From Letharia columbiana (lineage: Eukaryota > Ascomycota > Lecanoromycetes > Lecanorales > Parmeliaceae), in assembly GCF_014066305.1 (NCBI RefSeq), contig NW_023501080.1, positions 124,001-188,000 on the forward strand: a stretch of DNA of 64,000 nt, in the 5' to 3' direction. The notes under the pieces are model-generated. The model did not search any database. It was not told where the DNA came from and saw only the letters and a list, made by a program, of their open reading frames with translations. Position numbers and translations under genes: made by a program. Every line of letters starts with the position of its first letter. The first letter of the stretch is position 1. Shown piece by piece: positions 1 to 64,000 of this stretch.

Positions 1-295
1 AGGCGAGTTTTACACTTCTGTAAGGACGAGAACTCGGGCTATCGATGCTGTTGAAATGGTCTCAGATCGTAATGGAACGCAAAATGTTTACAAGCTGCAA
101 GTTTCATCCGACAGCTTGCCAGCAGCCTAGGTACTCCCCCACTATTAACAGGAGGGATGGCCTAGGTTAGAAGCCTGCTTTGATTGAATATCTGTATGCG
201 ACCTTATAGTACATATGCTAGCTCGTAACGTGATTATGACCATGATATCCTATCACCCTGCATTAGCAACCTGCAATAAAGGCTTTGTGAGAGAC

Positions 296-2021
296 TTACG
301 CTAGCATGATTCCCGCCCCAACAGCCATAGCGACGAATTGAGATACTGTCTTCTTCACTTCTTCCCTTTTGTTCGGGCCGGTTTCCAACAATTCCGGAAT
401 AACTGCCACAGTCCCAACGTACAAGAATGTCCCCGCTGTAAAAGGCAGTAGCATGTCTCCCCAGCCCAGTCCAGTGCCAGCTAGACCCTTGCTCCTGACC
501 TCACCAGACATAGCACCATTACCCGATTTCCCAAGCTCTTGGACAGCGATGCCCAAGCAGGTGCCCAAGAATGCTCCCAGAGCTGTGACGAATTGCGCGC
601 CCATCGCCATTTTCTTAGAGAAGCCTGATTGGATTAGTAGAGCAAAATCACCAACCTCGTGAGGTATCTCGTGGAAGAAGACGGCAACAGTGGTCGTCGC
701 GCCGAGGGTTGGAGAGGCGTAGAAGGAGGATGAGAGAGCAAGACCATCGGTAATGTTGTGGGTGAAGTCCGCGATTAGGTTGAGGTAGGCAGACAGCTTG
801 ATAGATGCTGAGGGTTCTTTCTTCGAGTATTTGGAGGGCTCTGCCTTGGATGAAGGCTTGATGAGTGCTTGAGGCGCTTTTGCTTCGCTCTTTTCCCGAG
901 CTGGTTGCCGAGGCCTGACTCCTTCTATGATGAACTTTGGTTTGTGGCCTTTGATTACTTGCGCCGATGCCCCTTCAAATACTTTACTGGCGCTATGGAT
1001 GAGTGCGGTGGCTTCGACCAGAGGGGCGCGAGAGCCTCGAAAAGCTGCTTCATAGGCTTTCCAAAGAGCGATCTGCATCACTCCACTGTCTGGATCTTCC
1101 TCGAGTACTTCCTCCAGCCAGCGATTGGCTCGCTGAGGCTCGTCGCGCGTCCACAGCTTCCGAAGTGACTCAGCAGGCAGTTGAAGCACACTCCTATCGC
1201 TGGTAATAGACTCCGATACGGACTTCTTCTTGCGAGACTTTACGCTTCCATTTGCGGCCGCCAGCTTTGCTCCAATAGCCACTGCGGTTGATGGTGCCTG
1301 ATTTTTCTCTTCCTTCACCTCCCCTTTGTGACTATGGCTATGATCGTGGCCGCCTTCACCTCCAGTTGCTATCCGTAGGCTCTTGTCCATGGCAACGAAA
1401 GTCAAGAATCCAACCATGATCGCGACACCCAAGAGCAGATTCTTGTTGGGCTCTACCATCACAAAGCGCGCATGATCCGGGGCTGCTTCGCCTAGGAAGA
1501 TCTCGGGTAAGAGGTGGAAAAGCGTGTCTCCGAGTAAGCCTCCAACGGCGAAGGCGACCATGACGGATAGGGAGGAAGGATCGATGTTGGGAGGGCATAA
1601 CGCGAGGAGGAAATCTAAGTGATCCGGCATTAGCACACGGGGATGTCATCAGGGCGAGCTGGGGTCACTGACTCGGTGGACCAGAAATGTATAGAGTAGC
1701 AAGGAGAGCATTGACAGCTGGAGACCCTGGGAACAGTTGTTCGAAGATCTGTGAGGTCCAGCTGGAAGTCTCAGGGTTCGTTGCGCGCTTGTGGATATTC
1801 AACTCTTGGATGATCGGGCATGCCTTCGTACAGTCAGTTTTTCTAGCTCTCGGTCGCTCTCAAATTCGTGTGACTACTGAACGGATGCCTACTTGAATCG
1901 CGTCTTCAATCTCCGGAACACTCAACTGAGCGACATTCTTTGCAACTACAGAGCCTGCAATAGCTGCTATAATAACGGTAGACAGTAATGGTCGCCATCG
2001 TGGTCTCCGTACTACCGCCAT
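296..2021 (-). CDS. YKE4: ZIP-family zinc transporter, Yke4/SLC39A7-like
   Basis: Predicted divalent-metal (zinc) transporter, probably in the ER or Golgi membrane as known for Yke4/SLC39A7. I read three exons: 2021-1893, 1823-1673 and 1614-296, which sum to 532 codons plus stop. Exon 1 gives a signal-anchor-like start (MAVVRRPRWRPLL). The body has a glycine-rich first helix (AFAVGGLLGDTLFHLLPE), a short histidine-rich loop (HDHSHSH), and the two ZIP metal-site helices with HNITDGLAL and HEIPHEVGDFA, as expected for the LIV-1 subfamily. The loop between helices III and IV is long and charged. The stop lies inside a GTAAGT, so a short extra 3' exon cannot be excluded. The gene is head to head with NOP16. 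Substrate and compartment are inferred from the family. Confidence 0.9.
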
Positions 2022-2208
2022 ATTGAAGGTCTCACATGCAGCCAATGGTCCAGAGTAGAGTGTATGTGAATACATCACGGTTTTTAGGGGTCCGATAGGG
2101 CTGAGAATCGCGCCATTCCGTTTTAGTCAAAATATCTCCGACTCTTGAGATTTCGCTCTTGCTAAAAAGTCATCTCGTGTCCAAATCTGTCTCTAGGACC
2201 TCAAAAAT
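2022..2208. promoter_or_regulatory. Shared divergent promoter, YKE4 / NOP16
   Basis: Only 187 bp separate the start codons of two divergent genes, so both promoters must sit here or overlap the coding sequences. I see no clear TATA box. Confidence 0.5.
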
Positions 2209-2950
2209 ATGGCGCGTCCTCTACAGAAGAAGAAAAACAAATCCTCCCTCCACCGTGTCCGCCAAAAGTCCAAGTCAAAACACATCAATATCAAAAGTAA
2301 TCCTATTGTCGCTGCGAACTGGTAGGACTACCTATCCTATCGTCTACAAAGAAGGCCATGACTCAGTACTTTGCAGGGACCAATCCCTCACTCTCTCCCA
2401 AAATTACCGCCGTCTAGGCCTATCCTCCAAACTGAACGCCCACACCGGAGGCACAGAAGCCAAAGCGAAATCTACAACTTCAGAAAGCCGGCGAAAAGAT
2501 ACGCTATCAATACCAACATCCCACAAGGCCTCAGAATTGGGCACATCCGAGGTTAAAGTGACGAGAGATCCCAAGACCGGCGCGATTGTCAGTGTACATC
2601 ATGAAAAGAGCGAGCGGGAGAACCCGTTGGGCGACCCGTTGAACGAAATCAGTGATTCTGAAGACGAGATGGTAGAGGGAAGCAGCGGTAGAGGTATAAT
2701 TCCAGAGTTGGAAGAGCAGGCCAAATATAGCAAGCCAAAGCGGCCTCGGATGCAGAGCCAGCGAGAGAGGGAATGGATAGAGAGGTTAGTGGAGAGATGG
2801 GGTGATGATTGGGGTAGTATGGTTAGGGATCGAAAATTAAATCCACAACAGCAGAGTGAAGGGGATTTGAAAAGGAGGGTCGGGGTCTGGAAGAATGGCA
2901 AGAGAAAAGGACAGCATGAGGGACAGAGCCGGGAAATGGAGGTTGGTTGA
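2209..2950 (+). CDS. NOP16: Ribosome biogenesis protein Nop16
   Basis: Nucleolar factor for 60S subunit assembly. Two exons, 2209-2321 and 2377-2950, give 228 residues. The 55-bp intron ends in TTTGCAG and its removal joins VAANW to DQSLTLSQNYRRLGL, the conserved Nop16 core. The N-terminus is the family's very basic stretch (MARPLQKKKNK). The middle is acidic and serine-rich. The C-terminus has the conserved block EREWIERLVERWGDDW and a run ending in VWKNGKRKGQ. It converges on the peroxin gene with 58 bp between stops. Identification is secure from both conserved ends. Confidence 0.93.
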
Positions 2951-3008
2951 AGGTGTTGTATCAACGATTAGAGCAGAGATCGATACATTGAAACACTTCA
3001 ACTGATGA

Positions 3009-4577
3009 CTAGCTTCCTATGCTACCTATGTCACTGACGACTTTCCTTCTCACCATCCTCACCCACCTCCGTCTCCTCCACTCGCCCATCTTGCTATCAC
3101 CACCGCCCTCGTCCAAATCCTTGGACTTCCCCTTCCCTATTGGCTTCATCTCATAAGCCTCTTTATCCCCCGCAAGATCACCGACCCATCTCTCCCCTTC
3201 AATCTCTACCTCAACACCCTGCACCATCCTGTCCTCCACCCACTCCCGACTCGCCAGATCGAGCACCCATTTTTTATCTCCCCACTCCCAGCCCCTTGGA
3301 GGCGCTACATCCTCGAAAAATCTCGTTCCCTTTGGTCGATCACCGGATATACGCTGCGGTGAGAGCGGATCGTAGGGTCCGGGGCTGAACATCCAACTTT
3401 CCCACTCGCCATTCTGTCCACCATTTCTGCGTTGGAGTTCGAAAATCTCCACTTCACGTGTCTCTGGTGGAGCATCAAGGACTATGTCGTGCGATATCCA
3501 CGCATCGAGCCAAGACTGCGCGGTCCGCTCGTGAGGTGCTAGATGCTTTTGGTGATTGGAGAGCAGGAGCTGCTGGATGGAAGGATGACCAAGAGCGATT
3601 GCTGTCCAGCATACCAGAAGACAGACAAGGCGCCAAGGTAGGAGGTGAGACGTAATGAAAAGGAGGCAGGTTGCAACGAAGAGAAAAAGGAAAATAGTAG
3701 AAGATAGCGGCTCATTAGAGAAGTTTGTAGGTGGTGTGACGATTCGAAGCACGGCATCGTGAATGGTGCTAAAGTCATCCATGCAGTTCTGGAGATCTCG
3801 CATGTTGCGGAAGAAGTCTTTCGACATCTCCGCAGCGGGCTTGATGGTGCGTGGTGGGGCTAGAGGTGGGCCGTTCATAGAGTAAGATGTGGTATGGATG
3901 GATGATACAGGTGGTGGAGGATGGCGAGCGAGGTAGGCTGGGACCATGACAAAGAGAAGTGCTGCAGCCACTGGTATAACGGAGAGAAGATAGGGATCTA
4001 AGCAGACGAAGGTGCAAACAGCGAGGAGGGAGAGAGTGTGCGTGGGTTTACGCCATGTGAGGAGACGCTCAAGACGGTTTTGGAAGACAAAGACTACTCC
4101 AATCCTAAAGCCGTATCAGCAACTTAGACCCGATATTTGCACAGGAACGATTTACCTAGCATTGAATCGGCGAAAGTTGTTTGTCATCAAAGGAAGAGAA
4201 AAGCCAGGCCTGTTGATGTATTTCGACGAACGCACATCAGGGGCCAAGTCCAGCTCTTCGACCTCTTCTTCCGGTATGACCTGCTGCAGAAGCCTGCGGC
4301 GCCGACGTTTAGCACGCCATGCTCTTATGGAAGACCTCAAGATTGTCATTGCTCACTTGGCGAAGAGACGGTCCTGCAAAGAGTACCCATAGTCTTTACT
4401 ACCTGAGCCAGCATCTTGAAGCTTTTCCTTCAACTTGTCTTTCGAGCCACCGAGTGACTCTTTCAGCCTCTCACGTTTGCCTTTTGGATCAGATGATGGG
4501 CTGTCGCTGCCTGAGACAGCGATGACTGGAACAGGCTCCTCCCGATTGACGAAGGCATCCGCTGTGTATTCTTCCAT
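3009..4577 (-). CDS. Peroxisomal membrane protein, Pex24/Pex28-32 type (ferlin domain)
   Basis: Integral peroxisomal or ER-peroxisome contact protein of the Pex23/Pex24 group, which regulates peroxisome number and size in yeasts. Exons 4577-4357, 4293-4156 and 4104-3009 give 484 residues. Exon 1 is acidic and serine-rich. Exon 2 has the family signature of a proline-containing strand before the first membrane segment (PLMTNNFRRFN). Exon 3 has several hydrophobic segments (near VCTFVCLDPYLL, VAAALLFVMVPAYLA and TIFLFLFVATCLLF). The C-terminal half is a ferlin/Pex24 domain with FEDVAPPRGWEWGDKKWVLD and WVEDRM followed by GERWVGDL. Which of the yeast paralogues it matches (Pex24/28/29 or Pex23/30-32) cannot be decided here. 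Confidence 0.88.
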
Positions 4578-5073
4578 GGTTGCAAGAGGTATCAGGCATC
4601 CAGATTGCTGACCATGCGCGATCTCGGGCGGTGACAGGCCCTAAAGAAGCCCTGTATATGCAGCTTCGCTGTTGTGCTTTGCGGAGAGTTGATGCCAAGC
4701 CATCGGAAATTTACCACCCCGGTCTCACCCGCTTTAGTCTACGCTCGCGCAACGCGGGTGAGAATCAGCTATCGCAAACCGACCTATCCAGATCCCCAAC
4801 GAAAGTTCTCTTAGTATATACACCAGCACAAAGCCACACCCAATCGCAAAGTAGGTGGCAGGGGAGTAGGACGAAGCCAAACACTTATGATCGCACGATT
4901 GTTACTACAAGCCCAGTGATCTTGAGCTACCCAACCAATGTCATCTTGCGGAAGCAGACTGCTGAAATAGAATCCTTTCCCCACTCATTGGGAACTTGGG
5001 TCCTTGGCTAGCATCGTCGAGACGTTGGTGGCTGTATTCAAATTTGAGACACTCTCGAGGCTTGTAACGAGAC

Positions 5074-5269
5074 CGCACACGCCTATCTTTTGCGGAGCCA
5101 GGTCATGGTCCGACAAAGCGTTCTGAAGCCCCAGACTACGCGAAACGGGCTGCTTGTCTCCCCGAGTCCCTCGCACACGCCTATCTTCTGCGGAGTCGTG
5201 TCAAGATCTGACCAAATCTTTCGAAGCCCCAGACTGGACGAAGCGGGTTGTACTTCTTCCTGAGACCCT
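5074..5269. repeat. Imperfect 98-bp tandem duplication
   Basis: Two adjacent copies begin at 5074 and 5172, each opening with CGCACACGCCTATCTT. Both contain GAAGCCCCAGACT followed by a CGAA(A/G)CGGG(C/T)T motif. They are clearly related but well diverged by substitutions. No coding frame is shared. Confidence 0.75.
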
Positions 5270-6229
5270 GAGCCATTAACGGAGGTCCTAGAGGAGGCCA
5301 AAATACCTTCCAAGCAACGCAACATCTATGGGTGCACGCTATCTGCTTGTACTCGATCTAGAAGTTTGATTAAGAACCTAGGAATGAAGTCCTCAACGCG
5401 AAGCCTGATAACATTCTTGTACAATATTTGCGCGAAGTATTTCTATTTCCCATTTCGAAATGTTCAAATGCTACATATCACCCATAACCTTCTCCTTGTC
5501 ACAGGTGCACTAGCGAGCCACGCAACCAGAGGATTAACAGAATTCCTCGATCTGTGCAAGATGGCTCTTGTGAGACGCCCTCGTCGTTTGGCTTCGACTG
5601 AGACTCTATACATATGTGTACTTATATATACACCATAGTTTCCTTTACTCATGAAGACCTCTACATCCTTGAAGCGGAGGTCTCAGGACCGGCCGTGGCG
5701 CCGTTTGTACTTGTCTTCCCTTTCCCTGTGTCGGCCTTTTTTGCAAGCGTAGTCTGTTGGAAATAACCAATTGCATTCCATGGCGCATCGTCATTCGACT
5801 CTTGCACCCATCTCTGCATTGCTTCCGAGTAGTTGTTGGATGCTAGGGTTTGAGCATTGACTCTCTATGCGTGGCGAGATAAAAGACTGCATCGTTTATG
5901 GGGAATACCACAATAGGGTACTCCTTACCTTTCCTATCAATGGCTTCTTCTCCCGGCGTCCGCTGGCCTTTGGATCCGTCATGCCCTGTTTCGAGTGTCC
6001 TGCTTCATTGTGTTGGTCCGGAATGGCCAGTGACAGGGTTGTGTTTCAATGATCTTAAGGTATTTGGGAGTATCAGGCCTTAAGCGAAGGATTCCGACAA
6101 GGAGTTGACTCGGCGTGCTTTTCTTTATTATGACTCGAAATCAGTAGGAGAGATAGATCGCAGAGAGGAGAGTCATGGAACGGAATTGCATGTTCTTATG
6201 TGCGTGCGAGAGGCCGCGTCCGCCATGTG

Positions 6230-6584
6230 AACTCGCAGCATTTTATGGGCTTTTTGTTCTACTAGTTGACGGATGAGCTGTGTGGAATTTGACTTATGTC
6301 CCTTTTGATACTCACGACATACCCGAACACTCGGTTCGGCCTTCCTCAAAGCGACTGCTTTGGTCTGTCTGTCCACTAGTCCAAAGCAGTGTGGGCTGAG
6401 AACAAGAACTCGCAGCATTTTATGGGCTTTTTTGTTCTACTAGTTGACGGATGAGCTGTGTGGAATTTGACTTATGTCCCTTTTGATACTCACGACATAC
6501 CCGAACACTCGGTTCGGCCTTCCTCAAAGCGACTGCTTTGGTCTGTTTGTCCACTAGTCCAAAGCAGTGTGGGCTGAGAACAAG
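6230..6584. repeat. 177-bp near-perfect tandem duplication with internal hairpin
   Basis: Copy 1 (6230-6406) and copy 2 (6407-6584) both run from AACTCGCAGCATTTTATGGG to GGGCTGAGAACAAG. I see only a one-T length change and a C/T change between them, so the duplication looks recent. Each copy has an inverted repeat, ACTGCTTTGG and CCAAAGCAGT, separated by 17 bases, which can form a 10-bp stem. Confidence 0.92.
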
Positions 6585-6607
6585 GCAAAAGTGTGACCGC
6601 AGCACTT

Positions 6608-6683
6608 AGCGAGCCAATGAAAATGAGATCTTTTTCAGAATCAGGAGCGAGCCAATGAAAATGAGATATTCTTCAGAATCAGG
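6608..6683. repeat. 38-bp tandem duplication
   Basis: AGCGAGCCAATGAAAATGAG occurs at 6608 and again at 6646, each followed by a TTCAGAATCAGG end. Each copy carries a CCAAT box, about 160 and 120 bp upstream of the Clr5-ankyrin start codon, so it may double a promoter element. Confidence 0.8.
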
Positions 6684-6768
6684 CAACCAGGCGTTCGCAT
6701 TTTTTTTTAACCCACCCACCTCACCTTATGGCTTTCTCTCCCACGAGTAGTCTTTGCCACATTTGAAG

Positions 6769-9700
6769 ATGTCTTCGCGCGGTGATCAACTAAAGCCGCG
6801 AGCCACCACGCAGGCTTCACGCGCACCGCGGGTCAGCGAAGCGGAATGGATTAATCGGCGCCAAAAGCTCGAGAGTCTGTACCTGGATGATAATCTATCT
6901 CTTCAGGAAATAACAGAGACCATGGCAAGGGAGTACAGTTTCTTCGCCACGTAAGACCTCTTTATGCTTGCATTGAGGACCGAAAACCTAATAGCTCATC
7001 GATAGAGAGAAACAGCTGAAGTATCAATTCAACAAGTGGGGTCTCAAGAAGTACATAAGCGATCGAGACTTGACCACAATGCTATCTTTCAAAAGAAAGC
7101 GTCAAGAGCTGGGAAAGGATACCAGCTTCGAATATCGAGGCCACCTATTTGAGCAAGAAAGGCTTGAGCGGGCGTCAAAAAGACGAAAGGGGCCTCTAAT
7201 TTCCTCCCCAGGTATGTAACTGCACTCTCACTTGGCCTAGGCTAACGTGAGGATGCGTGGTAGTCCTTCCACCGTATATTAGAGCATTGATATCACCACG
7301 ACAAAGCCCGCAAATGCCATGCTTTCTTCCAGCTTATGGTCAGACTTTTGGGGTTCCAAATAGTGCCGAGGAAGTGACTCATGATATCGAAAGGCCAATT
7401 AGTCTGGGAATTCCCCCCAACAACTCCTGTCACCAGTCTGAAGCATTTGGCTTGAGCCACGTATGGAATAGCCTCGATGCCTTCTCAGACCCGGTTTTCT
7501 TCGATGATGGTGGCCAAAACCAAACGAACAGCGGATTATGGGAAACTTTGCTCGATAACAACAGTGCGTCGTTGTCACCACGACGCGGGTCGCTTATGCC
7601 GACTTCATCCAGGCAAGACATCGAGGCTGTGCGTACGGAAAACACGAGCCAGCTTATGCGGCAAATAACCAGGATCACTCCAGATGTTTCTACCATGCAA
7701 AGTGCAAACGACAAGGACTCCCATTTTTCAGGCTGCAATGTGGACTTTGACTTCTCAGACTTTGTAAATTCACCTCAGGGACCGAGCACAGCTCGTAGCT
7801 CTTCTTCTCACGCGGAACCACATCCTCGGAGGTCTGATGAGAGGATAATCATCTCCCCTCTTCAGCTCGCAGACCACGATGACACTCACAGCGAAGGTAG
7901 AGCATTCAATCTGGCTTCAGAGACTACATCAGCCACCGGTCAAGCGCTTGGCTCCGTCACTGGGGAGGATGTGAGAGCAGAGTCAATTGCGTCACTACTC
8001 GTTTTGCTTCAATCGCTTATTTTTTCACGCTTCAACACTGCTTCTCAAAAGTACGAGCATGACGCCTCTGTTATCTCGGACGTTTTCTGTCCACATTTGT
8101 GCGACTGGTTATCCTTTGGGGTCGAAGAATTGCTGGACTCATACCTTGAAAGATCTCTAAGGTCTATTCGAAAGCGCCAAATAGCGAGGATTCAAGGTTC
8201 CTTGCGATCTGGCTCCGATGTCTATCTTGACGAGCCTAGACAAGGTTTCGAATCGTCGGATGGAATACAACGACTTTCAAAGCTCACCGAAGGCACTGAT
8301 GCTATCAAGCTGCGAAGTACCTTTTGTCGGCTTTGTTACACGCCCATGGGACAAGTCCTATTTCAAGTCAGAGAAGGACCAAGCAGTTCAATGGACGAAG
8401 GAGGAAGTGATTCGAAGTTCCTCATCATCATATCATTCATGCCGCGGGCGATGAAACGGACCCCTGGACTGTGCGTCCGTTTGTCCAGACTGATGAGTGG
8501 GCCTGCAATCCCTCCGCAAGTTAACACCTTCAACGTCGTTCCGGATGATTCTGCGATCTTTCAGTGCATCCGCAAGAGCGATCTCAAGGGCATACAAACA
8601 CTATTCGACCTTGGAGCAGCATCCGCTCGAGACGTCGACTCGCGAGGCATATCGCTACTCCATGTAGGTACAGACGCAGATGGACGAAGCAATAGTCTTG
8701 CTGACTACTTTTGCAGTACGCTATATTCACGGGATGTTCTGACATTTTTCGGCTTCTACTTCAAGGCGGAGCTAGTACCTATCAATGTATGGACAGCGGC
8801 CGAATAACAGACGTTATCACGGTCATATGGAACTGTTTTGCAGGTGCTAATTCGGGCGTGGTTGAGTGGTCAGGGATGCCAACGGAAGAACTTCAGAAGT
8901 TCGAGCACTGTGTGGCAATAACACAACTAGCACTAGACTATGACTGCATGATTGACAACGCCGACGATCGACGAATAGGTGCTGGTCCGCTTTTTTAACC
9001 TTACTGGGGACAGCATGGCCGATGCCCACGCCTCGGCTTCGGAGGATGCAATCCACTATCTACTTTCCTTTGGCTGGGATCTTGAGGAGAAGAATTCCCT
9101 TGGACGGACGCCACTCCTTCACGCAGCAACCGAGTGTCAGCCACACTTTGCGAGATGCCTAAGAAAACTTATTGAAAGAGGTGCCAGACTAGATGCCAGG
9201 GATGAGATCGGCCGAGGGCCTTTGCATAGTGCTTTGAGCCCACCCGTAGGTCTTTCCGATTGGGTGGATCTAAATTGCAATTGGCACACCGAGGAAGGCG
9301 ATTTCGATCACAACGAGTGCCTTAATACGCTCTGGAATACAGAGGATCACAAATTCGGAAGAGATTACTACGATAGAGAAAGCACGCTGGACCCCCTTCC
9401 AGCCTCCACGTCTCCCGAGACGTCTCGATCGACGCCATCTCTCCATGGTGTCGAGAGCAACCAACTGGTGAGCGATCACGGGTCTAACGTTTCTGAAGAG
9501 CAGCCAATCCCCATCGATTTGTCCTCCTCTGATCTTGACAGTGACGCCTCATCATGTGCCGAGGAGTCCATCCCAGAATCTGATGACGACAACTACGTCT
9601 GCTGCGCCGACAGTTGGGGTAACCATAACTGGATTCGCAACCCAGCCCATGTGCTCAAGGACCGCGTCAGGACCAAGCTCAGGATCCTGTTAGAGGCAGG

Positions 9701-9854
9701 ATGCGATCCGAACGACCTCGACGATGACGGGGATTCACCAAGCGACTATGCCAGGGATGGCTTGTGGTCGCAATGGCTCTGGGCGCTGAAAACGACAGGG
9801 TATGTCTTTGATACGGAGAATGATCGGTGGATCAAGCAAGTTGCTCCTGCTTGA
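6769..9854 (+). CDS. Clr5-domain protein with C-terminal ankyrin repeats
   Basis: Probable nuclear regulator; the Clr5 domain is named after an S. pombe silencing factor. Exon 1 (6769-6950) and exon 2 (7006-7211) join into a Clr5 domain at residues 20-75 (EWINRRQKLESLYLDDN, then TEKQLKYQFNKWGLKK). Exon 3 (7264-8663) is a long low-complexity linker ending in an ankyrin-like block (DLKGIQTLFDLGAA). Exon 4 starts at 8717 (YAIFTGCSDIFRLLLQGGAS); an optional 57-bp intron at 8787-8843 keeps the frame. The last block (about 9014-9854) has further ankyrin repeats (LGRTPLLHAATE, GRGPLHSAL, GCDPNDLDDDGDS). I could not join it to the preceding frame with any GT-AG pair, so there is an unseen splice or a frameshift near 8979. 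The ATG at 6769 is the first in frame. Confidence 0.75.
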
Positions 9855-11159
9855 GTGAAAGAATGCCGACGTTGGGACAAACTCAGGGCTGAAGAGACTA
9901 AATTGATTTAGGGCAAAGCATATAATCTTGATCGTAGATCAACAGTCTAGCAATGAGCTTTTGGGTACGACGCACATGTCCTAATAAGACCTCTGAGTCA
10001 ACTTCGATTCCGTTTGAGCACACAGTCCCTTTTCCCTCAAAGGCATAGAGTCTCTACAGCTTAGACGGGAGGCCACAAAGTAGTCCCCTTGGGTGCATGC
10101 AGTCTTTCAGGTAGGGTGACCGCTGCTTTACGTTCGAATGACGCGGGTGAGAGTCACGCAAATTTGAATCAACACCATGACTCTACGATGCGCTCTAGCA
10201 CGTTCCTGACATTCAATCTTAATTCTCCTTCATATGAGTAACCCGTGAACTAGACTGTATGGCATTGAAGCTGAAGAACGGTCCATATCACCATGACCTA
10301 CTGCGACTCGATCCGCCAACATTCAGCATCTGAGAGGATGTAGCAAAACTCATGCATAGAGGGAAACCCAGACTCTCCAAATCTCAAGAGGAATTTTTTA
10401 ACTATTCACTTACGCACCATTTGTTCGGTATCGTCGGGCATATCGGCTCTTTCGAATAGTAAGGATCGAATGCATCAAGAAACAATTTACTCGCAGACCA
10501 AATGGCGAATTTTCCAGGAAAGGTTCGTGAACAGAGTTGGTCTTTTCGGACACCGCGTCCGCATTGCAGGACTTTCAACAAACTTACTTGGGATTTTCGC
10601 CCCCGTGCATGCATGCACGCATGACCTTTGCCACATTCGCTCATCTCGTGGGGCCTTGAGGCTAGATGAACGATCGTCCCTCTACATCGCCCGGAACTGC
10701 AGTCGAGCAAAGATCTGCTTGTTTTCGACCCTTCGAAGCCCGAATACAGCGAGAAGATCGGCACAATTCGCAGTCAAGAACCAACGGAATCAGCATTCAG
10801 CAGTTCAATTCTACAGAGACCTTGCGTCCTACCTTCACGACGAAGCGACAACGAAGTACACTGAGTATATGCATGATTGCTGGAACAATGGATTACGGTT
10901 GGATTTTCCCATAGGACAGAAGCGCTGAAGTGTGGTATAATTGCATTGACTGGGGTGTTGCGAACAGCTAAGTTGGAGCTTGTGAATAATGGCATGTGTT
11001 GACGGCAACGGTTCGAGTCCCGGAGCACTTCTTTGAGTGGGTGGTGAATCAAGGACTGTTTCCGTTGCGCACGGCAAGCATTGGACGGTTCACGCCGACC
11101 TGCCTCTACTAAGACGCAGATACTTCCCCACATTCTAGGACGCCCCGTACCGACCGCTT
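9855..11159. other. Spacer without recognisable genes
   Basis: I see nothing coding here. Opposite-strand open frames near 10402-10930 lack any family resemblance. A tRNA-like B-box at 11011 was examined and rejected. Confidence 0.5.
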
Positions 11160-11700
11160 CTCTCCTCGCAGCAAAGCAACGGTCCTCGCTACCGGCCCGC
11201 CCGCCCTCAGCCCCCAAACCCTCACGCTAACCTCCCACCCCATTGGCACGGAAAACTACGTCCACAACATCTTCGTCAATGGTGTCGACACTGAGCTCTT
11301 TCTCTGGGACACCGCGAGGCAAGAAGGATTCGACAGCTACGTTCTTCCTTCTCTGATCAGACCTACACCATTACGCTCTGCCTCAGCGTGCGTCGACAGC
11401 TAGGATAAAAACCGCTCGAGAATGTGGAGTCGGAATGGGTGGGGGAGGTGGCTGAGAGTTGCGCCAAGGTGAAGCTGGTGCTGCTGATGCCGTGCTGGAC
11501 AAGCCGCCGGAGGACTGGCAACAGAAGTCCGGCTGTGTGATACCCGAGTTATTGGAAACGGAGCTGCCGGAGCTGAAGTCGGAGGATATAATGATCCTTG
11601 TGTGAAGGGCCCTTGGGGCTGCAATAGGTACGTTCAATGGCAGTGTTTGATGGAGACGAGGTATGAGAAGGATCGCAGGGATAATTTCCGAGCAAGCGAG
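11160..11700 (+). pseudogene. Decayed Rho-family GTPase relic (Rho3-like)
   Basis: Fragments of a small GTPase lie in order but in shifting frames. About 11250-11340 reads ENYVHNIFVNGVDTELFLWD, matching the switch-I/II region of fungal Rho proteins. The G3 motif is damaged (DTARQE instead of DTAGQE). About 11363-11395 reads YTITLCLSV in another frame, then there is a TAG at 11401. About 11415-11485 reads LENVESEWVGEV followed by CAKVKLVL. The P-loop half and the NKxD/TKxD and CAAX ends are not visible. The relic therefore cannot bind GTP. Rho3 is my best subfamily guess because of the ENVE(S/D)KWxGE pattern. Confidence 0.72.
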
Positions 11701-11929
11701 GGGTAAAGGTAGATAGATAGATCAGGCAGCGTCGTGTAGCTATCTATAGAACATCGAATGCCGCTTCACCGGAACGAGACACGGCGGTGGAAACTTTCAA
11801 ATTCACCGCCGGTCTCCCGTGACATTTTTCAGGATTATCTTATCTTTTACACGAGTGTGATCCGGTGTCTAAGACGGAAACGAGCCGTATAGATAAGAGC
11901 TTTAGGCGAAGCTCACAAAGACGGATCCC

Positions 11930-12693
11930 TATCCAACGGAAGCGAAGCGGAGACAAAACGGAGCCTATCAAGACGGAGGCGGAACGGAGCGGAGGCAAGA
12001 CGGAGCGGAGGCAAGACGGAGCGGAGGCAAGACGGAGACAAACCGGAGCCTCATCAAGACGGAGGCAAGACGGAGGCGGAGACAAGACGGAGGCAAAATA
12101 AAGCAGTGCCAGAACCTCACCAAGACGGCACCAAAACATGGCACTGCCAAATTCCTACCAAGACGGAGGCAAGATAAAGCAGTGCCAAATCTACGCCAAG
12201 GCGGAGGCAAGACGGAGACAATGAGAAGTGCACCACGACAGAGGCAACATAGCAGCGGAGGTAGAACGAAGGTAGAGTAAAAGCGGAGGCAAAATGGACG
12301 CAAAACGGAAGCGGAGGCTAAGACGGAAGCAAAACGGAAGCGGAGATATAATGGACCTGATCAAGACGGAGGCAAAATAAAGCAGTGCCAGAACCTCACC
12401 AAGACGGCACCAAAACATGGCACTGCCAAATTCCTACCAAGACGGAGGCAAAATAAAGCAGTGCCAAATCTACGCCAAGGCGGAGGCAAGACGGGGGCAA
12501 AATAGAAGTAAAGGCCAAACGGAAGCGGAGGCTAAGACGGAGGCTAGCATAAAGACGGAGGCCAGACGGAAGCGGAGGCAAGAGCGGAGGCAAAAGAATG
12601 GAAGCGGAGGCAAGACGGAGGCAGAATAAAAGCGGAAGCAGAACGGAAGCGGAGGCAAAGCGGAAGCAAAACGGAGCCCACAGAGACGGAGGC
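11930..12693. repeat. Polypurine GGAGGCA-type minisatellite array
   Basis: The plus strand is dominated by degenerate units such as GACGGAGGCAA, ACGGAAGCGG and AGGCAAAAC for about 760 bp, with very few T residues. The strand asymmetry removes stops on the minus strand, so several overlapping minus-strand frames of 60-110 codons stay open in all three phases. Those are artefacts of composition. It lies between the Rho relic and a receptor gene. Confidence 0.9.
12084..12493. repeat. Two 130-bp direct repeats inside the polypurine array
   Basis: A longer unit beginning AAGACGGAGGCAAAATAAAG and containing GGCACTGCCAAATTCCTACC occurs at about 12084-12214 and 12363-12493. I see a single mismatch (AAGATAAAG versus AAAATAAAG) between copies. 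The 279-bp offset shows the array also grew by duplication of large blocks. Confidence 0.88.
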
Positions 12694-12884
12694 AAAAACC
12701 TCCATGGGTGACTTACCTCCAGCGACCTCCAAAAACCAACATGACAATCCTGTCAACGGTACAAGCCATATAATTCGATTGTGGGGAAGCCTAAAATGAT
12801 GAAGATTCTCTGGCTATAACAAGATGTCTCCGTCCCAGGTAGAATCCATGCCTCTCCCACGAACCCCTTTTTTGACCTCTGGAA

Positions 12885-14180
12885 TCACTGCTCGTTGGCC
12901 GACCCTTCGACCGCAAAAGTCCTGGTTTCCTTGATGATGTGGGTGCGACTGTGCTGGCTTCCAGCATCGAGGTCCGGCGGATCGTTCGCGGTGACGGTGG
13001 TGATGTGGCGCGGGTGCGGCACGCCGACGAGCCCGATGGACTGGCTCCCGGTCCGGGCGTGCTTTTTTGTCGAGAAAGCTGACCCCGTGGTCGACGAACC
13101 GCCGGTGGTGGTGGCGGTGTGGTGACGGTGGTATTCGTTCGTGCCCCGTCGCCGGATGTCGTCACTTCTGATGAAGCCGGACTCGACGCTGTCGAGGAAT
13201 GGCTTGAGGTAGAGAAAGCAGGCCGAGACGATGCTGAGGCTTTGGATGATTTGGGTGCAGAGTGTCACGGTCCAGGGATTGTGACCGGGCTTTTGCAAGT
13301 CTTGGGTGTTGTTCCAGAAGACGAGCTTGCACGCTGAGGCGGCAATGACACTGTATGAAGATCAGCACCTAGACATTCTATGATGTTGACGGACTTACGT
13401 GCTCCGAAGCGCAAAGAAGGAACAGACCGAGGCTTTTCTGGAAAGGGAGATTCGAATCTGCCAGATCACAACAATCGGCAAGCATATCAAAGCCAGATCA
13501 GTAATGATGTTCGTACTTTCGAAGTAGTTCCACCATGTGCGCTAGTTGCCAATTGAGTACGGCCTTGTATCCAAGTGGAGGCTAACGTACACGTATTGTA
13601 TCATTCGAGCAGTGTCCTTCCAGATAGTCCCACGGTCTGGGCAGATGGCATAGGAAAGCCGTTCCGATCTCTCCGATGATTGCCCAGAGAAAGAGGAAGA
13701 TTGCAAGTCCGTATGTGGCTCGTCGATGGCTTCGGATGGGCGTCAGAGTGTTGACAAGAGCTACGACAGATGCTTTCGCAAAGCCGAGACTTGCAACATA
13801 GAGGAGACTGGCTGCATATTCAGACTAGCAGCAGCTTAGTCAAAGCACTCTGTCTCGTGCATGGGTAAGACGCATACCTTCAAATTTCTTGTCGCTTGAG
13901 AGCGACTCAGCGGATCTGAAGGGCTACCATAGCCATGTCCAGCCTCTACCGAGACGGCAACTGATTGTCCAATGGCGAATAGCTATTTGCCGTTAGCTAA
14001 ATCGGATCAGCTTGGCGGCGACCAAGAGCATACCAAGGCGACTGTTATCAGATAGTCGTCGAGACTGACGGAGCGGACGAGAATGGCTTTAGTGAGACCC
14101 CTGGCCCCAACTCCTAGAATTGAAGTAATAATCAAAAACCAGGTGAGTATCTGCACAGTGGAAGCATTCTCATTGCCCAT
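12885..14180 (-). CDS. Rhodopsin-like seven-helix integral membrane protein (PTH11/SAT4 type)
   Basis: Fungal orphan receptor-like membrane protein. Five exons are read from 14180 to the stop at 12885: 14180-14034, 13982-13878, 13824 to about 13591, then two more. TM1 is VQILTWFLIITSILGVGARG, followed by the conserved loop SVSLDDYLITVAL. Later helices include SLLYVASLGFAKASVVAL, FLFLWAIIGEIGTAFLC and IITDLALICLPIVVIW. The post-TM3 loop has the expected RPWDYLEGHC. TM7 is IIQSLSIVSACFLYLKPFLDSVESG. The C-terminal tail is hydrophilic, with histidine, threonine and serine runs. The first ATG in frame is 14180. Ligand and G-protein coupling are unknown. It is divergent from the permease gene 1.5 kb away. 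Confidence 0.85.
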
Positions 14181-15667
14181 GATATGAATATGTTCCCCTG
14201 TCAATGGAAAAAAGCATGCAGTACCGCCGTCCGGGTTTTCATATATTGCTCGACGGCTCAATACGAGGACCTATTTTTTTTGGCTACATACATATGCAGG
14301 GCAGCATGCGAAGATGGATAAAGAAGATAAGAAAGACGGTGCATGGGATGACATGATATACATGACAGGTTGAGGGTTGCAGGGATTGAGGGTGGTGGTG
14401 GGGGAAGGAGAAGGACTCGAGGTCGGCAGGATATCAGGCCTCACACCAGTCCACATATTCGCTCTTGGAACGGCTTTCACTCTGTCATCCGCTTACCATT
14501 CACTGTAGTAAAAGGCAAAGAAGGCGCCGACGGCCGAGAAGAGAAAATGCAAACAGCTTTGGGAACAGGATGGGTAATATGGAATGCATTCCCACCCGAT
14601 GATTGTGCTCCGCGGACAAGGCGGGGCTGTTGTTCAGCCACGTCAGTTTATTGGGCAAGGCGTCCAATTACGTGTACATCGATGTTGTTCTGTCCGAGCT
14701 CGACATGCCTCACCCTGTGCACTGTGGATGGCGCTCGGAATATCAGTCACCTTATTAGAGTCTGGGGGAATCTGCACCTGCGCTGCACCATCATGCCGGC
14801 GGATTGTGTTGCGCTAAAAGGGGATTGTGCAGGTAATATCCATGTAGGTCATCACCAATTTACCTACTTGTAGAGGTGTACGGCCGAAAAGTCTAAGCTC
14901 TGAGTGATTCGGCGTGGGAGTAAGGTACGTACCCATATCCCATCAATTGAACTGTTCACTGAGGATGCCATACAAGTAACCGGCGTCGATTGGTGGGTAC
15001 TTGCGTGCCAAGATATTAGACTTTGGACTAGACTTTCCGGCCGAAAGATAAGCCGAGGGTCCGCTGCAACGTGAAAACAATTGGAAAGTTTAATGATTGC
15101 TAGTGCTGTTGGTAAGGGAGAATGATCTGGCTATCCATCGTCTGGGACGAAATAATTGCCTGATCAGTGCACTGACATGCATTGACATTTGATCGCCTGC
15201 AAGCTGTCAATCCACTCCGCATGACTGAGAGCTCCCAAGTCAAGCAGACTACATGTAATCTACCTTGAATGGATTGAAGATGGTGGAGTGCTTGATGCAA
15301 GCCCCCGGAGCCGTGCTGACTCAGCAGAATTTGGTGGGGTCATTCATGACTGCCTGCAAGGATGATGGAGTCATTCACCGCTACAACAAATCTGCTGATT
15401 GAGGTGTGAAGTGTAAAGGATTCCGTATTGCCGTCTGCAAATTGTCTGTGTACATGTGACCGATATACCGCGATCCACTAATGTCTGCGTGTCCGCGCAA
15501 GCAACTGGCACCGCACATATGTTGGAATCTTGACCTCCTTCTTATACCAGCTGAGATAGATGAAGAGCCTCTATTGCCATCGAGAGTCTTCGCATATTGC
15601 TTGGAATCTTTAAAACATTTACCGCTCCCTTTGCAAACCCTCCAGCTAGAACTCCCGAGACGACAAC
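14181..15667. other. Divergent intergenic region, receptor / permease
   Basis: About 1.5 kb between two outward-facing genes. Open frames here (for example 14370-14873) show no family resemblance. I see no repeat or RNA gene. Promoters for both neighbours must lie here. Confidence 0.5.
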
Positions 15668-17721
15668 ATGGAAGACGACTATGAGCTGGCGCACAGTTCT
15701 GGTGTTACGAAAATGCCAGAACAGATCCATTACACCCAGCGGGGATCCATTGACCGTGATGAAGCCGACCTCATGCGCCTTGGTAAGAAGCCAGTCCTGA
15801 AGGTGAGACTCCGGTCCTGATTCGAACCACTGACAATTCGGACTGACGGAGTTCTTGCAGCGCCGATTTGGGTTCATGTCGTTGCTGGGTTTCAGTTGTA
15901 CGATTCTCATCACCTGGGAGGGCATTTTGATGTAATCCTGGACCACCCCATCTCACGCAGACCGAGCTAACAAAGGAAAGCGTCTTCGACATTGGATTTG
16001 CGAAGTATGCTGCTCTATATCAAAGCGCAGCGGCCGAAACATGATAACCGAGTTTTAGTGGAGGTCCCGCCGGTCTGGTGTATAGTTTTCTGGTCGTGTG
16101 GATCGGGACTGCCTCAGTTTACGCGTGTTTGAGCGAGCTTGCTTCAATGTGTTTTCAAATGCCAACATTCTTTGAAGCCTGGACTAAAGCATGTTAGGGC
16201 CCCTACCGCTGGCGGACAGTATTATTGGGTCTCAATGCTGGCGCCGCCCTCATCGAGGAAGTTTTTGAGCTATGCCACCGGCAAGTGATAGATCACAATT
16301 TGACGAATCTCTCTGATCGGTCTTAGGATGGCTCACGGTGTGGGGCTGGCAGGCAACTCTCGCATCGGTGTACTACCTCGCAGGAGCCCAGATCCAGGGT
16401 TTGATCACTTTGACAACGCCTGCCTACAATCCTCATCCATGGCATACGGTTCTACTGTTTTGGGCGTCGATGGTATTCACTATATTTATGAACACCATCG
16501 TCGGACGCTTTCTGCCCAAGTTCGAAGCGTCAATTCTTATAATCCACATCCTAGGCTTCTTTGCCATTCTCCTCCCATTGGTGGTCTTGGGTTCGCATCA
16601 GGATGCTTCCGAGGTTTTCAAAACCTTTCTGAACACCGGAGATTGGCCTACACAAGGTCTCTCGTTCATGATAGGACTGATTGGGTCTGTCTATACTTTT
16701 ACGGGTACGTAGCCAATCCGGCCTGCCAGAAAATTTAGAGGTATGCCTGACAAGGTGAACAGGCGCAGATGGGGCGATCCATGTATCACTACCCTTTCCC
16801 GGCGGGAGCCAGGGCTACTGGTAAGCTGACAAGATTGTAGATGTCGGAAGAAATCCAAGACGCCTCTGTTGTCGTGCCACGCTCAATCATGTTCACCATC
16901 TTCATCAATGGCACCTTGGCTTTCGGTATGTTGATAGCGACGCTCTTCAGCCTGACTGATGTTCAGGGCGCATTGACTACCCCCACCGGATACCCATATA
17001 TGGAAATCCTGCTCCATGCCACTGGTTCCGTTGCCGGAGCTACGATCCTGGCTTCCATTCTAGTGGTCATGCAGTACTGCGCTAACGTGGGACTTCTCGC
17101 ATCTGCTTCGCGCATGTGTTGGTCATTCGCGCGCGATCGCGGTCTACCCGGGTGGAAATGGCTGCAGCACGTCAGTATTCTCCCCACTGAATCACTCAGG
17201 GAGTTGCGAATGGATAACGCTGATGTGCGCAATCTGGATACTAGGTCGACGCACGCACTTCTCTCCCCATCCGGTCCATCCTCGTCACCACGTGTGTTTC
17301 ATGTCTGCTTTCGCTCATCATCCTCGGGTCCTCAACCGCCTTCAACGATCTAGTCTCGCTCTCGGTGTCTGGGCTGCAGTCCTCATACCTCGTCGCAATC
17401 AGTCTTTTGCTATATCGACGCTACACCGGAGCGATACTTCCTCCCGCTTCGTCCGTCGGCTCTTCCGCGGTAGCGGATATAAGTGTCAGATGGGGTCCTT
17501 GGCATATACCGGGATACTGGGGTATCGTGAATAATACATACGCGTGCTGTTATTTGACCGTCGTGGTATTTTTTAGCTTTTGGCCAACCCAGAGGCCGGT
17601 CACGGCGGCAAATATGAACTACGCTGTCTTAATAACGGGGGCGATTGTTATCATCAGCCTGGTCTACTACCTCGTATGGGCGAGGAGAGTGTATACTGGA
17701 CCGGTGGTCGAGGTCGCGTGA
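15668..17721 (+). CDS. APC-superfamily permease (choline/GABA/amino-acid type)
   Basis: Plasma-membrane proton-coupled transporter of the amino acid/choline permease family (Hnm1/Uga4-like). Nine exons (15668-15802, 15861-15931, 15981-16004, 16059-16148, 16198-16280, 16327-16704, 16763-16782, 16841-17170, 17245-17721) sum to exactly 535 codons plus stop. TM1 is LLGFSCTILITWEGIL, then NGGPAGLVYSFLVVW and APTAGGQYYWVS, a family hallmark. The later ADGAIHMSEEI is the conserved ADAxxHxxEE motif. Exons of 24 and 20 nt are unusually small. The intron at 16281-16326 starts with GCAAGT, a GC-AG intron. Substrate cannot be assigned; choline or GABA is most likely from the motifs. Confidence 0.9.
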
Positions 17722-17909
17722 ATCGGTGGAGGAAGCACCGGGTACGCACTTTTGTACAAATACTCAAGCTGGAAACAATTCTGTAGGATGGAAGTAGGCA
17801 GCGGCAACTCGGCGACGGGTCGTGAACGCAGATACAGTCGTGGATTATACAAAACGTTGAAAGCTACGGCGTCAAGCTCGAGGACACGCAGCCCTCATGT
17901 CGTCGTTCC

Positions 17910-19055
17910 TCATTTCGACTCCTTGACCACCCTGTCGAACTCCTTCAGATACTCATCCATTTCCTTTGCACCCTCCAGTGTAAAGTCTCTTCTCTTGCCC
18001 TCCAACACCACATATGGCACGGCGCTAGCATTACAATCTCGCAGTCAGCATTGCCTATCGGCAGGGTTTGATCGAGCCTTGGACCATGTTTCGAGAGTAC
18101 GCACTCCCAAGATATGTCTCAAGGTTCAAGATTTGCTTCCAAAAGGGCGAAATACGGACTCGGAAAATACGTACTCGATGCCATTGCTCGCCTGCTCTCT
18201 AATCAGCAGCTTGGTCTCTGGCAGCGCTTCGTAATCATCTCCAACGAACGCCTCGGCCTTTGAACGCTCGACACCGCCGTCCAGAGCGGCTTGAAGCAGC
18301 GTGGTCGGCGCCGCGGGATGCGCTTCCTCTTCGAAGTACTGCCTGTACAGGGAATCGACGATCTTGTCTGCGGTCTCGGGTCCCATTTCCTCCTGGAAGT
18401 GTTGGATCAAGCGATGTGCGCTCAGGGTGTTGGCCACCATTCCGTGGAACTTGAAATCGATGCCGACGCCGACGCCGTAGGCGGACATCAGAGTAGTGTA
18501 CTTCCTCATCTGCTCTTCGGAGTTGTTGTATTTTGTTGTCTTGTACCTGGATTGCGGTTTGAATGGGGGGATCGCTCTAGTCTGCAATGTAAAATAACGT
18601 ACCACTCATACTTGTCCTCGCCTTGATTGCTAGCCTCTGGATAGAGCTGATAGGGAAAGTATTTGACCGTGAACTTTACATCTTCGGCTGAAGGAGAGGA
18701 GCGGAACTGCTTCAGAGCTGGATTGGCCGTGTTAGAGGCACAGACCAAACGCTCTTCCTTGAAACCTGCCAACAGAAAAGACGTGGATGGAACGGAAGAC
18801 ACAAGTCTTCTGGGCTTAGAGAGTAAAGAGTGAGCCATACCTATGTCAAGTCTAGTCAAAGCACAGATCATCAGCCCCGCTTCCGTCAGTAGTCGAGAGC
18901 AATGACCTTTTCTTCGCCAAGTATGTCCTAAGACAATGAGTCAACGTTGAAGTTCACACCGAGTACCACTACCAAACGACGCATTCATCAAAAAGCTCAA
19001 CCCACCAGGGACATATGGTATCCAAGGTAAAGGATATCTGCGATTCATAGACCAT
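17910..19055 (-). CDS. DsbA-family thioredoxin-fold oxidoreductase/isomerase (FrnE-like)
   Basis: Predicted cytosolic thioredoxin-fold protein related to FrnE and 2-hydroxychromene-2-carboxylate isomerase; the true substrate is unknown in fungi. Six exons (19055-19006, 18927-18907, 18851-18841, 18717-18603, 18546-18175, 18024-17910) give 227 residues with consistent phases. The active site is CPWT rather than CxxC (FTLDTICPW, then TYLAKKR), so only one redox cysteine remains. Downstream are GIDFKFHGMVANTLSAHRLI, the cis-Pro block AVPYVVLEGKRRDF, and a helical end. Exon 2 is 21 nt and exon 3 is 11 nt; the 11-nt exon encodes only part of KRLDIAL. Removing either breaks the frame. Start chosen as the ATG giving MVYESQISFTLD. 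Confidence 0.86.
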
Positions 19056-19143
19056 CCTTGCGTTTCCTCCTAGCAAACGTGCCGAGAAGCTTCCGGATCA
19101 CTCTGTATATTGGTCCCTCGACAATTCTTCAATAAATAACACT

Positions 19144-19167
19144 GATTTGATTTGATTTGATTTGATT
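19144..19167. repeat. (GATTT)n microsatellite
   Basis: About five tandem GATTT units within an AT-rich stretch upstream of the DsbA-like gene. Confidence 0.9.
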
Positions 19168-19385
19168 CAATCGATGCCCGCCAGCATCACAAACAACAGT
19201 GAAAGCGAGGGAAGTGAATACAGGGGCTAAATATCCCACTATGATTGAACACAATCCCGCTTCCCCTCACCCCGGATCGCGGGCCGTTTTGGCTGGCCAG
19301 ACCCACCGGCGCATGTCATCTTGCGCCGGATGCAACCGTGAGCCTCAGGTACCTGGCAGCTCGCGTAGATCTAGGTAGCGTTCAG

Positions 19386-19439
19386 ATGCATGTGCAGGTG
19401 CAGGTGCAGGTGCAGGTGCATGTGCAGGTGCAGGTGCAT
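19386..19439. repeat. (GTGCAG)n hexanucleotide microsatellite
   Basis: Runs of GTGCAG interrupted by GTGCAT, about nine units. The hexamer keeps frames open on both strands (VQVQVQ/CTCTCT), but no gene is supported. Confidence 0.92.
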
Positions 19440-19932
19440 AACGGAAAAATTGTATAGCGTAAATAGTGGCAGAGGCAGACGAAATCGACATTTCGTTTCG
19501 ACCGCTTGATATCGTAGGGAGACTTCCAGACAGGTCTATGCTGGAAGGCTTGAGCGGCGGTGGGAGTCATGCTGTGATGGGCGCAGGGTCTGTAGATTGC
19601 TAGGGTACCTGTTCCGGAAAGACGTACGAGTTTCAAGAAGAATGGTGCAAGGAGTGAACGACGGGAGTGGAGAGCGGCTTGTCAACCTTTGGCTGGGACT
19701 AGCGCCGTGTGAATCTACTTACCCTCATGTGGTAGCAAAGGCTCTTCATCCACCCAACACCAACATTCTCTTTTCCCTTTCACTTCACTTCAAAGCATTC
19801 ACTTGATACATACTTCCATATTCTACACTTCAAGTTTGGAAATCTCACCGCTCCACTCAATCACCTCCATCTTTTAACATCCAACTCAACTAATCCAATC
19901 CAATCCAACCCTCACACCAAATACAACCCACC

Positions 19933-20859
19933 ATGCATCTCTCACCCATCCTCCCCCTCCTCCTCATCACCACCGCCGCTCCGGCAACCGCTCAAGTAAT
20001 CTTGTACTCTACCCCCCACCCCTCCGCCCCCAAACCTCACCAAGCTAACCTCCCCCCCCAACAGCAACACCAGCACGTACCAATTCATCTGCCCCTCCAC
20101 CCCACCCAACGCCGCCTACTGCGCCGGCCCATCCCTGACCTCCAACATCATCATCCGCTGCACCGGCACCTCGGGCCAAGCCGGCAACTGCAACGACAAG
20201 TAAGCACGCAACTTCCTTCCTTCCTTCCACCCCGGAGTGACTGACTCGGACCAAGTCTCGCCGGCGTGCCACCGCTCGGCGTCAAAGGGTTCGCACCGTG
20301 TAAGATGCTCCGATGGGGGGAATAAACCCCCCACTTGACCGAATCGACCGACTCACTCATCCACACAGGTGACGAATCCTCCCCCACGGCCGGTGACGCC
20401 GCCTGCTCCTACGGCGGGACCGTCTACCCGGACGGCGTCGGGCCCGGCTTTCCGGTTCCGGGCCCCGGCAGCAACAACAACACGGCCTTGACCACCACCG
20501 CTGCTAGCAACGTCAACGTCAGCCTATCAATAACATCGCCACATACCTCCCTCTCGACCTCAGCCTCCACTTCCACCTCCTACATCGCCCCTTCCATCCC
20601 ACCAGCAGCATCTACCGCCCTCGCTAGCGCACGCTACCCCATTCCCATTCCCATTCCCATCTCACTCCTCGCAGCCAACGGCACCGGTACCGGTACCGTC
20701 GCAGCAGCGAGTGGGACCGGGACCGGGACCGCGCCACGCAACACGACGCATGGGTCGTCGGTGCCTGGGTTCACGGGGGCCGCCGCCGAGGGCAGGAGGA
20801 CGAAGGCGCATCTGGGGGCCATGGTTGCGGCTGCGGTTGGGATGTTGGTGTTGGATTAA
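19933..20859 (+). CDS. Secreted cysteine-containing protein with Ser/Thr-rich stalk and GPI-type tail
   Basis: Probable cell-surface protein of unknown function. Exons 19933-20003, 20065-20199, 20256-20299 and 20369-20859 give 246 residues. The signal peptide is MHLSPILPLLLITTAAPATA. The mature N-terminal part has six cysteines (QFICPSTPPNAAYC, IIRCTGTSGQAGNC, GFAPCDESS, AACSYGGTVY). It is followed by a Ser/Thr/Ala-rich, probably O-glycosylated stalk that includes IPIPIPI and two GTGTGT-type repeats. It ends in a short hydrophobic tail (LGAMVAAAVGMLVLD) after a basic patch, typical of GPI attachment. It is similar in design to many fungal wall proteins; I do not recognise a named family. Confidence 0.8.
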
Positions 20860-21448
20860 GCGGAACGGAAGGATACGAAACGAAACGGAACGGAAGTCCT
20901 ACCTGCGGAGTTTGGCTCGAGAAAGCCAGCTGGCTGGCTAGGTAGGTAGGTATGCATGACGGGGCGATTGGACGGGATGCTTATGATTGCTTTCGATCTG
21001 CAGACGCGGAAAGCGGTGCTAGGATAGCGATGGAAGTGACGATGCTTCTTGCGATAAGCAGACCCCGGCCAGTCTTTTTCAATAGCAGCTTGCACATGCA
21101 GTCTTCAAAAGATTTCACTCACGCTTATCGAAAACGCATCACTGGCAACGTTGACTCTTTGTGGAAAATAAGCGCTGTTGATGCAATGCTAAACCTCCGA
21201 CAGCCATGCGCAAAGAATCCGGTTGCTTCCACAAGGGTATATTGGGGTGTACAACACCCCGATGTAGAAGCGGAACGACGCCGTCAAAATCATGCATGAA
21301 ACCCCAACAGCGTGCTCGGCACGGTACGGTTTCTCCCAAGAACGCCATTGGCTATATACATTTCCTGCTCTCTTCATCACTCATAACCATCTCAACTGAC
21401 CCGGGACTGCTTCGTCGCCTGTTGCTGCTTAGTAACGATGTGTGGGAT
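20860..21448. other. Intergenic, 3' flanks of two convergent genes
   Basis: About 590 bp between the surface-protein stop and the POM1 stop. A short (TAGG)n run lies near 20940. Nothing else is seen. Confidence 0.5.
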
Positions 21449-24400
21449 TCAGGGAAAAGGAGACGGGTAGAGGCAACTCACTAAACTCGCTGCAGCTGCA
21501 GCTGCAGCCGTCCCTAGGTCCACGCCTTTACTAGTCCCCATACTACGCGGCGTGCTTGCAACCCTCGGTAGGGCACTCCCTTGTACCGCAGCTCCATTCA
21601 GCGTCCTCTTCATGCCAACGCCGTTGCCGTTGGTTTGTGGCCCAGTCATAGCGGAAAGCCTCTTTGGAGCTGCCGCAGTGACGGCAGCTTTGATGGGTGA
21701 TTGGCTATTGTTGACGCTAGTGTTGGTGATATCGCGGTTCCGGACAGCGGTGCCATTTTTGAAGCTGGTAGCGGGAGGCTCGGGCAGCGGGCGCGTGCTA
21801 GCTGGTGTTTGCGTTATGGAGTTGTAGCGTTTAATGGGCGAGGAGGTCTGCTGTGAGGGAGCCGTGCGAGGACGAGCGGTAGATTTCGTGGGTTTGCCGG
21901 TGATGAACTCGTGCTGTATAGCTTCGTCAGGTTTGAGGCGGCGATCAGGGTCCCACCGGAGGCAGCGAGTGATGAAGTCGAGAAAGGATTCATCTTCGCA
22001 TTTGAGCGCCGCCTGGAGAGACTTGCTACTTGGGCGGCGGCGTTTGCCTTTTGTTGAGACAGTGAGACGTGGTTTGCCAAGAGAGTCAAAGAAAATCTTC
22101 TTGCGAGTCGACTTTTCGATTAGATGCTTTTCAGGCGGGCCAAAAACCTCCATTATGCAAGCTAATTGCTCTTGCTCGTTTTCGCCCGGAAAGATAGGGT
22201 AGCCCGTGAGGAGCTCGGCAAGAATACAGCCTAGTGACCACATGTCTATTGGCATGCCATATGTCATGCCCAGAATGACTTCAGGAGACCGGTAGAAACG
22301 AGATTGTATATAGGTATACACCTTCTCATTTTCAAGGCAGCTCGAGCCGAAGTCGATGACCTTGATTTCAGAGCGAGCAGGATGCGCCAGGAGCACATTC
22401 TCGGGCTTGAGGTCGCAATGGATGACTTTGTGACCTTTCAAAAGAATGAGACTGCTCAACAGTTGCTTGGCAAAGCGCCTGATGAGCTTTAATGAGAACC
22501 CTCTGAATTCGTGAGCCTTGATGAACTCGTAGAGGTTCATGCCTAGAAGCTCAGTCGAGATGCACAAATGGCCGCGGAAGTAGAAACTCTGCACGAAGTT
22601 GACCATGCTATGTTTGCTTTGGGGATCCTGGTGCGTGCATTAGTATTTGAAGAAAGGCGTTTAGCATCTAGTGGACTCACCCATTCTCGCAGCTTCTGCA
22701 GAATGTCGACCTCAACGAGCGCTTGTTGATGGAACCTCTTCTTGTTTCTTATGATCTTGATAGCCACCAGAACACCTGTCTTGTGATCTATGCAGCGCAC
22801 GACTTGCCCAAAGCTGCCTTTGCCAAGGATGTCGACGATCTCATAACGGTAAGCTAGGTGATCACCATTCACGATATTGTAGTCTCCCCGATCATCGTCA
22901 TATCCAAAATTGGCCACGTCGGCACTCAAGTCTCCGACATGCTTCTGAGCATCCTGTGTACCACAGAAATAGACATCCTTGTAGTCCACTATCTCGCCAC
23001 GCTCGAATATGTTGAAATGCGCCATCCGCAGCGCTGAATGTGGCGATACTCTCTCCTTGGCAGTGGCCCTTCGCCTCAAACCATCGACCTCTTTAGCAGC
23101 CTTTTCCGTCTCTTTCCGTTTCGATGCCAATCTCCTCATTTCTTCTTCCGCCGACAAATCATCGCGGTCGAGCTGCATCTCCATGGTCTTGGCTTCACGC
23201 AAGAAATCCTTCAAACTCATAGAGTTGTGAATCGGCGCCCCTTCAAGAGCGGCCCGGGCTGTTCTCTTTGAATTAGCAGCAGGCGTCTCTGGAGGTCTGG
23301 GATCCTTCTGAGGAGTTTCAGCAGTATCCAAAATACTGCTCCTAGTCCGATCGTGTTGCATTTTGATGCTGGAATTAGACGTGTTCCTTGTGGCTCGCGA
23401 TTGGATACTTTTCTGGCTCGGGCTAGGGCTAGGAAATAGTGAACCATTCCAGGTGGCAGAAGCAGGGAGTTTAGGCGGAGGCATGTCATCATGCTTCGGC
23501 GGCTTTGGTGGTATATCTGCATCTCTCTCTGCTGCTGTCTGCGCTTTCGAAGCGCTTCGCTTGCGTGTCAAGCTCAACTTGCGGCGGAGAGAGCTCCCAA
23601 AAGAAGTGGTGCCAGCATCAGTAGAGCTTGTGTTGTCCATGCTTGATGCATCATCCTTGGAGGCTTTTCTGGGTTTCTGCAAGCGTGGACCAGTCAATCG
23701 AATCGGCCTTGCATCGGCGCCGATATCGAAGGTATTCGATTTCTCAAGTCCATAGCCATATTCGCCACTTGATTTTGGTAGTGAAGAAGAGACGAAAGGG
23801 GACATGGCTGTACGGCTAGCAGACAAGGCGAAGGAGTCGGATGGCGTTGGAACGGTGGTACTCGAGCTACTGACGTCACGGTAAGAAAGGGCTTCGGGCC
23901 TCATGTTGTAATGAGAACTACTGCTTCGGATCTGTACTGGCATTGTCGCATTATCATCGTCGTGATAGCCTCTTGAGAAGCTAGCTTTAGATGCAGTCAT
24001 TGGTGTGGTCGGTATTGCTTTAGCACCAACTTTAGGTGGTGGAGTCATGGTTCCCTTGTTCTTCGCAGCCGCTGTCGCATCATGCAGAGCTGCAATTTTT
24101 GAAGCAGTCGAAGTGCTCAACGGAAGAAGATTTAGTGGTGGCAGTCTCAGCGGTTGCAGGGTCCGTTTGTTTGCACTTTTTGTGTCAGGTGGTTTCCTTT
24201 CTGTTGCAGGCTCTGTTTCAACATTCGTAACCTGACTTTGTTGCAATTCTCGGTCATCTTTATTTCGTTCATGGACAGATTGTGGTGGTACCACACCAGG
24301 AGTAGAGGTGCTACTGTTGAGACTGCTGGCCTCGTGGCCCTGGCTTGACTTACGTGTAGCAAAGAAAGGTGTCTGATCATCTTCCGTCTTGGGAGACTCG

Positions 24401-26166
24401 TAGGCCTTCGGTATTGCTGGGACTGGCGGCACAGATTCCTCGTCGCCTACCGATGAATTATCGCCCCGCGTCTTAGGCGTAGGAAGCCGCGAGGTCAAAA
24501 GACTTTGGGACATACGATGGGAGCCGGAAGAGGCTAAACAAGAGTTGTAGCTCGTAGTCGACGAATTTGAGAGGCCTGAACTGTATGACTTACGGTTGGG
24601 GTCTGGAGTCGTTCGAGAGGAAGTTGGCGTTTCACTTTTGCGTGGTATCACAGGGGGCGACGGGTCAGGCTGAGGATCAGCCTGTGGAGTGGGTGGCGTA
24701 TATGGCATTGGTGGTGGATTCGGCATCATGGACATCCTCTTCAATCTGCGCGCATCGGTCGGACTGACTGTGCGCGCTCCTAAGCCTGTGGCATGCGCAC
24801 TGCCGGGCATCATGGAGACCCTCTTATTGCTTGACGATGGAGTGTTCGACAATTGGAAAGTTGGTCTCGCTGGTGATCTGGCAGTGCTGACTGGAGTTGA
24901 CGGTGTCTGGTCTGGGGTACCACTGGGTGTAAAGAATTGTTCCTGTGCAGATACTTTACTTGCAGGCGGTTGCATCAATTTAGTCTTGTTGTACCGGCTT
25001 GGCTGGAAACTGCGCCCTTCGGAGACGTTTGGACTTGCTGCAGGTTCCGGACTATCGACAGCAATGCTCGCTTCTCCAAGACCAGCTTGCGCTAGACTCG
25101 GTCTTCGATGTGGATGTGTAGTTCCCTCAAAATTCATAAGGACGCCAGGACCAACAGATTTTCGAGGCGAGCGTGTTGCACCTTCACCAGTAGTTGTAGC
25201 TGGAAAATAAGTCTTGCGCCTAGCTCTTGCTACCGCCAGGCCGTTTGGAGGCGCCATGCTATCCGTCTCTGCAGTCTTTTGCCCTATTCGCTGTGTAGTA
25301 CTGTTGTGTCGATGCAGCGATGAGCCGTTAAGGGCAATCCGAGAGCCAAAAGTCGAAGCGTCTGCTGTCTTGGCGGATCCAGGGACGCCAGGTCGTGGAG
25401 CCGTTAAAGCAGATCCATTCGCGTTAGCCGCCACGTCCTTTGAAGACCCACCGGGCGCCGGGAAAGAAGAAATGTCGGGCTCATCGGAGGCAATGCTAGA
25501 ATGAAGGTCATCGAAGTTGATGGGCGGGAGGAAATCAAAGGATCCGGATGACTGCGAGGTATCCCGTTTGCTTGTAGTAGCCGTTGAGGCGAAGCTAAAT
25601 CTTGAGGTATTGTTGATGGAGGATTGTCTGGAATGGGGCTCCTTTTGGGCATTGGACGCGATTGTCCGTTGCGGAGCTTGTGGGTTTGGAAGGCCGCTAT
25701 GGGCCAGCCTGAGAATGTCAACGAGGATGCTCAAGCTCAGATTTGAAGGAGGACAGCCAGATTCTCATACCGCTTTGATGGAGATGCCTGTAGGGCGCTG
25801 GGTGCGTGCGAAGCTCTCTGCTCCCTGAACGTATGATCCTTAATTGAAGACTGCCTTCTTCTTGTTGCAGGTGTAGGAAACGGGTCAGGTCTGATGCCTG
25901 CTAAAGGTGTAGGCTCGGTTGGTCGCGAGGGTATCACACTGTTGGACGAGTCTTTCTGCAATCTCTTTGATGGACGTCCTTCACCTGATCTGCCTGTTAG
26001 CGGGCGGTTTCATGCGGGCAGGTGCAGCTACAGGCATGCCGCTGTTAAGCTTACCGCCAGAGCCGGACTCGGTTGTGCGGGGAGCATCCAGAGTCCTCGC
26101 TTGCACACTCGCTTGCACATTGTAAGTGTTCCAATTGGGACTGCTGACGTCCTCGACGTCGGCCAT
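21449..26166 (-). CDS. POM1: DYRK-family protein kinase, Pom1 homologue
   Basis: Cell-polarity and size-control kinase of the Pom1 type. Exons 26166-26055, 25993-25771, 25735-22681 and 22627-21449 sum to 1522 codons plus stop. The first 1060 residues are low-complexity Ser/Pro-rich with many basic SP/TP sites. The kinase domain follows: GKGSFGQVV (glycine loop), VAIKIIR (lysine), HCDLKPENVLL (catalytic loop), IDFGSSC, and the DYRK autophosphorylation motif YTYIQSRFYRSPEV. The pre-kinase DYRK-homology region ends in GDYNIVNGDHLAYRYEI. The C-terminus has an alanine run encoded by CTGCAG repeats. A GTGAGT near the end could start another intron, so the last few residues are uncertain. Divergent from the golgin-like gene. 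Confidence 0.92.
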
Positions 26167-26877
26167 ATTCTGCCCACCACTCAACGTGGTCTGTATAGCT
26201 AGGTGTCACCGGTGCCCTCGGCGGTCGGCAGGCCAGCTCCTCTCAAGTCAACCAGTCCAAAACGTGTCCGATCTCTTCAATATCGTATCAAACAGTCAAA
26301 AGACCAGGGGTTGGCCCATCATATTGTCATCATTCCCCCGTATTCTTTGGCGTTTGTGGACCACGCCTTTGAACCGAGGGTCTTGCGTCCAGACCCGAGT
26401 TGAGCTCATCCAAAGACTTATCCAGTGCGAGCAGGACAGTGAAAGCAATCCAGGGTTGCTTTTCAGCAGTAGTGATGTCGGCCTGTGGGATGATGAGAGG
26501 ATCGCCAATTCAAGGAGCTTTTGCTGCAAGGATTTGTTACGCTTGCGGTTGCGGGATGAACAGGGGTACTCCCACGAATTAGAGTTCAGGGACCAGAATG
26601 CCTCGAAGACAAACACCTTTCAGCCTCCCCGAACATGTCAAACAGCTGTCTGAAGACTACATGACTCTGAGTCAAGACCATTCACACAGTAAAACACTCA
26701 TATTTGCTATTTTGCCAATTGATTCACCGACAACTACCGCGATCGTTTCCATTTACCTTTCAACATTCCGAGACAGGACTTTGAACAATAACGCTTCCAC
26801 ATACTTGAAGTCGCCGTTTCCGCCCTGGGTTTTGCAGTGCATGTTCAGAAAAACTTTTTGTACTGAAAGCCCCTGTA
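26167..26877. promoter_or_regulatory. Divergent promoter region, POM1 / golgin-like gene
   Basis: 711 bp between two outward start codons. Open frames here have no family resemblance. No sharp TATA box is seen. Confidence 0.45.
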
Positions 26878-28803
26878 ATGGCTGACGTAGAAGAGAAAGA
26901 GAAGGCTGAGAAGCTCGCAGCAGCGAAGAAGAAGGTAAGTGTATACCGAACCTCTAGAAGCTCCTGTGCTGATCCATGGCCACTCTAGTACGAGCAATTG
27001 AGGAAACAAAAAGGGAAGGCCCAGAAGCCTAGTGGAATCAAGAAGAAAGATGATACTCAAGAAGTCAGAGAGGAAGCCGCCGCCCCGGGCACCACTGAGC
27101 AAGGAGAAGACACCCCAGAGCAGGATAAGTCTGGCACAGACGGCGGCAACGACGAATCATCAATGGCTCTCCCGGATACCACGGATGCAGCGCTGTTGGA
27201 TAAGGTAACGGATGATGCACCCGAAACACCTGCTCAAAACCTGGCCCATAACCGGCAGCCCTCTTTGAGCATTCAGTCGAAGATGCGATCTTCATCATTC
27301 CGCCGACAATCTTTATCACAAGGACCTTTGTCCCCCAGCGCGAATGGGACAAAGTCGCCCGAACTTCCAACTTTGACTTCAGACGGTGATTCCATCAACT
27401 CAATATACCGCAAACAAGCAGCACGACTTGATGAGCTTGAGAAAGAGAATCGACGACTAGCAAAAGAGGCGCAGGAAAATGAGAAGAGATGGAGGAAAAC
27501 GGAGGACGAGCTTGAGGAGCTACGTGAGGCAAGCGGAGATGTCGCACAGCTCAAGGCTCGAGCGGAAAAAGCAGATGCTCAGGTCGAGGACTTCAATAAG
27601 GTGGTATGTCTACGCGTCGATTGAATTTATTGTCTGCACGAAAGCTAAGTCTAATTACAGAAGCAAGAAAACACGTCCCTCCAGCGCCAGAACTCCCAAC
27701 TCCAATCCCAGTCCTCCAAGCGCCATGTCTCTTCTCCAAGCGTAGTCGCGACTTCCTCGAGCCCTGTGTCCTCTCTCCAAACACAACTCGACAGCAAGAG
27801 CTCCACCATTGAATCCATGGAAATGGAGATCTCCAATCTCCGCTCGCAGCTCGACAAGTCCGCATCTTCGACAAACACACACTCGGAGCAGGTCTTGGCC
27901 CTGGAAGAGAAGCTGGAGCGGGCAGAGCGGGCAGCTGGCGCTGCGCAACGGGAGTTATCAGATGTGAAGAAGAGCCTGGAGCGAGCGAGCGAGAAAGCCG
28001 TAAAGGAGGGTGGCGAGCGGACGTCTAATGAGACCAAAATACGAAGCCTAGGGCGTGAAGCGGAGGAGTCAAAGAGAAATGCCGAAGAGTCATTACAAAG
28101 AGTCGATACATTGGAGAAAAAGCTCGCGGCGTTGACAAACCTCCACAAAGACTCGGACGGTCGACGCCAAGCCGGCGAGCGAGAGCGTGAAAGGCTAGAG
28201 AAAGAAGCAAGCGAAATGCGACGGCGGCTAGCGGGTCTTGAGAACGAGAACCTGCGCCTTCGAGAGGAGAGAGAAAGGGCACGAAAGAGGGAAGCAAGCG
28301 GTGCAGATGACGAAGGCGTCGACGAGCTCGAAGATGAAGAAAGGAGACGGCTGGAAGGCAAGGTTCGAAGTCTCGAGGGCGAGGTCTATGACCTGCGCAG
28401 AGGCGTCTGGCGAGAGAAACGAAGAGAGCTCGGTAGTGTAGACGGTGACGACGGTCCTGCCAGCCCAGGGTCAAGATTTGATGATGTCGACCTCAGTGGT
28501 GGGACGCCATCATATCGCAGACAGAGTACGGCTGGTCCGAGAGGTTCAAGCTTCCAAACCGTGCTCAGTAGTGGGTTCAGCGCTTTGACCGGCGGAGCAG
28601 CAAGGGATAGTCTGGAAACCTTTGAGGACGAGGATGAGTTTGATGAGGACGCGTTTAGGCTAGCGCAAGAAGAGGAGGCGCGGAAGAGGGTGGAGAGAGT
28701 GAGGGAGGTGAAGAGAGGGTTGAAGGATTGGGAGGGTTGGAGAATGGATATTGTGGATGTCAGGGCCGGAGGTGGTGGAGCTGGGGATATTTTTGACATT
28801 TGA
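26878..28803 (+). CDS. Golgin-like long coiled-coil protein
   Basis: Probably a Golgi or vesicle tether by architecture. Exons 26878-26934, 26989-27603 and 27661-28803 give 604 residues. The N-terminus is a basic Lys/Glu helix (MADVEEKEKAEKLAAAKKK) followed by a disordered acidic, Ser-rich section with RSSSFRRQSLSQG. From about residue 175 to 480 almost everything is heptad-rich coiled coil (LDELEKENRRLAKEAQENEK, ALEEKLERAERAAGA). The C-terminal 100 residues contain a conserved-looking block, VYDLRRGVWREKRREL, then an acidic segment and a helical end (RVREVKRGLKDWEGWRMDIV). Similar fungal proteins are often labelled M-protein repeat protein. No GRIP domain is visible, so the golgin assignment is inference. 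Confidence 0.75.
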
Positions 28804-29562
28804 AGTGAGGTTGTGTGGGTACAGAACTTCGAGCTTGGATGCAAAGATGTCTTGGAATGACCGTTCCTGAATTAAGACATTGTAAATACAAATACCGAAC
28901 AGATGTGCATGTCCTATTCAAGTGTTCGCTGCGATAGATGAAACGCACGGGTGCCTAGCGATTGCCCCTACCCATACAGAAATATGGGGTTGAACAAAGC
29001 AAAAGCAAAACATTATCATAAGATGCTCGAAGAGAAGGCAAGGCAACTACTACCCCTAGGATGCTTTATGCCTCTCCAAAGTGGTCCTCGCTTCGCTACT
29101 CTGTAAGTGGGTTCACAGCGGGGAGTGGAAGAGATCAAGCCAGAACACGTACTCGACGTGTGCGCTCGATCAATTTGATGTACGATGCTCTTATCAAGAC
29201 GTGTAAACACTCGATCATACGATCCGACTTCGTAGAATAGCAACCCAAGTCGCTCGACCAAATCGAAGTTTGCGGCTCTGCTGTTTGAATCAGACTTTCA
29301 CCGGCGGTCATCCTAGAAGGGACAGATTGTTTAGTTCCAGTCGGGAGGAAATTTAATTAGCCACCCTTGGTAGGTTGTGAGAGCTAAAGCGCCTGCTGTT
29401 GAGGGGGAAATGGCCTTATCGACTTGTTTATTTCGTCTCTTGAGTGAGATTCTGATATGTCCAGAGAGAGCCTTCTTATATACATCGTGTCAAGACTCAT
29501 GGTCGCCATACCTCCTCGATGCCAACAATTTTTTCCCTCGATGGTTTCAAGGGTGTTTTCTC
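28804..29562. other. Intergenic; one weak minus-strand coding candidate
   Basis: Mostly 3' flanks. On the minus strand, about 29270-29140 reads a 40-residue protein-like stretch (NFDLVERLGLLFYEVGSYD) with no start codon and an ambiguous intron after it. I do not call a gene. Confidence 0.4.
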
Positions 29563-30540
29563 TTACTGGTGTTGACATTGCCCAGGATCGGCGGTAATAA
29601 CCAATTGTCCCACCTGCAGCGCCGCATTTGCGCCCGACAGCCACTTCGTCATCGTCCCAGGGTTGGCCTTCCCTTTCCCCTGCTTAGGCTCTTTAGAGTA
29701 TGTCAAGTCCTTATCCATGGGCATGGAACCAGTCCGCACCCTGTGGCCAGTCATGTACGTGTTTGACACATCCTCTACCACATTGTCCCAAGTCTGTGGT
29801 ACTTTCCAATGCACGTTGCCCGTCTCGGAGACGAGAAAGTAGGTGTCCGGTCCGTAGGCGTCCAAAGAAAGCGTTTTCATCTTCCCACTCGACGTGAGCA
29901 GTTCCATCAAGCCTTCGTAATTCTCCTCCAATCCGTGCGGATACCATGTTCCATCATCGCACACAATCACATAGCTTTCATTGACACCGAACTGTACTCT
30001 TCGTGGCCTGCGCTTCCAGCCGTCGTGACATAGCATTTTTTGGATCTCCGCCGTGAAAGAGGCCGGTACATTGTCCCACCGACAACTCTCTGTACACCAA
30101 GCGAAGAAAGCGCCTTTCGGCCCCAAAGATACGTTGAGCGAGCCGTCGGTGAGGGATGATTGATTCTCGTGCATCCATTGGAGGAGTGAAGGGTATGCGC
30201 CTCTCAAATTCTCATCGTGTTCTCCGTTGTCCCAAATCAAGAACCACGATCCATTGTCACCATACGACACATGATAAGGCTGTGGCTCAACGATTTCTTC
30301 TTTCTTATGCGACATGGCTCTCTTCATACTGCTGAAAAACTGATGACCTTCAAGAGGCGGAGTCTCTGGTTCCGGCTTGTTGGGGTCCGCATCTGGGAGA
30401 AGCTTTTTGGACTCTTCAGGCGAATTTTCGGACCATCGCCTGTACAAGGGTGACGAAAAGAAAGAGCTTTCATCTGGGCCGAAAGAAAAAAACAGCTTGT
30501 TCTTCGGCTCTGGTGGTGGAACAATTTCTTTCTTGCCCAT
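29563..30540 (-). CDS. Unknown protein with four internal beta-rich repeats
   Basis: Single-exon 325-residue protein; function not recognised. After a disordered Glu/Pro-rich N-terminus (1-90) it has four tandem units of about 45 residues. Each opens with a beta-strand pattern, then a Gly/Trp turn, then a helix: YHVSYGDNGSWFLIWDNG, LNVSLGPKGAFFAWCTES, RRVQFGVNESYVIVCDDGTW and KTLSLDAYGPDTYFLVSE. The strand-turn-strand periodicity suggests a propeller-like or lectin-like fold. Its C-terminus is basic with an amphipathic stretch. The gene is head to head with the GMC relic. No signal peptide is seen. Confidence 0.75.
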   Translation of the reverse strand: MGKKEIVPPPEPKNKLFFSFGPDESSFFSSPLYRRWSENSPEESKKLLPDADPNKPEPETPPLEGHQFFSSMKRAMSHKKEEIVEPQPYHVSYGDNGSWFLIWDNGEHDENLRGAYPSLLQWMHENQSSLTDGSLNVSLGPKGAFFAWCTESCRWDNVPASFTAEIQKMLCHDGWKRRPRRVQFGVNESYVIVCDDGTWYPHGLEENYEGLMELLTSSGKMKTLSLDAYGPDTYFLVSETGNVHWKVPQTWDNVVEDVSNTYMTGHRVRTGSMPMDKDLTYSKEPKQGKGKANPGTMTKWLSGANAALQVGQLVITADPGQCQHQ

Positions 30541-30993
30541 GATGCGACGGAGTACCGAAGTACCTACATGTACCTATGTTCTTCTCCGGAGGTCAATTTT
30601 GACCTCAATTAGCGCCCTCACTAAGTTCTCTAAGCGCGCGGCCCTTTGCTTCTGGTGTAACTTACAGTACTTCCATCCTTCCTGCATGTGGCTGAGTACT
30701 GGACATTATCTTCCTGGTGGTCAGCTCATCTGTCAGGGCAGTGTCTCGAACTCGCCTGACGACAAATGCCGGAGTAGTACGTGATAAGCGGTGTGCTAGT
30801 CACCACCAATGGAGAAGACTATGTCCTTTCCGCCCGTAAAGAAGTAATCTTATCGGCGGGCGCCTTTCAGTCCCCTCAGCTTCTCATGGTATCAGGCGTG
30901 GGTCGCAAAGATACTCTGCAAGAATATGATATTCCGTTAATCGCAAACCTTCCAGGGGTCGGCCAGAACATGTGGGATCATGTATAGTTTAGC

Positions 30994-31462
30994 ATTTAGC
31001 GTATTCAAAACCGTCTGGAATGCTTGGCACCGGAGATCTTCACACCACACATCCAAATTCGTACTGTAGCATAGAAATCTCTCCGCAAAATTATTCAATA
31101 ACACTGCCATCGTTAGTATAGGTCCTAAATGAAAAAATGAAGCTATACTGAAGTCTTAGCGTGTTCCTCAGCCTTCAGTTACCTGTTTCTGAGCTTCTTG
31201 AGCAGAGGCTATTTCAGTAGTTGCGGGGGGGTAATTAGTTCTTGCTGCGACGGCGGCGGTTCGGTGGCTGCTGCGTTATTGGTGCGTTCGGGAGGTATAG
31301 CTGAGGTTGTATAGCTTCAAAATGGATTAAATGCGACTATTTGCGATGTGGCTACTTGATTTGAATGATTTTACGGAGAGATTTCTGTGCTACAGTATGA
31401 ATTTGGGTGTGTGGAAAAATCTCCGGTGCCAAGCATTCCAGACGGTTTTGAATACGCTAAAT
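30994..31462. mobile_element. 469-bp MITE-like element with about 95-bp terminal inverted repeats
   Basis: Left arm 30994-31090 and right arm 31369-31462 are inverted copies starting ATTTAGCGTATTCAAAACCG. I estimate close to 90 percent identity, with most differences being transitions. The 280-bp interior has no transposase. It sits inside the GMC relic, splitting DHV from YRVET. A target-site duplication is not clear. The structure fits a non-autonomous DNA transposon or fold-back element. Confidence 0.82.
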
Positions 31463-31833
31463 TGCGTACCGCGTTGAGACCATTACAAGTTCCAGACTCA
31501 TACAGTATGCCGCTCAAGCAGAATTTGACTACAACTTCGACCAAACAGGTCCCCTCACTGATTTCGGATTCATCTCTTTTTGAGAAACTACCCAAACAAT
31601 ACCGGGGCAGCTTCTCGTCCGCAACTGAAAGTGTGCTGAACCAATTCCCCGCTGATTGGCCTGAGATGGAGTATATTGGTGGTGATGCTTTACACCGGGT
31701 ACAATACCAATTTCATGACAGCGGATCTTTCGGTGGTATCCTCCGACGCCTACCGCATTTTGATTCATACGACATGTCTTGAGGGTATTTGTACTCCTCT
31801 GACATGTTTCCCGCCTCAAGTCTCTGCCTAGGG

Positions 31834-31859
31834 AGGAATGCTGACCAGGAATGCTGACC
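31834..31859. repeat. 13-bp perfect tandem duplication
   Basis: AGGAATGCTGACC occurs twice back to back (31834-31846, 31847-31859) inside the GMC relic, adding to its decay. Confidence 0.95.
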
Positions 31860-32577
31860 CAGAGGTCTTGAAGATGACGGTTACGAATATGCTTCGATAG
31901 ACAGTGCTTTGGTTGCGCCTCTATCACGTGGAAACGTTACCATAAATTCTACAGACACAATGGTACGTACACGTCTGAGCGATTTCTTGCTAATACGTAC
32001 CACACTCTGGAATAAGAAATGTTCGAAATCGAAAGCGAAAGCTTCGTCCTCCTCTTTGTGCTATTCCCAGAAAGAGCAATACTGACATCCAAAATTCCAT
32101 AGGACCCACCTCTCATCAATCCAAATTGGCTCACAGCTGAAGCAGATGTTGAAGTAGCCATCGCTGGCTTCAAGCGTACAAGGCAATTCTGGGCAAACAT
32201 GAACAACATCACAATCGGCGAGGAGTATCTACCAGGTAGGAATTCAATTCCAACCCTGACTCTGACAATCCCACACCACCCTAAGTCTACCCTCGTCCTA
32301 ACTCCTTACACCAGGTCCCAACGTCACGACGGATGAAGAGATACTTGCGTTCCTTCGTCAGGATGCCCTCGAGCTGTGGCATGCTTCCGCTACGTGCGCT
32401 ATGGGCAAAAAGGGTGATCCCATGGCGGTTGTCGACACGCATGCAAGGGTGTTTGGTGTGCAGGGTCTGAGAGTGGTAGACGCGAGCGCTTTCCCATTCT
32501 TGCCGCCAGGTCATCCTCAATCGACAGTGTACGCGCTTGCGGAGAAGATTGCTGATGATATCAAGCGTGGCCAGTAG

Positions 32578-32945
32578 TTTGAAGGAATGATGGTGTGAGT
32601 AGATGATAGATTCGATCTTCTGAATGGTGCTTTGTTGTGACCTTGACTTTTTTGATGCAAAAGTGAATATGCCGTAGGGTATAATCAGCATTGTTGCTCA
32701 GTGCGATCTCGACGAAGCGCTCACTGGGAAAGAGCATCTAATGTCCGATCGCAGTACGTATGAAGGAATCAGGATCATAAAGATATGATCATTCAAGTAG
32801 GTCCGGAATTTCAGATAGAATCGAGCAACGTCTCGTCAATGGGGGTTCCAAAGCGCGAATCTTATTACGCTTGACCTTCGCCTGTGACCCCAGAAGTATC
32901 CCTTAACGGTATCTCTTTCCTGAATCGTGGCCTTGCCAGCCAGTT
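32578..32945. other. Short spacer between two relics
   Basis: About 370 bp, nothing recognisable. Confidence 0.4.
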
Positions 32946-33660
32946 TTAGATGAATTTGCACGGGATAAGGAATTTTCTTCCTTGGACCACCTCCGAACGA
33001 TCGCTGAGGTCAACCAGGGCAGGCATCCACTGCTCCCTTTTGCAGTAGTATTCCTCGAATTTGGCTTCCCACCCGTGCAGATGAAGTGCCGGCCGGTACG
33101 TAGGTATTCCAACATCCGGGAGCCAAAATTCCAGATCGGTTCCTCCGTTTACCTCGATGCACTCGGCGTTGACCGTCTTCTCGATACCGAGCGTTCTTAT
33201 CCTCTCGAAGGATTTGGCTCCCATGCGACGTGTAAAAGCGTGTGTCGTATCTTCATACTCGAAAATGAAGGCATTCTCCGCTCAGAATATGTGATGGGCT
33301 TCTTCGTATATTTGATGGCAGGCGCGGAGCAAGCTCAGAATGTCACTGGCAGGCACTGGGAGCTGGATATTAGGGTAGACGCCGTTCCGTATAGGAGCCA
33401 TGACATCGAGGTGCACACGTGGAACAGACCGCTGAGAGAGGTAATCGTCACGGGGATCTTGACGCGTACCGATAAGAGTTTTCCAAGTTCTCGTAGGAAA
33501 AGTGTGTGGCTCCCGGGGACTCCAAGCGGAGCTGAATTCTGGTGCAACGCCATCATAACAGAGTACATGGCGATATATGTTAAGGTGTATGTCTGCATGC
33601 AACTCGAGAAGAGTGCGAGATGTCGTACTGATATCTAGACTTCGGCGTAAGTCCTTTGTC
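32946..33660 (-). pseudogene. DUF7730/F-box-like fungal protein relic with in-frame stop
   Basis: Read on the minus strand, one continuous frame resembles the large family of fungal orphan proteins that begin LPxEIRxxIYRxVL. Here RTLLELHADIHLNIYRHVLC is followed by FPTRTWKTLIGTRQDPRDDY, LLRACHQIYEEAHHIF, then a TGA at about 33282-33284. The same frame then continues with AENAFIFEYEDTTHAFTRRM and TLGIEKTVNAECIEVNGG. The stop replaces what is usually Tyr or Phe. There is no in-frame ATG between the upstream stop and the family start, so the gene appears dead on two counts. Confidence 0.72.
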
Positions 33661-35586
33661 GGACCGAGAAGATGTACTTTAGGGATTTTATGGTACTATT
33701 GTCAAACAAAACGGCAATGAAGATCTGGAGAGCGAAGCGCAAGCACACTTATCCTCAGTGAGACGCAGGTGGAAAAAGTTCTCTTATTGATCCGATAAGA
33801 TTTTCCTGGGTCTTTCTTGGCTCTCGAATTCTCCGTTGAACAGCCAATAGCAATACGTGAACCTCTACCTTTTGCTGTTTGCTCTGGCTTTTGCTGTCAG
33901 AATGGATAGCTTCGGTTGCGAATGGACCGTCTTCGATTCAGACTTGCAATCCACCTAGATGGATCGCTCATTCCTCGCAAAGCTAGCAGGTGGGAAGCTC
34001 AAGAGAGCTTGCATTTTCCGACAGCAATACCTGGAGTCCTACTTCCAGCCCGTCTACCAAATCTTCAATCAATGCGAACGCTGCAATTACGCGTACTAAC
34101 ATTGCTAGCTCACACAAGGGTCGCACTCGTCAAAATTGATAGGGCAGAAACCACGTCGTTCCTTCAACATCATATCTCTCATGCATTTCGTAGGCGAAAC
34201 AAGGCATCAAGGTGTAGCTGAGTAACGAGAGTAAGCGCTTATGCAAGCCACAGGTGCTGCAAGGTGAGCATACAGGTGCTTCGTGCGGAATTGGGCCGCT
34301 GCGGATCCTTGTTTGCTGCTGAGTAGAAGGGATTGGTATAAATGGTCTCCATCATCGTTACCCAGACCATGCATTGCAGTTACACTCCGTCGTCGAGCCA
34401 CTCAGGCTGGCGATTATTACAAGCCGAAAAAAGCTCGTACAAGGCGCGCTAGTTAGCAGCAGGGCGTGGTTCGACGTCTTGGCGCAGGAACTTAGCTTGT
34501 TGCCATTGTATGCACACATGGTGCACAAGGTGGGGAATTCTTGGTGTTGAAGAAATCCCACACACCTGTTACTCGTATCTATCACGCCCCCTTTACAAAA
34601 TTCAGACTGTACAATGCTTATAATAGATTTGGGCATAATCAGGAAACAGGCTAGTGTCGGACTACTTTGGTTTGACAATATCCCGTGGATAATATTAGAT
34701 ATTGAGCTTTGGTGTTGTAAGAAATCTATGGGACGTGTGGAGGTAAGAACAGCGCTAGTCGCAGCCCTAACCCTGTCTTCTAGCGGGGGACCCTACAACA
34801 TTGATGTTGTGTAGAATCTTTGTTTGGCACCTCAAGTAGCCTCGCGGGTACCAGAAGAGACCGGATCGATACTTATGTAGGTTGAACTGAGGGGACCTCT
34901 TTTGGGCCTAGTAGCGCTATTGCGCTCGAAGCTGGGCTCCAATCTGCCCACCTCCATGCGGAGTACAGCATTTTTATATCTACTCCGTATCGTAACAACG
35001 TATAGAACCATATCCTTTTCGCACTGCGGATCTATAAGGTACCGCATAGTGACCTTTCAGTTAATACCCAACTCTCGATATTATTCACGCAATCACAAGC
35101 GGAGTGCAACATCGTGACAGTTGTGTGGGATTTAAGCGCCAAGGAATTCAGCAAGAGACCAACCCGATCAATCGATGGAGGTCTATACAAATTGGCTTCA
35201 TGCTGGTTTATAAATAGTCTCGGTGATTTATAAGCTCATGCTTTCACCAACGCGAAATGTTCGTGATGAGAGCTGCAGAAATATGCACTTCACCCCATTC
35301 GTGCATCATCCGCCTGCATGATCCTGCCACAACACTACTACGCCACGCAACAATGCAATGCAAACCCACCACCTTACAGAGACAATATCGAAAGTAGCTC
35401 AGCTGCAAGAACTTTCGTCTCAATCCTTCGACATCATATGACCTACCCTACTCAGGCTCAACATGAACCCTTCCCCGCCATTTCAGTTCTTCATTTTCAG
35501 CAGAAACCCCTTTTTCGATATTCATCTCTTCACTGTACGACTGGCCCGCCCAGAACTAGAGTCTCGGATTCTGAACATTTTTCAGT
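33661..35586. other. Long spacer; promoter of the second receptor at its end
   Basis: About 1.9 kb with no supported gene. A TTTATAAATAG at about 35207 and a second TTATAA are TATA-like signals some 370 bp upstream of the receptor ATG. An LTR-like pair of ends at 34805/34997 was considered and rejected. Confidence 0.5.
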
Positions 35587-36920
35587 ATGGCTCCGCAAGC
35601 AATCAACTGGGCCATCTATAACAGCCTTCCTCCGGCGGAAGCCCAGTATCAATTGGCACATGTCCACGACAGCAAAAGAAAATCAATCGCCACTGCATAT
35701 ATCATATGTGTTCCTATCATCTTTCTTGCCGTTACGATGCGCTTCTTGTCCAGGCGCATTGGTCGAACATCGTATGGAGCCGATGATTGGATTATGGTTT
35801 TGGGACTGGTATAATATTGTCCTTCACTCGTACCAGTGTTCTAAGTAATCGATAGGTCCTGGTGATTGCGGACAGCACTCCATGTCTATTGGGTACGTTC
35901 AATCCTCTTGAGCGGACGCTCTTACTGATGATCCAGCTGCGTTTGCTTACGGAGGCGCACACCATGCGATCCTGATGACCGAAAATGACCCAGTCAGTTT
36001 CGCAAAGGTATGTCCTTTGACCGCCTCTCTATTAGCCAAGCTCCCTTGCTGAGCACGAATTATCAGAGTGTCTTCGTAGGAGAAATCCTCTATGCCCCGA
36101 CCATCGGTGTCGTCAAAATTAGTACTCTTCTACTCTTTGCTCGGATCTTCCCAGGCCCGAAATTCAAACGCATGCTTTGGGCTGTCGGTCTCTTCATATC
36201 AACATACTCCGCCGTCATGGTAATCACGATGATTTTTCAGTGCAAGCCAGTCAACAGAGTTTGGGACCCTACCGTCAAAGCGGACTGTATCGACATCAGT
36301 AAGGTCTGGATTGTCATGGCCAGTATGAACGTGTTGACGGATTTCCTGCTCTTATGCCTCCCGCTGCCGCAGCTGTGGAAGCTTCAGATGCACCGCGAAA
36401 CAAAGTTACAACTGATTGGCATATTCAGTATCGGCAGTTTGTCCGTGCCCCACATCCCTTGACAGAGGCAATAGTGGTTTGAAACGCACCCGCTGACTGA
36501 CCGCTTTCGCCCAACAGCGCCACCGTAGTTTCGATCTACCGCATCCCGCAGCTGCGTGGATTGTCTCTGTACTCGTACGACCCCACCTGGGCCGACGTCG
36601 AGCCCTCTCTTTGGTCGGTTGTTGAAGTCTCCGCTGCCATGCTGGGTGCGTCCGCCATCACATACCGTCCTCTGTTCAACTGGATCTTTAGGAAACCATC
36701 CTCCTCGCCGGAGCCGGAGGGCAGAGCATCGCCAAGGACAGGCGCCACCAAGTCGTCCATTGGCAACATTCGGACTAGATCGAGATCAAAGACAGGTAGT
36801 GATATCAAGATGCAGGCTCTCAACGTCTTCCACCCATCTGTCCCACAATCGATCCACAGCTCTCGGATATCTGGAAAAGGAGATGGGTTCTGTAGAATCC
36901 AGGATTCGATAGACATTTGA
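35587..36920 (+). CDS. Rhodopsin-like seven-helix integral membrane protein (PTH11/SAT4 type)
   Basis: Second receptor-like protein in the window, only distantly similar to the one at 12885-14180. Exons 35587-35808, 35856-35892, 35937-36007, 36067-36440 and 36518-36920 sum to 368 codons plus stop. TM1 is IATAYIICVPIIFLAVTMRF with the conserved YGADDWIMVLGL loop. Then come ILYAPTIGVVKISTLLLFARIF (the family's VKxSILLFYxRIF block), the QCKPVNRVWD loop, and VLTDFLLLCLPLPQLWKLQ. TM7 is WSVVEVSAAMLGASAITYRPLF, with the typical WxxxExxxAIixxxLPtLRPL pattern. The tail is Ser/Arg-rich. Intron phases all agree. Ligand unknown. Confidence 0.88.
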
Positions 36921-37667
36921 CAGGTCAGGCAGATATTAGCGAGGTGAATGGATCTTTTCCTCACAATTTGTATTATATCTCGGTTTGCGTAGGCATCGCG
37001 AGAGGAATTGCATCCTGCGTCTCTACGGCCCTAGTGAGCGCTGTCAAGCTCGCCTTTCTCCCTTCCACTCACATCAGCGTCCCCTTTTCTTCTATTTTCT
37101 CCCTTATCTCCGCCTGTCCAGTTTCTACGCTACATTGCAGCTTCGCGAGCATCTCTCGCCTGAAGTCTCTCGAGCACCAACATGTTCATTACAAGCCATG
37201 CCACGCTCGCATTCCTAGACGGTGTTCGCGGTTCACGTGGTTCCATTCAGCCATGTAGTAGTGTATGTCACAGTACCATTGCCATTGGCCGTGGTCGTCG
37301 TCTGGGGCTGAGAAGGTGGGTCATACAGCTAACTGCCGGTCGAGGATGAGCTGACGAATGCTGGTGCGCCAAGGTGGCCTTGACTGCCACTGCTAGTGCC
37401 AGAGTAACCAATGCCGGACATGATGGTGAGGTGGTAATGAGGACTTGCGAATTTGACGTAGGGATGAAGTTGAGTTCGTGTTATTTGAGCAAAAATTGTG
37501 GAAAAATTGAGAATACTAGGCTGTGACCAATCATTGGAGAAAGATAAGAGCCGGGCTGACAGGCGATAGGGAAAAGCTCGAAGGTATCAGAGAGCATGAA
37601 GGCTTTCTTGAATAATCTTCCCAAAACCCCTTGGGATGAACCATGGCACATCTTTACCTTCGACACA
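36921..37667. other. Spacer downstream of receptor; contains one small interrupted frame
   Basis: Apart from the small minus-strand frame at 37233-37421, nothing is recognisable. Confidence 0.4.
37233..37421 (-). pseudogene. Possible 62-residue Gly/Ser/Thr-rich protein with in-frame TAG
   Basis: ATG at 37421 opens MSGIGYSGTSSGSQGHLG, reaches TAG at 37331-37329, and the same frame continues LYDPPSQPQTTTTANGNG to TGA at 37233. The composition on both sides of the stop is similar and unlike random DNA. It may be a dead small gene, a readthrough site (the stop is followed by C), or chance. No family is recognised. Confidence 0.35.
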
Positions 37668-37890
37668 CTCGTCGGGAGCAGTATTGATCGGGCGTAGCAC
37701 GCCTCATCTCTTGTGCAAAGTTTCGCCTTCGTAGCCAATAGCACAACACTACGTGTCATGCAGCCTCGCTGGGCGCAGTACTAGTCAGGCGTATCACGCC
37801 TCATCTCTTTTGTAAGGTCACGCCCTAGTAACCAATAACACAGTATTACGTGTCAATGTAACCTGGTCGGGCGCAGATGTGCAAGGGCTC
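37668..37890. repeat. 97/98-bp tandem duplication upstream of the methyltransferase, with CCAAT and ACGTG boxes
   Basis: Two full units (37668-37764, 37765-37862) and the start of a third (from 37863). Each opens CTCG(T/C)(C/T)GGG and contains GCACGCCTCATCTCTT or its ATCACGCC variant, then CCAATA(G/A)CAC and TACGTGTCA. The units end about 180 bp before the methyltransferase ATG, so they probably duplicate promoter elements. Confidence 0.8.
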
Positions 37891-38041
37891 TGCCTCATGC
37901 AAAAGCAGGTGGGTATATCCACTGCGATAGACACCTGCACACTCACATTCAATCATTGCATTCTTTGTTTCTGCCTTCTGTTCTTCATGGACGAACTATG
38001 ATATTTGAAGTCTATCGAGAGGACCAAACAACACAGCGGCT

Positions 38042-38998
38042 ATGGCCTCGTCAAGCGACTCGAGTCTTTTCGATGGGGGTGCGGATTTCGATTGGATAAA
38101 GTACACCACCCATAGACCAGCCTACTCCTCTTCCTTCTACGACCGCATCTGGACCTATCACCAAAGCCACAGCAATCACTGGACCCTCGCCCACGACGTT
38201 GGCACAGGACCCGGCAATGTAGCCGAGGTTCTCGGCGCACGCTTCGACAAAGTCATAGCCAGTGATCCCAGCGGATTCCACACGGCCGTTGCGCGGAGAC
38301 GTCTCGCAGCTTCGAATGTGACGGTCGAGCAGTGCCGTGCAGAAGACCTCGTCACTCTGGTGGGACCCGACGGTCACGGCAAAGCAGATCTCGTCACTCT
38401 TGCTGAATGTATCCCCCTGATGGACGCTGAGCGGGCCTTCTCTGGCTTTGCCGAGTTGCTCGGACCCGGCGGCACCCTGGCCATCTGGTTCTATGGGAAG
38501 CCAATCTTTGTGGGGGAAGGACAGGAGAGGAGCCAGCAAATCTACGACCGCATTGCTGGGAAAGCTTTTTCGAGAATCTTTCCCATCAAGGGTACGATCT
38601 GGCAACAAGCGTTTACGGTCATGGCATCTTGGCTCGATAATATCGGTTTTCCATCGGAAGATTGGACAGACGTAGAGAGGACTAAGTGGAACCACGACAA
38701 GCCATTGTGCTTTCTCCCGGAGGAGTACTTTGACTTTGAAGTCAAACACGAGAACTCTGTCACTGCTGACGAGAAGGTGGAGGAGCGTGTCGACCGTGAC
38801 TTCTGGGCTAAAGAACATTGCGGTGTGGACTGGGTGGAGGGATTCATTGACGCGCAATTTCCCTGGAAGTCTACAGATGACGAGATCGGCGCTCAATTGA
38901 AGCCGATGTACAAGGAATTGGAAGAGGCCATGGGAGGCCAAGGGTCGAAGACGAAGATTGCTTGGCCTGTGGCTCTAGTCCTCGCTACTAGGAAGTAG
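38042..38998 (+). CDS. Class I SAM-dependent methyltransferase (Tmt1/Crg1-like)
   Basis: Single-exon, 318 residues. It resembles yeast trans-aconitate methyltransferase Tmt1 and cantharidin methyltransferase Crg1. An N-terminal Y-THRPAYSSSFYDRI block is followed by SAM motif I, AHDVGTGPGNVAEVL (residues about 50-65), the acidic end of strand 2 (VIASDPSGF), and CRAEDL. Motif post-I reads GKADLVTLAECIPLMD, and motif II is LLGPGGTLAIWFYG. The C-terminal third (WNHDKPLCFLPEEYFDFEV) is the substrate-side part. Substrate is unknown; these enzymes often methylate carboxylates. The promoter contains a tandem duplication. Confidence 0.9.
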   Translation: MASSSDSSLFDGGADFDWIKYTTHRPAYSSSFYDRIWTYHQSHSNHWTLAHDVGTGPGNVAEVLGARFDKVIASDPSGFHTAVARRRLAASNVTVEQCRAEDLVTLVGPDGHGKADLVTLAECIPLMDAERAFSGFAELLGPGGTLAIWFYGKPIFVGEGQERSQQIYDRIAGKAFSRIFPIKGTIWQQAFTVMASWLDNIGFPSEDWTDVERTKWNHDKPLCFLPEEYFDFEVKHENSVTADEKVEERVDRDFWAKEHCGVDWVEGFIDAQFPWKSTDDEIGAQLKPMYKELEEAMGGQGSKTKIAWPVALVLATRK

Positions 38999-39297
38999 AC
39001 GAGGCATCATATATAACTCGAACTTTGGAAGCCCACTTCGCGTCCCAATTGTCGAAATGTGTCATCCTCAGGAGCGTGAACAGTCGTGCTAGTCACCGTG
39101 GCTTTGTGCTGTTCAAAGTATCTCTATCCTTCTGTCTCTTTGAAGCTTGCCTCCGAGCAAGCGGTCAGCAAGGTCAGCATAGACTGAAGACCCTACGAGG
39201 CTTCAGCCTGCAACCCCAAGGCATTTCATGGGACCTCGGACCCCTCTGCCTTGACTGAGTCGCCGTGAACAGTGACCCAGTCTCCACGAAGCTGCTG

Positions 39298-39973
39298 TTA
39301 CGAATCACTCTTTTCCGGTACCGATTCCTGATCGTGCAAGGGAGTTACTTTTCCATGCTTGAAACCAGCAACTTCGTCTTCCATGGAACGATCGTCTTCC
39401 GAGTCGTCACTCAAGTCATTCAGAAAATTGCAGACGTCATCCTTGATGCCGTTGCCAGGAATCATAGTATCCTAAACACCGGTTAGCCATCAGCCAAACG
39501 AAACAACCGTCCTTGTCCCTCACCTTCTTCAAAATGTGAATCGTGGGCAACGTTGCGCTTGCGGTCGTTGATGGTATCACGCTAGGATGTGTCAGCATGC
39601 TTATTGAACAGCCGGAGAACAGGGTTTTCTTTACCTTGAAACAGACTACCTGGTGCCCATCCACTTCAGGCACATTATGCGCGACAGGACCACCAGAGCC
39701 ATAATGCACGACCGGTGCATATTGCCAGGACGATGTGTAGGCCGTGGCCTCTGCCATGATTTTGTGGCACTCGTAGAAAACGTCCACCGCACCGTTCTTA
39801 GTATAAATCTCCTTCTGAATTGAACAGTCAGCAATGGTTCATGTCCTGCTGCTGCCAAACCTTACCAAGGCGGAGAAGAGCATGTCTTTGCCCCTATTGC
39901 TGGATTGATAGTAGTAGAAAATGTGGTCTACCCTCGATGCATACGGACGTGGCGAAGCCACCAAAGGCACCAT
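39298..39973 (-). CDS. Unknown 190-residue protein with acidic C-terminus
   Basis: Three exons, 39973-39866, 39814-39524 and 39471-39298, are in frame with good GT-AG borders. The protein starts MVPLVASPRPYASRVDHIFYYYQ. Its centre is KEIYTKNGAVDVFYECHKIM and VVHYGSGGPVAHNVPEVDGH, and it ends in an acidic tail (NDLSDDSEDDRSMEDEV). There is no signal peptide or membrane segment. No family is recognised. The consistent splicing and protein-like composition support a real gene. Confidence 0.6.
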
Positions 39974-40727
39974 AGGGTCCCTTTAGCTCTTTTTGGCTTT
40001 CGTGGATGCAGCAGAGACATTGTGCCTGCGTTTTTCTGAGCCAGACCTTGGATGTTTGGCCAGATGCTGGTGTTGGTACCATTCTATGAAGTGTCCGGGG
40101 TATCGCCGGCGGTCGTATGTGTTTCTTGCAGAGAGATTGGGAAAAGAAAATGGTGAAGAGGAGCGGTCGAACGGCTCTGAAAGCTCGTGCTGCTAGTGGC
40201 GTCGAACACACACAACTACAACACGACCGTGAAGCAAAAGGATTCAGACCAGTGAAACGGTTTTCGACAGCCAGGCTAGTCCCTATACGGGACCGAGTCA
40301 CAGGAGGGGCCGAGATCATTTTCTTAGACCGGGTATACCAAAGTCATCATAAAAACATGCTCAGTGCTCAAAATCGTTACCTAGAGCCAAAGAAACAGCG
40401 TCAGGATCTTCTATCTGACGCCGTTTGTTAGATATCAATGCTTCCCTGGAGTTTTTCCAGAGGTATACGGTTTTTGTGTAACACAGGACGCGGCGTCTTG
40501 CATATGTCAGCAGAAGTAACACACACTTGACATGTTGTACAGCCTATCGCTGCAGATTTTCCTCTTTGGAGTACCCCAAACACCGAAGCGCTCTTTTCGC
40601 ACCCGACCTTTCATCAACACACAAGCAATCCCCAAACATCTCCCATCATATTTATTACAAGGTACTCACCCCAGCACATCTCACACGTCTCTCCAGCCAA
40701 GCCACCACCTCCTCCGTCCCACCAACC
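39974..40727. other. Divergent spacer and promoter of the CYTH gene
   Basis: About 750 bp. Open frames overlapping it (for example 39894-40319 minus) lack protein-like character. Nothing else seen. Confidence 0.45.
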
Positions 40728-41360
40728 ATGCCCCTCCTCGAAATCGAACAAAAATTCTCCTTCACCCTCGCCAACGCCGCCATCTTATCCCGCAAAGGCG
40801 GCTTCCCTCCTTTCAAAACCCTCGGCGAATTCCGTTCGCAGACCTTCCGCGACACGTATTACGACTCGCAAAACAAGCTCTCAAACACGGGGCTCTGGCT
40901 CCGCAAGCGCCACCTCCACGCGGACCCTGCTCACCCACACACACCGTCACCCGGGGACGCTCCGGTGTGGGAAGCCAAGCAGAGCATGCAGGGCGGCTCC
41001 TTCCTCCGTTCCACGTTCTCCGAAACCCGGGACCGGAGCCAGATCCTCGAGCTCGTGCGCTTGCATTTCCCGGATCAGATTTCCGGTTTCCGGGACGATT
41101 TCGGGCTGGATGCGATTGCCGGGTTCGAGACGCGGAGGCTCACGCTTTTGGCCGACGACAAGTTCACGGTCGTGCTCGATGTCACCGATTTCGGACACGT
41201 GGTTGGGGAGGTGGAGCTGATGGCTGAAGATGCGGGGGAGGCTCATGCGGATATTGATGCTTTCTTTGAGGAGTATGCTTGGTTCTTTGACACGTCGAAC
41301 CCGAAGGGAAAATTGACGGCTTACTTCGAAAAGTTCGGGTATCCGAAGTGGGAGACGTGA
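40728..41360 (+). CDS. CYTH-domain triphosphatase (thiamine-triphosphatase-like)
   Basis: Single-exon, 210 residues. CYTH enzymes hydrolyse triphosphates inside an eight-stranded tunnel. The ExExK signature opens the protein as LEIEQKFSF. Tunnel residues follow as FRDTYYDSQN, WLRKRH, VWEAKQ, FETRR, FTVVLDVTDFGHVVGEVEL (the D-x-D and G-E-x-E strands), and KLTAYFEKF at the end. The arrangement and size match animal/fungal thiamine triphosphatase more than adenylate-cyclase-type members. Start is the only ATG directly before LEIEQK. A 231-codon frame on the same strand is a shadow. Confidence 0.9.
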   Translation: MPLLEIEQKFSFTLANAAILSRKGGFPPFKTLGEFRSQTFRDTYYDSQNKLSNTGLWLRKRHLHADPAHPHTPSPGDAPVWEAKQSMQGGSFLRSTFSETRDRSQILELVRLHFPDQISGFRDDFGLDAIAGFETRRLTLLADDKFTVVLDVTDFGHVVGEVELMAEDAGEAHADIDAFFEEYAWFFDTSNPKGKLTAYFEKFGYPKWET

Positions 41361-41522
41361 AGGCGGGTAGGCTCTTGTCCATAGACTTGTGGCGGGCTGG
41401 ATCAATGCGAGCGAAGAGACATGGAAGTCGGCAATGCACGCTGATGGACTCGCAGTTTTTGTAAACTTTGAGAGGAATTCTACCGGCAAATTGCCAGTCA
41501 GATATCGTAGCGAGACACAAGA
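41361..41522. other. Short 3' flank
   Basis: Nothing recognisable. Confidence 0.4.
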
Positions 41523-42185
41523 ATGAAAGTTGGCTGCCGTTGGTCGAGAGCAGCAATGCAGCGTGAAAGGTCTTGGGACGAACCCACAAGACACATATTC
41601 GGCTTCCATGCTCCGAGACCATTGTTGTTCGCATGGAAGGCCTCCAATATTTCTCCGCGGAACGACGTAAAGCAGCCGGAAAGCAATTCAACCGGGCGTG
41701 CCATCAAACCACCACGGTCTTGTCAAGCATTTCAGGCGTCAAGCTTAGCTTGGTACACATCCGAGTTGCACAAAATCGATCGCGCGGGAGCGAACCTAGC
41801 TCGCATGATCCACTATCCTCCCCTTCTGGACAATGAAGAAAAAGCAGTCACGCTGGGAGAACACTCGGACGTTGGAAGCGGCTCGCAACTCAAGGGTGCA
41901 GACATAACGGGGCGGAAATACGTCAAGGCCCAGCAAGATATGGAATTTGTGAATCTGGATGAGGCTGTTGCTAGGTCCAGTAACGGCAAGCTGGTCAGGC
42001 GAATAAGAGAGTCTCAAACAACCACTGCGATATCTAAACCTCCCCGAGACCAACGAATACTTCGCAAAGTGCTCCACCAGGTACTCGTGCGTCCTGGCGA
42101 TCAAGCATGCACATTACCCACGGTATTATTGTGGCTATTCGGTACGGCCCAAAGGGCGTGTCTTGTTCATACTACTGGTTGGTGA
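41523..42185 (+). pseudogene. Decayed 2-oxoglutarate/Fe(II) dioxygenase relic (isopenicillin N synthase-like)
   Basis: An open frame of 220 codons whose middle matches the core of fungal IPNS-like dioxygenases. MIHYPPLLDNEEKAVTLGEH followed by SDVG covers the HxD iron ligands. Then EFVNLDEAVARSSNGKL corresponds to the (V)NxGDxxxRWSNxxxKSTxHRV block, but the distal iron His and the RxS 2-oxoglutarate motif are missing. The LTLLFQ strand after HxD is also lost. Upstream and downstream parts do not resemble the family. I infer a truncated, degenerate copy. Confidence 0.55.
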
Positions 42186-42569
42186 GATCATCGAGGACGT
42201 AAAACTTTCTCACAGCAGGTGAGTGGATTGCCCGCCAGGCGGCGTTGAAGCATGCTGCGAATGTCAAGGGCAGGGAGGCTTATTTGGCCAGCCGGGGTAC
42301 TGAGCACACAGAGGTTTGATGAAGAAGTTCGCGTGGGATAATGTACGTGAAGAGAAGCATCGTCGATCAACGAAATCGCACTGAGCTAGAATGTCGCCGT
42401 AGGACATAAGCTCTTCGCTCTGTTCTCTGTGTATGAGGATTGCGGATGACTGATTCGCTTGACTGGTCTCATGGAATACAACCTACGATATACTTCATAA
42501 CGCTGCTGATGACTGATAAGGATAATACGGACGAAAGAAAAGCAAATGCCTCTACCCTTCATATAGTCA
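42186..42569. other. Spacer
   Basis: About 380 bp with no recognised feature; 3' flank of MAF1. Confidence 0.4.
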
Positions 42570-43722
42570 TCAAACCTCAATGGACGCCGCAACTTCTTCG
42601 CTAACGCCCCGGACAGAACTCCCACTTCGTCCTCTTCCTTTGCACGGACTCTCACTCCCTGTGTCAGTATCCGAGGGCACGAACGTGGGCTGATCCCCAT
42701 CATCCAGGATGTCAGCCTCTTCAATGTTCTCCTCATCCCATTGACCACTGACGTCTTCCTCTTCCTCATTGTTCCACTCGGCCTCTCGAGCTCGATCTCC
42801 AAGCCAATATTTTGCTCTCTTCTTGCTTGTCTCTTCGTCCAAACTCCAAGTCCCGCTTGCCGGTCTCTTCGGTTGAATTGGCGTCTTTTGGGGAGGACTG
42901 TTGCCGATGATGCTCAGGCCACGGAGGTAGATGTAGCAGACCCTTTTCTTTGCCTTGTTGAAGAAAAAGTAATTGAAGCTCCACAGTGAGCCCTCTTCAC
43001 CATCGTAAGGATCTTCTTCCGGCGCGTAGCAGTACATGCTGCATTCCTTGAGGGTCATCTCTTTGTCGATCAGACTCCACATCCGAGGATTCCACTTCTC
43101 ACTTCCGTGAGGGGTCTGAGGGACGGTCGTTGGTACTGTGTTTGACCAGTGTGGCTTTTCATCAACAAGCGCGCTCGAGAACTTTGGGCGCAGATTATAA
43201 AGGGTGGTATCGAGGGTGTTCATTACCTTCCTGATATTCTTCTCGCGCCGAAAGTCGGAGGGACGGAGGAGATGGGAGAAGTCGTAGTCTGGATGACTGG
43301 CGTTTAGCGTTGCGATCAGATAGGCAAAGGTTCGGCGACTGGAGATTTGGCTGAGGGGTCCGAAAGGACTTGCTCTAGACAAATTGAGGGCTTGGCCAGC
43401 CGCGGTAGCCTGGTGCGCTGACAGACCAGCCGAAAAGCTCAGAAGTGAGGCATACTGCGACTCTAGTGAGTGTTCGATGTTCTTGTAGAGCTTCTTGTCT
43501 GCCCCTGCAGCCTTTGTGGTGTAGAGATCGCAGCCGCCGATGACATGGCAGTCAGCCGTATCGAAGTTGAGAGCATTCGTGACATCGTCAATATCGCGGA
43601 GTGGGAGGTACTGTACACAGCCAAGGTCAGCATATGTAGCATGAAGCGGGGAGAGGTTCGCCTATTTTCTCTAGGGAGACCAGACAGTGGGTCATGACCT
43701 CTTTATCTTGACTTACCTTCAT
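42570..43722 (-). CDS. MAF1: Repressor of RNA polymerase III, Maf1
   Basis: Maf1 links nutrient and stress signalling to Pol III by binding the polymerase clamp. Exon 1 (43722-43717) encodes only Met-Lys; exon 2 (43610-42570) the rest, 348 residues in all. It begins MKYLPLRDIDDVTNAL. The A box includes CDLYTTKAAGADKKLYKNIE. The B and C boxes include SRRTFAYLIATLNASHPDYDF, LLRPSDFRRE, WSLIDKEMTLKECSMYCYAP and GSLWSFNYFFFNKAKKRVCYI. The acidic and serine tail is typical. Identification is secure; the 6-nt first exon is also seen in some other MAF1 genes. Confidence 0.95.
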
Positions 43723-44814
43723 GGCGAATAGCGCGGAATGGCCACTTAAGATTGATTAACAAAATGTAGGGGAGCACTGTCAGACAAAGGACAGTGTTAC
43801 TTGGGTATGCGCGGGTTGCTTCCAGGTACTTGGTCGAGGCGGATGCCCGGTCTCCTTCTCCTTACGCAAATCAGCTTGATGTGATCGCTGATGTAAGGAT
43901 GATGGCCGCAAGTGGCCGAAGGGATGCCGGTAAGATGTGGTCTGAGTCGCTGTTTCCAGTAACAAAGAGCCCGGGTGCTTGCAGCGCGCGGGAGATGTTC
44001 TGATCTATGCTTTCAAGCTAGGCGATGACGCCTAGCCTTCGAACATAGTGTTGCAGGTTCGCGACATCTTATCGTGATGATGGTGGAGGTGGTGAGGATG
44101 ACGAAGAGGGGGCCAGCCATAAGCCAAGATGAAGTCGCGACCGGCACGGATCAAGTTTGAAGCGATAAATTAGTCAGCGAGTTGAATCCTTGGCAGAGCT
44201 GTGCGCAACCAATGAGGTTCTTTCTTTGGAACATCCGCTCCAACGCAGCGATTGCTGAGTTTTGCAAACAACATTCTAGGTCATATGACCCTCGATCCCG
44301 TGTAGAGCGCCCATATCGCTCGACTCTTTTTACGGGCATCCAACTGATTCTAGATCGCCGCAACAGCATCTTCATGCCCGCTTCTTCGCAACATGGAAAG
44401 ACTGTGAGTGGTGAGATTCGATGTTTCTGGTGCAGTGAGAGGCTGGTTGTTGACGGCTATACCTTAAGTTAGAGCGCCATTTAGTAGACCTTATTGTTGA
44501 TGATCATCGGAGACTCAACAGCAGCCAATCATGCGTAGCACAAAGAAGGCTGCAGTTCAAGGCGGAACTTGACATTATCTGTAATTCACGCAAGTGAAGC
44601 CATCAAGGCTCTTCGTACTTCGTAACGGTACCATGCCTGCTGGCCTCCCATTAGAGCATTCCTGCCTTGCGCAATCCGTCTGTCAAGACTTGTTCTGCCT
44701 GCAACGCCGAATCAAGAACGCATTAGCTGTGTTGTCCTGAATACTCATACATAGTCACCGACTGGGACGCCGAAAGCGACGAAATATATGTGGACATCCA
44801 CAGAGTAACAATCA
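43723..44814. other. Spacer without genes
   Basis: About 1.1 kb between MAF1 and APS1, both transcribed leftward. It should hold the MAF1 promoter. No coding, RNA or repeat feature was found. Confidence 0.45.
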
Positions 44815-45601
44815 TCACATTATTTTGGTAACGCCGTCATCCTCGACCTGATACCCCCAGACACAACGTCAGTCACACCGTGTACGAAGCTCGAAGACGG
44901 TTTAAAAAAAACCCCAAAGCAGAGAGCTAGCAACCGATCCGTAGGAGAATCCATAACCCCATCAAGACTTATCGACACTTACCTCCATATCCTCCAGACT
45001 GTCCTGTTGACTGATGCACCTCAGCACATTCTTCTTACTGCTCTCCTGCATCTCCCCGGCTAGCAACAACTCATCCAGTATGAAGTATGCCTTTTGGAAA
45101 TTGAAAATGATGTCCAGCTCGCAGACATTGCCATAGTATTTGTCCATCTGCTCCACATACCGGTGGACTATCTCGAGGGTGATGAGTTCATTGTCGGTCG
45201 ATGAACAGCCGGCGATGAAGAAAAGAGAAGCGTAGCGACGGTAGACGACTTTGGTGTCTAGACAACGGCTCGAGATTAGCTACGGGCGGGGATGAGAGGG
45301 GAATGGAAGCTGCTTGCCTTTATATTCGAGGAAGTTGCACATGCGTGTTCTCCGTGATAGCACGAGTTGGGAGACATCTTTGATGATTTTGGCTTTGTCT
45401 TTGGGAGAAAGTGTCGTGAACCATTTTGCGAGGCGCTGTTGTGGGGGAATTTTGTTAACGTTTCGACTTAAACGACGAGGTGGGAGACGAGGTACGCACC
45501 ACTTTACCTTGCCGGGACAAGAGGATGAGGTAGCTGCTCGGGGGTCAGTACGACATCCTTCCGTAGCTAAGCAGAGGTGTAGAGGCTCACTTGATGGCCA
45601 T
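44815..45601 (-). CDS. APS1: AP-1 clathrin adaptor complex sigma subunit
   Basis: Small chain of the trans-Golgi/endosome clathrin adaptor. Five exons (45601-45591, 45533-45500, 45435-45318, 45257-44983, 44847-44815) give 156 residues, the usual length. The protein starts [20 protein letters not shown], followed by [20 protein letters not shown] and [20 protein letters not shown]. The C-terminal half has [20 protein letters not shown] and [19 protein letters not shown], the sigma-1 dileucine-binding core, and ends [10 protein letters not shown]. The intron after KDT- starts with GCAAGC, another GC-AG intron. Divergent from the glutamate-cysteine ligase modifier gene. Confidence 0.95.
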
Positions 45602-46003
45602 CCTATCCTAAAAGTCAATGCCTGCGGGAGAGGGATACAGCTTGTGCAGGAGAAAGCGGTGAGCGAGTGTCAAACTTTTGCCGGAGAAAAGCCGATGCCC
45701 CACCAATGTTTCTTTCTTTGTGAAGCAATCGACAGACTTTAAGACTTGCCAGTATACCCGTTTGAAAGAAGCTGCAAATGATTCGGCGGGCAATATTGTG
45801 TCTTTTGAACTCCTGCTTTGGCCCCGAAATTGAGGCAGAGAGTCTTCTAGTGAACAGAAGTCACAAGCTTACGAGAATCGTGTACTATTGTGTCTAGGGG
45901 TCTTAGATTGAGAAAGAGAGAGAATCAGTAGAGACTATTCGGGCTGGCTCGAAGCCCTTTGCTTTGGCTTTGGCTTGACCTGAAGGGTCGCTAGGGTCTT
46001 ATC
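45602..46003. promoter_or_regulatory. Divergent promoter, APS1 / GCL modifier subunit
   Basis: 402 bp between start codons. No distinct motif found. Confidence 0.45.
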
Positions 46004-47000
46004 ATGACTAAACTCATCCTCTCAACATCGTATGGGACCCTTGAGATCTGAGAAGCACGCAATCGCTGACCAGTGTAGCAATATCATGAATGGCGGACCC
46101 TCAATCATCCGTCGTCCAGCGTCCGAAAAGTCTAACGTGGAGCTCATCAACGCCCTGCGCTCCAACTTCCTCGCTTCGATGCAAGTATTTGCGCCAGCCA
46201 CCAAAGGATTCTCCTCATCCGACGGGGCTGAGCGCAAAACGATCTCACAGGACGTTCCATATTCCGAGTGGACGGCTCGAGAAGACGGATCCCTCTTCGT
46301 ACCCTCGATCGACTTCGCGCAGTCAGGGTTGGCAGAAGAGAGGTCGCAGTACGACATTACAGTGAAACTATTCTTCCTCCCACACACGTCAGCAACAGAA
46401 AGATGCAGACACTCACAAGAGGCCGTAGATCTGGTGCTAAGGGAGCTGCACATGCCGTCGATAGACCTGCTAATTGTCTCTTTCCCTGGGGTATCATTCG
46501 ATGCGGATGACGAAGACGAGGAAGAACCACAGTGGAGTCAAGATGGTGAAGGGGAAGACCTCAGCGCAATGGTGGAAACATGGCAAGCTCTCGAAAATCT
46601 CCACGGCAAAGGTACTGTCAAGCAGATAGGCCTCTCGGAATTTGGAAGCGAACGGCTGGAGAAATTTCTGCCCAGGACAAATGTACGGCCTTCAGTAGAT
46701 CAGATCAACGTCCGAGACTGCTGCGTCGTGCCCAAGTCCTTGATTTTGTACGCCAAGCAGGAAAAAATTGAGCTTTTGACACACAACGACTGCACAAACA
46801 TACTGCCTAGCGGTACCGTAAGAGAGCTTCTTGGAAATGGCGATAAAGGTGCTGGTGTTTTAGCCGGACCAGAAGAAGGCTCGAAAGGGTTAAAAGGCGA
46901 GTTAGAACCGCAGTGGGTGGTGAAATACACTGCTGTCGTCCGCGATCGAGGTGTCATCGAAAACAAAGGCTACTTCGCCATGGCCGAGGTGGGAGATTGA
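46004..47000 (+). CDS. Glutamate-cysteine ligase regulatory (modifier) subunit
   Basis: Aldo-keto-reductase-fold modifier of glutamate-cysteine ligase, the first step of glutathione synthesis. Exon 1 (46004-46029) encodes MTKLILSTS and joins exon 2 (46079-47000) at NIMNGGPSIIRRPASEKSN; 315 residues. Conserved parts are PSIDLLIVSFPG, TVKQIGLSEFGSERLEKFLP, PSVDQINVRDCCVVPKSL and ELLTHNDCTNILPS, which match GCLM and its fungal homologues. An acidic insert (DADDEDEEEP) precedes the third strand. The AKR catalytic tyrosine is not evident, as expected for a regulatory subunit. Converges on BUD32. Confidence 0.92.
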
Positions 47001-47119
47001 GTGTTCTCAGGTCTTCCGTATGAATGGCGGTTGATATCCAGCAGCAGCGCGGAGTTCCAGATCAGAACTCACGAGAGAGAGATAGACACTGGTCTTCAAC
47101 GAGCTGTGACATCGCCCTC

Positions 47120-47970
47120 TCACCCAAGCATACTCCTCTTCCTCCCCCTCAGCCTCACGTCCTCCAACCTCTTCAGCACAACCTTCGCCCCCTTATAACT
47201 CTCCCCATAAACCCTCAGCACCTCCTGAAACCCCTCCTCCGCCTCGGGATGCGTGCTCCCAAACGCCCTCTCCAGCACATATAGATCCACGGCCTTATCT
47301 TCATCCTGCAAACTCTGTGCCGCGAGCCCGAAATCAATCAGCACGATCTCCCCCTCTAGACTCTCTCCAGCGCTCTTCGCATCATCTCCGTCTCCTCCGG
47401 CTCCATTCGTAAAGGTCGTGACATGCTGTAAAGACATCGGGGCAGGTCGGAGCATCATGTTACTCGTAGTCAAATCCCCATGCACAACCCCAACCTCATG
47501 CATCCTCCCCAGCGCCCTCCCAATCTTCCCCATCAGCGCCCTCAACCCCTCTTCCCACACCCCACCCCCTCCCCGCTCCTTGATCCTCTTCCCAGCCTCA
47601 ACAACCACCTCCTTAACCGTGCTCCCCTCAACCCACTCCATCATCATCCACCCCCCACTCCCTGCATCCCCACAGCCCTCGGCGTCAAGCGCGAGCACCC
47701 CCGGCACACTCACGCCCTCCCGTCGGCACTTCACAAGTGTGCGCGCTTCGCTCAGTATCCGGTGTTTTGTCAGGCGTTTGTCGAGAACGGGGTGGCGGTA
47801 GGGTTTCGAAGGGCGGTGTTTGAGAGCGCAGGGGTGGGAGGGGAGGAGGAAATGGGTGCGGTAGAGGAGGGCTTCGGCGCCTTGGGTTAGGAGTGTGGGG
47901 GCGGGAGCGGTGTGGGTGAAGGGGGGGGGAGAGGGTGGGGTTGCGGGGGGTCATTGTTTGTTATTTCCAT
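47120..47970 (-). CDS. BUD32: KEOPS complex kinase/ATPase Bud32
   Basis: Small atypical kinase of the KEOPS complex (tRNA t6A synthesis, telomeres). The body is complete: LLTQGAEALLYRTHF (glycine-rich region), KHRPSKPYRHPVLDKRLTKH, RILSEARTLVKCRREGV (lysine and alpha-C), MMMEWVEG hinge, GVVHGDLTTSNMM catalytic loop, VLIDFGLA, and the C-terminal RKRSMLG. The only upstream ATG (47970, MEITNND) is in a frame shifted by one nucleotide relative to the body across a C9 run (G9 on the plus strand, 47922-47930). One extra or two fewer Cs would give a normal 283-residue protein. I call it a gene and attribute the break to a homopolymer error unless confirmed. Confidence 0.88.
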
Positions 47971-48121
47971 TGCGTGGGGTGCTTTGAGTGAGGTTGGAGG
48001 GTGAGGGATAGCACGGACTGTTCTGGTGGTCGCCGGGTTGCTACAGTGAAATGAATGCTTCGTACCTCGGGGGTTATCTAACGGACACTCAATAATGCTA
48101 GGCGGCGATATTTGACTCGTC

Positions 48122-51100
48122 CTACCCCTTCCTAACAAGCACTAATGGATCACCAGCGGTCACCACATCCCCAGGTCTGACCAGCAGTTTCTCCACTTTC
48201 CCAGCCAAACCCTCCTCCGCTCTCACGGATATCTCCAATTTCATGGCTTCCAATATAGCCACCACATCGTTACTTTTCACCTCATCGCCCTCCTCCGATG
48301 TTACCTTCCATACGTTGGCGTTCATTGGTGAAGTGATCTTATGGATTGCCGGATCGTTGACTAGAGCGTCCACTTTATCTATTGGGATTTTGCCTTCTGC
48401 TTTCTCCTTGGTCCACCGCTCCATCAGCTCCTCTTCGACCTTTTGCATCTCGTCCTGTGCTCGCTTTTGTCTCTTCCTGACCTCCTCGACTTCTTCCTTC
48501 GTATCCTGAAGCAGCTTGTTATGCTCGCCCATGTCGAATTCTGTGTCCTCGACTTCGTACTCGTACCGTCCGCTGTGGAACAGCGCTATCTGCCTGTCGT
48601 ATTCTTCTTCGTTGACTTCATAGAATGTGAGCTGATCGAAGTCTTCGAACAGCCAAGGCCTTTGTAGGGAATATCCGTTCTTGGAACCTAGGATATCGCA
48701 CCCAGGGATCGTCAAACCTGTGAGTTGATACCCGCCAGGCGACTCGACATTATACAAAGCCATACAAGAACCACCCCACGAGACTTGACCTTCAGGTGTG
48801 AATACGCGAGAGGGATTCATCTTCGGACAGTTGATACGTTGCCGTGGATCCACTGGTAGACAGAGCGGCAAGGCGGCGAAGAAACCTACGGAGACAGCTA
48901 TGAGTCTGCTTTTGAGATAAATATCGACAAGATCCCTGCGTTCGAGACCGTTGTTCTTGGCGACAAAAGCCATATTGTCTGGCAAGTAGGAAGCATATGG
49001 CCTCTGGGTTTCCATGTAGCGCTTGATCGCATTCTTCTCCTTGGCTGAATCGAATAGTATGGGCAGCTTGAAGAGGCGAGAAGGGACTCTGGCATTGCTG
49101 AGGTCGCCTATTTGGGCTTCTAAATCGACTAAGTAGGAGATGAGCTTCTTTTGGGCGATTTTCATTCCGTCGTAGTATAGTAGGAGGGCTGATCCAGACC
49201 AATCAGTCTGGAAGTCCCACGCAGGAATAATGGTAACTCACAGTTGCAACAGCCGACGGTGTTTACCAGTCCACCAGAGAAAGAGACCTCACTGTTCAAT
49301 TCCTTCAACGCTTTGGCAAGCGCTGTGACCCGACAGCGGTGATTTAAATCAAATTTTCCATCTCCGTATTCAACGAGGAGATAGTCATCTCCACCCTGTA
49401 AGATTGTAAGCGGAAGGCAGTACAGGCTGATCACTGTTAGGTACCTGTCGATATAGAGTCCTAGGCTGGCTGCCTTTGTCTTCAATGTGGCGGACAATAG
49501 CCTTGCCGTGATTCCCGGCGGAGGAGGACAAGGTCATTGATGTAGGCATATTTGAGTAGTCAAGAGCTCCGATGGCAGCAAAATCGCCTTCTCCAGAGCA
49601 AGCTTTGCCTATAGCACCAACAAACTCGTTGAACCGCCTTCGCGTAGCAAGTGCGTCTTCTAGTGAGACTCTCAGATATTGCATTGTATCTCCAGCTTTC
49701 ATCTGGCCCAATCTCCAGTGCTCAGCTTTGATAATTGTGGTACTCGATACGAAACCACCGAAGTCAGGACAGTCAACAGGAAAGATGCATGGGTCATCAC
49801 CGGTCCAATTCAAGGATCCCACCGGGTAACCATACTCAGGTACATCAGATGGGTGTGCGCCTCCTTCACCCCCGTCAGAGCGAGCCCACTTTGGCTTGGG
49901 TCCAATGAGACGTATACCACCTCTTGCAGCATTATGGGACACTTGCCATTTGGTGTTGTAGATCATCTCGACATCTTCTCCAAGTAGGTAGCCTTCGTCG
50001 TATGGGCCTGGCATGGCAAGAAGATCCCAGTGAGTTGGATATTGAGGGACCAGATGCTCTGGTAACTTCAATGGTTTGCTGAGATGGTGTGGGATATCTT
50101 TGGTTATTGCTAGAAGATCCCCTGAAGCAAGTTGCCGTCCTTGATAACCGCCCACTCCAACGCCAGGAGATGTAGCTTTCGACCCAAACCAGTCGGCAAC
50201 GCTAGGTAAGCCACCGTAGATGGCGAGATAGGAGCGGCAGCCACCCTCTGTTGTTTTACCAATTTTCATCTTTTGGCCAGCCTTGATAGAGATTCTTGCC
50301 CACATTGGGATTTTTTCCCCATCAAGCGTGATTTCCATTGGTGCTCCACAGATGGCGATCACTGCAGCGCCCAGGAAAACGACTTCAGGCCCGTCCAATG
50401 TACATTCGAGGCCTTCTGTTCCGCGCGGGTTACCAACCAGAAGATTGGCTATCTGAAAGGCAAGAGGGTCCATAGGACCAGCGTGTGGGAAACCTCTTCC
50501 CATTGTAGGCCGCCCGGGATAGTCCTGAACTTGGGTATAGGCCCCTCCCGTGACAACATCTATGGCGGCCGGCGAAAATTTGAATCCGGTGAGGAACTTG
50601 GTCATGGTCACTCCTTCAGCGAACGCGGGGTCAGCGACAATGGTAGCCAGAAGTTCAAGGTTTGTGGGTGGCCCACAGATCCTGGACTCGGACAGTATCT
50701 TGTGAATGGCCTTGATCGCGTTGTCTCTGCTGGGATCATGCACCATGACTTTGGCAAGGAGAGGGTCGTAATGAGACGAGACAATGGTGCCCGTATGGAT
50801 CCAAGTGTCGATTCTTGACTCTTTCGTCTCTTTCCACTCCACGATTTGCAGGGTTCCCGGGGACGGTGCGTAATCATTTGCTGGGTTCTCGGCATACACT
50901 CGCGCTTCAATCGCAGCCCCTTTGGGGCTCGTTGGCTGAAGAGAATTCAATTCCTCGTGGTTGATGCCACCATTGCCTGCCAACTCAGCATCTGCTTGCC
51001 TCAGCATCAATTCGACAAGGTCCACGCCGTAGCAGAGCTCCGTGATCCCGTGTTCAACCTGTAGTCGAGTGTTCATTTCTAGGAAGAAATAGTCGCCAGA

Positions 51101-52295
51101 TTTATCATCAACCAGATACTCAATAGTTCCCGCTGATCCATACTTGATGGACTCGGCAAGGCGAACGGCCGCGGAACAGAGCCCTTCCCTGAGGTCTTTT
51201 GCCCAGTTAGCAGCCCTCCTGGAATTAATTCAAGATACTCACCAGGGTGTTTCGCCACAAAGGGACTGGGACACTCTTCGATAACTTTCTGGTGTCTCCG
51301 CTGGATGGAGCATTCTCTCTCCCCAAAATGGATGGCATTGCCTAGTCCATTCCCAAAGACCTGTACCTCGATGTGGTGGCTGTCCGGGTAGAATCTCTCC
51401 ATGAACATGCCAGCATTTTTGAATAGGTTCTCACCACGGGACTTGACCATTTCAAATGCTTCTCTGACCTCTTGGACATTTTGGCACGTTGCTAGCCCCA
51501 TGCCGCCGCCACCAGCTGTTGCTTTAAGCATGACAGGGAACCCCAGACGCTCGCTGTGTTCGACAGCATCTTCTTCACTAGTGATCAGACCTTTTGATCC
51601 TGGCACTATGGGTACCCCAGCTTGTGTGGCTAGGTCTCTCGCCGTATGCTTTAGCCCGAAAGATTCAATACTCTCTGGGCTCGGTCCAACCCAGACCATA
51701 CCAGCATCGGCAACAGCCTTGGCGAAATCTGCATTCTCTGATAGGAAGCCATAGCCAGGTATGATGGCATCTGCTTTGTGTTCCTTGGCTATTCTGATTA
51801 TTTCTTCGCTAGTGGAAGGACCGTAAGCTCAGATAAGGGGTCGGGGGAAAGGAAAAAAATGTTTATACTGAGATAGAATGCTAGCAGTACAAAACAGAGA
51901 CTTAATTGAGGTATAAGACAGTAGACTTGTAAAGCTGTCATTTAGATAGAAGAATCTCACCCAAGAAGAAAGAAAAATAGAAATCAAAAAACAAAAGAAA
52001 GCTTGAGATATAGGAATAACGTTACTAGGCCAGGCTCACCCATTCAGATAGGCTTTGGCAGGGCTTCCAGGCAAGAGAACTGCCAGGTCTGCCTGTGAGA
52101 CATGCGTAGAGGCTGCATCAGGCTCTGTGTAAACAGCAATGGTCCGGATATCTAAAGATCTGGAGGAAGGAGTATCAGTGGCAGCTCGGGTTCGGAAATG
52201 GAAATCCGATCGCACTTAGCCGTTTTGAGGATCCTTGTCGCAATTTCAGCGCGATTGGCAATAAGAAGCGTCTTCAAGCGTTCCATCTTGTTCAT
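48122..52295 (-). CDS. Urea-carboxylase-like biotin enzyme fused to PxpC- and PxpB-like domains
   Basis: Six exons (52295-52216, 52159-52040, 51808-51243, 51195-49445, 49395-49242, 49188-48122) give 1245 residues with consistent phases. Order: biotin carboxylase (LLIANRAEIATRI, GYGFLSEN, KATAGGGGMG, EMNTRLQVEH; about 1-460), then the carboxyltransferase-type part with a KipA/PxpC-like domain (VQDYPGRPTMGRGFPHAGPM, from about 500) and a KipI/PxpB-like domain (YLLVEYGDGKFDLNHRCRV, GLVNTVGC, SPGGYQLTG), and a C-terminal biotinyl domain with EAMKLEISV. No allophanate hydrolase domain is attached, unlike yeast Dur1,2. Divergent from a PxpA gene, so the substrate may be 5-oxoproline or another lactam rather than urea. 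The intron at 51809-52039 is 231 bp, far longer than the others. Confidence 0.88.
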
Positions 52296-52595
52296 TTTAA
52301 TCGAGCACAGTTTGGTCGACTTGAGGCTTCATCGATGAAGTCAATCGAGACCTTGTGCCATTTTCACTATCAATTCAAGATGGCTCACCCAAGATAGTGG
52401 ATGGCAGCGGCAGCACTTGTGGAGATCTGCCTTTCGGCCAAACGTTGGAGATGCGGGGATAGTCTCCCCACCCCCGAGACCTGGTGGGCCTAGGAATTAG
52501 AAAAGGCTACGTCAGCGGGGCAGAGACCCAGAGAACCATACTCAAGCCTCTCAATAAAGCCCTTGGCCTCGAATCAAACCTCCCAATATCCCACC
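52296..52595. promoter_or_regulatory. Shared divergent promoter, biotin carboxylase / PxpA
   Basis: 300 bp separate the two start codons, which suggests joint regulation. GC-rich stretches such as CCCCACCCCCGAGACC are present; I cannot assign a factor. Confidence 0.5.
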
Positions 52596-53411
52596 ATGGG
52601 CCCAATTAAGCACAAAGCTCTCCTCAACGTCGACCTTGGTGAAGGCTTCGGCAATCTGAAATGCGGTCCAGACGAAGAGCTTCTTCCACACATTGACATC
52701 GCCAATGTAGCCTGCGGATTCCACTCCGGCGATCCCCTAATCATGATGAACACGGTCCGCATGTGTAAAGAGCACAACGTCAAGATCGGAGCCCACCCTG
52801 GCTTGCCAGACCTGCAAGGCTTTGGCCGAAGGGAGATGAAGCTACAGCCAGAAGAGTTGACAGCCATTACTGTATACCAGGTTGGCTCTCTCAAGGGATT
52901 TCTGGACAGGGAGGGACTGCCGATGAACCACGTCAAACCGCACGGGACTCTATATGGTATGATGTGTCGGGACTTCGACGTAGCGACTGCGGTCATGAAA
53001 GGTATTCCAAAAGGGGTGCCAGTCTTTGGGCTAGCCGGAACGAATATGGAGAAGGCAGCGAAAGAGGTGGGGGTGGAGTTTTGGGCCGAGATGTACGGAG
53101 ATGTGAAATATAACACTGACGGGATGTTGGTCATTGACAGGATAAAAAAGTATACGGTCAGAATCTACGCGGCTCAGGTGATTTGCTGACCTAGGGACAG
53201 ACCTTGGAAGCTTGAAGACGTCGAGAGACACGTGGAGCAGCAGCTTACTACTGAGTCAGTAACCGCTGTGGATGGCAGTAATGTGCATCTGCCTGTCAAG
53301 GACTACCCGATCTCAATTTGCTGTCATTCAGATTCCCCTGGCTGCGTTGGGATCGTCAAGACAACAAGGGCAGTTTGCGACAAATTCAACAAGGAGCATG
53401 GTTGGTCGTAA
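52596..53411 (+). CDS. LamB/YcsF family, 5-oxoprolinase subunit A (PxpA) homologue
   Basis: PxpA hydrolyses phosphorylated or carboxylated lactams together with PxpB and PxpC in bacteria. Exons 52596-53149 and 53201-53411 give 254 residues, the normal size. Signature motifs are LLNVDLGEGFGN, IDIANVACGFHSGDP, KIGAHPGLPDLQGFGRR and HVKPHGTLYGMM; the C-terminus has YPISICCHSDSPGCV. The ATG at 52596 follows CCACC. It is divergent from the fused PxpC/PxpB-like carboxylase, so all parts of a Pxp-type enzyme are in this locus. It converges on the kinase gene with 166 bp between stops. Confidence 0.93.
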
Positions 53412-53577
53412 TCTATGGTCTATCAAGTCGTTCCCACCAGTTGCCTAGCAGAGTTGATTTTTCAAGTCTTAGTTCCCCCCACCAGCCCCTTCGCCGTCGA
53501 GACTTCCAAGACCCTTTCCCTCGTTGGGCCCGCCGGAGAAGATGCGCTACTGAGAATCAGCATCAGTCTGGTGTCAT

Positions 53578-54432
53578 TCACGCAGGATTCACCTTGACCA
53601 GTTCCATGATCTCTTTATAGATCTGCGCAAGCGGTCTATCGCAGTCCATCTCAAAATACATAAATCAGCCATGGCTCTCTTGAACCGGATGAATAATATT
53701 ATCATTACCTTGACAAGCTTTTCCTCCTGTTCGAAATAGCGGATGATCTCTTCGCTCTCATCAAGGAACCCTTGGTACCGTTTTTCGAATATGGCCTCCG
53801 TGTCGTCAACGCGGCCAGAGGTCTTTGCTCGGTTGAGCACGCGTTGAAGCAAGGTCTCTCTAGACCCTTGAAACAACAACATTGCCTTGATCTTGCAATT
53901 CTACATACTTGTCAGCGCTCATGTTCTGGCTCTTACTGCAGCCTTTGATAGTCTTCAGCACTAACGCTAGCTTCGAACAGCTTCGTCTGGTCCACACTCC
54001 TGGGGAAGCCGTCCAGCAGGATGTGAGTCTTTCCTGCTTTGACACTGAAGACAATAGCGTCCTCCAAGATACCCTGAACGGTTTCCTTAGGTACAAGCTT
54101 GCCGTCTCGCATGTAGGCCACGATGTCGATCCCCTGCTTCGTCAATATTTTGTCTGCTCCGGCTCTGAGAAGGTCGCCGACAGACAGGTGCAAAACGCCG
54201 AGGTCGGTCACCAGTCTTGCGCATTGCGTGCCTTTGCCAACACCTGGCCCGCCTGAAAGTCTTCCGTTAGCAGCGTATGCGAAGAAAGGATCAAAGCGGA
54301 GGATGCTTTACCAATCACGCAGATGATCTGCGCCTGTTCCAGCTCACTTGGAGGGCTTGTAGCTCCTCCTGCTCCGTCCAGCGTATTCGTTTGGTCCATC
54401 TTCGCCATGATTGTCCAAGATCTCTTCTGCAT
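53578..54432 (-). CDS. UMP-CMP kinase-like nucleoside monophosphate kinase
   Basis: Adenylate-kinase-fold enzyme that phosphorylates UMP/CMP (Ura6/CMPK type). Four exons (54432 or 54408-54312, 54252-53966, 53891-53709, 53649-53578) give 212-220 residues. The P-loop is GGPGVGKGTQCARL. NMP-binding blocks are HLSVGDLLR and DGKLVPKETV, then HILLDGFPRS. The lid has NRAKTSGRVDD, with both catalytic arginines, then RYQGFLDES. Compared with housekeeping Ura6 it looks divergent around LFEASIKAMLLFQGSRETL. It is head to head with the viperin gene, 450 bp apart. Whether this is the only UMP-CMP kinase of the genome decides if it is dedicated to viperin. Confidence 0.88.
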
Positions 54433-54885
54433 GTGATGATGTGAGTTTTGAGCTTGTCAAACGGTACGGGACCTTCTCCGGATATATGTCCTTAGAAGGC
54501 ATCAGTACGCAGCAGTATGCGACATTCTTCGGCGTTTGCGCGCTTCTTGCCTCTTTTCTATTCGCTACCATTCTTTGTTACCATAGAACAAAAAGGTGTT
54601 TCCTATCCTGTTTCTCCCGCAGCTTGTTTGTCTCCTGTGCAGCGGTCTGGCGCAGAGTCCTCTAAAGTCATTCATTAGTTTTGAGACATCTTTAGGCAAA
54701 CAGAAACTGAGACGTGAGGCCTTTCACTGAGTCACACGGGGTTGTTCATGATTCTGCCTTGCGCTGGCATCCCAGAAGCATCTTGTTCGGTCTAGCCAAA
54801 CAGCCTCATAGCATAAATACCCAGCAGACTGCTCCTTAGTTTCTTAAATAACCAATAGTCTAGCACTCATATCACACCACACAAG
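54433..54885. promoter_or_regulatory. Shared divergent promoter, nucleotide kinase / viperin
   Basis: 453 bp between start codons. A TATA-like CATAAATACC lies about 75 bp upstream of the viperin ATG, followed by a short leader ending CACACAAGATG. No known stress element is recognisable. Confidence 0.5.
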
Positions 54886-55999
54886 ATGTATCTTGCAGTG
54901 GTTTTCCTAGCTCTGCTGACAATCGCTCTAAGTACCTATTTCTTATCAAAGAATACCCAACTAAGGGAAAAAATTCAAGAAGATGCAGACGCTCAGATCT
55001 TGAAGCCGAAGGAGGGGAATGGAGAAGAAGATACAAAGACGAGGATTCCAATATCAGTCAACTACCATCTCACACGGCAATGCAATTACAGCTGCGGTTC
55101 GTCACATCTGAACTGGTCCAACATTCCCCTTGAATCGTGATACTTATCTATCCTCTATACCCCTAGGTTTCTGCTTCCACACGGCAAAGACATCCCACGT
55201 CGAGCCCCTAGATAACGCTAAGCGCGCCATGCTCCTCCTCAAAGAAGCCGGCATGCGCAAAGTCAACTTCGCCGGCGGCGAGCCCTTCATGAACGCCAAG
55301 TTCTTGGGCCAACTAGCACAATACTGCAAATCCACACTCCAGCTCGAATCCGTCTCTATCGTCACAAACGGCAGCAAAGTCACCCCCACCTGGCTCGCCG
55401 AATACGGCAAATACATCGACATCATGGCCGTATCCTGCGACTCCTTCGACGAAGCCACCAACGTCAAGATCGGCCGCGGCACAGGCAAGCACTTGCAGAA
55501 ATTCAGACAACTCGCAGGGCTATGTGAGGAGTATGGGGTCATGTTCAAGGTCAACACCGTCGTCAACAGGTACAATTGGCAGGAAGACATGAACGCCGCC
55601 ATCCAAGCCATGGGCCCGAAACGCTGGAAATGCTTCCAAGTGCTCATCATCGATGAAGAGAACGGTGGCGACAAGACGCTCCGCGATGCTCGGGAATTCC
55701 AAATCACTGGCGAGGAGTTCCAGTTCTTCTGTGACAAGCACAAGCACAATGCGTGTTTTGTGCCAGAGGGGAATGGGGTGATGAAGAGTTCGTATTTGCT
55801 GCTGGATGAGTATCTCTGTTTCTTGAATAAAGGGGTGAAGGGGAAGACGAAGAGCATCTTGGAGATTGGCGTGAAGGAGGCGATGAAGGATGTCTATTGG
55901 GATGAGGAAGGGTTTCAGGAGAGGGGTGGGGAGTATCCTTGGACCAAGCCAAGCACAGGTGGGTGTGGGGAGGGAAAGAATCCTGAGCTTGAGTTCTAG
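54886..55999 (+). CDS. Viperin-like radical SAM enzyme (RSAD2 family)
   Basis: Viperins convert CTP (or other NTPs) to 3'-deoxy-3',4'-didehydro chain terminators. Exons 54886-55096 and 55167-55999 give 347 residues. The N-terminus is a hydrophobic helix (YLAVVFLALLTIALSTYFL), consistent with ER or lipid-droplet attachment as in vertebrate viperin. The intron is inside the cluster motif; splicing gives NYHLTRQCNYSCG then FCFHTAKTS, so the CX3CX2C iron-sulfur signature is complete. The SAM-binding GGEP motif is NFAGGEPFMN. Further family blocks are SIVTNGSKV, VSCDSFDE, FKVNTVVNRYNWQEDM and KRWKCFQVL. The C-terminus is longer and more Gly-rich than vertebrate RSAD2 (no ending WSK...DW). Head to head with a UMP-CMP-kinase-like gene. 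Function inferred from complete motifs. Confidence 0.95.
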
Positions 56000-56316
56000 C
56001 GTCTTCAGATCGAGGGTTGGGCGTTGCTGTGTTAGAATGTACGAATATGTTTGATAGTCAATGAATGCACTTGAATCTATCGTGGCTTCAGAAACATCCC
56101 CTGCTTTAAGGAATAGATGCCGTTTGTGTGGGCATGGGTCAAACGTCATGAATAGAGCGCACGTTTGACAGGAGGAAACGTAAAACCTCTCGAGTTTTAC
56201 TGATGGAGGCAGAGTTGAGAAATCTAAGTCCCATAACATCCGGCAAACATCCTCTTTAGACAGCACACGTTTCGTCACCATTCGTGCAAGAATTTTGCAA
56301 TTTTCAACTCGTACAG
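56000..56316. other. Spacer
   Basis: About 320 bp of viperin 3' flank and possible promoter of the next gene. Nothing recognisable. Confidence 0.4.
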
Positions 56317-58798
56317 ATGAAAGCATTATCCGAAATGCTACAAAAATGGGTATACAAGTTTTTGATCAGCTGCCAAGGTCCCCGAAAGCCGTTTATGGGG
56401 ATCGGAGTGTTGTATTTAGCTCAAGAAAGAGGTTCTTGGGACGAAATAGGATTTTTCCAGATCTGTAATGAGCAGCATACAACTTCATCAGGCTCTGGAA
56501 GTTGTGTCTGCTTTCAGAAACTCTCTCTGAATAAAGACACGTTCCCAAAACCACCTGCTTCGACTATCGATAGTCGTCGTCACTCCCAGAATCTCAATAA
56601 CACCATTGCAGAGGATATAGAAAGCGAGTCTGCTCATGTCGATTCTCGCGCAACGGTTTCACAGAGTATGAAAGAGCAATCGCGCAACGCTACCGATGAT
56701 GTTGGTATCCGATCAGGGGCCAAAATCAAACCTCAAGTTGACTTCCACAACTCCAAACCCTCTAGAGCCTGTATGTATATGCTGAAAGCAGGCCTCAAAA
56801 AATAACCTCAAAGAAATCCGTGCCTTTTAGGCCGGCAAAAAAGCGGTTATGGACGAGCGAGAAGGAAACGAGTTCAAGCCGTAACGATGCAGCAAAACCC
56901 GGCGACCCTGAAAGTGCCACCCAAAACTATGCCAAAAGTCACGCATCGAGCCACGACGGATATTTCCCACGTTCGGTAGCTGAACTGCAACGGGGCATCA
57001 ACTTTGTCGTGACGCCTCAAGGAGTCTGTCACAAACCAAACATGTCTTTACTTTACAAAGATTTCGGACAGCGCATTAACGTGATGTTGGAGTGGCTGCC
57101 CGATCGCAGTCTTCAATCGCCTCAAACTGTCCCCGGTGATAATCCATCTTACGCCGCGGACGTCAAAATCATTGCGAGTTTCGCTCATTCAGCCCAAGAA
57201 ATCGTACAAGACATGAACACTTTCAGAGGTCGCTCACCGACCTCGCTCATCGACTTCCGACCCGAAGACTTCATTGACGCACTAGATCATCGTGTATATT
57301 TGCATGCTGATCTTGCGTATGAGGTCGCGCAAGGTCTCTATATGAGAATTCATGATTTGTTGCGACTTTCGATAGACAATGCTACGATGCTGTACAACGG
57401 GTCAGACAGTATATTCCCTGGGAGAGCTTTGCGTATCCACGTTGTACGATGCCTAGCAACCCCCCTCATATGCACACGGATGCCCACAATGATGTTCCTA
57501 GTCAGCGGCAATTGAACCAGCTGCATGGGGAGGCGCCAGCACAGACGATCTTAAGACAAAGACCAGTGATTTAAAGGCATGGGAGTCGATGAGGACACCA
57601 AGAGGTGGGGAAGGCCCTATTCCCTTTCATATATGGACGGTACCGCAAAAGGCTGCTGGGCCACCCCCGGTTCCGCCAGGACGTGAAACGAACGGCAAAG
57701 CAACCCACCTGCGGAATTGGTCAAGGTATGCCTAGTAACCAGCCTTTCCATTTCTCAACAGGCACAGGTGGTGGGTTCTTCGACAGTAGCGATTCAACAG
57801 ATATTCTTGCGAGCTTTTACGCGGGGTTTGGCACAAGGGACGACGATGATATATTCTCTCGATCCTTGCCTCGGTCCACATTGCCGAAAGAGAGAACCGT
57901 GGATGATAGTGGAAATCGCGATTCAGATGGTTCGTCAACCCCGAGGAGAGAACCAGACCGCTCAGCGATCTATCAGCCTTCACCTGAACTCAAGCAACCG
58001 TCAATGCGCCGGTCAGAAACCATGCCGGTAGACCTGGTGGACCGAAGAATGCGAATGCGGCCAGGCTCTCTCGCGCCCTTGACGTCATCGAACCCAAATG
58101 ACATGAAGGCGCCCTCGGATACCAGCGACAGTAGCAGCGAGTTACATTCCGAGACGACGGAAGAGACTTATCCACCACCGAGACCGAACCCCCTCCAAAG
58201 AAAACCTACATCTGGCATCTCCCAGGATGGCAATGGAACGGGACACGATTCGATTGCGTCGAAAAAAGAGCTGTCGAACATCGGAGCGTCCATCCATGGG
58301 TCCTGGTCGTAGTAGTGGGCTCTTTGGCGAATGTGGGCCCCATGACAAGACGGAAAAGACCTTCAGACATTCTCCGAAGACCTCTGAGGACGATAAACCA
58401 CACCAACATTCGCCAGATGATCCACCTCCGCATATCGAAGGCGTATCGATCCGCTCCGACGGCAGCTCACCAACATACGAGGCTGCTTCGAGTCGGCATC
58501 CACAAGGAAGCTCACCATCAGACAAAATCAATGACCTAATTCACCAATTCAAAACTGAATACGAGCCGCAATGCCTAGATTTTCTGGATACACCCCCTCC
58601 AGATGCAAATGAAAGGAAAAAGCTTTACGACAAACTGAGTGAAAATATCTTTCAATAGAGTACGTGCTCCTCAAAATCGACGCAGTGAATGTTGAAGACG
58701 AAGTGCTCAGATGTAAGAAGAAGCAGCTGATCAATGACGCACAATCCGCGCTTGAGCAGCTAAATTCGATTATGGGAGCTGCCAATGGAGATATGTAA
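56317..58798 (+). pseudogene. BAG-domain protein gene with broken frames
   Basis: Several long frames follow one another on the plus strand: 56317-56777, 56820-57515, 57605-58312 and 58227-58658. The first pair can be joined by a GT-AG intron ending CCTTTTAG at 56829. Later pairs overlap in different frames with no plausible introns. The C-terminal part is a BAG (Hsp70 nucleotide-exchange) domain: NERKKLYDKLSENIFQ, a stop and one-base shift near 58658, then VLLKIDAVNVEDEVLRCKKK and ALEQLNSIMG. Middle segments are Ser/Pro/Asp-rich. Either a recent pseudogene or a gene with several sequence errors. Confidence 0.6.
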
Positions 58799-59412
58799 TG
58801 GAACAACTTGGAAAAGATGTTTGATGACAAGTATAAATGGCCTGCAACCCAGTTTGGTATCAGAATTGACATGTAAGAGCTTGAGCATAGTTCAAAATGG
58901 ATCATCGGAAGGGGAGAAATTAGGATCAGATGATGACTTGTGACAGGTGAGATATTGTTTAATGGCAAGCTATGATGGGAAGGAAACCATGTTACTCACC
59001 AGATATCGCCCATGCCGTGTGACGGCTGGCCTGGTATCTGGAGGAAGAACAGGCATGCTGCAGAATCCCCTGAAACGAGGTTGGCTTTTGATTTCCTTGA
59101 CGATAGAGGAGGAACATGAATGTTGCCGGTTGCTTGAATGAAAGGGCGTTCGAAGTCTAAAAACAAGAGAAAAAGGGCTATCGACAATGATTTCAAAAAT
59201 ATTCGAGACTGTGGGGGCTGAGAGCAGTGAAGGGGCCCAACACCCTCGTGATCGATAGTGACAGGAAGATTGAATCCAGGAACTGGGGGTTTCTTCATGA
59301 CTCAGCTAAACATAAGATCATGATCGACAGCGATACCTCTCAATCATAAGATATCACCCACGCTATGACTCAACTCCATTCAATGCCGCCTTTATTCACA
59401 ATGACAATGTGG
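58799..59412. other. Spacer between convergent genes
   Basis: About 610 bp; no feature recognised. Confidence 0.4.
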
Positions 59413-61847
59413 TCAAACCTCCTGGATATAATTCGCAGGCACGCTCTTCGTCACACCCCCTTTCTCGACATCCGCCCATCCATCTCCGGTGTCTTTATTT
59501 ACAAGCACAAACCTTTCTCCTTCACTCATGCCCCACTCTGCATCGCTTCGTGATTCGTAATGATACAATGCTTCGACGTATTTCAGTTTCTTGGCCCCTC
59601 GTTTGGGGGCAACCACGGGACCTTTCTTTTTGCTGGGTATGCTCCCTGTGAGGGAGGTGGAAGAGCTGGAGTACGAGGAGACGGGCCGTTCTAGGACTGG
59701 AGGGATGGCAAGCATTTCGAGGTACGATGTTGGAACAAGGCCGGTGGTGTGGGCGTTGAGACGGACAAAGGTCCAGCCAGAGCCATCTGATTCTGTTAGC
59801 ATCGAAATCCACTGGAGGGTCTAAACCATTTTTGAAACGCACCATCTGGCTCAACGATGGAGACTTCATCACCCTCTTCCACTGATGCTTCTCCATCCGT
59901 GGTCGCCTGATAAGCATAATTCATTCTCCCTCGCTGTTCTGTTGGATGTGAAGTACTCGAGCCGCCTCCACTGGGGCTGTTACCTGGCATCTCGGCGATG
60001 TACTGCGCGGGCGGCGGAGCCACAATCCTGTTCTTTCTCAACGTAGCTGGCTTGCTTGCGGGAGGTGGAGATCTTGCCCCATCTGTACTCGTCTCATCGG
60101 TTGGTACCTTCCCAGAGACTGATCTATTTGCGCTAGCCGCATATCCCGAGCTGAGAGTATCCATGGTGTTACTCCTACTCAATGCGGGCAGCTCTGTAAC
60201 GCCGTCTGGAGGTCCGCCATTACTCTGTGGTGGAGCAACTTTTGACGCTGCCTGTCTTTCCGCTTTCAATTTCTTCTTCCCTTCTTTAGACTGCTCTCCA
60301 GGACATTCCGCTGGGACTTTTAGCTCGCATTTGCTGTGGCATGTGTAGCCGCAATCTTGACAATCAAACCCCTTGGCCGATAGCCCCCATATTCTTTCTC
60401 CACAAAGATCGCAATTGGTAGGTACTTTGAAAGTTTGTGATTTGAATGCATGGTTCTGAGCTCCAAGCGATACATCGCCGACTGTGGAAGTGATTGTATG
60501 AGTCTCGACCTCGGCAGTCAATCGTTGTCGTTCGACTTCGTGGAGAAGCTCTTGGGCATTGAACATGGCCTTCACCATTTCCACCTCATCTCGCTTGTCT
60601 TTGCCTTGTCGTATGTTTCTCCGTATCATCTTAATGGCTTCGACTTCTTTCCTTCTCTTGTCCACGTCTTGCTTCAGATCCCGCAATTGGCTCTTGCTTT
60701 TGCCCAGCACATTTCGTAGGTATATCTTGGCCGTCTCATTGACCGCCATCGCACTGTCGTCCAGCCAGACGGGACTCGGCTCGAACATCAAATCCAAAGG
60801 TTCTTGCCATGGCGCCACATTATGCCGTACAAACATCATTGAGTCTAGTTTCGGGTCATTGCGTGGGATTTCCGAGCCAAGGTGCTGGAGGTGGTCGGTA
60901 CTTCGAGAAAGGGCAGATTTTTCTAGGTTGACGGCGTGAGACCACAATGAGTTGAGTTGATTAACTCGGGTCTCTGAGAGGTCTTGTAGGCTCTAAGTCG
61001 TAGTCAGAACGTGCAACAAGTGCATCGACGGGTAGCAATGGACCTTACGTCTAACAGATCGGGAACGTACTCATAGTAGTATCTCTTTTTCTGTTGGTTT
61101 GTGACGTTGATATTGATGAGATAGGTATTCTACGTTCATGGGTAAGCAGATAGCATCGTCGGAGGTATAGCGTTCTGAGTAAGGCCTCACCTTCGCATTA
61201 TGCATCTCCATAAGTTGTTGCTGGTATGCACTTTGCGCTTTGTTCTTGCCATGATCAAACGAGGACTCGGTCTTTTTCCGCCTGCTCTCTACCTCTTGGC
61301 AAGCTCCATCATACCGGCCCTTGGTTTTCTTCAGGTCACCATACGACAGATCTCGCTCCCTCTCCAACTTCGCCGAATATTCAGCGTGGCTTTTTCGTAT
61401 CTCTTCGTATCGTGCGGCCAGGTTCTTGAGTGGTTCTGCGATCTGTAGGAGAAGTTCCGAGGAATATCGGTCATGTTCTGCAGCTCTTGATTCAAGCGTA
61501 GAGAGTTGGGTGGTCCACGTCGTAAGAGAAGCACTACATGCGCATCGTCATCAGATGAAAAACATTGTTTTGCTGGCAAATTATGCGTACCACTCCAAGG
61601 ATCCCGGCGTCATGCTTGGGGTGTCTCCTACGCTTAGGCTACTGGACCGCTTGGCTTTCTTTTCAAAGTTCTTCCTGGCTAAGCCGTAAAGCTTGGAACT
61701 GTAGTCCTTCTCAATCGCCGCCCTTTCCCGGTAGAACAGCTGTATATCATCAAGCCAGGTGACTCCATTTGCAACCCAAGCATTGACTGGTTTGAAGCCA
61801 TCTTTGAGCTCGGTGCCGAATCTCGGCGCAATGTCTACCTCAGCCAT
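59413..61847 (-). CDS. BZZ1: F-BAR / C1 / double-SH3 protein Bzz1
   Basis: Actin-regulating endocytic protein that activates Las17/WASP. Five exons (61847-61591, 61533-61191, 61129-61049, 60992-59843, 59786-59413) give 734 residues. The F-BAR domain opens with FGTELKDGFKPVNAWVANGV and includes RAAIEKDYSSKLYGLARKN and YYYEYVPDLLD. A coiled coil (KSQLRDLKQDVDKRRKEVEA) leads to a C1 zinc finger, AFKSQTFKVPTNCDLCGERI ending in CHSKCELKVPAECPG. Two SH3 domains follow: MNYAYQATTDGEASVEEGDE and YVEALYHYESRSDAEWGMSE, the latter ending SVPANYIQEV. The last intron has tandem acceptors (AACAGAATCAG) six bases apart, so two isoforms are possible. Confidence 0.95.
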
Positions 61848-62509
61848 AACCTTGCTACCACTCCAGCTCAGGCAGGTGTGTATCGATCCAATCCATGGAA
61901 GAGAAAACAATTACGATAAAGTCGAGAAGAAACGAAAGGTCCAAGTAATGGATGTACACCAGCCCAAGGACTAAACGGCCGAACGCATAGACAGAGTCAA
62001 GAGTCAAGAGTGAAGAGTGAATAGTCAAGAGTCAAGAGTCAAGAGTCAAGAGTGAAGAGTGAATAGGAAGAATGTATGGTCCTGATCTAAATCGATCGAA
62101 ACGGGCTAACGCTTTATGGTATGGCTCCCGGATAGTGGCCGCTCTGCCGTGAACTCGATGTCGTGCAGCTGTCTGCTCTGCTTAGCAAATTATGAACAAA
62201 ACAACGACAGGTCTCGGACTGCTTTTGATGTGTTGCCGTCCATGTCAAATGTACGAGTGTCATTTCATGTTGTATCTGGTAACTATTATATGCGGAGCGC
62301 CAGAAGGAGTTTAGCTCGATCTACATACCCCAAGATAATTTTTCACTGACCTGATCTCTTTCCTTTGTCACAACATCTCGAACTTCTGAACTTTCAGCAC
62401 CGGGACCAACACTGGCAGTGTTGTACATTCTCTGGTTTGAAGCATTCCACGTTCTATTCGTCTTTGTCATATCTGTTAGTCTACCTTGCCCACCTAGAAG
62501 GAAACCATC
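61848..62509. promoter_or_regulatory. Divergent promoter region, BZZ1 / DBP5
   Basis: 662 bp between start codons. It contains the heptamer minisatellite at 61994. No TATA box stands out. Confidence 0.45.
61994..62065. repeat. Heptamer minisatellite (AGAGTCA/AGAGTGA)n
   Basis: About ten units of GTCAAGA alternating with GTGAAGA and GTGAATA, ending GAATAGG. Located about 150 bp upstream of BZZ1 in the shared promoter. Confidence 0.92.
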
Positions 62510-64000
62510 ATGGCTTCCTTGGACGACCGCATTTCCAAGCCGGACAATGGCCAAATTGAGGGCAAGGACATCGGATCTTCTACTGGTACGAACGCCAAAG
62601 CAGCTCCCTTCGTGCCTGGTGGATCCGTTTCATGGGCAGATGAAACCGCTGAGGCAGCGACTAACTCTGAACCTTCTGCAGTGAACGCCAAGGCTGAGAA
62701 GGAGATGAGCGACGTGTCCAAGGCCCAAACCGATGGAGCGACCGGATCAGCAGGCGGCTCTTCTGGCATCTATGATCCGAGCTATGAGGTCAACGTCAAG
62801 CTCAGCGACCTTCAAGCCAACCCTAATGATCCTCTCTACTCGATCAAGTCCTTTGAAGAGCTTGGTTTGTGAGTCTATTTCTAGCTCAACATCATGTGAT
62901 CAAGCTCTGATGCTTTCATCAGGGATGAAAATATTCTCAAAGGCATCTATCAGATGCGTTTTACCAAGCCATCTAAGATTCAGGAGAAGGCTCTGCCTCT
63001 CTTGCTTCGCGATCCTCCCACTAATATGATCGGACAATCCCAGTCTGGCACCGGAAAGACAGCAGCTTTTGTTCTCAACATGCTATCACGCCTCGACTAC
63101 TCTCCTACTATGGTCAACACCCCTCAAGCTCTTGTACTTGCGCCAAGCCGCGAATTGGCCCGTCAGATCCTTGGAGTCATCCAGGTCATGGGATCCTTCG
63201 TCGAGGGTCTGACCGCTGGTGTCGCTATCCCAATGGAGGTCGCAAACCGCAATAGAGATGGCCTCAAGGTTCAGATCGTTGTTGGCACTCCTGGAACTAC
63301 TATGGACATGATCAAACGCCGCCAGCTGATGGCTGATAAGATCAAAGTTCTTGTGCTTGACGAGGCCGACAACATGTTGGATCAACAAGGTCTTGGAGAT
63401 CAATGCATTCGGGTCAAGCAGCAAGTACAATGTTCTCGTAGATTGGGCCGGGCTTTCTAATTTGACATCTAGACTGCTACCAAAGACTGTTCAGGTCGTT
63501 CTGTTCTCGGCCACCTTTCCCAACCATGTCGTCGAGTACGCCAGCAGATTCGCTCCAAATGCGAATCAAATCACCTTAAAGCATGAGGAACTTACGGTCG
63601 AGGGCATCAAGCAGCTGTATCTTGATTGTCCTACGGAGCTAGATAAGTTTGACGCATTGGTCCGTTTGTATGGTCTCATGACCATCGGATCGTCCATAAT
63701 ATTCGTGAGGGTATGCTATCCAGTCGATCAGCAAATGAATCAAGCTAAAATACACGCAGACTCGCCACACTGCCCTGGAAATTGAGAGACGTATGAACGC
63801 AGAGAACCACACTGTTGCCTGCTTGACCGGAGAGTACCTAGGAGCTCAGCGTGACATTATCATCGACTCATTCCGTAGCGGCCATTCCAAGGTCCTCATC
63901 ACCACCAACGTCCTATCTCGCGGTATCGATGTTCAAACCGTCTCTCTCGTGGTTAATTATGTAAGTCGCGTTGATTGCTATATATTCTTACCTCACTGAC
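62510..64000 (+). CDS. DBP5: DEAD-box RNA helicase Dbp5, 3' end beyond window
   Basis: mRNA-export helicase acting at the cytoplasmic face of nuclear pores. Exons 62510-62868, 62923-63420, 63473-63710 and 63760-63960; the last intron starts at 63961 and the gene continues outside. The N-terminus is acidic. Helicase motifs: Q motif [14 protein letters not shown], Walker [12 protein letters not shown], Ia [58 protein letters not shown]. The [11 protein letters not shown] and [13 protein letters not shown] blocks are Dbp5-specific. The second intron starts GCAAGT (GC-AG) at 63421; only this donor keeps the frame (VKQLLPKTVQ). Confidence 0.95.

What the first reader, a model, noticed from the sequence alone, without database searches (positions are those of the whole stretch)
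53578..55999. Fungal viperin head to head with a UMP-CMP kinase: a conserved antiviral neighbourhood
Seen: a complete radical-SAM viperin (CX3CX2C and GGEP motifs, N-terminal hydrophobic helix) and a complete nucleoside monophosphate kinase share a 453-bp divergent promoter. Known: viperin makes the chain terminator ddhCTP from CTP; vertebrate RSAD2 neighbours CMPK2, a UMP-CMP kinase that feeds it, and prokaryotic viperins also often neighbour nucleotide kinases. Inference: the same two-step module has been kept or reassembled in this fungus, possibly against mycoviruses or as a competition metabolite. The kinase sequence looks divergent from housekeeping Ura6.
Basis: partly seen in the sequence, partly recalled or inferred. 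Interest (0 to 1): 0.9.

Follow-up and report, generated by a model that had tools for sequence, protein, structure and literature searches.

The report
Fungal viperin paired with dedicated kinase
A lichen-forming fungus carries an antiviral-type enzyme gene (viperin) back to back with a kinase that may feed it, and the same pairing appears in distant fungi with a kinase from a different family than the one in animals, so it looks like a separately assembled version of a known partnership.

Summary
The window is Letharia columbiana. A complete viperin (54886-55999 +, two exons, 347 aa) and a five-exon ADK-family kinase (54408-53469 -, 236 aa) are divergent, 477 bp apart (453 from an upstream ATG). 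The kinase is not housekeeping Ura6: a canonical Ura6 lies on contig C132 (40% identical). The named linked kinases fall in one clade apart from Ura6 (95/91). It is not the vertebrate module kept: the kinase is ADK-type, whereas kinases beside 80 prokaryotic viperins are thymidylate-kinase-like (9 loci) or Cytidylate_kin2-like (3). Best reading: an independently assembled, maintained two-gene module in which the kinase raises nucleotide supply for ddh-nucleotide synthesis. Recurrence is shown; chemistry, co-expression and antiviral role are inferred. Viperin-kinase linkage in eukaryotes is already reported in general (Shomar 2024, recalled, not readable here): new variant of a known kind.

The parts
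54886..55096 (+). viperin exon 1: N-terminal hydrophobic stretch and first part of CX3CX2C
55097..55166 (+). viperin intron, 70 bp, GT..AG, phase 1, inside the cluster motif
   Evidence: two listed relatives (P0121, P0123) have this region read through or truncated there
55167..55999 (+). viperin exon 2: FCFHTAKT, NFAGGEP, C-terminal LEF (fits the CIA targeting tripeptide)
54312..54408 (-). kinase exon 1 (alternative upstream ATG at 54432)
53966..54252 (-). kinase exon 2: P-loop GGPGVGKGTQC, HLSVGDLLR, DGFPRS
53709..53900 (-). kinase exon 3: TSGRVDD lid
53593..53649 (-). kinase exon 4 (missing in the deposited protein P0001)
53469..53546 (-). kinase exon 5, stop TAA
54409..54885 (.). shared divergent intergenic region, 477 bp (453 bp from ATG 54432)

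Best explanation
A dedicated two-gene module kept over long times in Pezizomycotina fungi. Viperin (radical SAM, probably membrane-anchored, cytosolic Fe-S protein) converts a pyrimidine NTP to its 3'-deoxy-3',4'-didehydro analogue, an RNA chain terminator. The divergently transcribed kinase, an old paralogue of the Ura6-type kinases, is co-induced from the shared promoter and raises CDP/UDP, hence CTP/UTP, while viperin works. Shown: both gene models, the separate Ura6, the recurrence of the pair, the separate clade. Inferred: membrane anchoring, substrates, co-expression, antiviral purpose.
For: Viperin motifs and solved fungal relatives. P-loop, NMP-site, DGFPR and lid arginines are invariant in 11 aligned kinases. 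The genome has four ADK-family genes: window kinase, Ura6 (C132), two long-lid adenylate-kinase-type genes (C12, C4). Exact contig-length coincidences between listed kinase and viperin rows: 7 among 222 x 120 rows, all over 20 kb, against a mean of 0.01 per shifted control for contigs over 20 kb: Usnea florida, Lasallia pustulata, Lepraria finkii (ABVK25_002430/002429), a metagenome contig of 24,300 bases, Trichoglossum hirsutum (M1813_007245/007244), Wilcoxina mikolae, Emydomyces testavorans. Clade of 18 rows 95/91; duplication within the lichen fungi rejected, p-AU 0.0008. The LEF terminus fits the CIA motif of PMC10623007 (passages); 99 of 120 listed viperin relatives end in that motif. In mammals the kinase partner is reported to raise ddhCTP about 4-fold (PMC10058120, passages).
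Against: No enzyme, expression or virus data. Same contig is not adjacency: consecutive tags exist only for Lepraria and Trichoglossum, and the Emydomyces contig is 2.76 Mb. Of the 17 clade rows other than the window, only 6 have a matching viperin contig; Aspergillus, Cladonia, Alectoria and others show none in the rows listed. 113 of 120 listed viperins show no matching kinase contig (lists are cut at 120 rows and clusters give one contig length). Lasallia has a second viperin (P0211) on another contig with no kinase seen. NCBIfam: UMP_CMP_kin_fam is matched below its cut-off (146.9 against 207.6), and the adenylate kinase model TIGR01360 scores slightly higher (154.3, cut-off 284.1), so base specificity is open. 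The best PADLOC model for the viperin is 'not associated with kinases' (225.2 bits) over 'associated with kinases' (205.1); these are prokaryotic models. The two trees disagree on the Aspergillus kinases, and some branches are long. The AU group was named after seeing the tree.
Confidence: 0.62

Rival explanations
1. The kinase does not feed viperin but handles its product: it re-phosphorylates ddh-nucleoside monophosphates, so that the analogue is kept active or recycled.
For: In the NMP-site motif HxSxGD, 17 of 18 clade rows have Val and Usnea has Ile, where 16 Ura6-type fungal rows have Ala and three AK1-type rows Ser, which would fit an altered substrate; housekeeping Ura6 presumably already makes CDP/UDP.
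Against: Four kinase-HD fusion rows and a plant row also have Val, so the residue is not specific to the pair; no assay.
Confidence: 0.15
2. Inherited neighbourhood without joint function: two genes that happen to have stayed close.
For: No expression data here; only two relatives show consecutive tags; most listed viperins show no matching kinase contig.
Against: Consecutive tags in both Lepraria and Trichoglossum and the same 332-kb contig in Wilcoxina, which are of different classes (recalled); pairing of viperin with other kinase families in mammals and prokaryotes.
Confidence: 0.13
3. The pair makes a secreted or intracellular nucleotide-analogue metabolite against competitors or symbiotic partners rather than against mycoviruses.
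For: Several of the fungi with the pair are lichen-forming (recalled).
Against: Pair also in fungi that are not lichen-forming as far as I recall (Wilcoxina, Trichoglossum, Emydomyces). No exporter or biosynthetic cluster was searched for.
Confidence: 0.08

Closest known systems
Vertebrate RSAD2-CMPK2 pair
   Same: Viperin gene adjacent to and inverted relative to a nucleotide kinase gene (PMC10058120, passages).
   Different: CMPK2 is of the thymidylate-kinase family (recalled), and is reported as mitochondrial and to make CTP from CDP; the fungal kinase is ADK-type.
Prokaryotic viperins with kinases (PADLOC pVip PDLC02904, fusion PDLC02905)
   Same: Viperin beside or fused to a kinase; the window viperin matches these models (205.1 and 191.5 bits).
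   Different: It matches the model of viperins without kinases better (225.2 bits). Neighbour kinases in 80 loci are thymidylate-kinase-like (9) or Cytidylate_kin2-like (3); the window kinase matches no PADLOC model.
Ura6 / UMP-CMP kinase
   Same: Best solved relative is yeast uridylate kinase 1uky, E 4.9e-45.
   Different: 40% identical to Ura6 of the same genome and in a different clade.
Fungal viperins of Trichoderma virens (6b4c) and Thielavia terrestris
   Same: Same enzyme family; CTP as substrate and UTP as a putative one (PMC8124187, passages).
   Different: The passages read mention no kinase partner.

Membership tests
viperin (RSAD2) | radical SAM core with CX3CX2C and GGEP | tested here: met
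viperin (RSAD2) | curated family model above cut-off | tested here: met
   NF038283 241.8 over 180; TIGR04278 401.4 is below its 450
viperin (RSAD2) | C-terminal signal for cytosolic Fe-S insertion | tested here: met
   ends LEF; motif from PMC10623007
viperin (RSAD2) | makes a ddhNTP | not testable with these tools
   needs an assay
Ura6 / UMP-CMP kinase family | ADK family with P-loop, NMP site and short lid | tested here: met
   PF00406 E 3.5e-33; motifs
Ura6 / UMP-CMP kinase family | TIGR01359 UMP_CMP_kin_fam over its curated cut-off | tested here: not met
   146.9 against 207.6 on the 215-aa model; TIGR01360 adenylate kinase 154.3 against 284.1
Ura6 / UMP-CMP kinase family | orthology to Ura6 | tested here: not met
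   separate clade; own Ura6 on C132
CMPK2 (thymidylate-kinase-like) | PF02223 Thymidylate_kin domain | tested here: not met
   no PF02223 match at E 0.001; that the domain defines CMPK2 is recalled

The most novel reading that the evidence does not exclude
Filamentous ascomycetes carry an ancient, dedicated viperin-kinase module whose kinase was recruited from the ADK/Ura6 family, independently of the thymidylate-kinase-type partners of animals and bacteria: a further convergent origin of the same antiviral partnership, possibly with a kinase tuned to viperin's substrate or product.
Probability: 0.55. Interest if true: 0.75.

Novelty: new variant of a known kind. Interest (0 to 1): 0.6.

Why it matters
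Antiviral immunity of fungi beyond RNA interference is poorly known (from general knowledge). A recurrent pair offers a direct handle: two genes to delete together and one metabolite to look for. Repeated pairing of viperin with different kinase families would argue that nucleotide supply is a general limit on viperin defence.

Tried and rejected
Sole Ura6: rejected, since three other ADK-family genes exist in the genome. Duplication of Ura6 within the lichen fungi: rejected. A second viperin in this genome: the only two matches are the two exons of this gene. A second thymidylate kinase gene in this genome: both matches lie side by side on C93. ADK-type kinases beside prokaryotic viperins: two weak profile hits, which Pfam places in Cytidylate_kin2. 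Viral contigs: 13 loci encode a relative, not followed further. Papers: the ten searches show titles and abstract starts only, and searches listed 20 of 22, 20 of 28, 3 of 4 and 20 of 26; none of what was listed names a fungal viperin-kinase pair. Shomar 2024 and Bernheim 2021 are not held, so a prior report there cannot be excluded. Structure prediction was not run.

Full report
What it is. The window lies at G000:C45:124001-188000. A deposited protein of Letharia columbiana, HO173_008988 (P0001), is 100% identical to the window kinase over 89% of the query and sits on a contig of 457,904 bases, the length of C45. The organism is therefore taken to be this lichen-forming fungus.

Gene models. 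Viperin: exons 54886-55096 and 55167-55999, 347 aa. It carries CNYSCGFC and NFAGGEP, an N-terminal hydrophobic stretch (by eye), and ends in LEF. That ending fits the [LIM]-[DES]-[WF] tripeptide that recruits the cytosolic Fe-S machinery (PMC10623007, passages); 99 of the 120 listed viperin relatives end in the motif. Kinase: five exons, 54408 to 53469 on the minus strand, 236 aa. The deposited protein skips exon 4. Scans used the 215-aa model.

The kinase is not the housekeeping one. A Pfam ADK search of the whole genome gives seven matches, which I read as four genes: the window gene; a canonical Ura6 on C132, 216 aa, 39.9% identical to the window kinase over 203 positions; and two long-lid adenylate-kinase-type genes on C12 and C4. 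A thymidylate kinase gene lies on C93. There is one viperin.

The pairing recurs. Protein searches give no genomic context but do give the length of the longest contig of each cluster. The seven are Usnea florida (1,016,308), Lasallia pustulata (1,158,130), Lepraria finkii (983,560; ABVK25_002430 and _002429), a metagenome contig (24,300), Trichoglossum hirsutum (230,833; M1813_007245 and _007244), Wilcoxina mikolae (332,409) and Emydomyces testavorans (2,762,881). Only the two pairs with consecutive tags, plus the window, point to adjacency; the 24.3-kb contig shows proximity; the rest show the same contig. 113 of 120 viperin rows have no matching kinase contig. Both lists are cut at 120 rows (2752 viperin matches; 213 and 2833 kinase matches) and clusters report one length, so this is weak evidence of absence, but it does not show how common the pair is.

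Phylogeny. In a tree of 42 hand-picked rows, 18 rows including the window and all six named linked kinases form one clade (95/91); the metagenome kinase P0063 was not in the tree. Of the 17 clade rows other than the window, 6 have a matching viperin contig and 11 do not. Ura6 of Letharia and of Lasallia (P0296) lie outside with other fungal Ura6. Forcing the lichen-fungus kinases together with the two lichen-fungus Ura6 costs 57 log-likelihood units, p-AU 0.0008; that group was named after the tree was seen. In one search, with 45 other rows and without the Wilcoxina, Trichoglossum and Emydomyces kinases, support for the comparable split was 85/84 and the Aspergillus kinases fell on the other side. 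So a deep split from Ura6 is well supported; the outer limits of the clade are not.

Function. The active-site motifs are present and invariant in 11 aligned sequences. In the NMP-site motif HxSxGD 17 of 18 clade rows have Val (Usnea Ile), 16 fungal Ura6 rows Ala and three AK1-type rows Ser; four kinase-HD fusion rows and a plant row also have Val. NCBIfam gives the adenylate kinase model TIGR01360 slightly more bits (154.3) than the UMP-CMP model TIGR01359 (146.9), both below cut-off, while the best solved relative is yeast uridylate kinase. Base specificity therefore cannot be told. In mammals CMPK2 lies adjacent to and inverted relative to RSAD2, is said to make CTP from CDP and to raise ddhCTP about 4-fold (PMC10058120, passages). 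Viperins tested are said to use CTP, and UTP is a putative substrate of a fungal one (PMC8124187, passages). The most economical reading is substrate supply; NDP to NTP conversion would rest on a general NDP kinase. This step and the antiviral role are inference.

Comparison with prokaryotes. One scan of prokaryote genomes found 119 relatives and kept 80 viperin loci. Of 283 neighbouring ORFs (up to two of at least 100 aa on each side), a cluster of thymidylate-kinase-like proteins is found at 9 loci and a Cytidylate_kin2-like cluster at 3 (one member of the first and two of the second confirmed by Pfam). The profile of the fungal kinase finds only two weak hits, both in the second cluster. 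[quoted passage not shown] PADLOC's best model for our viperin is the one for viperins without kinases (225.2 bits), ahead of the kinase-associated one (205.1) and the fusion (191.5). The fungal partner is thus of another kinase type, and the likeness to the animal and bacterial pairs is convergent.

Is it new? Viperin linked to kinases is known. I recall that the abstract of Shomar et al. 2024 speaks of genetic linkage of eukaryotic viperins with nucleotide kinases; the paper is not held, and it may already cover fungi. None of the listings of ten literature searches names the fungal pairing. PMC10732462 (passages) mentions fungal viperins and does not use the word kinase. I file it as a new variant of a known kind, interest 0.6.

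Noticed in passing
P0048, P0051, P0058, P0059: Fungal proteins that join this type of ADK kinase to an HD_3 domain (P0048 confirmed; the others by the precomputed Pfam column); linkage to viperin could not be tested.
   Followed up: partly
L026, L028-L032, L039, L042-L044, L062, upstream of viperin: In 11 of 80 prokaryote viperin loci, 9 of them methanogens, a divergently transcribed gene of one family sits next to viperin; the member scanned has only sub-threshold winged-helix hits. By eye its N-terminal half recalls a CARF-type sensor, untested.
   Followed up: partly
window 52596-53411 (+): A LamB/YcsF (5-oxoprolinase subunit A)-like gene, named by recall and its ends read by eye, converges on the kinase with 57 bp between the stops; an upstream minus-strand gene looks biotin-carboxylase/allophanate-hydrolase-like (recall).
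   Followed up: no
P0001, deposited HO173_008988: The deposited kinase protein skips the fourth exon seen in relatives.
   Followed up: yes
L099, L100, L101: Three contigs of the viral collection encode viperin relatives at 28-30% identity over most of the query's length.
   Followed up: no
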